Source of the DNA: Pirellulales bacterium
GTDB lineage: Bacteria > Planctomycetota > Planctomycetia > Pirellulales > JADZDJ01
Length of the DNA: 41,341 nt
Direction: 5' to 3'
Assembly: GCA_035656635.1 (NCBI GenBank)
Contig: DASRSD010000063.1
Span: forward strand, 1 to 41,341
Shown: piece by piece, positions 1 to 41,341 of the stretch
How the letters are laid out: each line of letters opens with the position of its first letter
Numbering within the stretch: position 1 is the first letter of the stretch
Made by a program: the position numbers and the translations under genes
Notes under the pieces: model-generated
The model's database searches: none
What the model saw: only the letters and a program-made list of their open reading frames with translations
Told to the model about the DNA's origin: nothing

Positions 1-352
<352 letters not shown>

Positions 353-576
353 ATTTGCTTTGCCGGACGCCGCGGCCGAAGCCGAAACGCCCGGGTTATT
401 AGCCAAATAACCAAACGGTCTGAATAGAGTTTTGGCAATTGGGGCCTAGCGAACGCCCTTCCGGAAAAAATCCGCAAGGAAAAGCTCGCCCAACCTTCAA
501 TCGCCCGATCGCAACCTCTTGCGAAGCTGCGACCGACACAATCGCTTGTGCTGGCTACAAAGAAGTCAACTACTGA

Positions 577-590
577 ATTGTCAAAGATCT
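577..590 (-). promoter_or_regulatory. boxA-like rRNA antitermination motif
   Basis: On the minus strand this reads AGATCTTTGACAAT, about 225 nt upstream of the 16S 5' end. It resembles the rRNA leader boxA (TGCTCTTTAACAA in E. coli), the NusB/NusE loading site. Position and strand fit an rrn leader. The role is inferred from similarity only. Confidence 0.6.
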
Positions 591-902
591 GTTTCCGAAT
601 ACGCAGAAACCGCATTCGGCCCCAAACGCAGATCAGGCTCTGTTTCCGACGTCCGAAAACAAACTCGATCCACGAACGCAGTCGGCAAAAGCCCGACCAA
701 TAAGGGGAATAAAAAACCCGAAGCTGGCCGACGCACCAAAATGAGCCGTCCAACTGCCGGGATTTAAGATTCTAATGGTTGCCAAGCAGCTGTCAACAGC
801 TACCAACAAATATTTCAACCTTCGATCAACTTGGCCATCTGCCGATCCTCCCAGGCGGTTCAATTTGCCCACTTGCCCACCCGCCTACCCAAATGAAGCG
901 GT

Positions 903-930
903 GCCGGGCATGCCATGCCCGGCTTTATGA
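903..930 (+). repeat. REP-like palindrome, copy 1
   Basis: A perfect 10-bp inverted repeat (GCCGGGCATG / CATGCCCGGC, one-base centre) is followed by TTTATGA. It is the same unit as at 1479 and 1539, and in inverted orientation at 1416. It looks like a repetitive extragenic palindrome rather than a terminator, because no T-run follows. Confidence 0.75.
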
Positions 931-1132
931 ATGGATAGGACCGCAAGCAAAATGCCACCTGCTCGGGCACAAAAGTTGCATCTTTGGGGCGCGAGGAATT
1001 TGAGATTCAGGCAATGGAATGCATGCGCGCGAAGCAGCGGCCTGAAAGAAAAACTAAGTAGGAAGTGGCTGCTCGTTAGGATTTTAATCTCAGGATGAGG
1101 TTTTCGATTACCTCAGTTCAGGAGACCGGATC

Positions 1133-1366
1133 ATGAGACCGTATTCTACCGGCGGGTTAATTCTGATTGTGCTGGGCGTGCTGATGTTGGCCGTGCATAG
1201 CTTCACGTACTTCACGACCGATCAGGTGAGCGGACCGTTGGGCTACTTCGCATGGGATGTGTCCAGGCCGCACACGATTTTTATCAATCCGATTGCCGGG
1301 CTGGTGGCGCTGGTCATTGGCATTGTGCTAATGACGATGGCCCGGCGGCGCGGGACGAGCGGGTGA
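1133..1366 (+). CDS. Small two-helix membrane protein
   Basis: A 77-residue protein with two predicted membrane segments: about residues 8-27 (LILIVLGVLMLAVHSF) and about 50-70 (PIAGLVALVIGIVLMTMA), with a short polar stretch between and an arginine-rich tail (ARRR) that would stay cytoplasmic. AGGAG lies about 9 nt before the ATG at 1133. The layout (N-terminal helix, YTT-type linker, 'NPIAGL' second helix) resembles small uncharacterised bacterial inner-membrane proteins; no function can be assigned. It sits alone between REP-like hairpins. Real gene likely because of the ribosome binding site and coherent membrane topology. Confidence 0.75.
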   Translation: MRPYSTGGLILIVLGVLMLAVHSFTYFTTDQVSGPLGYFAWDVSRPHTIFINPIAGLVALVIGIVLMTMARRRGTSG

Positions 1367-1415
1367 GGCGTTGAGCGGGTGATCAGGAATGTTTGCCGCA
1401 AGACGCGGGTGTGCT

Positions 1416-1441
1416 CATAAAGCCGGCGATGGTATCGCCGG
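1416..1441 (-). repeat. REP-like palindrome, copy 2 (inverted)
   Basis: CATAAAG followed by CCGGCGAT-GGT-ATCGCCGG. Read on the minus strand this is CCGGCGAT-ACC-ATCGCCGG-CTTTATG, matching the plus-strand copies in loop and tail but with different, still complementary, stem bases. Confidence 0.7.
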
Positions 1442-1478
1442 TGGCGGACCACGGCGGACGGCAGCAAGCGCCGATGCA

Positions 1479-1504
1479 CCGGGCATACCATGCCCGGCTT
1501 TATG
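1479..1504 (+). repeat. REP-like palindrome, copy 3
   Basis: CCGGGCAT-ACC-ATGCCCGG followed by CTTTATGA. The 8-bp stem is perfect and the ACC loop is shared with copy 4. It lies just downstream of the DoxX gene's stop (minus strand). Confidence 0.75.
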
Positions 1505-1538
1505 AACCGGCGCGGATTTGTGAACGCATGGCGGCGCA

Positions 1539-1564
1539 CCGGGTATACCATACCCGGCTTTATG
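1539..1564 (+). repeat. REP-like palindrome, copy 4
   Basis: CCGGGTAT-ACC-ATACCCGG followed by CTTTATGA. Compared with copy 3, C-to-T in the left arm is matched by G-to-A in the right arm, so the pairing is kept. It ends about 25 nt from the DoxX stop codon and may serve in its 3' end. Confidence 0.75.
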
Positions 1565-1588
1565 ACGACCAAATTTATTGGCGACCAA

Positions 1589-2044
1589 TTACTTTTGCGG
1601 CGGTGGGGATTCGGTGGCTTGGCTGCGGTTGCGCCACAGGGCGTCGAAGCTGAAGCTGCCGGCGCCCAAAAACATAATCGACAGTGCGCCGAGGAAGTAG
1701 AGCGCTTGCAACTCAATCGCCCACCCGCCTCCGTCGTTCAATGTCCACAACATGTTTTGGTGCGCCAGCCATACCGCCACCGCCATGTTGATGGCAATGA
1801 CAGCCGAGGCGATGCGTGTGAACAGGCCGACAATTACCAGAATCGGGGCCACTGCTTCCCCCACGTAAACGCCGTAGGCCAAAAAATCGGGAAGGTTATG
1901 GAACCGAACGGCGCCGAGAATTTTGTCAAAATCTTGCGGGTGCATAATCTTGTCGAGCCCGTGCAGTAGGAGCAGCCCGCCAATGGTTAAGCGCAACAGT
2001 AATTTGCCAACGTCGTGGCACCAGTTGGTCGTTGAGGAGTCCAT
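1589..2044 (-). CDS. DoxX family membrane protein
   Basis: A 151-residue integral membrane protein with four hydrophobic segments. The N-terminal LLLRLTIGGLLLLHGLDK is the family hallmark (R-x-x-x-G-x-x-x-x-x-H-G-x-x-K); GEAVAPILVIVGLFTRIA follows, then a third helix (AVIAINMAVAVWLAH) and a fourth near LQALYFLGALSIMFLGAG. Family members are linked to quinone or redox functions (DoxD/DoxX of thiosulfate:quinone oxidoreductase), but most, like this one, have no known substrate. The minus-strand leader has a purine-rich AAAGGCGGA before the ATG. A stem CTGGTAAC/GTTACCAG (2100-2107 and 2128-2135) lies upstream and might be an operator. The stop is close to two REP-like hairpins. Confidence 0.9.
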   Translation of the reverse strand: MDSSTTNWCHDVGKLLLRLTIGGLLLLHGLDKIMHPQDFDKILGAVRFHNLPDFLAYGVYVGEAVAPILVIVGLFTRIASAVIAINMAVAVWLAHQNMLWTLNDGGGWAIELQALYFLGALSIMFLGAGSFSFDALWRNRSQATESPPPQK

Positions 2045-2487
2045 GGATAAATCCGCCTTTCGTGGAATTAGGGTGTGGTGGGGTCTGGTGGTCTTGTGTC
2101 TGGTAACGTGATCTGGTGTTTGGGCAAGTTACCAGCACTAGCCAAAAGACACCTTGCTTTCGGACAGATTCTAGCGAAAAACACATGAAAAACGCACCCC
2201 AAGTGGCCGAAATCGGCCTTTTCTCGGGCAGGTCATTGGAATAACATAGATGGATACGTCGGTTCCCACCCCACACGCATGGCCGCTTGTTGGCAGTTCG
2301 GTGGCGGCTTGTGGAAGCATGTCAATCGGCCTCAGTTTTGCTGTCGCTGTTTGATGTCTGGGTGAATCGCCAGTGCCTATTGTTTCGGCGTTGGCTGCCC
2401 TGGATGGTTGTTGATCGCTCCGTTTGTCTGCTTTGAGTGTTTACCAGCTCTGGCAAGGCGGCCGGGCCCAAGAACGAGGTTTTCGTC
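2045..2487. other. Divergent intergenic region between DoxX gene and fusA
   Basis: It carries the promoters of the divergent DoxX and fusA genes. One imperfectly placed inverted repeat, CTGGTAAC at 2100-2107 and GTTACCAG at 2128-2135 (20-nt spacer), lies 55-90 nt upstream of the DoxX start. No promoter boxes could be assigned with confidence and no gene is supported. Confidence 0.6.
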
Positions 2488-4593
2488 ATGGATTTGCAAC
2501 ATCTTCGCAATATTGGAATTTCCGCGCACATTGACTCGGGCAAAACCACCCTGAGCGAGCGGATATTGTTCTACGCCGGCCGCATTCACCGCATTCAGGA
2601 AGTGAAGGGGGGCGCAGGCGAAGGCGCCACCATGGACTACATGGACCTGGAGCGCGAACGGGGAATTACCATTACCAGCGCCGCCACTACGGTGAACTGG
2701 GACAACAACCTAGGGAACGACATTCAAATCAACCTCATCGATACGCCCGGCCACGTCGATTTCACCGTGGAAGTGGAACGCAGCCTGCGCGTATTAGATG
2801 GCGCCATTCTCGTGCTGTGTGCCGTGGGTGGCGTACAAAGCCAATCGATGACCGTCGACCGGCAAATGAAGCGCTATCATGTGCCCCGGTTGGCGTTCAT
2901 CAACAAGATGGACCGCATTGGGGCCAACCCCTTGCGCGTGGTGCAGCAAGTGAAGGAAAAGCTGGAGTGCGACGCCATTTTAATGCAATTGCCCATTGGC
3001 AAAGAGGACGATTATGCTGGGGTGATTGATTTAATCAGCATGCAGGCGGTGTACTTCGACGGCGCCAACGGCGAAAAAGTCCGCCGCGAAGCCATTCCGG
3101 CCGAGCTCTTGGAAGACGCCAAAAAGCATCGCCACGCCATGTTGGAAAGCTTGTCGATGTACAGCGACCAACTAATGGAGCTATTGTTGGGCGAGCAAGA
3201 GGTGCCCGAGGATTTGATTCATGCCACGGTGAAGGATGCCGTGCAAAATCAGGATGCCACGGCGGTGTTCATGGGCTCCGCGTACAAGAACAAAGGCGTG
3301 CAGCCGCTATTGGACGCCATCGTGCGGTATTTGCCCTCGCCGCTGGCGCACAAAATTACGGCCAAGAAGTGGGACAATCCCGAAGAAAAAATTGAGTTGG
3401 CGGCCGATCCGGCCAAGCCGTTCGTGGGCATGGCGTTTAAGTTGGTGGACGATCCGTACGGCCAACTGACGTTCATGCGGATTTATCAAGGCACGGTGAA
3501 AAAGGGAGACCAAATGGTCAACCAGCGCACCAGCCAACGGCAACGGTTCAGCCGCATTGTGCGCATGCACGCCGATAAGCGGGAAGAAATGGACAGCGCC
3601 AGCGCCGGCGACATTGTGGCCATCATTGGCATTGATGCCGCCAGCGGCGACACCTACGCTCCCGAACACAAATTCTGCACGCTGGAAAGCATGTTCATTG
3701 CCGAGCCGGTCATCAAAATGGCCATTAGTGTTCCGAATCGCGAAGCTAGTGATAAGTTGGCCAAGGCTCTGCAACGTTTCAGCCGCGAAGATCCTACCTT
3801 CCGCGTAACCACCGATGAAGAAACCGGAGACAACCTCATTGCCGGCATGGGTGAATTGCACCTGGATATTTACGTGGAGCGCATTCGCCGCGAATACAAG
3901 GTGCAGGTGGAAGTGGGCGCGCCCAAGGTCAGTTACCGCGAAGCGCCCATGCAGTTGGCGCCTTTCAATTTCAAGCATAAAAAACAAACCGGGGGTTCCG
4001 GCCAGTACGCCCACATTGTGGGCAAATTGGAGCCGCTGCCCGAAGATGCTCCCGAAACCTTCGAATTTGAAAACGATGTGATTCAAGGCCGCATTCCCAA
4101 GGAATACATTCCCTCGGTGGAAAAAGGCTTTCGCGCCTCGTTGCAAAAGGGCCCCATCGCCGGCTTCCCCATTGTCGGCGTGAAAGCGACTTTGGAAGAC
4201 GGCTCCTATCACGAAGTCGACAGCTCCGACATGGCCTTCCAAATTTGCGCCCAAAACTGCTTCCGCGAAACGTTCATGCAAACCAAGCCGGTGCTGTTGG
4301 AGCCGGTCATGAAGGTGGAAATTGAAGTCCCCACCACGTTCCAAGGCCCGGTGGCGGGCAATCTGACCAGCCGGCGCGGCATGATTCTTTCCTCAGAAGT
4401 CCACGGCAACACGGCGGTGATTGAAGGCGAAGTGCCGCTGGCCGAAACCTTTGGTTACTCCACCGATTTACGCAGCCTGACGCAAGGGCAGGGGACATTC
4501 ACGATGGAATTTTCCAAATACCGCCGCGTGCCCAACAGCATTCAGCAGGAAATTATCGAAGAAAAGAAAAAGCAGTTGGTGGGCGCGAAGTAA
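2488..4593 (+). CDS. fusA: Elongation factor G, spdEFG1/mitochondrial type
   Basis: Translocation GTPase of the ribosome, 701 residues from the ATG at 2488 (GAGG about 8 nt upstream; an upstream in-frame ATG at 2437 adds 17 residues with no family match). The G domain shows AHIDSGKTT (P-loop, ~13-21), RGITITSAAT (switch I), DTPGH (G3) and NKMD (G4). Domain II follows around residues 290-390, with domains III-V to the end, including EYIPSVEKGF and GYSTDLRSLTQGQGTF. IDSGKTTL in place of the usual IDAGKTT, with MDYMDLERERGIT, is characteristic of the EF-G subgroup shared by mitochondria, spirochaetes and planctomycetes. Single gene, not in an str operon; followed by a strong terminator. Confidence 0.98.
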   Translation: MDLQHLRNIGISAHIDSGKTTLSERILFYAGRIHRIQEVKGGAGEGATMDYMDLERERGITITSAATTVNWDNNLGNDIQINLIDTPGHVDFTVEVERSLRVLDGAILVLCAVGGVQSQSMTVDRQMKRYHVPRLAFINKMDRIGANPLRVVQQVKEKLECDAILMQLPIGKEDDYAGVIDLISMQAVYFDGANGEKVRREAIPAELLEDAKKHRHAMLESLSMYSDQLMELLLGEQEVPEDLIHATVKDAVQNQDATAVFMGSAYKNKGVQPLLDAIVRYLPSPLAHKITAKKWDNPEEKIELAADPAKPFVGMAFKLVDDPYGQLTFMRIYQGTVKKGDQMVNQRTSQRQRFSRIVRMHADKREEMDSASAGDIVAIIGIDAASGDTYAPEHKFCTLESMFIAEPVIKMAISVPNREASDKLAKALQRFSREDPTFRVTTDEETGDNLIAGMGELHLDIYVERIRREYKVQVEVGAPKVSYREAPMQLAPFNFKHKKQTGGSGQYAHIVGKLEPLPEDAPETFEFENDVIQGRIPKEYIPSVEKGFRASLQKGPIAGFPIVGVKATLEDGSYHEVDSSDMAFQICAQNCFRETFMQTKPVLLEPVMKVEIEVPTTFQGPVAGNLTSRRGMILSSEVHGNTAVIEGEVPLAETFGYSTDLRSLTQGQGTFTMEFSKYRRVPNSIQQEIIEEKKKQLVGAK

Positions 4594-4616
4594 CCGCACA
4601 ATCGCTTGGTTGAAAG

Positions 4617-4661
4617 ACGATTCACGCAAAATTACGATTCACACAAAATTACGATTCACAC
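4617..4661. repeat. 17-nt tandem repeat, about 2.6 copies
   Basis: ACGATTCACGCAAAATT (4617-4633), ACGATTCACACAAAATT (4634-4650), then a partial ACGATTCACAC (4651-4661). It lies between the fusA stop and its terminator. A simple tandem duplication in the 3' UTR with one base difference. Confidence 0.85.
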
Positions 4662-4665
4662 CTAG

Positions 4666-4691
4666 CCCCGGCCTCCAGGCCGGGGTTTTTT
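4666..4691 (+). terminator. Rho-independent terminator of fusA
   Basis: Perfect 8-bp stem CCCCGGCC/GGCCGGGG with a TCCA loop, followed by six T residues (4686-4691). It ends only 7 nt before the stop codon of the convergent regulator gene. Confidence 0.93.
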
Positions 4692-4698
4692 GTTGCGG

Positions 4699-5895
4699 TC
4701 AGCGCCGGTGATCGTTGCGGTATTCGCCGGGCGGGCTGCCGAAGCGGCGTTTGAAGGCTACGCTCAAATATTCAGCGTGGCGGAAGCCCACGCGCTCGGC
4801 AATGGTGGAAAGCGGCAGCGAAGTTTCGGTCAGCAATTGCTTGGCGCGCTCGAATTGCAGCTTCAAAATTTCGTCGTGCGGCGTGCGGCCCAGCAGCTTT
4901 TTGAACCGGTGCTCCAGCATGCGGCGCGACAGCGGCACCACTTCCAAAATTTGGTCCACGTTGATGCCGTCGCAGGCATGGTCGCGAATGAACTGCATGG
5001 CCCGCGAAACCAAGGGATCGTTCACGGCAAACCCGTCGGACGATTGCCGCGTGACAATGCCCAAGGGATCGATTTCCATTCCCTGCTGCGGCCGCTTGCC
5101 GGCCATCCACTGCTCGAGCAAGCGGGCGGCTTCGTAACCAATGCGGTAAGTATCTTGCGCCACGCTGGACATGGGCGGAGTGGAAAGGCTGCACAAAATT
5201 TCATCGTTATCCACGCCCAGCACGGCAATTTCGTCGGGCACGGCAATTTCTACTCGTCGGCAAACTTGCAGCACTTGCAGGCCGCGCAAATCGTGGCAGG
5301 CCATCACGCCGGCCGGCTTGGGGAGTTTTTTTAGCCAGGCGGCCAATTGTTTTTCTTCTTTGTCCCAGCTCGGCTGAGAGCGGGCCAATTTTTGCGTGCC
5401 GTACAGGTCACAGGAAAATCCCCTTTCCTTCACGATCTGCTCGAATTGCTTGCCGCGCAACAACGACCAGCGGAAGCGGTTGTCGCCGCAAAAGCCAAAA
5501 TGCTCCAGGCCGCGGCCGCTCAAATGTTCCACCGCCAGCCGGGCCACCGCTTCGCCCTTGGTGACCACGCTGGGAATTTCGCTCACCAACTGCGAGGAGC
5601 TGACATTGATTACCGGCAAGCCAGATTGCTTGACAACCTGCGCAATGCGCCGGTTTTCGATACGGGCAATGATGCCGTCGCCTTGCCAATTTTGGTTCAG
5701 CCAGGCCGGTGGGGCTTCGCCGCGGGCCAATTCTGGCAGGTAAGTTGACCAGGATTCATGCTCGCGAATGAATGCATGAATGCCGCGCAGCAATCCGCGC
5801 GCGTATGAATTGGAAGTTTCGATTAACAGCGCCACGCGGGGCCGATTCTTCACAACCTTGCTCCTGGACGTTGCGGGGCGGAATGCAGTTGCCAC
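4699..5895 (-). CDS. XylR/AraC-type transcriptional regulator with periplasmic-binding-like sensor domain
   Basis: A 398-residue DNA-binding regulator. Residues ~18-285 form a LacI/XylR-like sugar-binding sensor (RVALLIETSNSYARGLLRGI at the start; IAVLGVDNDEILCSLSTPP is the typical late strand). Residues ~290-398 form an AraC helix-turn-helix: VSRAMQFIRDHACDGINVDQ, then LSRRMLEHRFKKLLGRTPHDE and IAERVGFRHAEYLSVAFKRRFG. This domain order is that of XylR, which activates pentose genes in E. coli; planctomycetes carry many paralogues with unknown ligands. The ligand here is likely a sugar but is not predictable. Convergent with fusA; no sugar genes next to it. Confidence 0.93.
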   Translation of the reverse strand: MATAFRPATSRSKVVKNRPRVALLIETSNSYARGLLRGIHAFIREHESWSTYLPELARGEAPPAWLNQNWQGDGIIARIENRRIAQVVKQSGLPVINVSSSQLVSEIPSVVTKGEAVARLAVEHLSGRGLEHFGFCGDNRFRWSLLRGKQFEQIVKERGFSCDLYGTQKLARSQPSWDKEEKQLAAWLKKLPKPAGVMACHDLRGLQVLQVCRRVEIAVPDEIAVLGVDNDEILCSLSTPPMSSVAQDTYRIGYEAARLLEQWMAGKRPQQGMEIDPLGIVTRQSSDGFAVNDPLVSRAMQFIRDHACDGINVDQILEVVPLSRRMLEHRFKKLLGRTPHDEILKLQFERAKQLLTETSLPLSTIAERVGFRHAEYLSVAFKRRFGSPPGEYRNDHRR

Positions 5896-6183
5896 GAAAG
5901 GCTATATATTTTTACAAACCACTTAGATAATTTACACGCCTAATTTGACCTCTGCCAGCACTTCCAGCACGGTTTTGTTTGAAAATTGTTGCTCGCCGGG
6001 TCGCGGTGGATGGAAAAGTAGGGCTGGAACGGCGTTCGGCGTGCTAGCGCTGGCGGCAGGGGCAGAAATCTCTCTCGCCGCCGCAAGGAAAAATGGCTAA
6101 AAACACGCCGCGAAATTGCGCACCCCGGCGATGGTGATTATCACCTGGCCAATCTGCCGAAATTGAGTATGGAGGCTTTTTCG

Positions 6184-6678
6184 ATGAACACAAAATGGAC
6201 CGGTCGGTTAGTTGCGATCTTGGCTGTGGGCGCGCTTTTGGTCACCAACGTTCAAGCCGGCGGAGTGCGCGTCGGAATTGGCGTTGGCATCGGCGTGCCG
6301 GCGTATCGCCCATATCCTTATTACGGATACCCATATTACTATCCGTATTATGCGCCGCCGCCAGTATACGTGGTGCCGGGCCCAACCTACGTTCAAGCGC
6401 CTCCCACATACGTGCAAGGCCCAGCTTCGTATGTGCAGACAGTTCCCCCGCAGCAACCAGGCTACGCTCCCAGTTCGGCCACCTATGCCCCAAGCCCGGC
6501 CAATTATGCGCCGAATGCGGGAGGCTATGCTCCGAACTCCAATACGTACGCATATCCGAGTACGGCTACCCCGGCGGCTACGAACTCTGCGCCGCACTAT
6601 TTGCCGCCGCCGCCCATGCCGAACACTTCTTCGCAACCGGGAGCTCCGCCTCCTTATCCGGTCCCTTCCGGCTCGTAA
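6184..6678 (+). CDS. Secreted Tyr/Pro-rich low-complexity protein
   Basis: From the ATG at 6184 (GGAGG at 6171-6175, 8 nt away; an ATG 21 nt upstream lacks this spacing) 164 residues are encoded. A signal peptide (LVAILAVGALLVTNVQAGG) is followed by a Gly/Val strand (VRVGIGVGIGVP) and then a tyrosine-proline stretch (YPYYGYPYYYPYYAPPP). Further on are repeats of the type P-x-YVQ and then YAPxxxxYAP. The C-terminus is Pro/Ser-rich. No catalytic motif is visible. Such proteins occur in planctomycete envelopes, but their role is unknown. It heads a group of exported repeat proteins; the next gene starts about 310 nt downstream. Confidence 0.85.
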   Translation: MNTKWTGRLVAILAVGALLVTNVQAGGVRVGIGVGIGVPAYRPYPYYGYPYYYPYYAPPPVYVVPGPTYVQAPPTYVQGPASYVQTVPPQQPGYAPSSATYAPSPANYAPNAGGYAPNSNTYAYPSTATPAATNSAPHYLPPPPMPNTSSQPGAPPPYPVPSGS

Positions 6679-6989
6679 ACGCTTGCCGCGCACGTAACTC
6701 CTGAATTGCGGCACAGACAGTCTTAAGCCGTGCCTTTAGGCCCTGGTTCTTTTGCGACCAACCAGCGGCGCGGGCATTCAAGTTTAGGCTCGGCCAGGAC
6801 ATTCGCGCTTTCCACGTGAATTTCCCCAAGCCTCGGTAGTGCTGTCGGTTAGGGCCGATCGCACCCCCATTTCTTTAGCACCTTTCGACAGTCTCTTGCG
6901 CGTATGGCATGCCGGTTGCCGTGGTTAGGTTGGCGGATCAGCGTATAACACAAACAACCGAGAAGAAGACGAAACAGAGGAGCGCGATC
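6679..6989. other. Intergenic region, no gene seen
   Basis: No coding sequence or strong hairpin with T-run is visible. A weak stem GGCAC/GTGCC lies near 6713-6740. The last 20 nt hold the GAGGAG ribosome binding site of the next gene. Confidence 0.55.
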
Positions 6990-7694
6990 ATGAGTAAGGC
7001 TTTAGGATCATTCGCTGTGGTGCTAAGTATGTTTATGTTTGCAACGGCGCTGCGCGCCGATGAACGAGGCGAACGCGGTGGCGGAGGCGGGGGCGGCGGG
7101 GATGGCGTGCATGTGAACGCGCCGGCTGCCCATGTGGATGCCGGGCCTGCCCATGTGAACACCGGCACGGCACATGTCGACGGCAATGCCGCGCATGTCG
7201 ATGCCGGCCCGGCCCACGTCAATGCCAACGGCGGCAATGCGAACGTAAATGTCGATGGCCGTGTGAATGCGAACGTCGATCAATCTGTACGCGGCCCGAA
7301 CATTGGTCGGGAAGCTTACGTGGCCCGCAATTCCCATTTAGGCGACCAGAATTTCGATCGCCGCGGCGTGGGGGCGTTGGATGCCAACCGCTTCGCCAAT
7401 GCCCGAGACAACAATTGGCGCTATCGTCGCTGGGGCAATGAGTGGTGGTATTGGCTGCCAACCGGCTCCTGGATGTATTATCGGGATGGTCGGTGGAACA
7501 ACTACGCTTACGATTCGTACGTTGACTATAACCAATATCAAAATCAGCCAGTCGCCGGCGCTAGTTCAAATGGCCCGTACTACGAAGATCAAAACGGTTT
7601 CTATTATTTCAATGGAAATCAGAAGGTGTACGATCCGGGCATCATTCGGCAAGGATCCAGTGTTGGAGCGGTTCCGGGTAATTCGCCACGTTGA
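6990..7694 (+). CDS. Secreted repeat protein with aromatic-rich 'GNEWW/YYEDQ' domain (paralogue of 8114-9166)
   Basis: A 234-residue protein from the ATG at 6990 (GAGGAG at 6977-6982). The signal peptide (LGSFAVVLSMFMFATALRAD) is followed by an octaglycine stretch, then a series of ~10-residue units AHVDxGPAHVNxGT (about residues 40-75) and a NANVNVDGRVNANVD segment. The C-terminal ~100 residues contain RRGVGALD, WRYRRWGNEWWYW, GSWMYYRDGRWNNY, GPYYEDQNGFYYF and NQKVYDPGIIR. The gene at 8114 has the same order of motifs, so the two define a shared domain that I do not recognise as a named family. Probably extracytoplasmic. The region ends with a strong terminator at 7878. Confidence 0.88.
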   Translation: MSKALGSFAVVLSMFMFATALRADERGERGGGGGGGGDGVHVNAPAAHVDAGPAHVNTGTAHVDGNAAHVDAGPAHVNANGGNANVNVDGRVNANVDQSVRGPNIGREAYVARNSHLGDQNFDRRGVGALDANRFANARDNNWRYRRWGNEWWYWLPTGSWMYYRDGRWNNYAYDSYVDYNQYQNQPVAGASSNGPYYEDQNGFYYFNGNQKVYDPGIIRQGSSVGAVPGNSPR

Positions 7695-8113
7695 GGATGA
7701 GTGATCTTTTAAAATTGACAAGCGGACCAACTTTCACCGGCAAGCACGCCGGAGACTAGAGGTTTGAAACGGATCAAGAAACACCAGGCCTTCGGAACAG
7801 AGACTTGGCGATTTTATAGCGACTGCCAACGCAGAAGCCTTGATTAAAGTCAAACCGATAAATTGTGGTCCGCTAAGCCGCCCGGCCGACGATCGTTGGC
7901 CGGGCGGTATTTTTTTGCGCGGTACTCGTTTTGCTTGCTGTGCTGCGACCTGTTTGTAGAAGTATTGCCTCGCGGGCGCTTGCAAATGGTAAGTGTGCGG
8001 CTTACTGTGAGACGGGAAATGCGGCGTTTTTCGAGTATCGACCCCGGCAGCGTGTGTAGGCCTTTGTGGCCCACAGTCGCCCCCCAATTTTTATTCCAGG
8101 GAGTGTCAATGTG
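7695..8113. other. Intergenic region with terminator
   Basis: It contains the terminator at 7878-7916 and, beyond it, about 200 nt that must hold the promoter of the gene at 8114. AGGGAG (8097-8102) is the likely ribosome binding site. No other gene is supported. Confidence 0.6.
7878..7916 (+). terminator. Rho-independent terminator downstream of 6990-7694
   Basis: Stem CCGCCCGGCC (7878-7887) pairs with GGCCGGGCGG (7898-7907); inside it a short GAC/GTT extension closes the loop. After TA comes a run of seven T residues (7910-7916). Strong and oriented with the plus-strand gene 180 nt upstream. Confidence 0.92.
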
Positions 8114-9166
8114 ATGAAAGCCTTAATCAGTTCGATGACAATCATGGCGGCACTCGCCATGGGCGCAAGCGCTGTGTTTGGCGCTGGCGAAGGTCGCAAG
8201 AGCGGCGGCGGCAACAACGCAACGGGAAATCAGAATCAGGGAAATCAAAATCAGGGGAACCAAGGCCTGTTCAATCAGGGACAACAAAATCAAGGAAATC
8301 AAGCACAAGGAAATCAAGCACAGGGAAATCAAGCACAGGGAAATCAATCGCAGAATAACGCGGGCAATCCCAATAAAAATCAACTCGAAAAGGGACCGGC
8401 GAAAAACAATTTGAATTCGGTTCTAAACAAGAATGCCGGAAACACGAGCGGCAACAAACTGAAATTAGGCGACGGCAATTTCGACAAAAACGGAATTGGC
8501 CCCCTGGATGAAAGCAAACACGCCGGCGACCAAGGCCTTGGCTGGCGCTACCAAAAGGTCGGAAACGAATGGTGGTTTTGGACCGCTTCCGGCCATTGGT
8601 GCTACAACCGCGGCGGGCAGTGGTGCAACTACGATCAAAATACCTTCGTCAACATGAACGGCGCCAAGGGACCCTACTACGAAGATCAACAAGGTTTCTT
8701 CACGACGCAAAACGGCCAGAAGGCTTACGATTCGACTATTCACCGCGATGCCAGCGCGACCGCCGCCACCACCGCCGCAACTACCGCGACAACAGCAACA
8801 ACGACTGACGCAACCAGCACAAACAGCGGTACGCCGGCCGATGCCACAGCTGCCGGAACGACAGGGACAGGAACGACGCCAACTACCGGCGCTACAGGAA
8901 CTCCGGCTGATTCCGGAGCAACGGGAACACCGGCCGATGCCGGCGCTACAGGCACGCCGGCGGATGCCTCGAAAGGGGCCAGTTCATCGGGAGGAGCAAC
9001 CGGAACACCGGCCGATGCCTCGAAAGGAGCGAGTTCATCATCTGGAGCCACCGGCACCCCCGCCGACGCCTCGAAAAGCTCCAGCACACCCGCAAACACA
9101 AGCGGCGGTACTACCGGCACGCCAAGCGGTATTCCTGCCGGAGCTCCTAGTCCCCCGCCCAATTAA
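8114..9166 (+). CDS. Secreted GNQ-repeat / TPADAS-repeat protein with the shared aromatic domain
   Basis: A 350-residue protein (a GTG at 8111 is an equally good start; AGGGAG at 8097-8102). Signal peptide: MKALISSMTIMAALAMGASA. Residues ~35-85 are tandem GNQ(A/N)Q repeats encoded by a 15-nt unit around 8290-8350. The middle region (~125-215) repeats the domain of the previous gene: KNGIGPLD, WRYQKVGNEWWFW, GHWCYNRGGQWCNY, GPYYEDQQGFF, NGQKAYDSTIHR. The C-terminal ~135 residues are Thr/Ala-rich with repeated ATGTPADAS(K) units and a Pro-rich end. It has no enzyme motifs. The flexible repeats flanking one folded domain suggest a surface or matrix protein; this is inference. Confidence 0.88.
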   Translation: MKALISSMTIMAALAMGASAVFGAGEGRKSGGGNNATGNQNQGNQNQGNQGLFNQGQQNQGNQAQGNQAQGNQAQGNQSQNNAGNPNKNQLEKGPAKNNLNSVLNKNAGNTSGNKLKLGDGNFDKNGIGPLDESKHAGDQGLGWRYQKVGNEWWFWTASGHWCYNRGGQWCNYDQNTFVNMNGAKGPYYEDQQGFFTTQNGQKAYDSTIHRDASATAATTAATTATTATTTDATSTNSGTPADATAAGTTGTGTTPTTGATGTPADSGATGTPADAGATGTPADASKGASSSGGATGTPADASKGASSSSGATGTPADASKSSSTPANTSGGTTGTPSGIPAGAPSPPPN

Positions 9167-9381
9167 AAAATCTTTGTAACAACACGCCAGAAGATTCGCT
9201 CTTATTAACAACCCACAGTGACTACCGCCAAAGAGGAGCAACCCATAATAAGGGGGGATACTTGACAACTTGCATCAGCAGGGGCGATTATTTAGCCTCT
9301 TTCCCGCAGTTTATCTAAACCATTTTGAAACGACCAAATTTGCAGCCAACCTTCACTTTTTCTTGTACAAGGACCAGGACT

Positions 9382-11034
9382 ATGAAATCGGGGAACCCAA
9401 AGCCGTTGAGTTTGTTTGTCGGTGGAATTGCGTTAGTTGCATTCATGTTTTCCGTGGTGGTGGCGCAGCAACAAAAAAAGGCTGCCGCACCTCCCAATGC
9501 CAAAGCGCCGGTCGCAAAAGCTCCTACCGCGGCAGGCCCCCAGTCGGGAACTGTCAGCTTGGCGAGCCTCAACGCGCCGCTGAAGGCTAAGATACCGGCG
9601 AACTACGTGATTAAGTTGGCCCCGCCCGTGGCGGCCCCCGCCGCGTTGACGCTGGCGGATCTGAAATCCAAAACCGGCGCGGTGCCGGCTGCGACGGACA
9701 CCATTACTTTGCCCAACGGAACAAAAGTGGTTGCCCAAACTTTGCTGACGAAGTTGAACTCGTTAAATCAACAGTTCGCCGCAGCGGGTGCTCCACTGTT
9801 GCGTTCGCCGAGCGGGCAAAAGACCATCGTCCAGGAGTTGGCATTCAACAAGCCACTGCTAGATAAACAAGCGGCGGCCATTAAAGCGTTGCCCGCCGTG
9901 GACGCCAAAGCGCAATCACTTTCTGTGGCGTCGCTGCAGAAGGAGTACCAGACCGCGGTTGCCGCGCAGAAAGCAACGGCGACCGCAAATAAAGCGCCCC
10001 CGACGACGACCGCCAAGGGCGCCAAGGGGACACAGGCGGGAGGCACAAATACCGCCGGGCAAAAAAGCGCAAAAGGAGCCAAGGGGGCCGAAGGCGCTAC
10101 CGCCAGCGGCACTACCGGCAGCGCCACTACCGGCAGCGGCACGAAGCAAAGCCAAAGAGCAGTCGGGAAAGTTCCCCCGGGAGAAGTCGGTCCTGTTCTA
10201 GGAACCGTCCAACCCTACACGGTCACCAAAACGTACAACGGATCTTGGGGAGATAACTCGATTTTTGGCGTCGGGGTGAACTGCTCGTTATCTTTGTCGG
10301 CCAGCGGCACGGGAGCCAGTATGACCGGTTCGGCCAAGGCCACGGGTTCTATTTTTGGAAATGCTGAAGACCTGGCGGTGGCGACGGCCTCGCTGAATGC
10401 TCCCACGAGCGGCGTCCTCACTGCGAATTTGAAGGTTACGGTCCTGGGCGTCGATGAAGTGGCTTACAACGCGAGCCAATCGGTGAACTTCGATAAGTCA
10501 GACACTTATTCCAAATCGTTGCCTGATTCGCTCAAAGTGTCCTACAATTTCTCGATTTGTGGCATCCCGATAACCGCCGTAGTGGGCGCCAAGGGAAGCA
10601 TTTCGATGCCTTACTATATTGCCGAGACGCCGGGGGATACCATTGCCTACATCATTCCGGACGTGCAATCCAGCGTGTATGCCCAAGTGGGCATCGGCGG
10701 TGAATGGGACAACATTGGCGGGTCAGTCGGAGTGGAGGTTAACCTGACCCTGCTGAATAACAAGTTAACGTTGGCCGGCGGCGGCAGCGAAGGAACCGAT
10801 ACTACCGGAACCTTTCTTCAATACTGGTTAACTTCGCGCGACGATTTGGACGCCCTGGCGGGCACCGTGGATGTGTACTTGAACATCGATTTGGGCATTT
10901 GGTCGCACACTTACGATGAACCGTTCTACAACTACACCACCGGGTTCATCAAAACGTTCACGCCGGTGGCGGCCGACGGCAAGCAATACCTGGCGACCAG
11001 CGGCGGATTGTTACACTCTCCGGCGGCGAAATGA
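9382..11034 (+). CDS. Exported protein of unknown function with Ala/Lys-rich linker
   Basis: A 550-residue protein from the ATG at 9382 (CCAGGA about 8 nt upstream; an upstream in-frame ATG at 9325 would place the signal peptide abnormally deep). The signal peptide LSLFVGGIALVAFMFSVVVA is followed by Pro/Ala/Lys low complexity. An Ala-rich helical region (~60-200) comes next, then a Gly/Thr/Ala/Lys linker (~200-270). The C-terminal ~270 residues look like a beta-rich fold (YTVTKTYNGSWGDNSIFGVG, ASMTGSAKATGSIFG, GGSVGVEVNLTLLNNKLTL, YLNIDLGIWSHTYDEPFYNY). No known family is recognised. A terminator follows at 11089, so it is probably a single transcription unit. Confidence 0.85.
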   Translation: MKSGNPKPLSLFVGGIALVAFMFSVVVAQQQKKAAAPPNAKAPVAKAPTAAGPQSGTVSLASLNAPLKAKIPANYVIKLAPPVAAPAALTLADLKSKTGAVPAATDTITLPNGTKVVAQTLLTKLNSLNQQFAAAGAPLLRSPSGQKTIVQELAFNKPLLDKQAAAIKALPAVDAKAQSLSVASLQKEYQTAVAAQKATATANKAPPTTTAKGAKGTQAGGTNTAGQKSAKGAKGAEGATASGTTGSATTGSGTKQSQRAVGKVPPGEVGPVLGTVQPYTVTKTYNGSWGDNSIFGVGVNCSLSLSASGTGASMTGSAKATGSIFGNAEDLAVATASLNAPTSGVLTANLKVTVLGVDEVAYNASQSVNFDKSDTYSKSLPDSLKVSYNFSICGIPITAVVGAKGSISMPYYIAETPGDTIAYIIPDVQSSVYAQVGIGGEWDNIGGSVGVEVNLTLLNNKLTLAGGGSEGTDTTGTFLQYWLTSRDDLDALAGTVDVYLNIDLGIWSHTYDEPFYNYTTGFIKTFTPVAADGKQYLATSGGLLHSPAAK

Positions 11035-11088
11035 GTGCGGTTTACCGTGAAGGGTAAACCTGTGTAATCACCCCTATGCAACCTATTT

Positions 11089-11124
11089 CCGCTTGCGGCC
11101 TCATCCGGCCGCAAGCGGTTTTTT
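11089..11124 (+). terminator. Rho-independent terminator after 9382-11034
   Basis: A 12-bp perfect stem CCGCTTGCGGCC/GGCCGCAAGCGG with a 6-nt loop is followed by TTTTTT (11119-11124). It ends only 16 nt before the next ATG (11141), so that gene is either reached by read-through or starts further in. A second hairpin, GGTTTACC/GGTAAACC, lies near 11039-11060. Confidence 0.93.
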
Positions 11125-11140
11125 CTTGATGAAGTGATTT

Positions 11141-13120
11141 ATGACTGCGAACGCCCCCGAGTCTGCGAGTCCGTCGTTGGGTTCCCGCCGCGCTTGGACA
11201 TTGATCGTGGCGACGGTGCTGATCGTTATGGCAGCCGTCATTGCCGGACTGGCAGTGGGACATCGGTTGGCAGGGGAAACAAAGCAGGCCGGGCCGGCCA
11301 GTACAACGGTCATTCGCTTCACTGCTGACCAGCAGTTGGTTTACAGGCTCAATTTTTCCAGCGCTGGTGTTTCCAATGTCGGCGCAATTTTTTCCGATGC
11401 AAATCCGCAAGCGGCGACGCCGTCGCTATTGGAATTGGGCAATGTGTTTGAGACCACCGTGCAAGGCGAACTGGCGATCACCGTTTTGGAAGCGGATGCA
11501 AAACACACGCTGCTGGCGATTGAATTTCACAATCCTAAAGTGGAGTTTCAATCTTACGGCGTGGAAGATGCCGCTCAGTCGCAGCGCATTCAAAGCGGTT
11601 TGGCCCAGCCGTTATTTTGCGCGCTAAACGCCCAGGGCGCAGTGCAATTGGTGTGGTTCAACTCGGCGGCACATGCCGTCGCCCAACCCATGATCTGCTC
11701 GTTGCTGGCCACCATGCAAATGGTGAAGCCGGAATCGGAAGCGGCTGCTGCCGACACGTGGGAAGCCGAAGAGGAAGATCCCAACGGCAAATTGGTTGCT
11801 CATTACGAGATGCAGCCGGATGGAACCATTCACAAAACGAAGCTCCACTATTTGCCGCCCAAGCCTGCCAAGAAAACGACCACCACGCAGTTGACTCCGA
11901 CAATTCAATCCACAGGAGAAGATGTGGCGGAGCTCGATGCCGAGGGCAATTTGGCAGTTTTGGCGGCCACCGAAGCCCAGTCAATCAGCTTTCAAAACAA
12001 GGACGTTGGTCATGGAATTCTCAAAATAGATTTGCGTTTGGAGCGGAAAAACGAAGCAGCAGCCAGCGACTTAACGCGGTTGCGCACCTCCGCAAACGAA
12101 CTGCTGAAAACCGACCATGCGATTTCATTGTATGCTCCGCTTTCGCCGGAAGAATCGAACCGGGTGGTTCAGCGCGAGGCGTTGGGCAGCGCCACCTTGG
12201 AAAGCTTGCTGGCGGAGTTGGCAGCCGCCGAACGGGAAACCCCCAGTGAGAAACAGATCACTCAGTTGTTTTTGAAATTGAAAGCTTTGGCGGTTGTGCA
12301 CCCGGAAGCATGCGATCGCTTGGGAAAACTGCTGACCGGCGCGAAAACCGGGAGCCTGCGGATGCAAATCCTGACCGATGCGTTGGAAACCGCCGGCAAC
12401 GCCCCGGCGCAGGCCGCGCTGTGCGCCGCGATTCTCACTCGTTCGGCGGACGTGAACGCCATGCGGCTGTTGATTCCCGCACTGGGATCGGTCGAAACGC
12501 CCACGCCACAAACGGCAGAAACGCTGGAGCTGTTGGCCTTCGGCGATGTCGATAACATGGTTAAAGCGGCGGCGCGGCTGGCGCTTGGAGCCGTGGCGCG
12601 CAGTGTGGCCGGGGATTCGCCAGCGATTACCGTGAAAATTGTCGATCGCCTCGTCCAGGAATTAAAAACCGCGCCTCCGGCACGCGCCTGGGAGCTGCTT
12701 TTAGCCCTGGGCAATGCCGGTTCCAGCGAATCACTGCCGACATTAAAAGAGTTCCAAAAAAATCCCGAGCCGAACTTGCGCGGCACAGCCGCCTGGGCCA
12801 CGCGCTGGATCGATTCGCCCGAGGTCGTTCCGCTGCTGGCAAAAGTGCTTCAGGAAGAACCTGAGGCGGCCGTGCGGTTGGAAGCGGTCCGGGCACTGCA
12901 GTACCGCCAGAAAACGCCAGCGAATATTGCCGTCGAGGAAAAATCGCTGGCTGATTCCGACGCTCAAGTGCGAATGGAATTGCTTACCAATTTGTGGACA
13001 GCGCGCGAAGCATATCCGGAAACCAAACAGCTTGTTGAGAAAGCCGCCCGAAACGATCCGTCGGAAGACGTTCGCAAAGCCGCCACTAAATTGCTGAAAG
13101 ATGCGCAAGCCCAGCAGTGA
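11141..13120 (+). CDS. Membrane-anchored HEAT-repeat protein (vitellogenin-N-like layout)
   Basis: A 659-residue protein. One N-terminal membrane segment (WTLIVATVLIVMAAVIAGLAVG, ~19-40) is followed by a beta-rich region from ~55 to 320 beginning FTADQQLVYRLNFSSAG. Its strands alternate with lines such as LAITVLEADAKHTLLAIEFH. Residues ~335-655 are helical HEAT-type repeats, for example GNAGSSESLPTLKEFQKNPE and SPEVVPLLAKVLQEEPEAAV. The beta-then-HEAT order resembles the lipid-binding vitellogenin N-terminal module found in some bacteria; that is a suggestion only. Orientation would place the bulk outside the cytoplasm. No good ribosome binding site is visible and a terminator stands just upstream. 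Convergent with sdhB. Confidence 0.85.
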   Translation: MTANAPESASPSLGSRRAWTLIVATVLIVMAAVIAGLAVGHRLAGETKQAGPASTTVIRFTADQQLVYRLNFSSAGVSNVGAIFSDANPQAATPSLLELGNVFETTVQGELAITVLEADAKHTLLAIEFHNPKVEFQSYGVEDAAQSQRIQSGLAQPLFCALNAQGAVQLVWFNSAAHAVAQPMICSLLATMQMVKPESEAAAADTWEAEEEDPNGKLVAHYEMQPDGTIHKTKLHYLPPKPAKKTTTTQLTPTIQSTGEDVAELDAEGNLAVLAATEAQSISFQNKDVGHGILKIDLRLERKNEAAASDLTRLRTSANELLKTDHAISLYAPLSPEESNRVVQREALGSATLESLLAELAAAERETPSEKQITQLFLKLKALAVVHPEACDRLGKLLTGAKTGSLRMQILTDALETAGNAPAQAALCAAILTRSADVNAMRLLIPALGSVETPTPQTAETLELLAFGDVDNMVKAAARLALGAVARSVAGDSPAITVKIVDRLVQELKTAPPARAWELLLALGNAGSSESLPTLKEFQKNPEPNLRGTAAWATRWIDSPEVVPLLAKVLQEEPEAAVRLEAVRALQYRQKTPANIAVEEKSLADSDAQVRMELLTNLWTAREAYPETKQLVEKAARNDPSEDVRKAATKLLKDAQAQQ

Positions 13121-13169
13121 ACTTGCAAGCGGCTGGCGTTTCTGAAAAAACGAACGCGGCCTGATCCTC

Positions 13170-14033
13170 TCAAAAATCAAACAGCTTTTTGAGGGCGTGC
13201 ACCGTGGTCGCCCGGCCGGCGCGGGCAATGGAGCGGGTGAGCGGAATGCTCTTGGGGCACACCGCCACGCAATTTTGGGCATTGCCGCACATTTGCAGGC
13301 CGCCTTCGGTCATCAGGGCATCGAGCCGTTCGTCAGCGTTCATTTGTCCCGTGGGGTGCAAGTTAAAGAGCATGGCCTGGCTGATGGCCGCCGCACCGAT
13401 AAAGCCTTTGTTGTAGGCCGCCTGTTTGCGCGCGGCGAAATGCGCATCGGTTTCCCCGTCATGCTCCACCAGTTCAATCTTCGTATATTGCGGACAGGCT
13501 TCCAAACAGCAGCCGCAGCTCATGCACTCGCTTAATGGGTAGGCCTGCTGTTGCACTTCCGGCGAAACTTTCGGGCCCGGCCCGTGATCGAAGTAACCAT
13601 CCACCGGAATCCAACCCTTGATGCGTTTCAGCGCCTGAAACATCCGGGAGCGATCGACAAACAAATCGCGAACTACAGGAAACTTGCTGGCGGGCCGCAG
13701 CTCGATTTCCGCCGGATTATCTTCCAGCAGCCGATCGACCAAGGCCGAACAGGCTTGCCGCACCCGACCGTTAATCACCATGGTGCAAGCGCCGCAGACT
13801 TCTTCCAGGCAGTTGCAATCCCAGGCGACTGGGGCCACATGCTCGCCATCGGCAGTGGTGGCCAGGGAGGCAATTCGCTGCAACGCGCTGATGACGTTCA
13901 TGTCTTTTTCGTACGGCACTTCAAACCGCTGCCAATAACTGCCTTGGCCGGGGCCATCTTGCCGGAGCACGCGAACTTCGAAGGAAGTGGGTTGCGAATC
14001 GTGACCGTTATGAGAATCTTGAAGTGTTGTCAT
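13170..14033 (-). CDS. sdhB: Succinate dehydrogenase/fumarate reductase iron-sulfur subunit
   Basis: A 287-residue electron-transfer subunit of complex II. The N-terminal ferredoxin domain carries the 2Fe-2S ligands in CNCLEEVCGACTMVINGR and a later Cys (RQAC). The C-terminal domain carries CMSCGCCLEACPQY and CGNAQNCVAVCPKSIPLTRS for the 4Fe-4S and 3Fe-4S clusters. It passes electrons from the SdhA flavin to the SdhC haems/menaquinone. It is the last gene of sdhC-sdhA-sdhB; the 218-nt gap to sdhA is unusually long for this operon. It holds a repeat (14040-14068) directly in front of the start, and no Shine-Dalgarno sequence is visible (…GGTTTATAAAATG). Confidence 0.97.
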   Translation of the reverse strand: MTTLQDSHNGHDSQPTSFEVRVLRQDGPGQGSYWQRFEVPYEKDMNVISALQRIASLATTADGEHVAPVAWDCNCLEEVCGACTMVINGRVRQACSALVDRLLEDNPAEIELRPASKFPVVRDLFVDRSRMFQALKRIKGWIPVDGYFDHGPGPKVSPEVQQQAYPLSECMSCGCCLEACPQYTKIELVEHDGETDAHFAARKQAAYNKGFIGAAAISQAMLFNLHPTGQMNADERLDALMTEGGLQMCGNAQNCVAVCPKSIPLTRSIARAGRATTVHALKKLFDF

Positions 14034-14039
14034 TTTATA

Positions 14040-14068
14040 AACCGCTGAGACGCCGAGGCGCGGAGAAG
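14040..14068 (+). repeat. Dispersed GC-rich repeat, copy A
   Basis: Reads ACCGCTGAGACGCCGAGG then CGCGGAGAAG, the 'CCGC-GAG-CGC-GAG' type of dispersed unit. Copy B (14262-14290) lies about 200 nt away in opposite orientation. It sits immediately in front of the sdhB start codon. Confidence 0.6.
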
Positions 14069-14251
14069 AAGTTTTTTAATGGAATGGTTAAAGGGCTAAG
14101 CAATTTCGATTGCGCGTTACTTTGATGATATTTTCAGGTGAGATTGTACTTTTCGTTTATGTTCCCGGTCGAATAGGCATCGGAGGGCTATCCATTCGCC
14201 GATTAAAGCCAGGATTTCAACAATGAGTTCCATGCCGAGCATTCCTTGGCA

Positions 14252-16309
14252 CTACTTGCTGCTCTGCGTCTCCGCGCCTCTGCGGTTCATGTCGGGTTGG
14301 CCATTGCCGTTTGACCCACCGCCGTTGGACCCGCCAGGGGCGGGAGCTTTCTTCGCCTGGCGTTCTTTCCAAACTTGTTCGATGATCTCGGCGCCCACCA
14401 ATCCGTACAACCGGGGCCGCGGCGGAATGAGCGAAGTATCGACTTCTTCGTAACTCAACTGCGGCTCGCCTTCGGGCGATAACTTGGCGATGGTGGTTTT
14501 TAGCCAGCGGCGAGTGTTTTCCTCAAATCGGTCGCACCACTGCTCTGCTTCTCGGCGGTGCCCAGCCGGGTCGGTCGCGCTTAAGCCCGGCATGCAGAAA
14601 TCGGGCTTGAAGTGCGCCCCACGGCATTCGTCCCGCAAAAGCGCGCCGCGCAAAATGGTTTTGGCCACCGGGAACATGTCGCGCAAGGCTTTGGTGAACA
14701 CCACGTTCTGATTCGTCCACTGGCCGGTATCGGAAAGCGAGGCTCGCTTTGCCCGCGCTTCCAGCTCGCACACCTTGTCGTATGCTTCGGCCAACTGATT
14801 GTTGTACCGGACCACCGTGGCGGCCTTAGTCATCACGCGGCCCAGTTCGTCATGGATGAGATACGGATTTTCCCCGCTGGCGGAACTGCTGACCGGGCGA
14901 TGCAAAAGCTTGTCATGAATTTCCTGCTCGCGCTTGCGGGCCATGTCGCACAGCGACGAATGCTGCTCTTTCGCCGTGCCCCCCTGGAGCGAACCGAGCA
15001 CCGTTTCCACCGCTGGGGCGACCATTAAACCGCTGAAAATGCAACTCAACAGCGAATTGGCGCCCAGCCGGTTGGCGCCGTGATATTGATAGTCGCACTC
15101 GCCAATGGCATACAGGCCGGGGATGTTGGTTTGTTGATTGCGCGGCGAACCCATTTTCAATCCGCCGGCGGCCGTCCGTTCGTAATCGACCCACAAGCCG
15201 CCCATGGAATAGTGAACGGCGGGGAAAATTTTCATCGGCACTTCGCGGGGATCAACGCCTTGAAACTTCTCGTAAATGCTGAGAATGCCGCCGAGCTTTT
15301 TATCGAGTACTTCGCGCGGAATGTGCGTCAGATCCAAATACACCGCCAGGCGATCTTGCTCGACGCTCAAGCCCTCGTTCGTGCAAACGTTGAAAATTTC
15401 GCGGGTGGCAATGTCGCGCGGCACCAGGTTGCCGTACTTCGGATAGCGCTCCTCGAGGAAGTAATACCGCTCGGCTTCTGGAATGCTGCGCGGATCGCGG
15501 GTATCCTGTGGTTTGCGCGGGACCCATACGCGGCCCCCTTCGCCGCGGGCGCTTTCGCTCATGAGCCGCAATTTATCGGCTCCCGGCACGGCGGTGGGAT
15601 GCACCTGAATAAACTCGCCGTTGGCGTAAATCGCGCCGGCCTGAAAGCAACGGCTGGCCGCGCTGCCGGTGCAGACCATCGACATCGTGGAGCGGCCGTA
15701 AATTAGCCCACAACCGCCGGAGCCCACAATGACCGCATCAGCCGGGAACGCGCGAATTTCCATCGTAACTAAATCTTGCGCCACGGCTCCGCGGCAATGA
15801 CCGTGGGAATCTAAAATCGGGGAGAGAAAATCCCAGAACTCGTACTTCGTTACTTTGCCGGCCACTTCCCAGCGGCGCACTTGTTCATCCAAGGCATACA
15901 GCAACTGCTGTCCGGTGGTGGCGCCTGCGAATGCCGTGCGTTTATATAGCGTGCCGCCGAAACGGCGCTGATCGCGGAAACCTTCCGGCGTGCGGTTGAA
16001 GGGAACGCCCAACCGATCCATGAGGTCGATAATGCGAGGCCCCCAATCGCACATTTCCTTCACGGGCGGCTGATGCTGCAAGAAATCGCCGCCGTATACC
16101 GTGTCGTCAAAGTGCTTCCACTCGTTATCCCCCTGTTGCCGAGTGAGATCGTTCACGCTGTTAATGCCTCCCTGCGCGCACACGCTGTGAGAGCGTTTGA
16201 CCGGAACCAGGCTCATCAGGTCGACATCGATGCCCAACTCGGCCAGCTTCATGGTTGCTGCCAAGCCGGCCAAACCGCCGCCAACCACCAACACGCGCTG
16301 CTTTGCCAT
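14252..16309 (-). CDS. sdhA: Succinate dehydrogenase/fumarate reductase flavoprotein subunit
   Basis: A 685-residue FAD subunit that oxidises succinate to fumarate. The N-terminal dinucleotide fold is VVGGGLAGLAATMKLAELG. HSVCAQGGIN contains the histidine that binds FAD covalently in this family. Substrate and active-site motifs follow: VHPTAVPGADKLRLMSESAR, GEGGRVW, HYSMGGLWVDYE and IPGLYAIGECDYQYHGANRL. The C-terminal half carries the helical capping region. The last ~30 residues are Gly/Asn low complexity ending MNRRGAETQSSK, derived from a dispersed repeat. GAGGGAG precedes the ATG. It lies 14 nt behind sdhC in the same operon. Length is normal for the Bacillus-type enzyme plus this tail. 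Confidence 0.97.
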   Translation of the reverse strand: MAKQRVLVVGGGLAGLAATMKLAELGIDVDLMSLVPVKRSHSVCAQGGINSVNDLTRQQGDNEWKHFDDTVYGGDFLQHQPPVKEMCDWGPRIIDLMDRLGVPFNRTPEGFRDQRRFGGTLYKRTAFAGATTGQQLLYALDEQVRRWEVAGKVTKYEFWDFLSPILDSHGHCRGAVAQDLVTMEIRAFPADAVIVGSGGCGLIYGRSTMSMVCTGSAASRCFQAGAIYANGEFIQVHPTAVPGADKLRLMSESARGEGGRVWVPRKPQDTRDPRSIPEAERYYFLEERYPKYGNLVPRDIATREIFNVCTNEGLSVEQDRLAVYLDLTHIPREVLDKKLGGILSIYEKFQGVDPREVPMKIFPAVHYSMGGLWVDYERTAAGGLKMGSPRNQQTNIPGLYAIGECDYQYHGANRLGANSLLSCIFSGLMVAPAVETVLGSLQGGTAKEQHSSLCDMARKREQEIHDKLLHRPVSSSASGENPYLIHDELGRVMTKAATVVRYNNQLAEAYDKVCELEARAKRASLSDTGQWTNQNVVFTKALRDMFPVAKTILRGALLRDECRGAHFKPDFCMPGLSATDPAGHRREAEQWCDRFEENTRRWLKTTIAKLSPEGEPQLSYEEVDTSLIPPRPRLYGLVGAEIIEQVWKERQAKKAPAPGGSNGGGSNGNGQPDMNRRGAETQSSK
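14262..14290 (-). repeat. Dispersed GC-rich repeat, copy B (inside sdhA 3' end)
   Basis: On the minus strand it reads ATGAACCGCAGAGGCGCGG then AGACGCAGAG. It encodes the last residues of SdhA (MNRRGAETQ), a tail unrelated to the family, so the repeat seems to have been captured by the gene's 3' end. With copy A it brackets the sdhA-sdhB spacer. Confidence 0.6.
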
Positions 16310-16323
16310 GCCTGGATACTCCC

Positions 16324-17160
16324 TCAGTTGTTCTTCGGTGGTTGGGGGTCGGTGCGATCCATGGTTACGCCGACAAGTGCATCGCGATTTGCCTCCGTGC
16401 CCGCCGCCATTTGCCCATCGAGCATTTCTTGGGCATGTTGGATGCGATCTTCAATCGCCCTGGCCTGTGGAACATTCACCCGCGACATCCCGTATAGTGA
16501 ACCCATCCCCAGGGTCGCCACCACAATTCCGACGGCGGCGCAAACGTAACCTGCCCGGCGCTGAGCGGCTTCGCTGGTCCAAATGCCCCAGGTAATTCCG
16601 AACGTCCAAATGCCATTGGCTAGGTGATACACAGCGCACAGCGTGCCCACGGTGTAAATGATCGTCATCAACACGGGACTTAACACAATGGCCGCCGACG
16701 AAGCCGCATGCTCTGCATCAAAGTTTCCGCCCCCCAGGTGCTTTCCCAAGTGATGCATTTGCCACAGGTGAAACACAATGAACGCCGCCACCAACATTCC
16801 GGTGGCGCGCTGCAACGTGTAGCGCACGTTGCTTCCATAAGGATAAGAGCCCACATTCGGCAGGCCGCCGCTGATAATCCAAAACCCGACCAGGGCATGA
16901 AAGCCAATCGGAATAAAAATAAAGCCCCATTCCAAAATGCCGACCATGGTGTCGCCCAGGGCGTGAATTTGGTCGACCTGTTTCTGATACATCGCCGGGC
17001 CGGCCAACACCGAGGCATTCACGGCCAGGTGCATCACCACATACGCACCAATGGGCAGCAATCCGGCCAGCGAAAACAGGCGATAAATCAAAAATTGATG
17101 CCGCGCCAGGAATCCGGGCCCGGACGTTTCTGCCACCGCGGATGGTTTGACGGCCTCCAC
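16324..17160 (-). CDS. sdhC: Succinate dehydrogenase cytochrome b558 subunit
   Basis: A 278-residue membrane anchor of a type B (two-haem, no SdhD) complex II. Five membrane segments are visible: YRLFSLAGLLPIGAYVVMHL, FIFIPIGFHALVGFWIISGG, ATGMLVAAFIVFHLWQMHH, VLMTIIYTVGTLCAVYHLAN and AGYVCAAVGIVVATLGMGSL. Histidines in VVMHLAVN, GFHALVG, VFHLWQMHH and VYHLANG are the likely haem ligands. It is the first gene of sdhCAB; a separate sdhD is not expected for this type. The promoter must lie in the ~500-nt region to the right. Confidence 0.96.
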   Translation of the reverse strand: MEAVKPSAVAETSGPGFLARHQFLIYRLFSLAGLLPIGAYVVMHLAVNASVLAGPAMYQKQVDQIHALGDTMVGILEWGFIFIPIGFHALVGFWIISGGLPNVGSYPYGSNVRYTLQRATGMLVAAFIVFHLWQMHHLGKHLGGGNFDAEHAASSAAIVLSPVLMTIIYTVGTLCAVYHLANGIWTFGITWGIWTSEAAQRRAGYVCAAVGIVVATLGMGSLYGMSRVNVPQARAIEDRIQHAQEMLDGQMAAGTEANRDALVGVTMDRTDPQPPKNN

Positions 17161-17659
17161 GCGAAACTCCCCAAAAGCGGGCGATGCCCCAAGTGAATCA
17201 ACGGCTCAAAACCTGATTTTCGGGCTTAAGTTGCTGGAGCAAAACAACCTGCGAGCCTGATGTAGTATAGAAATCGACGCCCCGGATACAAGGCGAGCCG
17301 TGCGAGTGGCGCGATCGCTGCACGCAGGTGAATTCATGGTTCAAAACGGCGCGTGTGGCACGCGCCAAAAGTTGGGTGGCCCGCTGACTGCGACAGGCTT
17401 GCGACGGGGAGGTGCTGCGGTTGCCAGAGAGGAGCGGCAGTCTCAACAATATCAAATTAAGAATTCGCTGCCCGATTGGCAGCAATTTTTGCCTCTAAAT
17501 GTCATTTCGACGACACCGGAAAGTCCCGATTTGGCCTCCGCCAGGGTCAGTGATTATGCTACAAGTTGGCACCGCATATTTAGTTGTGTCGACAACGCTT
17601 ACGTCAGGTTAGCTGGCGGTTAAATCCTTGGCATTGAAGTTGCGTCAAGTTTTTCCGTT
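17161..17659. other. Divergent intergenic region between sdhC and the CheY-like gene
   Basis: It holds the divergent promoters. No clear boxes or strong hairpins were found, and short open frames here have no family resemblance or ribosome binding site. Confidence 0.55.
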
Positions 17660-18046
17660 ATGTTGATTGAAACCCCATCCATTCTGGTTACCGACGACGA
17701 TTCCGCGTTTCGGGAAACGGTGCGCGAAATGCTTGAGCCGCGCGGCTTCCGCATGCTCACCGCGGGCGACGGAGAGGAAGCGCTGAAAATAGTCAGCCGC
17801 GAGCCAATTCATTTGCTGCTGCTGGACATGCACATGCCGCGGCTCACCGGGTTGGAAACGGTGCAGCGCATCCGCCAAATTCGTTGGCAATTGCCATGCG
17901 TGTTGCTGTCGGCGGCGCTGGATGAAACGATCGTTCAACAGGCCCGGCAGGCCGACGTGTTCTCGATTCTGCCCAAGCCGGTCAGCCGGTGTGATATTAC
18001 GAACACGGTCGATCAGGTGTTCCGCCATATTTATGGCTGGCCTTGA
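17660..18046 (+). CDS. Single-domain response regulator (CheY-like receiver)
   Basis: A 128-residue receiver domain with no output domain. The acidic pocket is in ILVTDDDSAF (~8-17), the phosphoacceptor Asp in LLLLDMHMPRLTG (~54-66), the conserved Ser in VLLSAAL and the Lys in ILPKPVS. It would be phosphorylated by an unlinked histidine kinase and act by protein-protein contact. No Shine-Dalgarno sequence is seen. The next gene, about 590 nt away, also carries a receiver domain and could be a partner, but they are not close enough to call an operon. Confidence 0.93.
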   Translation: MLIETPSILVTDDDSAFRETVREMLEPRGFRMLTAGDGEEALKIVSREPIHLLLLDMHMPRLTGLETVQRIRQIRWQLPCVLLSAALDETIVQQARQADVFSILPKPVSRCDITNTVDQVFRHIYGWP

Positions 18047-18633
18047 AATGCTGGATACAGCAAAAAATTTCCCGCTGACCTTGAAACCAATCGGACGAAC
18101 ACATTACCTTAAAGCACAGCATTCCTTCGATTCCAAGCAGCGACTGCTAGTTTCCCCACCACGCATTTGCGGTTTCGAGCCACGAATCCGCTCTCTCGAT
18201 GCCCAAATTCAACCTTGTTTCGACACCTGCAGTAAAAAAATCCACCGGCTAAGCACGCCTTCGGCCCGACAGATCCAAGTAGCGCTGCACTCCGTATCAG
18301 AAATAACGGCGGTAGCGACTAATCGGAAAAACACGCCGCGCGTCGTCTCGGGGGAACCAACGACGATTATTTTTTCTCGATTCGGCGCAATCGATTGCCG
18401 CACGAACTCAGGCGACGAATATGACGAGCAATCCGGCAATGCTGGCTTTAAGATTATTTTTATGGCGGAAGCCAGTGAAAGTTAGGTAAACCGTACCATG
18501 CGGTCAATGAACGAAATGTCCCTGTCCGATGCAACTATGAGGCGGCACAACCGGCGGCGTGCGGTTGTTCGGCCCCAAAACCACTCCTATAATAACGTGG
18601 TGAATTAGCGGTCCCCCCTGGGAGCAGGCAAGC
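18047..18633. other. Intergenic region, no gene seen
   Basis: About 590 nt without a supportable gene. A plus-strand open frame (17922-18485) overlaps the response regulator and has no protein-like composition. The final 15 nt hold GGGAG (18620-18624), the ribosome binding site of the next gene. Confidence 0.55.
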
Positions 18634-20337
18634 TTGACGGCTAAACCGAAAATTCTGGTTGTCCGCGATTCGGCGGAAAAAGACGCTCCGCTCCCCTTCC
18701 AGGCTGAGGGGTACGAGGTGGAGCAGGTTCGCAGTCCGCTGCGGGCCTTGGCACGCATGGTGCATGAGCAGTATGCCGGCATTTTTGTTTCGGCCGGACA
18801 TATTGGCGAAGCCATCCGGATGGGGAAGCTCTTACAGAACGAGCGGATTTTGGAGGGCATGCCCGACGGCATTGTCTTATTGGGGACCGACAACACGATC
18901 ATTTGGGGCAATGGCCGGCTGGGCGAATGGACCGGCAAAGAAGTTGTCAGCGGGCAGAATTTTTACTCGGTGCTGAATAGCCCGGAAATTTTGGGGCCCG
19001 ATTTTTGCCCCTTCCACACGGCGCTGACAACCGGCAAAGCCAGCAGCAGCGTGCTGCGTTCCGGCGAGAATCAATATTATCACGTGCATGCCGCGCCGAT
19101 CAGCGAGGGAAGCAAATCGCCCGAGCATTTAATTGTCACCGTGCACGACGTGACGAAGGAAGTCTTGCAGCAGCAAAAGCTCGCGGCGATTCATCAGGCG
19201 GGGCAGGAGCTTTCCGACTTGACGGCCGAAGAGCTGTCGCACATGTCGATCGACGAGCGCATCAAGCTGTTAAAATCGAATATTTTGCATTACACCAAAG
19301 ATTTGCTGCACTTCGACGTCGTGGAAATTCGCCTGCTGGATCAAAAAACCAATCGCCTGGAGCCGTTGTTGGCCCTAGGCATGGAGCCGGAAGCAGCCCA
19401 ACGCGTGTTGTGCGCCTTGCCGCAAAATAACGGCGTGACCGGTTATGTGGCCGCGAACGGAAAAAGTTATTTGTGCGATGACACGACCGAAGACCCCCTG
19501 TATTTGCAAGGGTGTAAAGGGGGGCGCAGCTCGTTGACGGTGCCGTTGGTCTTGCACGACCAGGTCATCGGCACCTTCAACGTGGAAAGCCCCGAGCCCC
19601 ACGCGTTCAGCGAAAGCGACTTGCAGTTTTTGGAAATCTTCAGCCGTGACGTGGCCGCCGCTTTGAATACGCTGGAGCTGCTGGCGGTGCAAAAAGTAAA
19701 TGCCGCGCAGGAAAGCGTGGAGGCCATTCACGGCGCCGTGGCCTTGCCGGTGGATGAAATCCTGAACGATGCGGTCAACGTCATGCAGCGCTACATTGGC
19801 CACGATGCCGCCGTGGTGGAGCGCTTGCAGCGCATTCTTCGCCACGCCCGCGACATCAAGCAAGTCATCCAAAAAATCGGGCAATCGATGGCGCCGGTCA
19901 AGGCGCTGGCGCCCGATCAAGACACGACCCAGCGCCCGGCGCTGAAAAACCGCCGCATTTTAGTGGTCGATGCGGACGAAAAAGTACGCAGCGCCGCCCA
20001 CAACCTGCTGGAGCGGTATGGCTGCATCGTGGAAACCGCCCACGATGGCGCGGAGGCCGTGTGCATGGTTCGCAATATGCTGCGCGAAGACGCGTACGAT
20101 GTCATCATTGCCGATCGCGACTTGCCCGACATGACCGGCTATGGGTTATTGCTGGAGCTGCAAAAAGTGATCGATCCCGTGCCGTTGGTCTTGATGGCAG
20201 AGTACGGGTACGATCGGAACCACACCATCGTGAAAGCCCGGCAGGCCGGGGTGGAGCTGGTGTTATACAAGCCGTTTTTATTGGATCAATTGCTGACTAC
20301 GCTCGAAAAAGCGGTTTCGAAAAAGGAATTGGTGTAA
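18634..20337 (+). CDS. Multidomain signalling protein: degenerate receiver, PAS, GAF, C-terminal receiver
   Basis: A 567-residue protein starting with TTG (GGGAG 9 nt upstream). Residues ~5-60 look like a receiver (KILVVRDSAEK) whose phosphoacceptor strand is degenerate (AGIFVSAGHI, no Asp). Residues ~70-180 form a PAS domain (ILEGMPDGIVLLGTDNTIIW, then HLIVTVHDVT). Residues ~210-365 form a GAF domain (LLHFDVVEIRLLDQKTNRLE, VIGTFNVESPEPHAFSESD). Residues ~375-420 are a helix resembling a dimerisation segment without a recognisable phospho-histidine box, and there is no ATPase domain. Residues ~440-560 form an intact receiver (ILVVDADEK, VIIADRDLPDMTGYG, VLYKPF). It probably receives a phosphate from another kinase while sensing a ligand or redox state. 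Confidence 0.9.
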   Translation: MTAKPKILVVRDSAEKDAPLPFQAEGYEVEQVRSPLRALARMVHEQYAGIFVSAGHIGEAIRMGKLLQNERILEGMPDGIVLLGTDNTIIWGNGRLGEWTGKEVVSGQNFYSVLNSPEILGPDFCPFHTALTTGKASSSVLRSGENQYYHVHAAPISEGSKSPEHLIVTVHDVTKEVLQQQKLAAIHQAGQELSDLTAEELSHMSIDERIKLLKSNILHYTKDLLHFDVVEIRLLDQKTNRLEPLLALGMEPEAAQRVLCALPQNNGVTGYVAANGKSYLCDDTTEDPLYLQGCKGGRSSLTVPLVLHDQVIGTFNVESPEPHAFSESDLQFLEIFSRDVAAALNTLELLAVQKVNAAQESVEAIHGAVALPVDEILNDAVNVMQRYIGHDAAVVERLQRILRHARDIKQVIQKIGQSMAPVKALAPDQDTTQRPALKNRRILVVDADEKVRSAAHNLLERYGCIVETAHDGAEAVCMVRNMLREDAYDVIIADRDLPDMTGYGLLLELQKVIDPVPLVLMAEYGYDRNHTIVKARQAGVELVLYKPFLLDQLLTTLEKAVSKKELV

Positions 20338-20431
20338 GCTCCGGCGGCCTCGCGCAGCAAGCGCCAACCGGGCTGTGGCATTCATTGCGTCCAGTTGCGG
20401 ACGCCTCGACTAATTAACGTCGCCGCGTCCC

Positions 20432-21616
20432 ATGCTTGTTGTCACTTTCGCGCTGGTTCTGCTTGCACTGTTAGGCCATGCCGCGCTGTGGATCGGCTTT
20501 GTCAACCGCGCCCATGCAGTGGGTTTTTCGCGCGGCGTGACCAAATTGTTTTCCGCCATCGGATATGCGCTGCTGGTGTTACCCCCTGTGGCGGCATGTT
20601 GGGCATGGGCCAAATCTGGCGAAGCGTGGGAGCAGTTGCCGTCGTGGGTGAAGGGTGAGCCAGGATTGGCAATTTACCTGCTGCTGTGCTGGGCTGTGGC
20701 TTTGATCATCATTGGGTTATGGATTCGCCGCTACTGGCTAACGGCAAAATTACCGGCGGTTCGCAGCTGGCAAGTCACCGTGGTCGATGTGGCTGCAAAA
20801 CTGGGGCACAAGCCATTGCACGGGTGGCGGCCCCGGCTGCTTTCATTCGTGCCGGGCAACCAGCTGTTGCAATTGGCGGTGGAGCAGCGGGAGTTTGTGC
20901 TGGAGCGGCTTCCGGCGGCGCTAGATGGCCTGTCGATTACGCATCTTTCCGATTTGCATTTTACCGGCCACGTGGGCAGGGAGTTTTTTCAGGAAGTGAT
21001 CGCGCAAGCCAATGCTTTGCGATCGGACTTGATTGCCATTACCGGCGATATTCTGGACGACATCCGCTTAGTGGATTGGATTCCGAAAATTCTTTCCGAC
21101 TTGGCCGCGCCGCTGGGAACTTATTTCGTACTCGGCAATCACGACGAATTCACTCGCGACGCTCCTAAAGTGCGGCAGGCTCTGGTCGCGGCCGGCTTAG
21201 TGGATGTGGGCAATCAGTGGCGCCACTTGGAAGCGGCCGGGGTAGAAATTATTCTGGCCGGCAACGAAGTGCCTTGGTTTCGGCCCGCGCCCGATTTGCG
21301 GCAATGCCCGTCGCGAACTTCCGAACATCCGCAACTGCGTTTGCTCCTGGCGCACACGCCCGATCAGCTTGGCTGGGCTCGCCGGTACGAGTTCGATTTA
21401 ATGCTCGCCGGCCACGTGCACGGCGGCCAAGTTCGCTTTCCGCTAGTGGGCCCAGTTCTAGCGCCCAGTTGGCACGGCGTGAAATATGCCAGCGGCACGT
21501 TTTACGCAGCTTCCACGTTGATGCACGTCAGCCGCGGCATTTCTTCCGAATTGCCCTTGCGCATTAACTGCCGCCCGGAATTGACAAAAATTGTGCTGCG
21601 CGCGATGAATGGTTAA
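20432..21616 (+). CDS. Membrane-anchored calcineurin-like metallophosphoesterase
   Basis: A 394-residue protein with three N-terminal hydrophobic segments (VVTFALVLLALLGHAALWIG; IGYALLVLPPVAACWAWA; LAIYLLLCWAVALIIIGLWI). A catalytic domain follows from about residue 165 with the dimetal motifs THLSDLHF, AITGDILDD, LGNHDE, LLLAHTPDQ and AGHVHGGQVRFP in the correct order. This layout matches YkuE/YaeI-type phosphodiesterases, some of which act on lipid substrates at the membrane. The substrate here is unknown. A stable palindrome follows the stop (21638-21662). Confidence 0.92.
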   Translation: MLVVTFALVLLALLGHAALWIGFVNRAHAVGFSRGVTKLFSAIGYALLVLPPVAACWAWAKSGEAWEQLPSWVKGEPGLAIYLLLCWAVALIIIGLWIRRYWLTAKLPAVRSWQVTVVDVAAKLGHKPLHGWRPRLLSFVPGNQLLQLAVEQREFVLERLPAALDGLSITHLSDLHFTGHVGREFFQEVIAQANALRSDLIAITGDILDDIRLVDWIPKILSDLAAPLGTYFVLGNHDEFTRDAPKVRQALVAAGLVDVGNQWRHLEAAGVEIILAGNEVPWFRPAPDLRQCPSRTSEHPQLRLLLAHTPDQLGWARRYEFDLMLAGHVHGGQVRFPLVGPVLAPSWHGVKYASGTFYAASTLMHVSRGISSELPLRINCRPELTKIVLRAMNG

Positions 21617-21637
21617 GGCTGCAGCATGCGCTGGCGG

Positions 21638-21662
21638 GTTTTCGCTCCGCGTGAGCGAAAAC
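21638..21662. terminator. Hairpin, possible terminator after the phosphoesterase gene
   Basis: Perfect 10-bp inverted repeat GTTTTCGCTC/GAGCGAAAAC with a 5-nt loop, 22 nt after the stop. The T-rich left arm and A-rich right arm mean a T-run follows on the minus strand rather than on the plus strand, so plus-strand termination is only possible. Confidence 0.45.
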
Positions 21663-21835
21663 TACGGCATTTTGCTCGAAAAGATCGAATTCGCACTAGT
21701 GTTTGCCCCTATGCTATCACCTAGTTTCAAGTTCCTGTCGGCGGGTGGTTTCGCTATATTTCGGTTTGGCAGGCGAATACCTAGTATCGCCGCTATTCCT
21801 ACCGCCGTTGCCTCCCCATTTGAATCTGCATTTTT

Positions 21836-23464
21836 ATGAGCCAATCCCCAACGGTCAGCAAGAAATCGAATGCCCAATCGAGCTCCGCCGACGCCAACTG
21901 GGCTCGCACGCTGAGGGAGACTGTAGAATCGGTGGCGATTGCCTTCATTCTGGCGTTCATGTTTCGCACGTTTGAGGCGGAGGCGTTTGTCATTCCCACC
22001 GGCTCCATGGCCCCCACGCTGCAAGGCCGGCATAAAGATATTGTCTGCCCACAATGCGGCTACGAGTATCGCACGGGGGCCAGCGAAGAGGTTGATCGAG
22101 ACAGCAGCGCTCCCAAAACAAACTGCCGCATGAAGTCGGCCACTTGCCCGATGTGCCGCTACACGGTGGATGTTGACGATCCGAAAGATCGGGACGAATT
22201 TCCGTCGTACAATGGCGACCGAATTATCGTCAATAAATTCGCGTACGACATTTTCGAGCCGCAGCGTTGGGACGTGGTGGTGTTCAAGTATCCGGAAAAC
22301 GCAAAAGAAAACTACATCAAGCGGCTGATCGGGCTACCCAACGAACGCATTCAGCTCGAGCACGGCGATGTATACACTGCCCCGTTGGACAGCAAAGATT
22401 TTCAAATTGCCCGTAAGTCGTCGGAAAAACTGCGGTCGATCATGCAGCCAGTCTACGACAACGATTATGTGCTGCCGCGTCTCATTCAAGCCGGCATGCC
22501 GCCGCGTTGGCAACCGTGGGCAGCGCCAACCACCAGCAGCCCATGGAAGACGAGCGAAGATTTCAAGTCGTTCCAAACCGACGGCTCGACGCCGGGACGC
22601 GCCTGGCTGCGCTATGAGCACATTTTGCCGAGCGATACGATTTGGGACGATGTCATTGCTGGCAAGCCGTTCCGGGTGCCAGCGCCGGGCTTGATCAGAG
22701 ATTTTTACGCCTACAACGATGGCGATTTTCCAGATCGTTGCGATTCGCGCGGCCCCGAGCCTGTTTGGGTGGGCGATATTGCCGTGGAATGCACTTTGAC
22801 GGCGAAAAATGCGGCCGGCGACCTGACTTTGGAGTTGGTAAAAGGCGGCCGGCAGTTTCAATGCCATATCGATTTGGCCACCGGCGAGGCCAAGCTTTCG
22901 ATTTCCGGCAAGGCCGATTTCACCCCAACAGCAAGCACTGCGGTTCGCGGTCCGGGAACCTATACGCTGCGCTTCTCAAATGTTGACGAGCAATTACTGC
23001 TGTGGGTGAACGATACGCTGGTCGAATTCAACGCGCCGACAACCTATCCGTCGCTGAATAATTATGAAGCGGTCCAATCGCGTCCCGTGCCAGGTTCCGA
23101 AGAACCCACGGATTTATCTCCCGTAGGCATTGCGGCCGAAGGGGACACGGCGGTCGAAATTAGCCATTTAAAGATTCGCCGCGACGTGTATTATTTGTCG
23201 CGGGACGATAACGCCTACCGCGGCGGTCCAATTCGTTCTTCCATCGATTTGCAAGCCGATCAGTTCTTTATGCTGGGCGATAACAGCCCCAAGAGCAGCG
23301 ATGGTCGATTCTGGCCATCGCAAAACTATGTTGACCGTCGCCTGCTGATTGGCAAGGCATTGCTTATTTACTGGCCGCATTCGTTCAACTATGTGGGCAT
23401 TGCGGATCACAAAATACCGTTCCCATTCTGGCCGAATTTTAGCCGCATGAGATTTGTGCACTAA
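21836..23464 (+). CDS. lepB: Signal peptidase I with zinc-ribbon and large beta-sandwich insertion
   Basis: A 542-residue type I (S26) signal peptidase. One N-terminal membrane helix (SVAIAFILAFMFRTF, ~32-46) precedes the catalytic Ser57 in VIPTGSMAPTL. Lys162 in YIKRLIGLPNERIQ is the general base. The C-terminal box FMLGDNSPKSSDGRFW is at ~478-493. Two insertions are unusual. First, between Ser and Lys there are Cys pairs CPQC (71-74) and CPMC (104-107), a zinc-ribbon pattern. Second, residues ~180-470 contain a LamG/DUF1080-like segment (WVGDIAVECTLTAKN, GPGTYTLRF, LLLWVNDTLVEF). Typical bacterial LepB proteins have 180-330 residues. lptB follows 77 nt downstream. Confidence 0.95.
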   Translation: MSQSPTVSKKSNAQSSSADANWARTLRETVESVAIAFILAFMFRTFEAEAFVIPTGSMAPTLQGRHKDIVCPQCGYEYRTGASEEVDRDSSAPKTNCRMKSATCPMCRYTVDVDDPKDRDEFPSYNGDRIIVNKFAYDIFEPQRWDVVVFKYPENAKENYIKRLIGLPNERIQLEHGDVYTAPLDSKDFQIARKSSEKLRSIMQPVYDNDYVLPRLIQAGMPPRWQPWAAPTTSSPWKTSEDFKSFQTDGSTPGRAWLRYEHILPSDTIWDDVIAGKPFRVPAPGLIRDFYAYNDGDFPDRCDSRGPEPVWVGDIAVECTLTAKNAAGDLTLELVKGGRQFQCHIDLATGEAKLSISGKADFTPTASTAVRGPGTYTLRFSNVDEQLLLWVNDTLVEFNAPTTYPSLNNYEAVQSRPVPGSEEPTDLSPVGIAAEGDTAVEISHLKIRRDVYYLSRDDNAYRGGPIRSSIDLQADQFFMLGDNSPKSSDGRFWPSQNYVDRRLLIGKALLIYWPHSFNYVGIADHKIPFPFWPNFSRMRFVH

Positions 23465-23481
23465 ACATCGCAGGCGGCTGG

Positions 23482-23503
23482 CAGCAGGCAGCCCTGCCTG
23501 CTG
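23482..23503. terminator. Perfect hairpin between lepB and lptB
   Basis: CAGCAGGCAG/CTGCCTGCTG (10 bp, 2-nt centre) lies 18 nt after the lepB stop. There is no T-run, so it may be a REP-like or attenuating structure rather than an intrinsic terminator. Confidence 0.4.
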
Positions 23504-23541
23504 TCGGCCATCTGCTGCCCGCTCTGAAAAGGATTGTTTTG

Positions 23542-24279
23542 ATGCCGCTTTTGGAAGTTGCTGGCCTGGTGAAAATCTACGGATCGCGCCGAGTGGTGGA
23601 CGGCGTGGATTTCGAGGTTGATGCGGGCGAAATCGTCGGGCTATTGGGTCCCAACGGAGCGGGAAAAACCACCAGCTTTCGCATGGCCTGCGGGATTATC
23701 GAGCCCGATGCTGGGAAAGTCATGCTCGGCGGCCGCGATGTCACCAACTGGCCCATGTTCCTGCGGGCGCGCGATGGCGGCATGGGCTATTTGGCCCAAG
23801 AGCAAAGCGTGTTTCGGAAGTTATCGGTCGAAAGCAATTTATTGGCCGTGATGGAAATGCTCGGGATGAATCGGCCGACGCGCAAAAAGCTTTGCGAAAG
23901 CTTGCTGGAGCAATTCGACATCAAGCACATTCGCAAATCGAAAGCGATGTTAATTTCCGGAGGCGAAAAGCGGCGATTGGAAATCGCTCGCTGCTTGATT
24001 TCGGAGCCGAAAATCATTCTCCTGGACGAGCCGTTCACCGGGATTGATCCGGTGACCATTAACAGCATTCAAAAAATCATTCGGCGGCTGCGTGACGAGG
24101 GCATCGCCATTTTGATTACCGACCACCGCGAGCGCGAAACCTTGGCCATTACCGACCGCAGCTACGTCATTCGCAGCGGAAAAGTTCTGTGCCATGGCAC
24201 TGCCGAGGAAGTGCTCAATCACCCGGACGCCAAAAAATATTATTTTGGCGAGGGTCCGACGCTGGGCGCCGTGGCTTGA
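23542..24279 (+). CDS. lptB: LPS export ABC transporter ATP-binding protein
   Basis: A 245-residue cytoplasmic ATPase of the LptB2FGC lipopolysaccharide extractor. Walker A is GPNGAGKTT (~36-44), the Q-loop is in YLAQEQSVFRKL, the signature is ISGGEKRRLEIARCL, Walker B is IILLDEPFTGIDP and the switch His is in ITDHRE. The YLAQEQSVFRKLSVE segment and the DEPFTGIDP motif are characteristic of LptB rather than amino-acid transporters. Chosen start is the ATG at 23542 after AAAAGGA (a TTG just upstream is less likely). Its presence agrees with an LPS-type outer membrane in planctomycetes. Confidence 0.95.
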   Translation: MPLLEVAGLVKIYGSRRVVDGVDFEVDAGEIVGLLGPNGAGKTTSFRMACGIIEPDAGKVMLGGRDVTNWPMFLRARDGGMGYLAQEQSVFRKLSVESNLLAVMEMLGMNRPTRKKLCESLLEQFDIKHIRKSKAMLISGGEKRRLEIARCLISEPKIILLDEPFTGIDPVTINSIQKIIRRLRDEGIAILITDHRERETLAITDRSYVIRSGKVLCHGTAEEVLNHPDAKKYYFGEGPTLGAVA

Positions 24280-24364
24280 ATGCACGTGCTGGCGGAAGCC
24301 TGCCGCCGCGTGTAAGATCATGGAGAACCTAATGCTCCAGCGCCCTGCCTAATTCCAGTGCCGC

Positions 24365-24769
24365 ATGTCCTTCGCCACGCACCATCACTGGCCCGACGCA
24401 CTCGATTTGGCAGCCACTTGCCTGCTGTTGGGCGGGCTGCTGGCGCTGACGTTGTCCGGACATGTGCTCCTGGTCCTCGATGTGCGCGTGTGGCTGCGTA
24501 CGTTCCGCCGGGCGCTGATTGTCGTGACCAATCATTTGCCCACGATTCCGCATTGGGCGCGGATGCAAACTCCGCGCTGCTTGACGGCGCTAGGCTTGAG
24601 GCTTCCCTGCGACGAAGAACAGCTGATGCGCACCTATCGTCAGCAGGTGAAGCAATTGCATCCGGACCGGGGGGGCGATCGCAAGCGCTTCATGCGGCTG
24701 CAGGCGAATTTTGAAGAAGCGCTGGCATTTCTCCGCAATCAGGCCGGAGAAAGCGTGACCCTGGGTTAG
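24365..24769 (+). CDS. Membrane-anchored J-domain protein
   Basis: A 134-residue protein. An N-terminal hydrophobic segment (LAATCLLLGGLLALTLSGHVLLVL, ~15-38) is followed by a basic stretch and a C-terminal J-like domain (~70-125) with LGLRLPCDEEQLMRTYRQQ, then the HPD tripeptide in QLHPDRGGD and a helix RLQANFEEALAFLR. The HPD motif is what stimulates DnaK ATPase activity in this family, so it could recruit DnaK to the membrane. It lies 85 nt behind lptB on the same strand and may be co-transcribed. The J-domain is short but has the diagnostic elements. Confidence 0.85.
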   Translation: MSFATHHHWPDALDLAATCLLLGGLLALTLSGHVLLVLDVRVWLRTFRRALIVVTNHLPTIPHWARMQTPRCLTALGLRLPCDEEQLMRTYRQQVKQLHPDRGGDRKRFMRLQANFEEALAFLRNQAGESVTLG

Positions 24770-25114
24770 CGCGCATCCCAAGCAGTGCCACATCACACTC
24801 CCGTGGCCGCGAATGTTCTCCAAGGAACGAATTTGCCGGCTGTAGCGGAGAGCGGATAATTCGGCCAGCGCGACCATCGGGGATATGACATTCCGCTTGT
24901 GTCGCGCAAATGCCGTGTAGCGGTCGCTGGGAAATGCTTGCCTTGCGGCGTGCTAGCATCCGATAGATTCGCATGCCACGGCGAGCAGTCGTCGTGATTT
25001 TGCTTTTGGGGTCAAGGATGGCCTGTCGTAGACAGCCACCGACGTCGCCGGCCAAGGTCGAAGGCCGCGGATCCGTCGCATCATCCCAGACAACCACTAA
25101 GCAGGTTCCCGACG
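24770..25114. other. Intergenic region, no gene seen
   Basis: About 345 nt. Open frames on both strands show no family features. No strong hairpin with a T-run. It must contain the promoter of the gene at 25115. Confidence 0.5.
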
Positions 25115-25411
25115 ATGGCCAAAGACACGTTCCGCGTGGTGACTCGTGGTCCGGACGGTAAAATTCGCATGCGTGATTACGACGCCCCCGATTCGCTGTT
25201 GCGCGTGCATACTCAAATTGGCGTCGACGATTGCAGCACCGATCTCGATTTACGCGGGCTGCCCGTGTTCCGGGGCCTGATTGGTCCCATGCCCGAGGGC
25301 AAGAACATCATTCGTTATGAATCGCCCGAGGTGTTTGAAACGCTCACCAAAGAGTGGAGCGCTGTCAAAACGGGCCGCCGCCGCCGCCGCGCGAACGCGG
25401 ACGAATGCTAA
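25115..25411 (+). CDS. Small conserved-looking protein of unknown function
   Basis: A 98-residue soluble protein starting MAKDTFRVVTRGPDGKIRMR. The body has a mixed beta/alpha appearance (DLDLRGLPVFRGLIGPMPEG, IIRYESPEVFETLTKEWSAV) and it ends in a basic tail (KTGRRRRRANADEC). No signal peptide and no recognised domain. It is convergent with the exported protein gene at 25498 and shares a 13-bp palindromic terminator-like hairpin with it. Coding status is supported by composition and by a neat fit between flanking signals; function is unknown. Confidence 0.7.
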   Translation: MAKDTFRVVTRGPDGKIRMRDYDAPDSLLRVHTQIGVDDCSTDLDLRGLPVFRGLIGPMPEGKNIIRYESPEVFETLTKEWSAVKTGRRRRRANADEC

Positions 25412-25433
25412 CATATTCCGTGCAATAATTCCC

Positions 25434-25459
25434 GCAATTCCCGCCGCGGCGGGAATTGC
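25434..25459. terminator. Bidirectional hairpin between convergent genes
   Basis: A perfect 13-bp palindrome (GCAATTCCCGCCG and its complement) lies 22 nt after the plus-strand stop and 38 nt from the minus-strand stop. Strong stem in the expected place for a shared terminator; T-runs are poor in both directions. Confidence 0.6.
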
Positions 25460-25497
25460 AGTTGCTTCTGCAGTGGAATGTGCCGTGGCTTCGATCT

Positions 25498-26076
25498 TTA
25501 TCGAATGCCGACGTTGGCAGGCGCCTTGGGCGGATCTTGCTGCAATGCCACGCCGCCAATTTGCGAGCTGCCGTTGGCAACCGTTCGATTTGTGAACGGA
25601 TCCGTGCCACTGCCTCCCGACAGTGCCACACGCGTAATGTGCTCCTCGTCGACCAGGCGCTGAGTGGTCACAGGAACCTGGGCCATGTGCTGCTCAGGAA
25701 CGAAGTCGTGCCGAGTGAGCGGAACTTGCGTCACTTCGGTGCGCGTATCCCAGCGAGTGTGCGCCACGTAGTGATAGCCCACCGTAGGCGAAGAAAACGG
25801 ATTCCAGCGGTTAGCCATATATGGCTCCCAAGAGTATTCGGTCACCGGCGTATAAACCGTGTGATACGAAGGCTGGTACTCTATGGATTGCTGTTCGCTG
25901 TACGCAACATACGGCCGCTGCTCGATGTGGGTTTCCGAGACGGGCCGCTTGTACACCTGGCGCGTGACTTGATATTGCACGCCAGTTTGCGGATCGGTTT
26001 CGATTTGCTGCGCCCAGGCAACCTGGGCGAGTGCCAACGAGGCAAACAATACACCGAGAATGTTCCGGTGGATCAT
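25498..26076 (-). CDS. Exported protein of unknown function, Tyr/Val/Thr-rich
   Basis: A 192-residue protein with a signal peptide (NILGVLFASLALAQVAWAQQ) and GGAGG shortly before the ATG on the minus strand. The mature part begins with QYQVTRQVYKRPVSETHIEQ, followed by YVAYSEQQ, YHTVYTPVTEYSWEPYMANR and RTEVTQVPLTRHDFVPEQ. These are repeated short hydrophobic/aromatic beta-type units. The C-terminus is Gly/Ser/Pro-rich. It resembles conserved exported proteins of planctomycetes by its pattern, but no function is known. No lipobox is seen, so it is probably periplasmic or surface-located. Confidence 0.85.
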   Translation of the reverse strand: MIHRNILGVLFASLALAQVAWAQQIETDPQTGVQYQVTRQVYKRPVSETHIEQRPYVAYSEQQSIEYQPSYHTVYTPVTEYSWEPYMANRWNPFSSPTVGYHYVAHTRWDTRTEVTQVPLTRHDFVPEQHMAQVPVTTQRLVDEEHITRVALSGGSGTDPFTNRTVANGSSQIGGVALQQDPPKAPANVGIR

Positions 26077-26371
26077 TCCTTCGGTCCTCCGGTTAACGGG
26101 CCTACCTGCTGTTCGAACGCTGGCCTATCGCGGAATTCGTTTCCCTGCCGGCGTATTCGAAGCACTTTCAGTTGCAGACCCTAACGCCCCTAACATCATA
26201 CTTGGATCGGCACTGGCAATGCAGGCACTTTAGACTGTTGCCCGGGGCGGAAAATTTGCTGTGAGAGTAAGATTTCTCAGCAACTCCTTGCCAGGACGTG
26301 GCTTTTTACGCGTTGCTGTCTGGCCTATACTCAGATGAATGAAATTTATTCTTTCGGAAAGAGCGTAATTT

Positions 26372-26632
26372 ATGCTCAGCACCGAACTGCTAGCACTTCT
26401 GCGTTGTCCTGAAGATCACAGTAAACTATCGGCCGCCGATCGCCCGCTGGTCGCACGTTTGAACGATGCCGTTGCGGCGGGCCGGCTGAAAACGCGCAGT
26501 GGGCAGAAAGTTGAGAAACCACTGGATGACGCCCTAATTCGCGCCGATGGACGGCTGATTTACCCCATCGTCGATGGCATTCCCGTGTTGCTGGTCGACG
26601 ATGCAATTTGGATCAGCGAGCTAGATGGTTAA
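26372..26632 (+). CDS. Trm112-like protein with reduced cysteine set
   Basis: An 86-residue protein of the Trm112p/UPF0434 type. The start LLALLRCPEDHSKL and the end DGRLIYPIVDGIPVLLVDDA match the family closely. Yeast Trm112 is an activator of methyltransferases; the bacterial homologues are mostly uncharacterised. Only the first cysteine (CPED) is kept; the second of the usual CPxC pair is Asp-His here, so zinc binding is doubtful. GGAAAGAG precedes the ATG. Single gene directly left of the tRNA-Lys. Confidence 0.9.
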   Translation: MLSTELLALLRCPEDHSKLSAADRPLVARLNDAVAAGRLKTRSGQKVEKPLDDALIRADGRLIYPIVDGIPVLLVDDAIWISELDG

Positions 26633-26791
26633 TTAGCCCAAGGGGCGACGGCCTTGTGAAAATGCGGCAATTTGCAAATGGCTCGACGGTGTCAGTCGAG
26701 TGATTCTGTCAAAGAAAATTCAAATTGCCTCGCGTCCCTTGTGAAGAGACACTTGCGGACTGGCGCAACTTTTTTTACTGTAAGCAGTTTC

Positions 26792-26864
26792 GCCCCCTTA
26801 GCTCAATTGGCAGAGCAATTGACTCTTAATCAATAGGTTGTCAGTTCGATTCTGACAGGGGGCA
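26792..26864 (+). tRNA. tRNA-Lys (anticodon CTT)
   Basis: Cloverleaf of 73 nt: acceptor GCCCCCT/AGGGGGC with discriminator A, D arm with AGCTCAATTGGCAGAGC, anticodon stem ATTGA/TCAAT with loop CTCTTAA (anticodon CTT), and T arm GTCAG-TTCGATT-CTGAC. CCA is not encoded. The gene is intact and forms the left edge of an integrated element whose integrase gene overlaps it on the opposite strand. Confidence 0.97.
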
Positions 26865-28210
26865 CTTTTGACAGGGAGTGACAGTGGATCGCGGACGGTG
26901 ACAAAATCGTTGTCATTCTTGGAGTTAGATTCGTTCGCAGCATCATCGAGGGCCGTTGTCGTTATGGCAGCCAATGGCGTCGATTGACCCGAAATGCCAT
27001 CGTCGATGGTCCAACTTTTGGTCCAATTTTTTGGGTCCATATTTGGCATGTCCGGTAGCGCTTCAACGCCGCCTTCCATATCATCCATTCTGAGCTTGGC
27101 GTAGCGGTCCATTGTTAGCGTGATTGTCGAGTGACGCGCTAGTTTTTGAACGATCTTCGGATGGACCCCGGCCAGCACCAAATTTGTGATGTATTGGCCG
27201 CGCAGCGCATGAAAATCGAACACCATGCCTTGCTTGTCTTTTTGGGCCAACGAATCGCTTTTTTCACGTGCTTCACGTTCCTGCGGGTCAATCGCTCCCT
27301 CAATCCAAGCCGTCCGGGCTGCATCCAAATCTTTGTGCAACATTTTGGCGGCGCGTTCGCACCACGTTCCCGGCCATAACTTGCCCTTTGGCATCCACTC
27401 TTTCAAAGCGGTTGCCAACGACCGTTGAAGTGGGAGGGTGGCCGGCTTGCCGTTCTTCGTGTAAGCGCCTTTAACCGTGACGGTCGGCTTCTGGCCATCC
27501 AACCTGAAATTGGCGTCGGTCAGACTGGCCATTTCTTCTTTGCGGAAGCCTGTACCGGCAGCCACGATGTAGAGCATGGCGCGGTCTGGGCCTGACGTTC
27601 CGCGAAATGGCTTCTGCTTGCGGGTGGACTCGATAAGCAAGTTGAATTCATCCTGCGAAAGTGCGCGGCGGTCGCGGCGAATATCCTCTTGCTGGTTGCG
27701 CTCTTTGACACTCTTCATCGGGTTCGATGGTGCGCCGCGTTTCTCAATCAACCAATTCAGGAAACACTTGAACGCTTTGACGTAGGAATTAAAGGAACGT
27801 AGCCCGAAACGTGGACCACGTCGCTCCTCCAGCCACTTTTCCACCTTGGTTGCGTCAATGTCCCCAAATAGCTGAATTTCGCAGCCCTCAATCATGCGCT
27901 CGATTGACGAAACGGTGGTCGATATGTAATCGCTGTCGAGCGATTGAACTTGCATGTACTCTTTGAAATCTTGAAGATGCTTTGACAACAGTGTGCTGCG
28001 ATGCCGCGCAAATGGGTCTGGTCCCTCAGCGGCTTTGCCTTCCAATTGTTTCGCAAGAGTGCTCGTTTTTTCCTTGCTCTTATAGCCGCGAACACGCTGC
28101 GGCTTGCCGTCGCCATCGGTGTATTTTATGTAATAGACGCGACTTTCGCTGCGAACTCGCTTGCCTTGCTTGTCGGTTCGCCAATATCCACGCTTGAAAA
28201 TGCTGGCCAT
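26798..28210 (-). CDS. Tyrosine integrase overlapping tRNA-Lys
   Basis: A 470-residue site-specific recombinase. The N-terminal arm-binding part (SESRVYYIKYTDGDGKPQRV) is followed by a SAM-like core-binding domain (~75-175) and the catalytic domain (~180-380). The latter has Arg223 in GTGFRKEEM, Lys near 252-255, His334/Arg337 in FHALRGQY, His360 in LARHSTITLT and Tyr370 in MDRYAKL. A long C-terminal extension follows. The last ~22 residues (…CQNRTDNLLIKSQLLCQLS) are encoded antisense to tRNA-Lys, and the stop lies inside the tRNA. The integrase thus reads into its own attachment site; after excision its 3' end would change. It should catalyse integration at the tRNA 3' part. Confidence 0.95.
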   Translation of the reverse strand: MASIFKRGYWRTDKQGKRVRSESRVYYIKYTDGDGKPQRVRGYKSKEKTSTLAKQLEGKAAEGPDPFARHRSTLLSKHLQDFKEYMQVQSLDSDYISTTVSSIERMIEGCEIQLFGDIDATKVEKWLEERRGPRFGLRSFNSYVKAFKCFLNWLIEKRGAPSNPMKSVKERNQQEDIRRDRRALSQDEFNLLIESTRKQKPFRGTSGPDRAMLYIVAAGTGFRKEEMASLTDANFRLDGQKPTVTVKGAYTKNGKPATLPLQRSLATALKEWMPKGKLWPGTWCERAAKMLHKDLDAARTAWIEGAIDPQEREAREKSDSLAQKDKQGMVFDFHALRGQYITNLVLAGVHPKIVQKLARHSTITLTMDRYAKLRMDDMEGGVEALPDMPNMDPKNWTKSWTIDDGISGQSTPLAAITTTALDDAANESNSKNDNDFVTVRDPLSLPVKSAPCQNRTDNLLIKSQLLCQLS

Positions 28211-28234
28211 AAGTTTGTCTCCGGTTGTTCCATT

Positions 28235-28420
28235 CTAGTTTCGACCTGCGTTCCGATACCACTGCTCCCAATCATCTCGGTCCCAAATCACTTTTTTTCC
28301 GAACCTCCGAGCTTCGGGAATTTGGCCTCGTCCCTCCATTCGCCAAATCGTGCGGGGATGGCAGCGGAGTCGCGCGGCAATATCCTTAACATCCAATGGC
28401 CGTGAAGTTTCAGTGTCCAT
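28235..28420 (-). CDS. AlpA/excisionase-like helix-turn-helix protein
   Basis: A 61-residue DNA-binding protein of the MerR-like/AlpA type. VKDIAARLRCHPRTIWRMEG is the helix-turn-helix, followed by the wing KKVIWDRDDWEQWYRN, which ends in the family's W-x-x-W/Y pattern. Such proteins act as recombination directionality factors or activators of int. It sits 24 nt upstream of the integrase start on the same strand, so it is likely co-transcribed, and it follows the large replication gene by about 110 nt. Confidence 0.88.
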   Translation of the reverse strand: MDTETSRPLDVKDIAARLRCHPRTIWRMEGRGQIPEARRFGKKVIWDRDDWEQWYRNAGRN

Positions 28421-28528
28421 TTCATCATTCCTTGTAAAAATATTTATGGTTCCTCAGATGCTGTGCGATCACCTTGCATAGCGCGTCCGTAGTAGCCGCT
28501 TATGAGCAACGGCATCCCAAGCAATTGA

Positions 28529-31345
28529 TTAAGATGCCAGCCGATGATCGAAAGTGTCACCGGAAGAGTTTGAGGCGCAGAGCGAGATCGCATCTGACTT
28601 TATAATGTTCACCTGGCCGGCTTTTTCCGAAGATTGCAGAGTGATTCCAAGGAAGCAGGGAATCCTTTTGTGATTTCTACTCTTCTTATTGGAAGTTATT
28701 CTGTCTCGGAAAAGATTTAGTAAATCTTTGGAAAACTGGCCTTTGCCAGTTTTTCCTCCATATCCGTGCTGCGATTTGGATCGCAGCCAGTCATTACAAG
28801 CTCGAAAAATTTTATTCTTTGAAACGCAACGATTTGGGATAAGGCGACACTTCGTCTCGACAAACGCTTTCAGGTTAATGGTCCGCACCGCCGAATTCTT
28901 GAAAGATGCTTCTTCTACGAGCATCTCCTGTTTTGTATGGATCAGACGATCCTTATTGGGCGTCCAAAGAACAGGCAGTCGTAAGCGTCCCACAATAGGG
29001 GGCAATTCCAGATCGAGCAGCGTCCGCATGAACGCCGGTGCTTCTTCCCGCAGCCGATCCATCAGGATCATCTTGGGAATTTCTTGATCCGGCTCTAGGT
29101 CGTAGACGTAGATCGAGGTGATCCGTGTGTCTCCCGGCAGGATCGGGCAAGCTCCAGGATCATTTGCACATTGAATCCAGTGCGTGGTGTTGGGCTGTTC
29201 ATAGCTGTCCGTTCGCATCTTGCGAATCGAGATCATTCGGCTCGTTACCCAATCCTTGATCTTGTTGTACGCGCCGCTGGATTTGCTGATGTCCTTCTCT
29301 TCCACGACACAGATGATTGCGTTGGCAAGTTCGCCACAGAAATCACCTTGGTTTGTGAGCGCCCTGTCTGCCCTCACCACTCCTTTTGTGATTAGCGCAG
29401 AAAGTGATTCGTGAAAGATCGACTTCCCGCAGTTCTGCGACCCATAAAAGAATAGATATGGCAACGGCTCGAACGGACAGCGGAAAGCGCAGGCGATCCA
29501 TGACTTCAAATAATCCTCGCCCGTCTGAACGCCAGCATTCTGTGCCCAGTCGAGCGTTTTGAGTGTGGCGGTAAGGTCATTCCCACAATGCTTGAGAATC
29601 TTATCCCAATGTGGATGATGAAGAGGTGTTTCATCCTCAATCGGGATGGGCTTGTAAACGAACTGCGCAGCGCCGAGATTCCATTGTCGATCGCCAGGAT
29701 ATTCATCTTGGAACGGCAGATTCACTAGCGTCCAAGCCTCACCGATTGCGCCGCCCAGAAGTGCTTTGACTTCCGATTCAGGAATGCTCAGGTTGATAAG
29801 TCGCATCTTCACCTTTTCAGTCGAGAAGCGTTGCCAAATTCCTTTCTTTGAACGCAGCATCCAGCCTGCATCCTCTTCTGCCGGCGTTACAAGTTGTCGA
29901 ATGACTTTGTCGTACTGATCGAATTGCGTTTCGTTGTGATTCTCTACGTCTAGCATCTTGAACACTTTCTCCCACCAGCCGCCGCGCTTCGATGCCCAGC
30001 CCTTCGGACGAGCTTCTTCCTTATCTTTGCGCTTGACAGCGAGAACGACTTGGCCGTCCTTGTTCTTGATGACGTGAGCTTCGCGGTCCTCCAGTTCTTC
30101 TGGCAACCGTACCGCCTCACCCATTGCCTCGATCACTTTGACGGCTTCTTTCGCGGTGTCGAACTCGAAGCCTCCCGCAGATCGTTCAGCGCCGCCCAGG
30201 GCGGACGCAGCTTCATCGAGGCTGGGCTTACGATTGAAATAGCAAGTGGTCCAGCCTTCTTTATCTTGCTGCCAAGACGGATGCTCGATTGAGCCTTTCG
30301 AGTAGCGATAAACTTTCCATGCTCCGTTGTCCAACGGATACATGAAACAGTTCTGTTCGCCAGGATTGCGGCCTTGCGAGTTGGTATTGAACATGCCTTC
30401 GATCTTGATCTCTTCAACGATCTTCTTCAACGCACAAGTGTGCGTTTGCAGCATGTGATGGTCGGGCACCCAAAATGTGGAATAGCCTGAACGTAGAAGT
30501 GCATCAATGACTGCTTTGTGTTTCTTATCTAGCGATGTCTTTTGCCTGCAAGATACGAGCGATTCAAACGCATCAATGTCCTCGGCATCTATGCCTTCCA
30601 CGCGAACCCTCGTTCTACTACGACTTACAACTTCAACATGATCCCGCCAGTTCGCGGGCAAGTCGGCTACGTTAAGCTTCTGTGTCGCGGCCTTGATGAG
30701 CATCAGCCCTTCATTGGCTGCTGACATCTTCCGATGCCAAATCCACATATTCCCACCGCAGGCATCAATCTGCGAAGCAAAGTCAAATCCTGTCTCGGTG
30801 GACATCAGACCCAACACCGCTCGGCCCAAGGCCGCGTGAACTGTGTGGTTCTCGGTCGGCACGCCCGCTTCATCGAAGTAGACGTAGAGATGCAGCCCTT
30901 TCCCACCCGTGCTCTTGCGCACTTCCACCCAGGGAATCTTGCAGGCGTTCTTCTTCACCGTATCCAGGTCGTCTCTGCTGATACCAATACCAGCAGCGTG
31001 TCCTGTAATGCTGTCGAAGTCGAAGCCAAGATGGCGCGACACGCGCTTCTTCCAATCCCAGCCGGTCATGCCGATACCTTCGGCGTGCAGGTCAAACGGG
31101 TACTTCAACGGATAGTCGCTGAACTCCGGTTCGCTGTAAGCGTTCTTCGGGATACGGATTGAATGCCACTCGTAGGTGCCATCCGTCCAGGTATTCTTCC
31201 GGTTCTCTACCGGTTCACCATTGCCAGGTGAAGCGTTCACCTGTGTTTCCATGTGCGGACCCCACAGCGCCAATAGCTCCGGCGCATTGTGCGTCGCTGA
31301 GCGAGCAGTGAGGAAATTGCTGAGACCTTCTAAGACTGTAGGCAT
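28529..31345 (-). CDS. Primase-polymerase/helicase replication protein (AEP plus DUF5906/D5-like)
   Basis: A 938-residue protein. The N-terminal half has archaeo-eukaryotic primase features: GFDFDS (Asp109, Asp111 as metal ligands) and KSTGGKGLHLYVYF (~144-157, His152), in a TOTE/primpol-like arrangement. The C-terminal half is an SF3/D5-like helicase: Walker A in FFYGSQNCGKSIFHE (~632-646), Walker B in ANAIICVVEEKDISKS (~675-690) and a sensor-like CANDPGACPILPGDTRIT. Primase and helicase in one chain are typical of plasmids, phages and satellites that prime their own origin. It probably starts replication of the excised element. The upstream 31346-31667 region carries palindromes and is the likely origin/control region. 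Confidence 0.9.
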   Translation of the reverse strand: MPTVLEGLSNFLTARSATHNAPELLALWGPHMETQVNASPGNGEPVENRKNTWTDGTYEWHSIRIPKNAYSEPEFSDYPLKYPFDLHAEGIGMTGWDWKKRVSRHLGFDFDSITGHAAGIGISRDDLDTVKKNACKIPWVEVRKSTGGKGLHLYVYFDEAGVPTENHTVHAALGRAVLGLMSTETGFDFASQIDACGGNMWIWHRKMSAANEGLMLIKAATQKLNVADLPANWRDHVEVVSRSRTRVRVEGIDAEDIDAFESLVSCRQKTSLDKKHKAVIDALLRSGYSTFWVPDHHMLQTHTCALKKIVEEIKIEGMFNTNSQGRNPGEQNCFMYPLDNGAWKVYRYSKGSIEHPSWQQDKEGWTTCYFNRKPSLDEAASALGGAERSAGGFEFDTAKEAVKVIEAMGEAVRLPEELEDREAHVIKNKDGQVVLAVKRKDKEEARPKGWASKRGGWWEKVFKMLDVENHNETQFDQYDKVIRQLVTPAEEDAGWMLRSKKGIWQRFSTEKVKMRLINLSIPESEVKALLGGAIGEAWTLVNLPFQDEYPGDRQWNLGAAQFVYKPIPIEDETPLHHPHWDKILKHCGNDLTATLKTLDWAQNAGVQTGEDYLKSWIACAFRCPFEPLPYLFFYGSQNCGKSIFHESLSALITKGVVRADRALTNQGDFCGELANAIICVVEEKDISKSSGAYNKIKDWVTSRMISIRKMRTDSYEQPNTTHWIQCANDPGACPILPGDTRITSIYVYDLEPDQEIPKMILMDRLREEAPAFMRTLLDLELPPIVGRLRLPVLWTPNKDRLIHTKQEMLVEEASFKNSAVRTINLKAFVETKCRLIPNRCVSKNKIFRACNDWLRSKSQHGYGGKTGKGQFSKDLLNLFRDRITSNKKSRNHKRIPCFLGITLQSSEKAGQVNIIKSDAISLCASNSSGDTFDHRLAS

Positions 31346-31667
31346 AAACTCTCTCCTAAAAAGTAACTAAAGTGGCCAGTTGTTGTTCCTTGATGTCCAG
31401 CATGGCCATGCTGGCTGGGTATTCAGATTTACTTAGTTAGATTGTGAAAAGTACGCTTGATAGCAAATACTTTTGTATAAATGTTTTCGGGAATGTGCCG
31501 TCCAGCGTGGCCAGCCAGGCCGGACACACGAGCGCCCCAAACAATTGTCTGGGAACCTGCGGCACGGGAGACAGCTTTGATCTATGCCTACCTGTCCCTA
31601 AATAAGGCACGGCATAGCGAGCTGAAGCGGGAACAAGACTGCTTGTCGCGTGATACACAAACTACGT
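31346..31667. promoter_or_regulatory. Palindrome-rich region upstream of the primase-polymerase: candidate origin/control region
   Basis: CCAGCATGG/CCATGCTGG at 31397-31414 is an 18-bp perfect palindrome. GTCCAGCRTGGCCA occurs at 31396-31409 (as GTCCAGCATGGCCA) and again at 31500-31513 (GTCCAGCGTGGCCA); TGGCCA also occurs at 31372-31377. Between them is an AT-rich stretch (31421-31490). Repeats beside an AT-rich segment and next to the replication gene are what an origin or an autoregulatory site would show; function is inferred. No gene is supported here. Confidence 0.5.
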
Positions 31668-32225
31668 CTAGTTATTTGCCGCACTCTGAACATTCGACAG
31701 TAGGTTCTCGTAGCATTCTGTATGTTTGCCCAAATCGTTCGGGCATTGAATGTGCTTCCAAATTCTCCTGGCACGTATGGACCGTATCGTTGACTCGCTA
31801 ACGCCAAACGTGCTCGCTAGCACATCTGCCGTAAGAGGAGAGGCAAGTATGAAACGGACATCTTTAGTGTTAAGAATTGCACTTACGTGCTGCTCGCCTC
31901 TGCACGATCGACCGCGCTCCACACGGTCGCGCACATTCTGTGCTGAATTACCAGCATACAAATGATTTGGATTAACACACTTGGGGTTATCGCATTTATG
32001 CAACACACATAAATGTCCTGGGTCCACACTGTGTTGTAGGAAATAAGCAATTCTGGGCGCACGGAATATCTTCCGTTTAATGCTCACCATTCCATATCCG
32101 CTTTGATATGTGGCTCCCTTCCAGGGCCAACATTCATTTGGAGAGCCTTGTTGCGTTTTCATATTGAAGCGGTCAATATCTATTTGTCGAAGTGCTGGAA
32201 GTGGAATGTTCATGTTAGCTTTCAA
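31668..32225 (-). CDS. HNH endonuclease (HNH_3 type) with C-terminal HTH
   Basis: A 185-residue protein. NECWPWKGATYQSGYGMVSI is the usual N-terminal strand pair of the family, followed by the zinc/HNH core LHKCDNPKCVNPNHLYAGN (~75-93) with NVRDRVERGRS. Residues ~115-160 resemble a helix-turn-helix (SPLTADVLASTFGVSESTIR) as in many homing-type HNH enzymes of phages. It could be a free-standing homing nuclease or part of the element's own packaging or defence. Start at 32225 (a second Met at residue 5 is possible). Its stop is 322 nt from the primase-polymerase start. Confidence 0.9.
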   Translation of the reverse strand: MKANMNIPLPALRQIDIDRFNMKTQQGSPNECWPWKGATYQSGYGMVSIKRKIFRAPRIAYFLQHSVDPGHLCVLHKCDNPKCVNPNHLYAGNSAQNVRDRVERGRSCRGEQHVSAILNTKDVRFILASPLTADVLASTFGVSESTIRSIRARRIWKHIQCPNDLGKHTECYENLLSNVQSAANN

Positions 32226-32866
32226 AGGAATAATTGTGAAAAGGCGCGTTGTGGATTGAGTGTTCGGAAATACGCAAGCGCAACCACGATGCCAGTCTGG
32301 TCAAAAAGCGAGTTGCTCGTTTACGCGCGAGTGTCTTCTTGAGATGAAGCCCGAGAGCTTCATGACCTACGCCAAATAAGTCAGCCGGGTAGAAGGGCAT
32401 CCCTGCCGAGCGGAAACACTTCTATTGGACGTGGATGAATGCAGTGATTCGGTCGGATTGGTAAAGCTCGTCCGTGCGTGAGATGTGTATACCCACGGCG
32501 ACAAAGCGAGCAGCGACACCGAACTCTCTTAGGGGTCTATCCCATCAAAGCTCTTTTTTGCCGTATCCGCTAGAAGTTTTCTCACATATCGCTGATCTGA
32601 ATACCGGATGTGTCGAAAGCTCCGCTTGCACCGGCTTCTGATCTCTCAATTCGGAACCCGACCGTCGTTGATCCGGCGATCAGAAACCAAACACGTCTGT
32701 GCAGCCCAGCGATTGTCTGGCTAGGCGATGCACATCCAGGTCGGCCTCTAACAGGGTCTAACCGGATCGCACCCCAATCCGCCACAATCCGAGTGAGAGC
32801 TTTTCATTCCTACTGAAATAAACTGACGGATACTCCGAACGTAGCGAAAACAATGCCGATTACGAA
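32226..32866. other. Intergenic region, no gene seen
   Basis: Between the divergent HNH and recombinase genes. A short minus-strand open frame (32215-32400) and plus-strand frames near 32610 lack family resemblance. The region may hold degraded sequence; nothing else is supportable. Confidence 0.5.
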
Positions 32867-32955
32867 TTTGACTGCAATTCAGAGGGAAAGCAGTCAAACC
32901 CGTGTTGTATTTTGCCTAGTTTGAACTAGGCTTACAGTAAAGCAGTTAAATTCGT
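32867..32955. promoter_or_regulatory. Dense repeat cluster in front of the short recombinase: candidate recombination or operator site
   Basis: TTTGACTGC (32867-32875) and GCAGTCAAA (32890-32898) form a perfect 9-bp inverted repeat. AAAGCAGTCAAACCCGT (32887-32903) recurs as AAAGCAGTTAAATTCGT (32939-32955). Between them lies GCCTAGTT/AACTAGGC (32914-32931), a perfect 18-bp palindrome with TG at the centre. All lie within 105 nt upstream of the recombinase start at 32971. Inverted core plus direct arms is the pattern of a recombinase-binding or crossover site. Confidence 0.55.
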
Positions 32956-32970
32956 TAGGGAGGCCCCATT

Positions 32971-33594
32971 ATGGGCAGTTGGACAGTCAACCGCAGCAAA
33001 GTGCTGACTAAGGCAGAAATCCTGGCCGTTTTAGGCGATCTGAAGCGCAAATCTCGCCGATCTGCAAACACGCACATGAACCTTGTGCTGTTCCGTCTCG
33101 CCTGCTGTTGCGGCTTGCGGGCGAGCGAGCTAATTCGTCTGGCTATGGATCACGTGCGAGTGGGCAGCACTAGCCCCAGCATCCGGGTCCCGAAAACCAT
33201 CGGAAAGGGTGCCAAAGCGCGGGTGGTGCCGCTCTCGTTCGATCAAGGGACTCTCGACGATCTGAGGGCATGGAAGCAGCTTCGCACCGAGCAGGGAGCC
33301 ACTGGAAGCGACCTTTTTATCTGCTCATTGAGCAAGGGCAGTATCGGGAAACAGATCGACCGGCGAAATGCCCGCAAGCGATTCAAAGCCAGTTGCCGAA
33401 TCCTGGGGCGTGAACGGCAGGATGAAATTACGATTCATCATGGGCGACACTCTTTCATTTCCCACGCGCTCCACGCGGGTCGCAGCATCGTTGAAGTAAA
33501 AGAAGCCGCCGGTCACTCGTCGCTTGGTACGACTAGCCTTTACAGTCACTTGGTGAGCGATGACGACGGAATCGTCGGAAATCTTTTCGCATGA
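32971..33594 (+). CDS. Short tyrosine recombinase (catalytic domain only)
   Basis: A 207-residue tyrosine recombinase. Catalytic residues in order: Arg in CGLRASELIRLA (~52), Lys in GKGAKARVVPLS, HHGRHSFISHAL (His-x-x-Arg), His in AGHSSLGTTS and Tyr in LYSHLV. The N-terminal core-binding domain normally present in XerC/D and phage integrases is missing; only ~30 residues precede the catalytic domain. Possible roles are a solo recombinase that uses the repeat cluster in front of it, or a truncated enzyme. The AGGGAGGC before the ATG supports expression. It points away from the first integrase. Confidence 0.9.
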   Translation: MGSWTVNRSKVLTKAEILAVLGDLKRKSRRSANTHMNLVLFRLACCCGLRASELIRLAMDHVRVGSTSPSIRVPKTIGKGAKARVVPLSFDQGTLDDLRAWKQLRTEQGATGSDLFICSLSKGSIGKQIDRRNARKRFKASCRILGRERQDEITIHHGRHSFISHALHAGRSIVEVKEAAGHSSLGTTSLYSHLVSDDDGIVGNLFA

Positions 33595-33638
33595 TGGGTG
33601 CGCATCCGCTATGGCCTGGGAGAGTCTACGTTTCGTGA

Positions 33639-34106
33639 GTGCATCAGGAATCTGCGGAACCACGGCAAAATCATAACTATTGGGACCAATTGTTCGAGGC
33701 TTGTGATGACCAACGCGACTGGTTGAAGAATTGGGTCGCGGAAGCCATCAACCGTCCCACTACGAGAACTCCCGCCGTAATCCTGACGGGTCGAGAGTCC
33801 GCGCAGGGGACATTGATTCATCAAGCTATTGCGAAGCTGTTGACTCCAAGCATAGCGTCGCATCGTTGGGCCTCTTGCCTTCAAGCAGCAGAGGTTCCAG
33901 AGATGCGCTTAGTATCATGGGAAGCAGGAGCCGGCTGGCGCGTTCCCCGAAGCGACCGTGTGCGCCTTAACTTGAGACTCTTTCGGGAACGTATTGAAGT
34001 TGTGGAAGGTCCGTTTGCCTACCAAGTAAATGGGCCGCGTGAGCCTGAATATGGCGGCTGGACTGGACGTAGTCGTCTGCACGTATGTAGTTTAATCAGC
34101 GCCTAG
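33639..34106 (+). pseudogene. Remnant or diverged paralogue of the element's helicase part
   Basis: A GTG-started frame of 156 codons. Residues ~12-70 align by eye with the helicase of the large replication protein: YWDQLFEAC (HWDKILKHC there), DWLKNWVAEAI (DYLKSWIACAF), and ILTGRESAQGTLIHQAIAKL (FFYGSQNCGKSIFHESLSAL). The P-loop Lys-Ser has become Gly-Thr, so ATP binding is doubtful. The remainder (VPEMRLVSWEAGAGWRVPRS…) has no counterpart there. It is far shorter than any working helicase of this kind. It could be a decayed fragment or a small regulator; I favour decay. Confidence 0.5.
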
Positions 34107-34118
34107 GAGCGACCGTAG

Positions 34119-35474
34119 CTATAAGCCAGATTGAGCCTTGGAAACAAGTTTGTCGCTGCTGAATGTAGCAGTAATAATCTTAGACCCATCTTTCCAGCAA
34201 TACACAACCAGGTTCCCGCTGCGCGATCGCTCAACGCCAGTGGAATTCAAAATTACATCGGCTTCCCATTTTTCGATGCCATCTCGCAGGAAATTGTAAC
34301 CCTCCATCGTTACTCCTACCCCGTAGCCAAGATCGCGTGCGCTCTGCGTTGCCAACTGGCGTCTCCGCACGTCTCTTTCAGTCGCTTCATCTACCGCTCG
34401 TATCAGCCTATCATTTGCAGCGCTAAGCGCATGACCGTACCAAAGTGCAACTCTGGCGCTGAGAGTGACACCATCCTTTGCCTCATCCGAGGTGTCCCCA
34501 TCAGCGGCTCGTTGAACAATCGCACGAATGGTCGCCGTCTTTTGCTCGGCATTGCTCGCTATCTCGCGGAATCGTTCATAAGTATACTTGACTTTATCGG
34601 ACGTATTGCTCTGACCGAGCTTTTCTCCATTACGGAGCAATACGATTATGCTCTTCTCGAATTTGTCAAAGCCTGTATTCATGGCTCGCGCACGTTCGAC
34701 GAGTTCCTGTTTGGCGGCGTCGGGAGTAGGCGGCGGATGAATTTCATGCTCGGCCTGTGTGTCGAGAACGACGAGGACTGCGGCCTCCGCGAAAATAGCA
34801 AATTCAGCCCGTCGTTTAAGAGACATCGGAGTCCAAATCGAAATCGTTCCGAGGTCTGGAACCTCTGTCGTCCGATCGGGCAGGCCGAAATCGGCGGCGA
34901 GCATTTTCGAGATTTCTTTGACGCCGCCAAATTTAGCAATTTGTTCACGAGTAAAAGTAACTTCGATGCCGAAAACTTGGTTATTGTAAAAAGAGAATCG
35001 AGCTTGACTGACTTGGCCAAGATTAGTCAAAGCATAGCAATCTATCCCGTTACTACGTTCTGCATCCGATGTGTCGAGCTTAGTATCAGGATGCCGGTGC
35101 TTGAATTCGGACAGCGGGGTGGAAATTTGATCGCCAAGAACATTGAAATCTTCCAGCTTGTGTACACCGACGGGTGCTTCATCCGCGATTGCTGCGTTTG
35201 GCAAGAGCCAAATCAATACAGACGAACATGAAATGACGAAAACAGTAAATCGTGCCGCGAATCGTCGGAAATCGTAATTAGCATTTTTCTCAGACGCGAT
35301 TTCGTCTCGCTTTACCGTCGTTGATGTACGATTTGCCGTGAGGAAGCGATAACGAGATGTGTCCCATGAGCCTGGAAACGAAAACCTCATTTGCACTAGG
35401 CAGGGACGAGGGTCTGCATCATCACAGGTGTCGTAGACGCGATCATTTGGGTCAAAGGGTTCTTGTGTTTTCAT
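34119..35474 (-). CDS. Exported or membrane-anchored protein of unknown function
   Basis: Up to 451 residues. A signal-type hydrophobic stretch (TVFVISCSSVLIWLLPNAAIADEA) lies at ~76-99, preceded by FRRFAARF. The first ~70 residues are atypical for a signal peptide, and in-frame Met1 and Met29 are the only ATG starts, so the true start is uncertain or the protein is a type II membrane protein. After it come ISTPLSEFKHRHPDTKL, DCYALTN, ARFSFYNNQVFGIEVTFTRE and MLAADFGLPDRTTEVPDLG. A helical middle section (~255-380) and VILNSTGVERSRSGNLVVYC at the end follow. No known domain is recognised. A terminator of upstream minus-strand transcription stands 13 nt before Met1. Confidence 0.7.
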   Translation of the reverse strand: MKTQEPFDPNDRVYDTCDDADPRPCLVQMRFSFPGSWDTSRYRFLTANRTSTTVKRDEIASEKNANYDFRRFAARFTVFVISCSSVLIWLLPNAAIADEAPVGVHKLEDFNVLGDQISTPLSEFKHRHPDTKLDTSDAERSNGIDCYALTNLGQVSQARFSFYNNQVFGIEVTFTREQIAKFGGVKEISKMLAADFGLPDRTTEVPDLGTISIWTPMSLKRRAEFAIFAEAAVLVVLDTQAEHEIHPPPTPDAAKQELVERARAMNTGFDKFEKSIIVLLRNGEKLGQSNTSDKVKYTYERFREIASNAEQKTATIRAIVQRAADGDTSDEAKDGVTLSARVALWYGHALSAANDRLIRAVDEATERDVRRRQLATQSARDLGYGVGVTMEGYNFLRDGIEKWEADVILNSTGVERSRSGNLVVYCWKDGSKIITATFSSDKLVSKAQSGL

Positions 35475-35486
35475 GGTTAATTGCGC

Positions 35487-35518
35487 AAAAAAAGAGGAGC
35501 GCCGAACTAGGCCGCTCC
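35487..35518 (-). terminator. Rho-independent terminator (minus strand)
   Basis: Stem GGAGCG/CGCTCC with an inner CC/GG pair and a TAGTTC loop, followed on the minus strand by TCTTTTTTT (A-run 35487-35493 on plus). It would end transcripts coming from the dnaE2 side before the 34119-35474 gene. Confidence 0.8.
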
Positions 35519-35631
35519 CTCAAGCCCCGCCAGGGGCCGCAGAAGAACAGCACTAGCCGACGCTCCCTTACGGGAGCGCGGTCAGCACTGCTTCTTCTGC
35601 TAGAGTCGTGAGACTCTATCTGGCGGTTTTT
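35487..35631 (-). ncRNA. Putative structured small RNA ending in an intrinsic terminator
   Basis: Read on the minus strand there are four hairpins in a row: TAGAGTC/GACTCTA (35601-35618); a long bulged stem 35539-35600 (outer GCAGAAGAA/TTCTTCTGC, inner CGCTCCC/GGGAGCG with a GTAA loop, and an AGTGCTG repeat in both internal-loop sides); GCCCC/GGGGC (35524-35537); and GGAGCG/CGCTCC (35496-35518) followed by TCTTTTTTT. The last is a good Rho-independent terminator. The whole unit fits a small RNA of ~130 nt or a structured 3' UTR of the imu operon. No homology to a named RNA family is recognised. Confidence 0.5.
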
Positions 35632-35935
35632 GAGGGAAGCAGATTTAACGCACGCGCGTCAATCAAGTTGTATTCAGAGCCTAATCGTGGCTTGTTTTTG
35701 GTTCTCCGAGGACTGGGAAATTGACTCACTTGGAAGTCTAGCTCATTGCCGGCAGTCCTGCTACTTTGGATCGGGTGATCGCCGACGGAGTGTCGTTCAT
35801 CCGGCTAAGTTAGTGGGAGCGAGCCTGGATGGCCGTGAATTTTTCGAGTATGACGGCTGAGGTTCTGAGATCAGGGCTGTTCGGTTCTGGGGTGCTCTGG
35901 GGCCAATGGTTCGGCAGCCAGTCTAACTTGCGGCA
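35632..35935. other. Noncoding spacer downstream of dnaE2
   Basis: About 300 nt between the structured segment and the dnaE2 stop. A plus-strand open frame (35630-35860) has no recognisable features. Nothing else is visible. Confidence 0.5.
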
Positions 35936-38900
35936 CTATTGAAAATCCCGCGATTGTGAGCGAAGTTCATTCAGCCGCTCGTTCATGTTTTCCAAGCGTG
36001 AAACGAGAACATGAATGACGCCTTGTTGGTTCTGCAATCGGCCACTGGCGATGAAGGCCGGCGCAGTGCGGGCTACGGAATAGAATTTCTCCCAAACATC
36101 CATCCGAATGATGAGATTCGCTTCCTTGGTTTCATCTTCAATCGTGACGAAAGTTATCCCCTTGGCTGTGCCGGGCCGCTGACGGACCAAAACCAATCCA
36201 GCGACCCGCACAAATCTGCCATCTTGCAGCGCTGCTAACTGCGCAGCCGGCACTACACCCAACTGGTCCAACTCTCGACGGAAGAATGAAACCGGATGCG
36301 CTTTGAGTGACAAACCCGCAGTGCGATAATCGGCAAACACTTCCGACCGCGCGTCCATCACAGGTAAGTCGATTGGCGCTTCGCCATCATACAAACCGTC
36401 GAACAAGGGGCAGACCCCCTTTGTCGTTGCCGGCAATAACGCCTGCCACAACGAAGCTCGACGATTCAGTTTCAACGATCCGAACGCATCGGCTCTTGCC
36501 AGCCGTTCAACGATACTCGCAGGCACATTCCCTTTGAATTCATCCATCGACCGGAACGGTTGTTGTTGTTCGATCCGCGATGCTTGCGATTGCGAAAGGC
36601 CAACGACCATTCGCAGCCCCAAACGGATTGCGTTGCCTTCCAGTGTGCAATCCCATCGACTGTAGTTCACGTCCACGGGTTGAACATCAACGCAATGCTC
36701 CTGTGCATTTCGCACGAGTTGCGCTGTACCATAAAAGCCCATCGGCTGACTGTTGAGTAGCGCCACGCAGAACGCCGCCGGATAATGGAACTTCAACCAA
36801 GCCGAAACATAAGCGATCAGCGCAAACGACGTGGCATGGCTTTCCGGGAAACCATATTCGCCAAAGCCACGAATTTGACGAAACACCGTTTCGGCGAATT
36901 GATCTGATAACCCTTTCTCCTTCATTCCTGCGATTAACCGCTGATGAAACTGCTCGATTTCTCCCGGTCGTCGCCAGCCAGCCATCGCTCGTCGCAATTG
37001 ATCGGCTTCGCCTGGCGTGAATCCAGCCGCGACAATCGCAAGTTTCATCGCTTGCTCTTGAAATAGCGGCACGCCCAAAGTTTTGTGCAACACTTCGCGG
37101 ATTTCATCGTTGGGATATTCAACCGTTTCGCCACTAGCCCGTCGTCGCAGATACGGATGCACCATATCGCCTTGAATCGGCCCGGTCTAACGATGGCAAC
37201 CTCAATTACGAGGTCGTAAAATTTGCGCGGTCGCAGTCGCGGCAACATACTCATTTGCGCCCGACTTTCGATTTGAAACACTCCCATCGTGTCGGCGCGG
37301 CAGATCATGTCGTACACGCCGTTGTCTCCTTCGGGAATATCTGCCATTGAAAGTTTGCGATGGTGATACTGCTCCACAAGGTCGAAGCATTTATGAATCG
37401 CGGTGAGCATCCCAAGCGCAAGACAATCCACTTTCAAGATGCCAAGTTCGTCCAGATCGTCCTTGTCCCACTGGATCACCGTGCGTCCATCCATCGCGGC
37501 ATTCTCAATCGGCACCAGCTCACAGAGTGGACCTTGCGTAATCACCAGTCCCCCGACGTGTTGTCCCAAGTGGCGGGGAAAGCCGAGTAGTTCGCCTACC
37601 AAGCCCAACAGTTGCCTGCCGACTTGCGATTGCGGATCAATCCCGGCAGCGGCGCAGCGCTGTTCGGGCAACGTACTGTGCCTATCGAGAGTTTTTGCCA
37701 GCGCATCGACTCGATCCAACGACAGTCCTAATGCCTTGCCTACGTCTCGCACGGCGGAGCGGGGCCGGTATGTAATGGCTTCGGCGGTCATGCCCGCTCG
37801 TTCGCGGCCATACTTTTGGTAAACGTATTGAATGACCTCCTCTCGGCGCTCGTGTTCAAAATCCACGTCGATGTCGGGCGCTTCGTTGCGTTCGCGCGAA
37901 ATAAATCTTTCAAATAAAACGTCGATCCGTTCGGGATCAACGGAGGTCACACCCAGGCAATAGCAAACCGCTGAGTTGGCTGCTGATCCCCGACCTTGGC
38001 AGAGAATGTTCCGCGAACGCGCGAAGCGCACCAAATCCCACACGGTCAGGAAATACGCTTCATACCGCAATTCGACGATCAGCGCCAGTTCGTGTTCCAG
38101 AAGTTGTCGAACCTTCGCTGGAATGTCATTGGGATACCTCTGCCGAGCGCCGTCCCAAGTGAGCTTGGTCAAATGTTCCAGCGGCGTCTGCCCGGCTGGT
38201 GCCAATTCTTCCGGGTATTCGTAGCGCAGCTCGTCCAATGAAAACGTGCATCGGCTGGCGACTTCGATGGTTCGCCGCATCGCGTCGGGCGCACGAGCGA
38301 ACAACTCCTGTATTTCTTCCGGCGCTTTCAAGTGCCTAGCGGCATTGGGGTACAAGAGTTCGCCGGCGTCAGCCACAGTGCAACCGTGGCACGTGGCAGT
38401 CAGTACATCAGCCAGCGCCCGCCGCGAAGGATGATGAAAATGCACATCGTTGGCCGCGACCAAGGGCACACGAGCTTGTTTGGCCAAGTGCATCCGCTGT
38501 TCTAGCTCGCGCTCGTCGTTTGGCCCCCGATGCAATTCAGCTAATAAGTAACAGCGATCCGCAAACAATTCACGGTAACGGAAAAGATCGTGCCGACTGA
38601 CTTCGCCAGCGACAGTGGCGAGCAACCCTTCCGCATGACCGGCAAGCTCATCGAACGACAGCCGGAATTCACCTTTGGGAGCATTGCGCCGGCCAATGGT
38701 TATCAAGCGGGAAAGCCGACCGTAGGCTTTGCGATCAGTGGCTAGCAGAACAACCGTAGAGGCATCGACAAGAGTGAGTTCAGTGCCGAACAGCAATTTT
38801 AATTGTGCTTGCTTGGCCGCTCCGTGCGCTCGCACGATTCCGGCCAAACTGTTGCGGTCCGTAATCGCCAGCGCCCTGTATCCAAGTTCGGCGGCACGAC

Positions 38901-39042
38901 AGACAAGTTCGTCAGGATGCGAAGCACCTTCCAGAAATGAGAAATTGGTTTTGCAATGGAGTTCGGCGTAGGGAATCGCCGCAGGTGCGCTTGTTGTGGC
39001 AGCTTCGAGCGGCCTACGTTTGCTTTCTGGTTTGTCAGGCAT
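35936..39042 (-). pseudogene. dnaE2: Error-prone DNA polymerase III alpha subunit DnaE2, one-base frameshift
   Basis: The C-family polymerase that, with ImuA and ImuB, carries out mutagenic bypass in bacteria lacking UmuDC. It would be ~1035 residues if joined. The true start is the ATG at 39042, overlapping the imuB stop (TGATG). The PHP domain begins AELHCKTNFSFLEGASHPDE; the palm has GRGSAANSAVCYCLG and PDIDVDFEHERREE with the catalytic Asp residues, then SYRPRS-type RDVGKALGL. The C-terminal half has an OB fold (FVRVAGLVLVRQRPGTAKG) and ends SRDFQ. Near 37179 the expected VRPGPIQGDMVHPYL is broken: one G is missing from the plus-strand run in AATCGGCCCGG. The first frame then runs out at 37045; the second is open 35936-37165. 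Everything else looks intact, so a recent mutation or a sequencing error is likely. Confidence 0.93.
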
Positions 39043-40526
39043 CAGTCGAATACCCCATGCAAGAACCATTTGGCATCCGATAGCCGGCGAAACAACCAGA
39101 AGCGTCTGCCCGTCGTCGTCTCGATCCGGTAGTAATCGCGCTGGACGTAACGGCCGCGCCACCACCCAGTTTGGATTCGCTCTGGTCCCCAAGTGCGAGC
39201 GACTCGTTGCAGACCGTGGAAATGAAATTGGATGGGCGGACCATCGGGCACGACCGACAGCACTTCCAGCGGAATGGGTTCGGCTTCCAGCCACAATGGT
39301 CGCGGCAACTGCTTCCAGCGCTGCTGTTTTGATTTGCGTGGCGGCACGCCAGCCAGCGGTTCGTAGCGAAACGCCAATTCCGGCTGGGCCTCGGATTGTG
39401 GCACCGCGCGAATGACCGATTCGCGCCCGAGCCGATTGCTGAGTCGATCCACAAGCAAGCCAACTTGCCGCCTCCCTTCACGCCGCGACGGCTCGAAAAG
39501 TTCCGGTTGCCAGGTTTGCAAACGAGCGGCGAGCGGCACTGATAATTTGACTGCGGTTACGGGACCACCGAGTACAACTCGTTCCAATCGCATTCGCAAC
39601 AGGTCGAGCAAATGTTTTGGATCGGCACTAGCCCGGAACAAACCCGCTTGTATTTTGAGTGGCTCGGCATCTTCGCATCGGAATTGACATTCCAACTGGA
39701 TTGCTCCCTGCTGTCGCTGCGCCAATGGTTGTGCGACACGCTCCACAAGTTCTCGGAGAATAATGTCAACCGTCTGTCGATCTTCGGTAGGATATTCCAA
39801 CTCGATTTCTGTTGTGATTTCTGGCAGGGACCGATGTGATACAATTGTTTCGGGAATTAAGCCTGTGAATTGGTCCAGCCGACGTAAAAGCAGCGGATCA
39901 AAACGGGAGGCTATCGCATTGCGTGGCAGTTTCAACAGTTGGCCGATTCTCTCAACACCTAACTCAGCGAGAATCTCTGTTTCTTCAATGCGCAGGGAGG
40001 CAATGGGCAAATCGACCAGTGCGTTCATTTCGCCGTGCGGCACAATGCCGGGACACTCGCCATAGTGTGCTACGGCCCATGCGGCCCCAAGTGTGTCCGC
40101 AATTGCAACTCGAATCGAAAGACCACGACGATGCGATGTTTTGACGATTTGTTGGGCAAGCAACGGCTCCCCGCCGAACAGTGACCCCAAGCCTGTCACG
40201 TCCATACAAAGATTGTCCGGCTGTTCAATGCCGACAATCGGGCTGAACTGTTCGCACCATGCGGCCAGCAATAAGAGCGTCGCCTGATCGGCCAGCGGAT
40301 CATGCTGTTCAAAGTGAGCGGCAGCCAGCGCCGTCGCTTCGGCCAATGGCATTCCTAGCGGAATGTTTCGCTTGCTGCTGGCGACTACTCGCAGGCAACC
40401 ACGGTGCAGTGCATACAAAATCAGTTCGCGGTGCCTAAGCTCTGGCCGTGCTAGGCGCAATCGCTGCAATGGCCATTGAGGGAGCCAGAGACACAGTGCG
40501 CGATTCTTGGAGCGTTCCCGTTTCAT
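39042..40526 (-). CDS. imuB: ImuB, inactive Y-family polymerase-like mutagenesis factor
   Basis: A 494-residue protein from the ATG at 40526 (KRERSKNRALCLWLPQWPLQ; CLWLPxWP is the family's first strand). An upstream extension to 40730 has no family resemblance. Y-family-like motifs: CMDVTGLGSLFGGEP and RVAIADTLGAAWAVAHYG. The canonical acidic catalytic set is absent, as is known for ImuB, which acts as a hub that binds the beta clamp and DnaE2. The C-terminal part (WWRGRYVQRDYYRIET, RRFWLFRRLSDAKWFLHGVF) is typical. It overlaps imuA by 92 nt and dnaE2 by 1 nt (TGATG), which points to translational coupling. Confidence 0.93.
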   Translation of the reverse strand: MKRERSKNRALCLWLPQWPLQRLRLARPELRHRELILYALHRGCLRVVASSKRNIPLGMPLAEATALAAAHFEQHDPLADQATLLLLAAWCEQFSPIVGIEQPDNLCMDVTGLGSLFGGEPLLAQQIVKTSHRRGLSIRVAIADTLGAAWAVAHYGECPGIVPHGEMNALVDLPIASLRIEETEILAELGVERIGQLLKLPRNAIASRFDPLLLRRLDQFTGLIPETIVSHRSLPEITTEIELEYPTEDRQTVDIILRELVERVAQPLAQRQQGAIQLECQFRCEDAEPLKIQAGLFRASADPKHLLDLLRMRLERVVLGGPVTAVKLSVPLAARLQTWQPELFEPSRREGRRQVGLLVDRLSNRLGRESVIRAVPQSEAQPELAFRYEPLAGVPPRKSKQQRWKQLPRPLWLEAEPIPLEVLSVVPDGPPIQFHFHGLQRVARTWGPERIQTGWWRGRYVQRDYYRIETTTGRRFWLFRRLSDAKWFLHGVFD

Positions 40527-41166
40527 CGTCCAGTTCCAATTCCACCGTTGCCCCTGCATGACCGTTTCGACAGCGAACGACTTCGATTCGTAATCGACGA
40601 GTTGTATTGAGAGCAGGCCGAGCTTCCACCAAAAGTTGCATGTCGGACCAAGTTGGATGTCCGCGCACGCAGAGGGAGCGAATGAATACCCCGACGCTAC
40701 CGCTCGATTCTGCCGCCAACTGCAAGGCACGAAATGCTCGTCCGTCTAATTTGTCTGGCCAGCATAAGACAGCCCCGACCCCCTTGCAGGACAGCGATTG
40801 GTGCAAAGCCCAAAGCTCGTCCTTGCGAGTTCGCGGGCGAATGAATATCGTGGAACCCAAGTCGATGCCGAACGTGTTGGCTGCTGGCGGATAAAATGAC
40901 CATCCGCGATCAACCACCACCAAGGTTGCGCCATCCAGGCAGGCTTGCCGTGCGGCAATCAACCCCAATGCAGTTGCAGCGATTCCGGTATCGGCGAGGA
41001 ATTCAGTCAGCGTGCCGCGCTGAAAGGCGCGGCCGGGCAACAGACGATCCAACGCTTCGCATCCGCTTGAAAACGGTGGAAGTGTTGGACGTCGAGCAAC
41101 TTCCCAAAAATGAAGCTGCTGCCGCAAGGCGTCGATGGTCTCGCGTTGTGTTGACAGTGCTAGCAT
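40435..41166 (-). CDS. imuA: ImuA, RecA/SulA-related mutagenesis factor
   Basis: 243 residues from the ATG at 41166 (an ATG at 41193 lies inside the promoter palindrome and adds 9 residues). SSGCEALDRLLPGRAFQRGT is the family's N-terminal RecA-like segment; GTLTEFL, ATLVVVDRGWSFYPPAANTF and LSCKGVGAVLCWPDKLDGRA follow. ImuA is a short RecA-like protein that modulates ImuB/DnaE2-dependent damage tolerance. First gene of the cassette; the predicted promoter overlaps a palindrome, as expected for SOS control. The transcript may start only 2-5 nt before the ATG. Confidence 0.9.
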   Translation of the reverse strand: MLALSTQRETIDALRQQLHFWEVARRPTLPPFSSGCEALDRLLPGRAFQRGTLTEFLADTGIAATALGLIAARQACLDGATLVVVDRGWSFYPPAANTFGIDLGSTIFIRPRTRKDELWALHQSLSCKGVGAVLCWPDKLDGRAFRALQLAAESSGSVGVFIRSLCVRGHPTWSDMQLLVEARPALNTTRRLRIEVVRCRNGHAGATVELELDDETGTLQESRTVSLAPSMAIAAIAPSTARA

Positions 41167-41174
41167 CGCAACAT

Positions 41175-41200
41175 AGTATACAGACGTACACACGAACGTC
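41175..41200 (-). promoter_or_regulatory. Predicted imuA promoter with embedded palindrome
   Basis: On the minus strand a -10-like TATACT lies at 41180-41175. The 18-nt element GACGT…ACGTC (41183-41200; exact 5-bp arms, 8-nt centre) lies directly upstream, in the spacer. This is where an SOS repressor would bind, but the arms differ from the known GAAC-N4-GTTC and GTTC-N7-GTTC LexA boxes. No convincing -35 was found. Confidence 0.45.
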
Positions 41201-41205
41201 GGCTT

Positions 41206-41256
41206 TGCCTAAAAAAGACGACTTGCCTCAAAAGTCGAGTGTCTGCCTCAAAAGTC
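41206..41256. repeat. Short direct repeats upstream of imuA
   Basis: TGCCTCAAAAGTC occurs at 41224-41236 and 41244-41256, with a degenerate TGCCTAAAAAAGAC at 41206-41219. The 18-20-nt spacing places them on roughly the same helix face, just upstream of the imuA promoter, as activator or repressor sites might be. Confidence 0.6.
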
Positions 41257-41341
41257 AATGTCGAATTGTTCTAACTCGCAGCCCCAATTCCATATTGACT
41301 TTCTTCAAAGCCTTTGCTCGTCCACTTTTCTCGGTAATCTT

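Follow-up and report, generated by a model that had tools for sequence, protein, structure and literature searches.

What does the dense cluster of hairpins at positions 35487-35631 encode, on the minus strand of the stretch of DNA analysed here? This stretch, referred to below as the window, comprises 41,341 nt (forward strand, positions 1-41,341 of contig DASRSD010000063.1 in the Pirellulales bacterium assembly GCA_035656635.1). The original prediction suggested a small RNA, a packaging signal or a processed 3' UTR of the imu operon. Judged by comparison of its sequence with relatives, the cluster is one copy of a dispersed, conserved family of RNA leaders, and a small RNA is not the best reading of it.

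The motifs that had drawn attention to the locus are all present on the minus strand: the TAGAGTC/GACTCTA hairpin, the GTAA tetraloop (35571-35568), the GGAGCG/CGCTCC pair, the two copies of AGTGCTG, which lie opposite each other within the long stem, and the seven Ts at 35493-35487. The segment 35480-35640 folds at -90.1 kcal/mol, whereas 200 dinucleotide shuffles gave -59.6 kcal/mol (sd 4.07; z = -7.5), and none of them folded as well. The four stems exist, but not in a simple row as had been described: the lowest-energy fold is multi-branched, its outer helices CCCTCAA:TTGAGGG and CCGCCAG:CTGGCGG surrounding two inner hairpins. The element also extends beyond 35487-35631, homology reaching to about 35671 and adding one hairpin and a conserved ACAAYTTGA. 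The remark that the segment is too elaborate for a simple terminator was apt, this is a conserved, elaborate RNA with a terminal U-run.

The RNA family and its distribution

A blastn search with 161 bases found homologues at E ≤ 1e-5 in 16 of 96 other genomes, often several per genome, and the alignment of 30 extended copies revealed one conserved RNA from ACAAYTTGA through the U-run. Two decayed copies (L050 and L024) were removed before the first structural alignment, A1, which holds 24 of the remaining 28 and omits L038, L042, L048 and L049. The covariance model R1 (24 sequences, 176 positions) was run on three sets of genomes. In the order, 76 of 396 genomes carried matches, 141 in total; in the draws from the class and from the phylum, 87 of 397 and 28 of 392 genomes did so. 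Six of these 28 lie outside the class, and it must be noted that the three draws overlap. There are up to seven copies per genome. The genome of the window has four, the further three being at G000:C136:107-282, G000:C160:31665-31831 and G000:C45:8858-9040, the last with a 3' half that does not align. Searches of one genome of the same genus and one of the same family gave no copy. Tandem copies about 650-700 nt apart were seen at L046 (2964-3837) and L136 (1853-2663), one member of each pair scoring far below the other (62.9 and 46 bits, respectively).

The counts given below refer to a set of 120 copies, all from the order of the window. It was derived from 127 matches, reduced to 122 by leaving out four re-fetched places and one antisense fragment, and to 120 by dropping two identical copies (L023 and L164). 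Those of the 141 matches that fall outside the set are mostly weak, but L061, for example, is also among them. The copies L187-L207 and L209 from the class and phylum searches are confirmed by R1 and stand outside all counts.

A pattern scan of named genomes gave at least 119 stretches, and 25 of those listed hold an R1 match above 100 bits; the sensitivity of the pattern is low (it recovers 23 of the 120 known copies), and several of the 25 are likely to be assemblies already contained in the order, class or phylum draws. Among the matches listed, 23 of the 25 are labelled as Planctomycetota or a group of it (the labels include Pirellula, Rhodopirellula, Planctomyces, Schlesneria, Gemmataceae and other Planctomycetota) and two as Verrucomicrobia (L236 and L291); the latter are metagenome-assembled genomes, and their copies may be due to misbinning. 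One further stretch among those listed (L307, Planctomycetia) has an R1 match of 34.3 bits, and the remaining ones were taken as chance matches. Two of six pattern-matched viral contigs of IMG/VR passed R1 (L329, 1218-1402; L333, 4698-4871). A recombinase lies near the copy in L329, and a gene resembling virion structural proteins near that in L333. A blastn search of plasmid and phage records gave no match at E 1e-5. Neither the window element nor five relatives had a match in Rfam 15 at the gathering score, and for the window element relaxing the E-value brought up only matches of E 2.8 or worse, all below the gathering score.

Genes, promoter-like sites and the U-run

Most copies lie in the 5' leader of a gene of the same direction. 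The nearest downstream gene was in sense orientation in 109 of the 120 copies and antisense in 5; five more copies were too short and one gave no call. These calls come from a hexamer-score script rather than a standard annotator, applied for the orientation count to the downstream DNA only; stricter score cut-offs gave 101 to 9 and then 85 to 17, and a looser first count 111 to 6. The nearest upstream gene had the same direction in 68 copies and the opposite in 42 (7 too short, 3 without a gene). The independence of gene orientation expected of a trans-acting small RNA was not observed. From the 111 sense genes we kept 101 (at least 40 aa, start within 250 nt); 82 of these start within 100 nt of the model end, the median being 42 nt. 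In the window the candidate target is the gene at 35474-34119, encoding a protein of 451 aa, the start codon of which lies 12 nt past the U-run.

The 3' arm of the terminator is followed by a run of Us, seven in the window (35493-35487). At least five Ts in 8 nt were present here in 117 of the 120 copies, against 5 of 118 at a control position. Upstream of the RNA, the promoter pattern TTG-N3-N16-19-TAnnnT was counted as a regular expression in 116 of the 120 copies, four with short upstream DNA being excluded. It started between -152 and -99 in 48 copies and between -71 and -41 in 25, i.e. in 73 of 116 altogether, with two more copies between these positions; an equal-sized control stretch gave 3 of 116. 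In copies with the nearer site, the conserved ACAAYTTGA would lie at about the start of transcription. The window copy is missing from the 73 because it has one mismatch in the -35 element, and a generic sigma-70 scan gave no promoter in the window. A candidate promoter placed by eye at 35763-35735, consisting of TAGCAG (35763-35758), a 17-nt spacer and TAGACT (35740-35735), has a spacing near that of the relatives, and transcription of the window copy would probably start near 35728. The conserved 5' segment of the family is represented in the window by ACAACTTGAT (35671-35662); of 116 copies, 85 have ACAAY no more than 13 nt from the model start. We also considered a leader peptide encoded between the promoter and the RNA. 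Several copies do have short ORFs there, ATG-NNN-ACA-ATT-TGA for example, but not consistently, and the idea was dropped.

Searches with the 101 downstream proteins matched 70 Pfam families. The best 25 of the 70 include the LuxR-type HTH in nine proteins, GYF_2 in five, dynamin, DnaG-type and esterase-like domains in three each and kinases in two. No shared downstream function emerged from these 25 families or from PHROGs, and no single pathway: the RNA precedes regulators, dynamin-like GTPases, GYF-domain proteins, primases, kinases and small proteins without known function, and several of the genes are very short. The 451-aa protein of the window had no Pfam match, and its first 400 residues no PHROG match. 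In L039 (3209-3484) the RNA is followed by a gene for a small protein, ubiquitin-like as judged by eye, and then by what we take to be an E1/ThiF-like protein; this may be a ubiquitin-like conjugation operon.

The gene downstream of the window copy is close to the end of what looks like an integrated island (26792-34106), with a tRNA-Lys, then a tyrosine recombinase (28210-26798), a DUF5906 protein (31345-28529) and a second recombinase (32971-33594). On the other side there is an imu-type mutagenesis cassette (41193-35936) with an IMS-family protein and a DnaE2-like DNA polymerase III alpha subunit. The DnaE2-like gene is split over overlapping frames (37045-39294 and 35936-37165), the finger domain being cut between them, possibly by a frameshift. 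The idea that the RNA is the processed 3' UTR of this operon is unsupported, because in relatives the RNA adjoins other genes and mostly has its own promoter-like site at a fixed spacing. Nothing we saw favoured a packaging signal either, all confirmed copies except two being on bacterial contigs.

Two incompatible folds

Covariation was counted in alignment A2, with 99 model-aligned copies (98 distinct); 28 rows of a further alignment (A3) were not counted. It must be noted that the counts are not independent, since some copies are close relatives. The 5' part of the RNA forms hairpin B (TGACGC-GCGT-GCGTTA, 35661-35646), with changes on both sides at four of five pairs in 24 copies, followed by strand a (CTGCTTC, 35642-35636). 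The helices of the multi-branched arrangement, which we call fold A, are supported by the relatives. P0 joins CCCTCAA (35636-35630) to 35523-35517 (95.3% paired in the 98 distinct copies, both-side changes at six of seven pairs), Pc joins CCGCCAG (35626-35620) to CTGGCGG (35533-35527; 97.5% paired, both-side changes at six of seven pairs), and the hairpin Pb (TAGAGTC-TCAC-GACTCTA, 35618-35601) is 97.3% paired over the relatives. The 5' strand of P2, CAGAAGAAGCAG (35599-35588), contains strand b (GAAGCAG, 35594-35588), its 3' strand together with strand c is GTGCTGTTCTTCTG (35553-35540), and P2 is 92.8% paired. The arms of the GTAA hairpin are s1, CGCGCTCCC (35580-35572), and s2, GGGAGCGTCGG (35567-35557), which are about 99% paired (98.9-99.0%). 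Strand s3, contained with the 3' strand of P0 in TTGAGGGAGCGGCC (35523-35510), has its partners upstream in fold A, among them part of strand a.

The alternative, fold B, consists of a:b (92.3% paired), c:s3, a CCC:GGG hairpin in which the 3' strand of Pc lies, and s2 paired with s4, CGGCGCTCC (35504-35496), the 3' arm of the terminator, along with Pb, which is shared. Folds A and B cannot coexist, since s2 is claimed by both s1 and s4, b by both a and c, and s3 likewise by a and c. Fold A (P0, Pc, Pb, P2 and s1:s2) is paired in 95.9% of the A2 cells and has 660 double-change cells against 166.9 in shuffles; for fold B the values are 93.5% and 165 against 48.1, and in neither case did any of 500 shuffles reach the observed number. 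The alignment was fitted to fold A, a bias that favours A and not B; Pb was counted under both folds. When the partners were slid by 1-3 columns as a control, pairing fell to 39.5-51.9%. The original prediction had proposed beforehand that compensation in relatives be checked, and the outcome of this check was strongly positive.

The terminator is the point where the original prediction has to be amended. GGAGCG/CGCTCC, which corresponds to s3:s4, can form in the window, but it is not the partner choice that has been conserved: mean pairing over the 99 copies is 82.6% for s3:s4, the lowest of three options, compared with 96.9% for s2:s4 and about 99% for s1:s2. At least 85% of the s2:s4 pairs are possible in 91 of the 99 copies. 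We rejected s3:s4 as the conserved stem for this reason, as well as s1:s3, for which no compensation was seen, and a pairing between s4 and hairpin B, which is kept at 82.4% and shows no sign of compensation.

The evidence for a switch is strongest in s2, one base of which covaries with two partners. Across s1-s2-s4 the copies carry either T-A-T or C-G-C, in 16 and 63 of 99 copies at one position and in 49 and 28 at the next; this was seen in several taxonomic families as well as between copies within single genomes. On a tree built without the tested columns, s1, s2 and s4 all change at one position on nine branches, and all nine end paired both ways, whereas the s2 column of this position co-changes at most five times with any of 91 comparably variable columns. 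The neighbouring triple position is weaker, s2 and s4 co-changing on six branches, within the range of the control (maximum 8), and the other three positions tested on the tree had no triple-change branches. Comparative support for both folds, together with the triple covariation, argues for mutually exclusive terminator and antiterminator folds. As comparative evidence for an RNA switch, covariation across three strands is unusually direct, and it leads to clear predictions for mutants.

Some features of the folds call for caution. In computations on the isolated RNA, fold A was more stable in 93 of 99 copies, by a median of 12.2 kcal/mol; with a difference of about 12 kcal/mol the RNA could simply sit in fold A unless kinetics or a factor intervened. 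Strand s4 is paired with hairpin B in two of three fold-A models (L012 and L021) and is hence not free in every copy. Within fold B, a:b lacks one of its two end pairs in 14 of 98 copies and the other in 15, the CCC:GGG hairpin is 87.2% paired, and c:s3 shows a modest excess (91.1% against 87.0% in shuffles).

A candidate attenuator, its alternatives and known systems

The combination of a same-direction gene and a promoter-like site with a U-run and two strand-sharing folds points to a transcription attenuator, and two exclusive folds, one with a stop signal, just 5' of a gene suggest that the RNA is probably an on/off switch of that gene. We consider it likely that the element acts in cis on the gene at 35474-34119, as a riboswitch-like bistable attenuator in the 5' leader of that gene. 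With a start near 35728 the leader would be about 240 nt long, and the nascent RNA would adopt one of the two folds. Formation of a:s3, b:c and s1:s2 (fold A) would keep s4 from forming the terminator stem, and polymerase would read through. Formation of a:b, c:s3 and s2:s4 (fold B) would create a long rod-like stem abutting the seven Us, and transcription would stop 12 nt ahead of the start codon. We assign the ON state to fold A because only fold B closes the long stem at the U-run. The choice between the folds could be made by a small molecule, an ion, a protein or the speed of the polymerase.

How do other explanations compare with such an attenuator? A gene for a trans-acting small RNA that has a promoter and a terminator of its own, and to which the neighbour downstream is a bystander, would fit the promoter-like site and the U-run of the relatives, and up to seven copies per genome would suit a multicopy small RNA. 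We regard it as unlikely, because the copies are directly 5' of same-direction genes, the sense genes starting close to the model end, and because an exchange of upstream strands controls the 3' stem; in a plain small RNA it is hard to see what a conserved alternative fold that removes s2 from s4 would do. The RNA could instead modify RNA polymerase so that later terminators are ignored. Such processive antitermination would be in line with the diversity of the downstream genes and with the copies on two viral contigs, yet the conserved U-run and s2:s4 at the 3' end of the RNA suggest control of its own terminator, and the very short genes downstream of several copies also speak against it; we give it only a small chance.

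Finally, the pairing could stem from the inverted repeats of an insertion cassette or of the end of a mobile DNA element. The dispersed and patchy copies, four in the genome of the window and none in the searched genomes of the same genus and family, are what such an element would leave behind, and so are the decayed copies. This explanation is nevertheless very improbable: there are many G-U pairs, valid on one strand only, compensatory changes fall in internal helices, promoter-like site and U-run are at fixed places, and plasmid and phage records gave no blastn match.

It is quite possible, although less likely than not, that the family is a new, genuine riboswitch class, largely of Planctomycetota, which would respond to a global signal (a second messenger, stress metabolite or ion), act on many unrelated accessory genes, spread with islands and phages, and couple a ring-like exchange of a, b, c and s3 to the competition of s1 and s4 for s2. 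Conserved bistable RNA leaders usually mark a signal that is worth the control of many genes. The trigger, once found, would show one of the inputs to which regulation in Planctomycetota responds and would open a way to genes without known function.

It is useful to compare the RNA with known systems. Processive antitermination leaders, such as the put RNA of phage HK022, the EAR element and the targets of LoaP, work on terminators at a distance and are not known to centre on an alternative terminator of their own. Our RNA resembles them as a leader that would promote read-through in phages or accessory loci, but differs in having its own alternative terminator. A possible earlier sighting is Rhodopirellula-1, an ambiguous candidate in Table 1 of Weinberg et al. 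2010 (PMC2864571), where it is entered with '?' as RNA, 'y' as cis-regulatory and '?' as switch, and with neither a function nor an Rfam accession. Going by this table entry alone, it is likewise a possible cis-regulatory RNA of Planctomycetes, and the two may be the same family, but Rhodopirellula-1 is also listed for Proteobacteria (PMC2864571). For our RNA no proteobacterial pattern match passed R1 among the matches listed, which is a weak negative because the pattern recovers 23 of 120 known copies. In the accessible parts of the best-ranked matches from the literature on planctomycete riboswitches and non-coding RNAs we found no description of the two-fold mechanism.

Transcription-terminating riboswitches, such as those of the SAM-I, TPP and c-di-GMP classes, offer another comparison. 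Like them, the RNA is a 5' leader with a junction of helices, a terminator and an antiterminator that share strands, and a U-run before the gene, and it would work like a riboswitch of the terminator type. Unlike the known classes, it lacks an Rfam match at the gathering score, and unlike most metabolite riboswitches it precedes genes without a common function. The architecture is also different: here the stem of the terminator recruits one of the strands of an inner hairpin, and partners are exchanged in a ring among a, b, c and s3.
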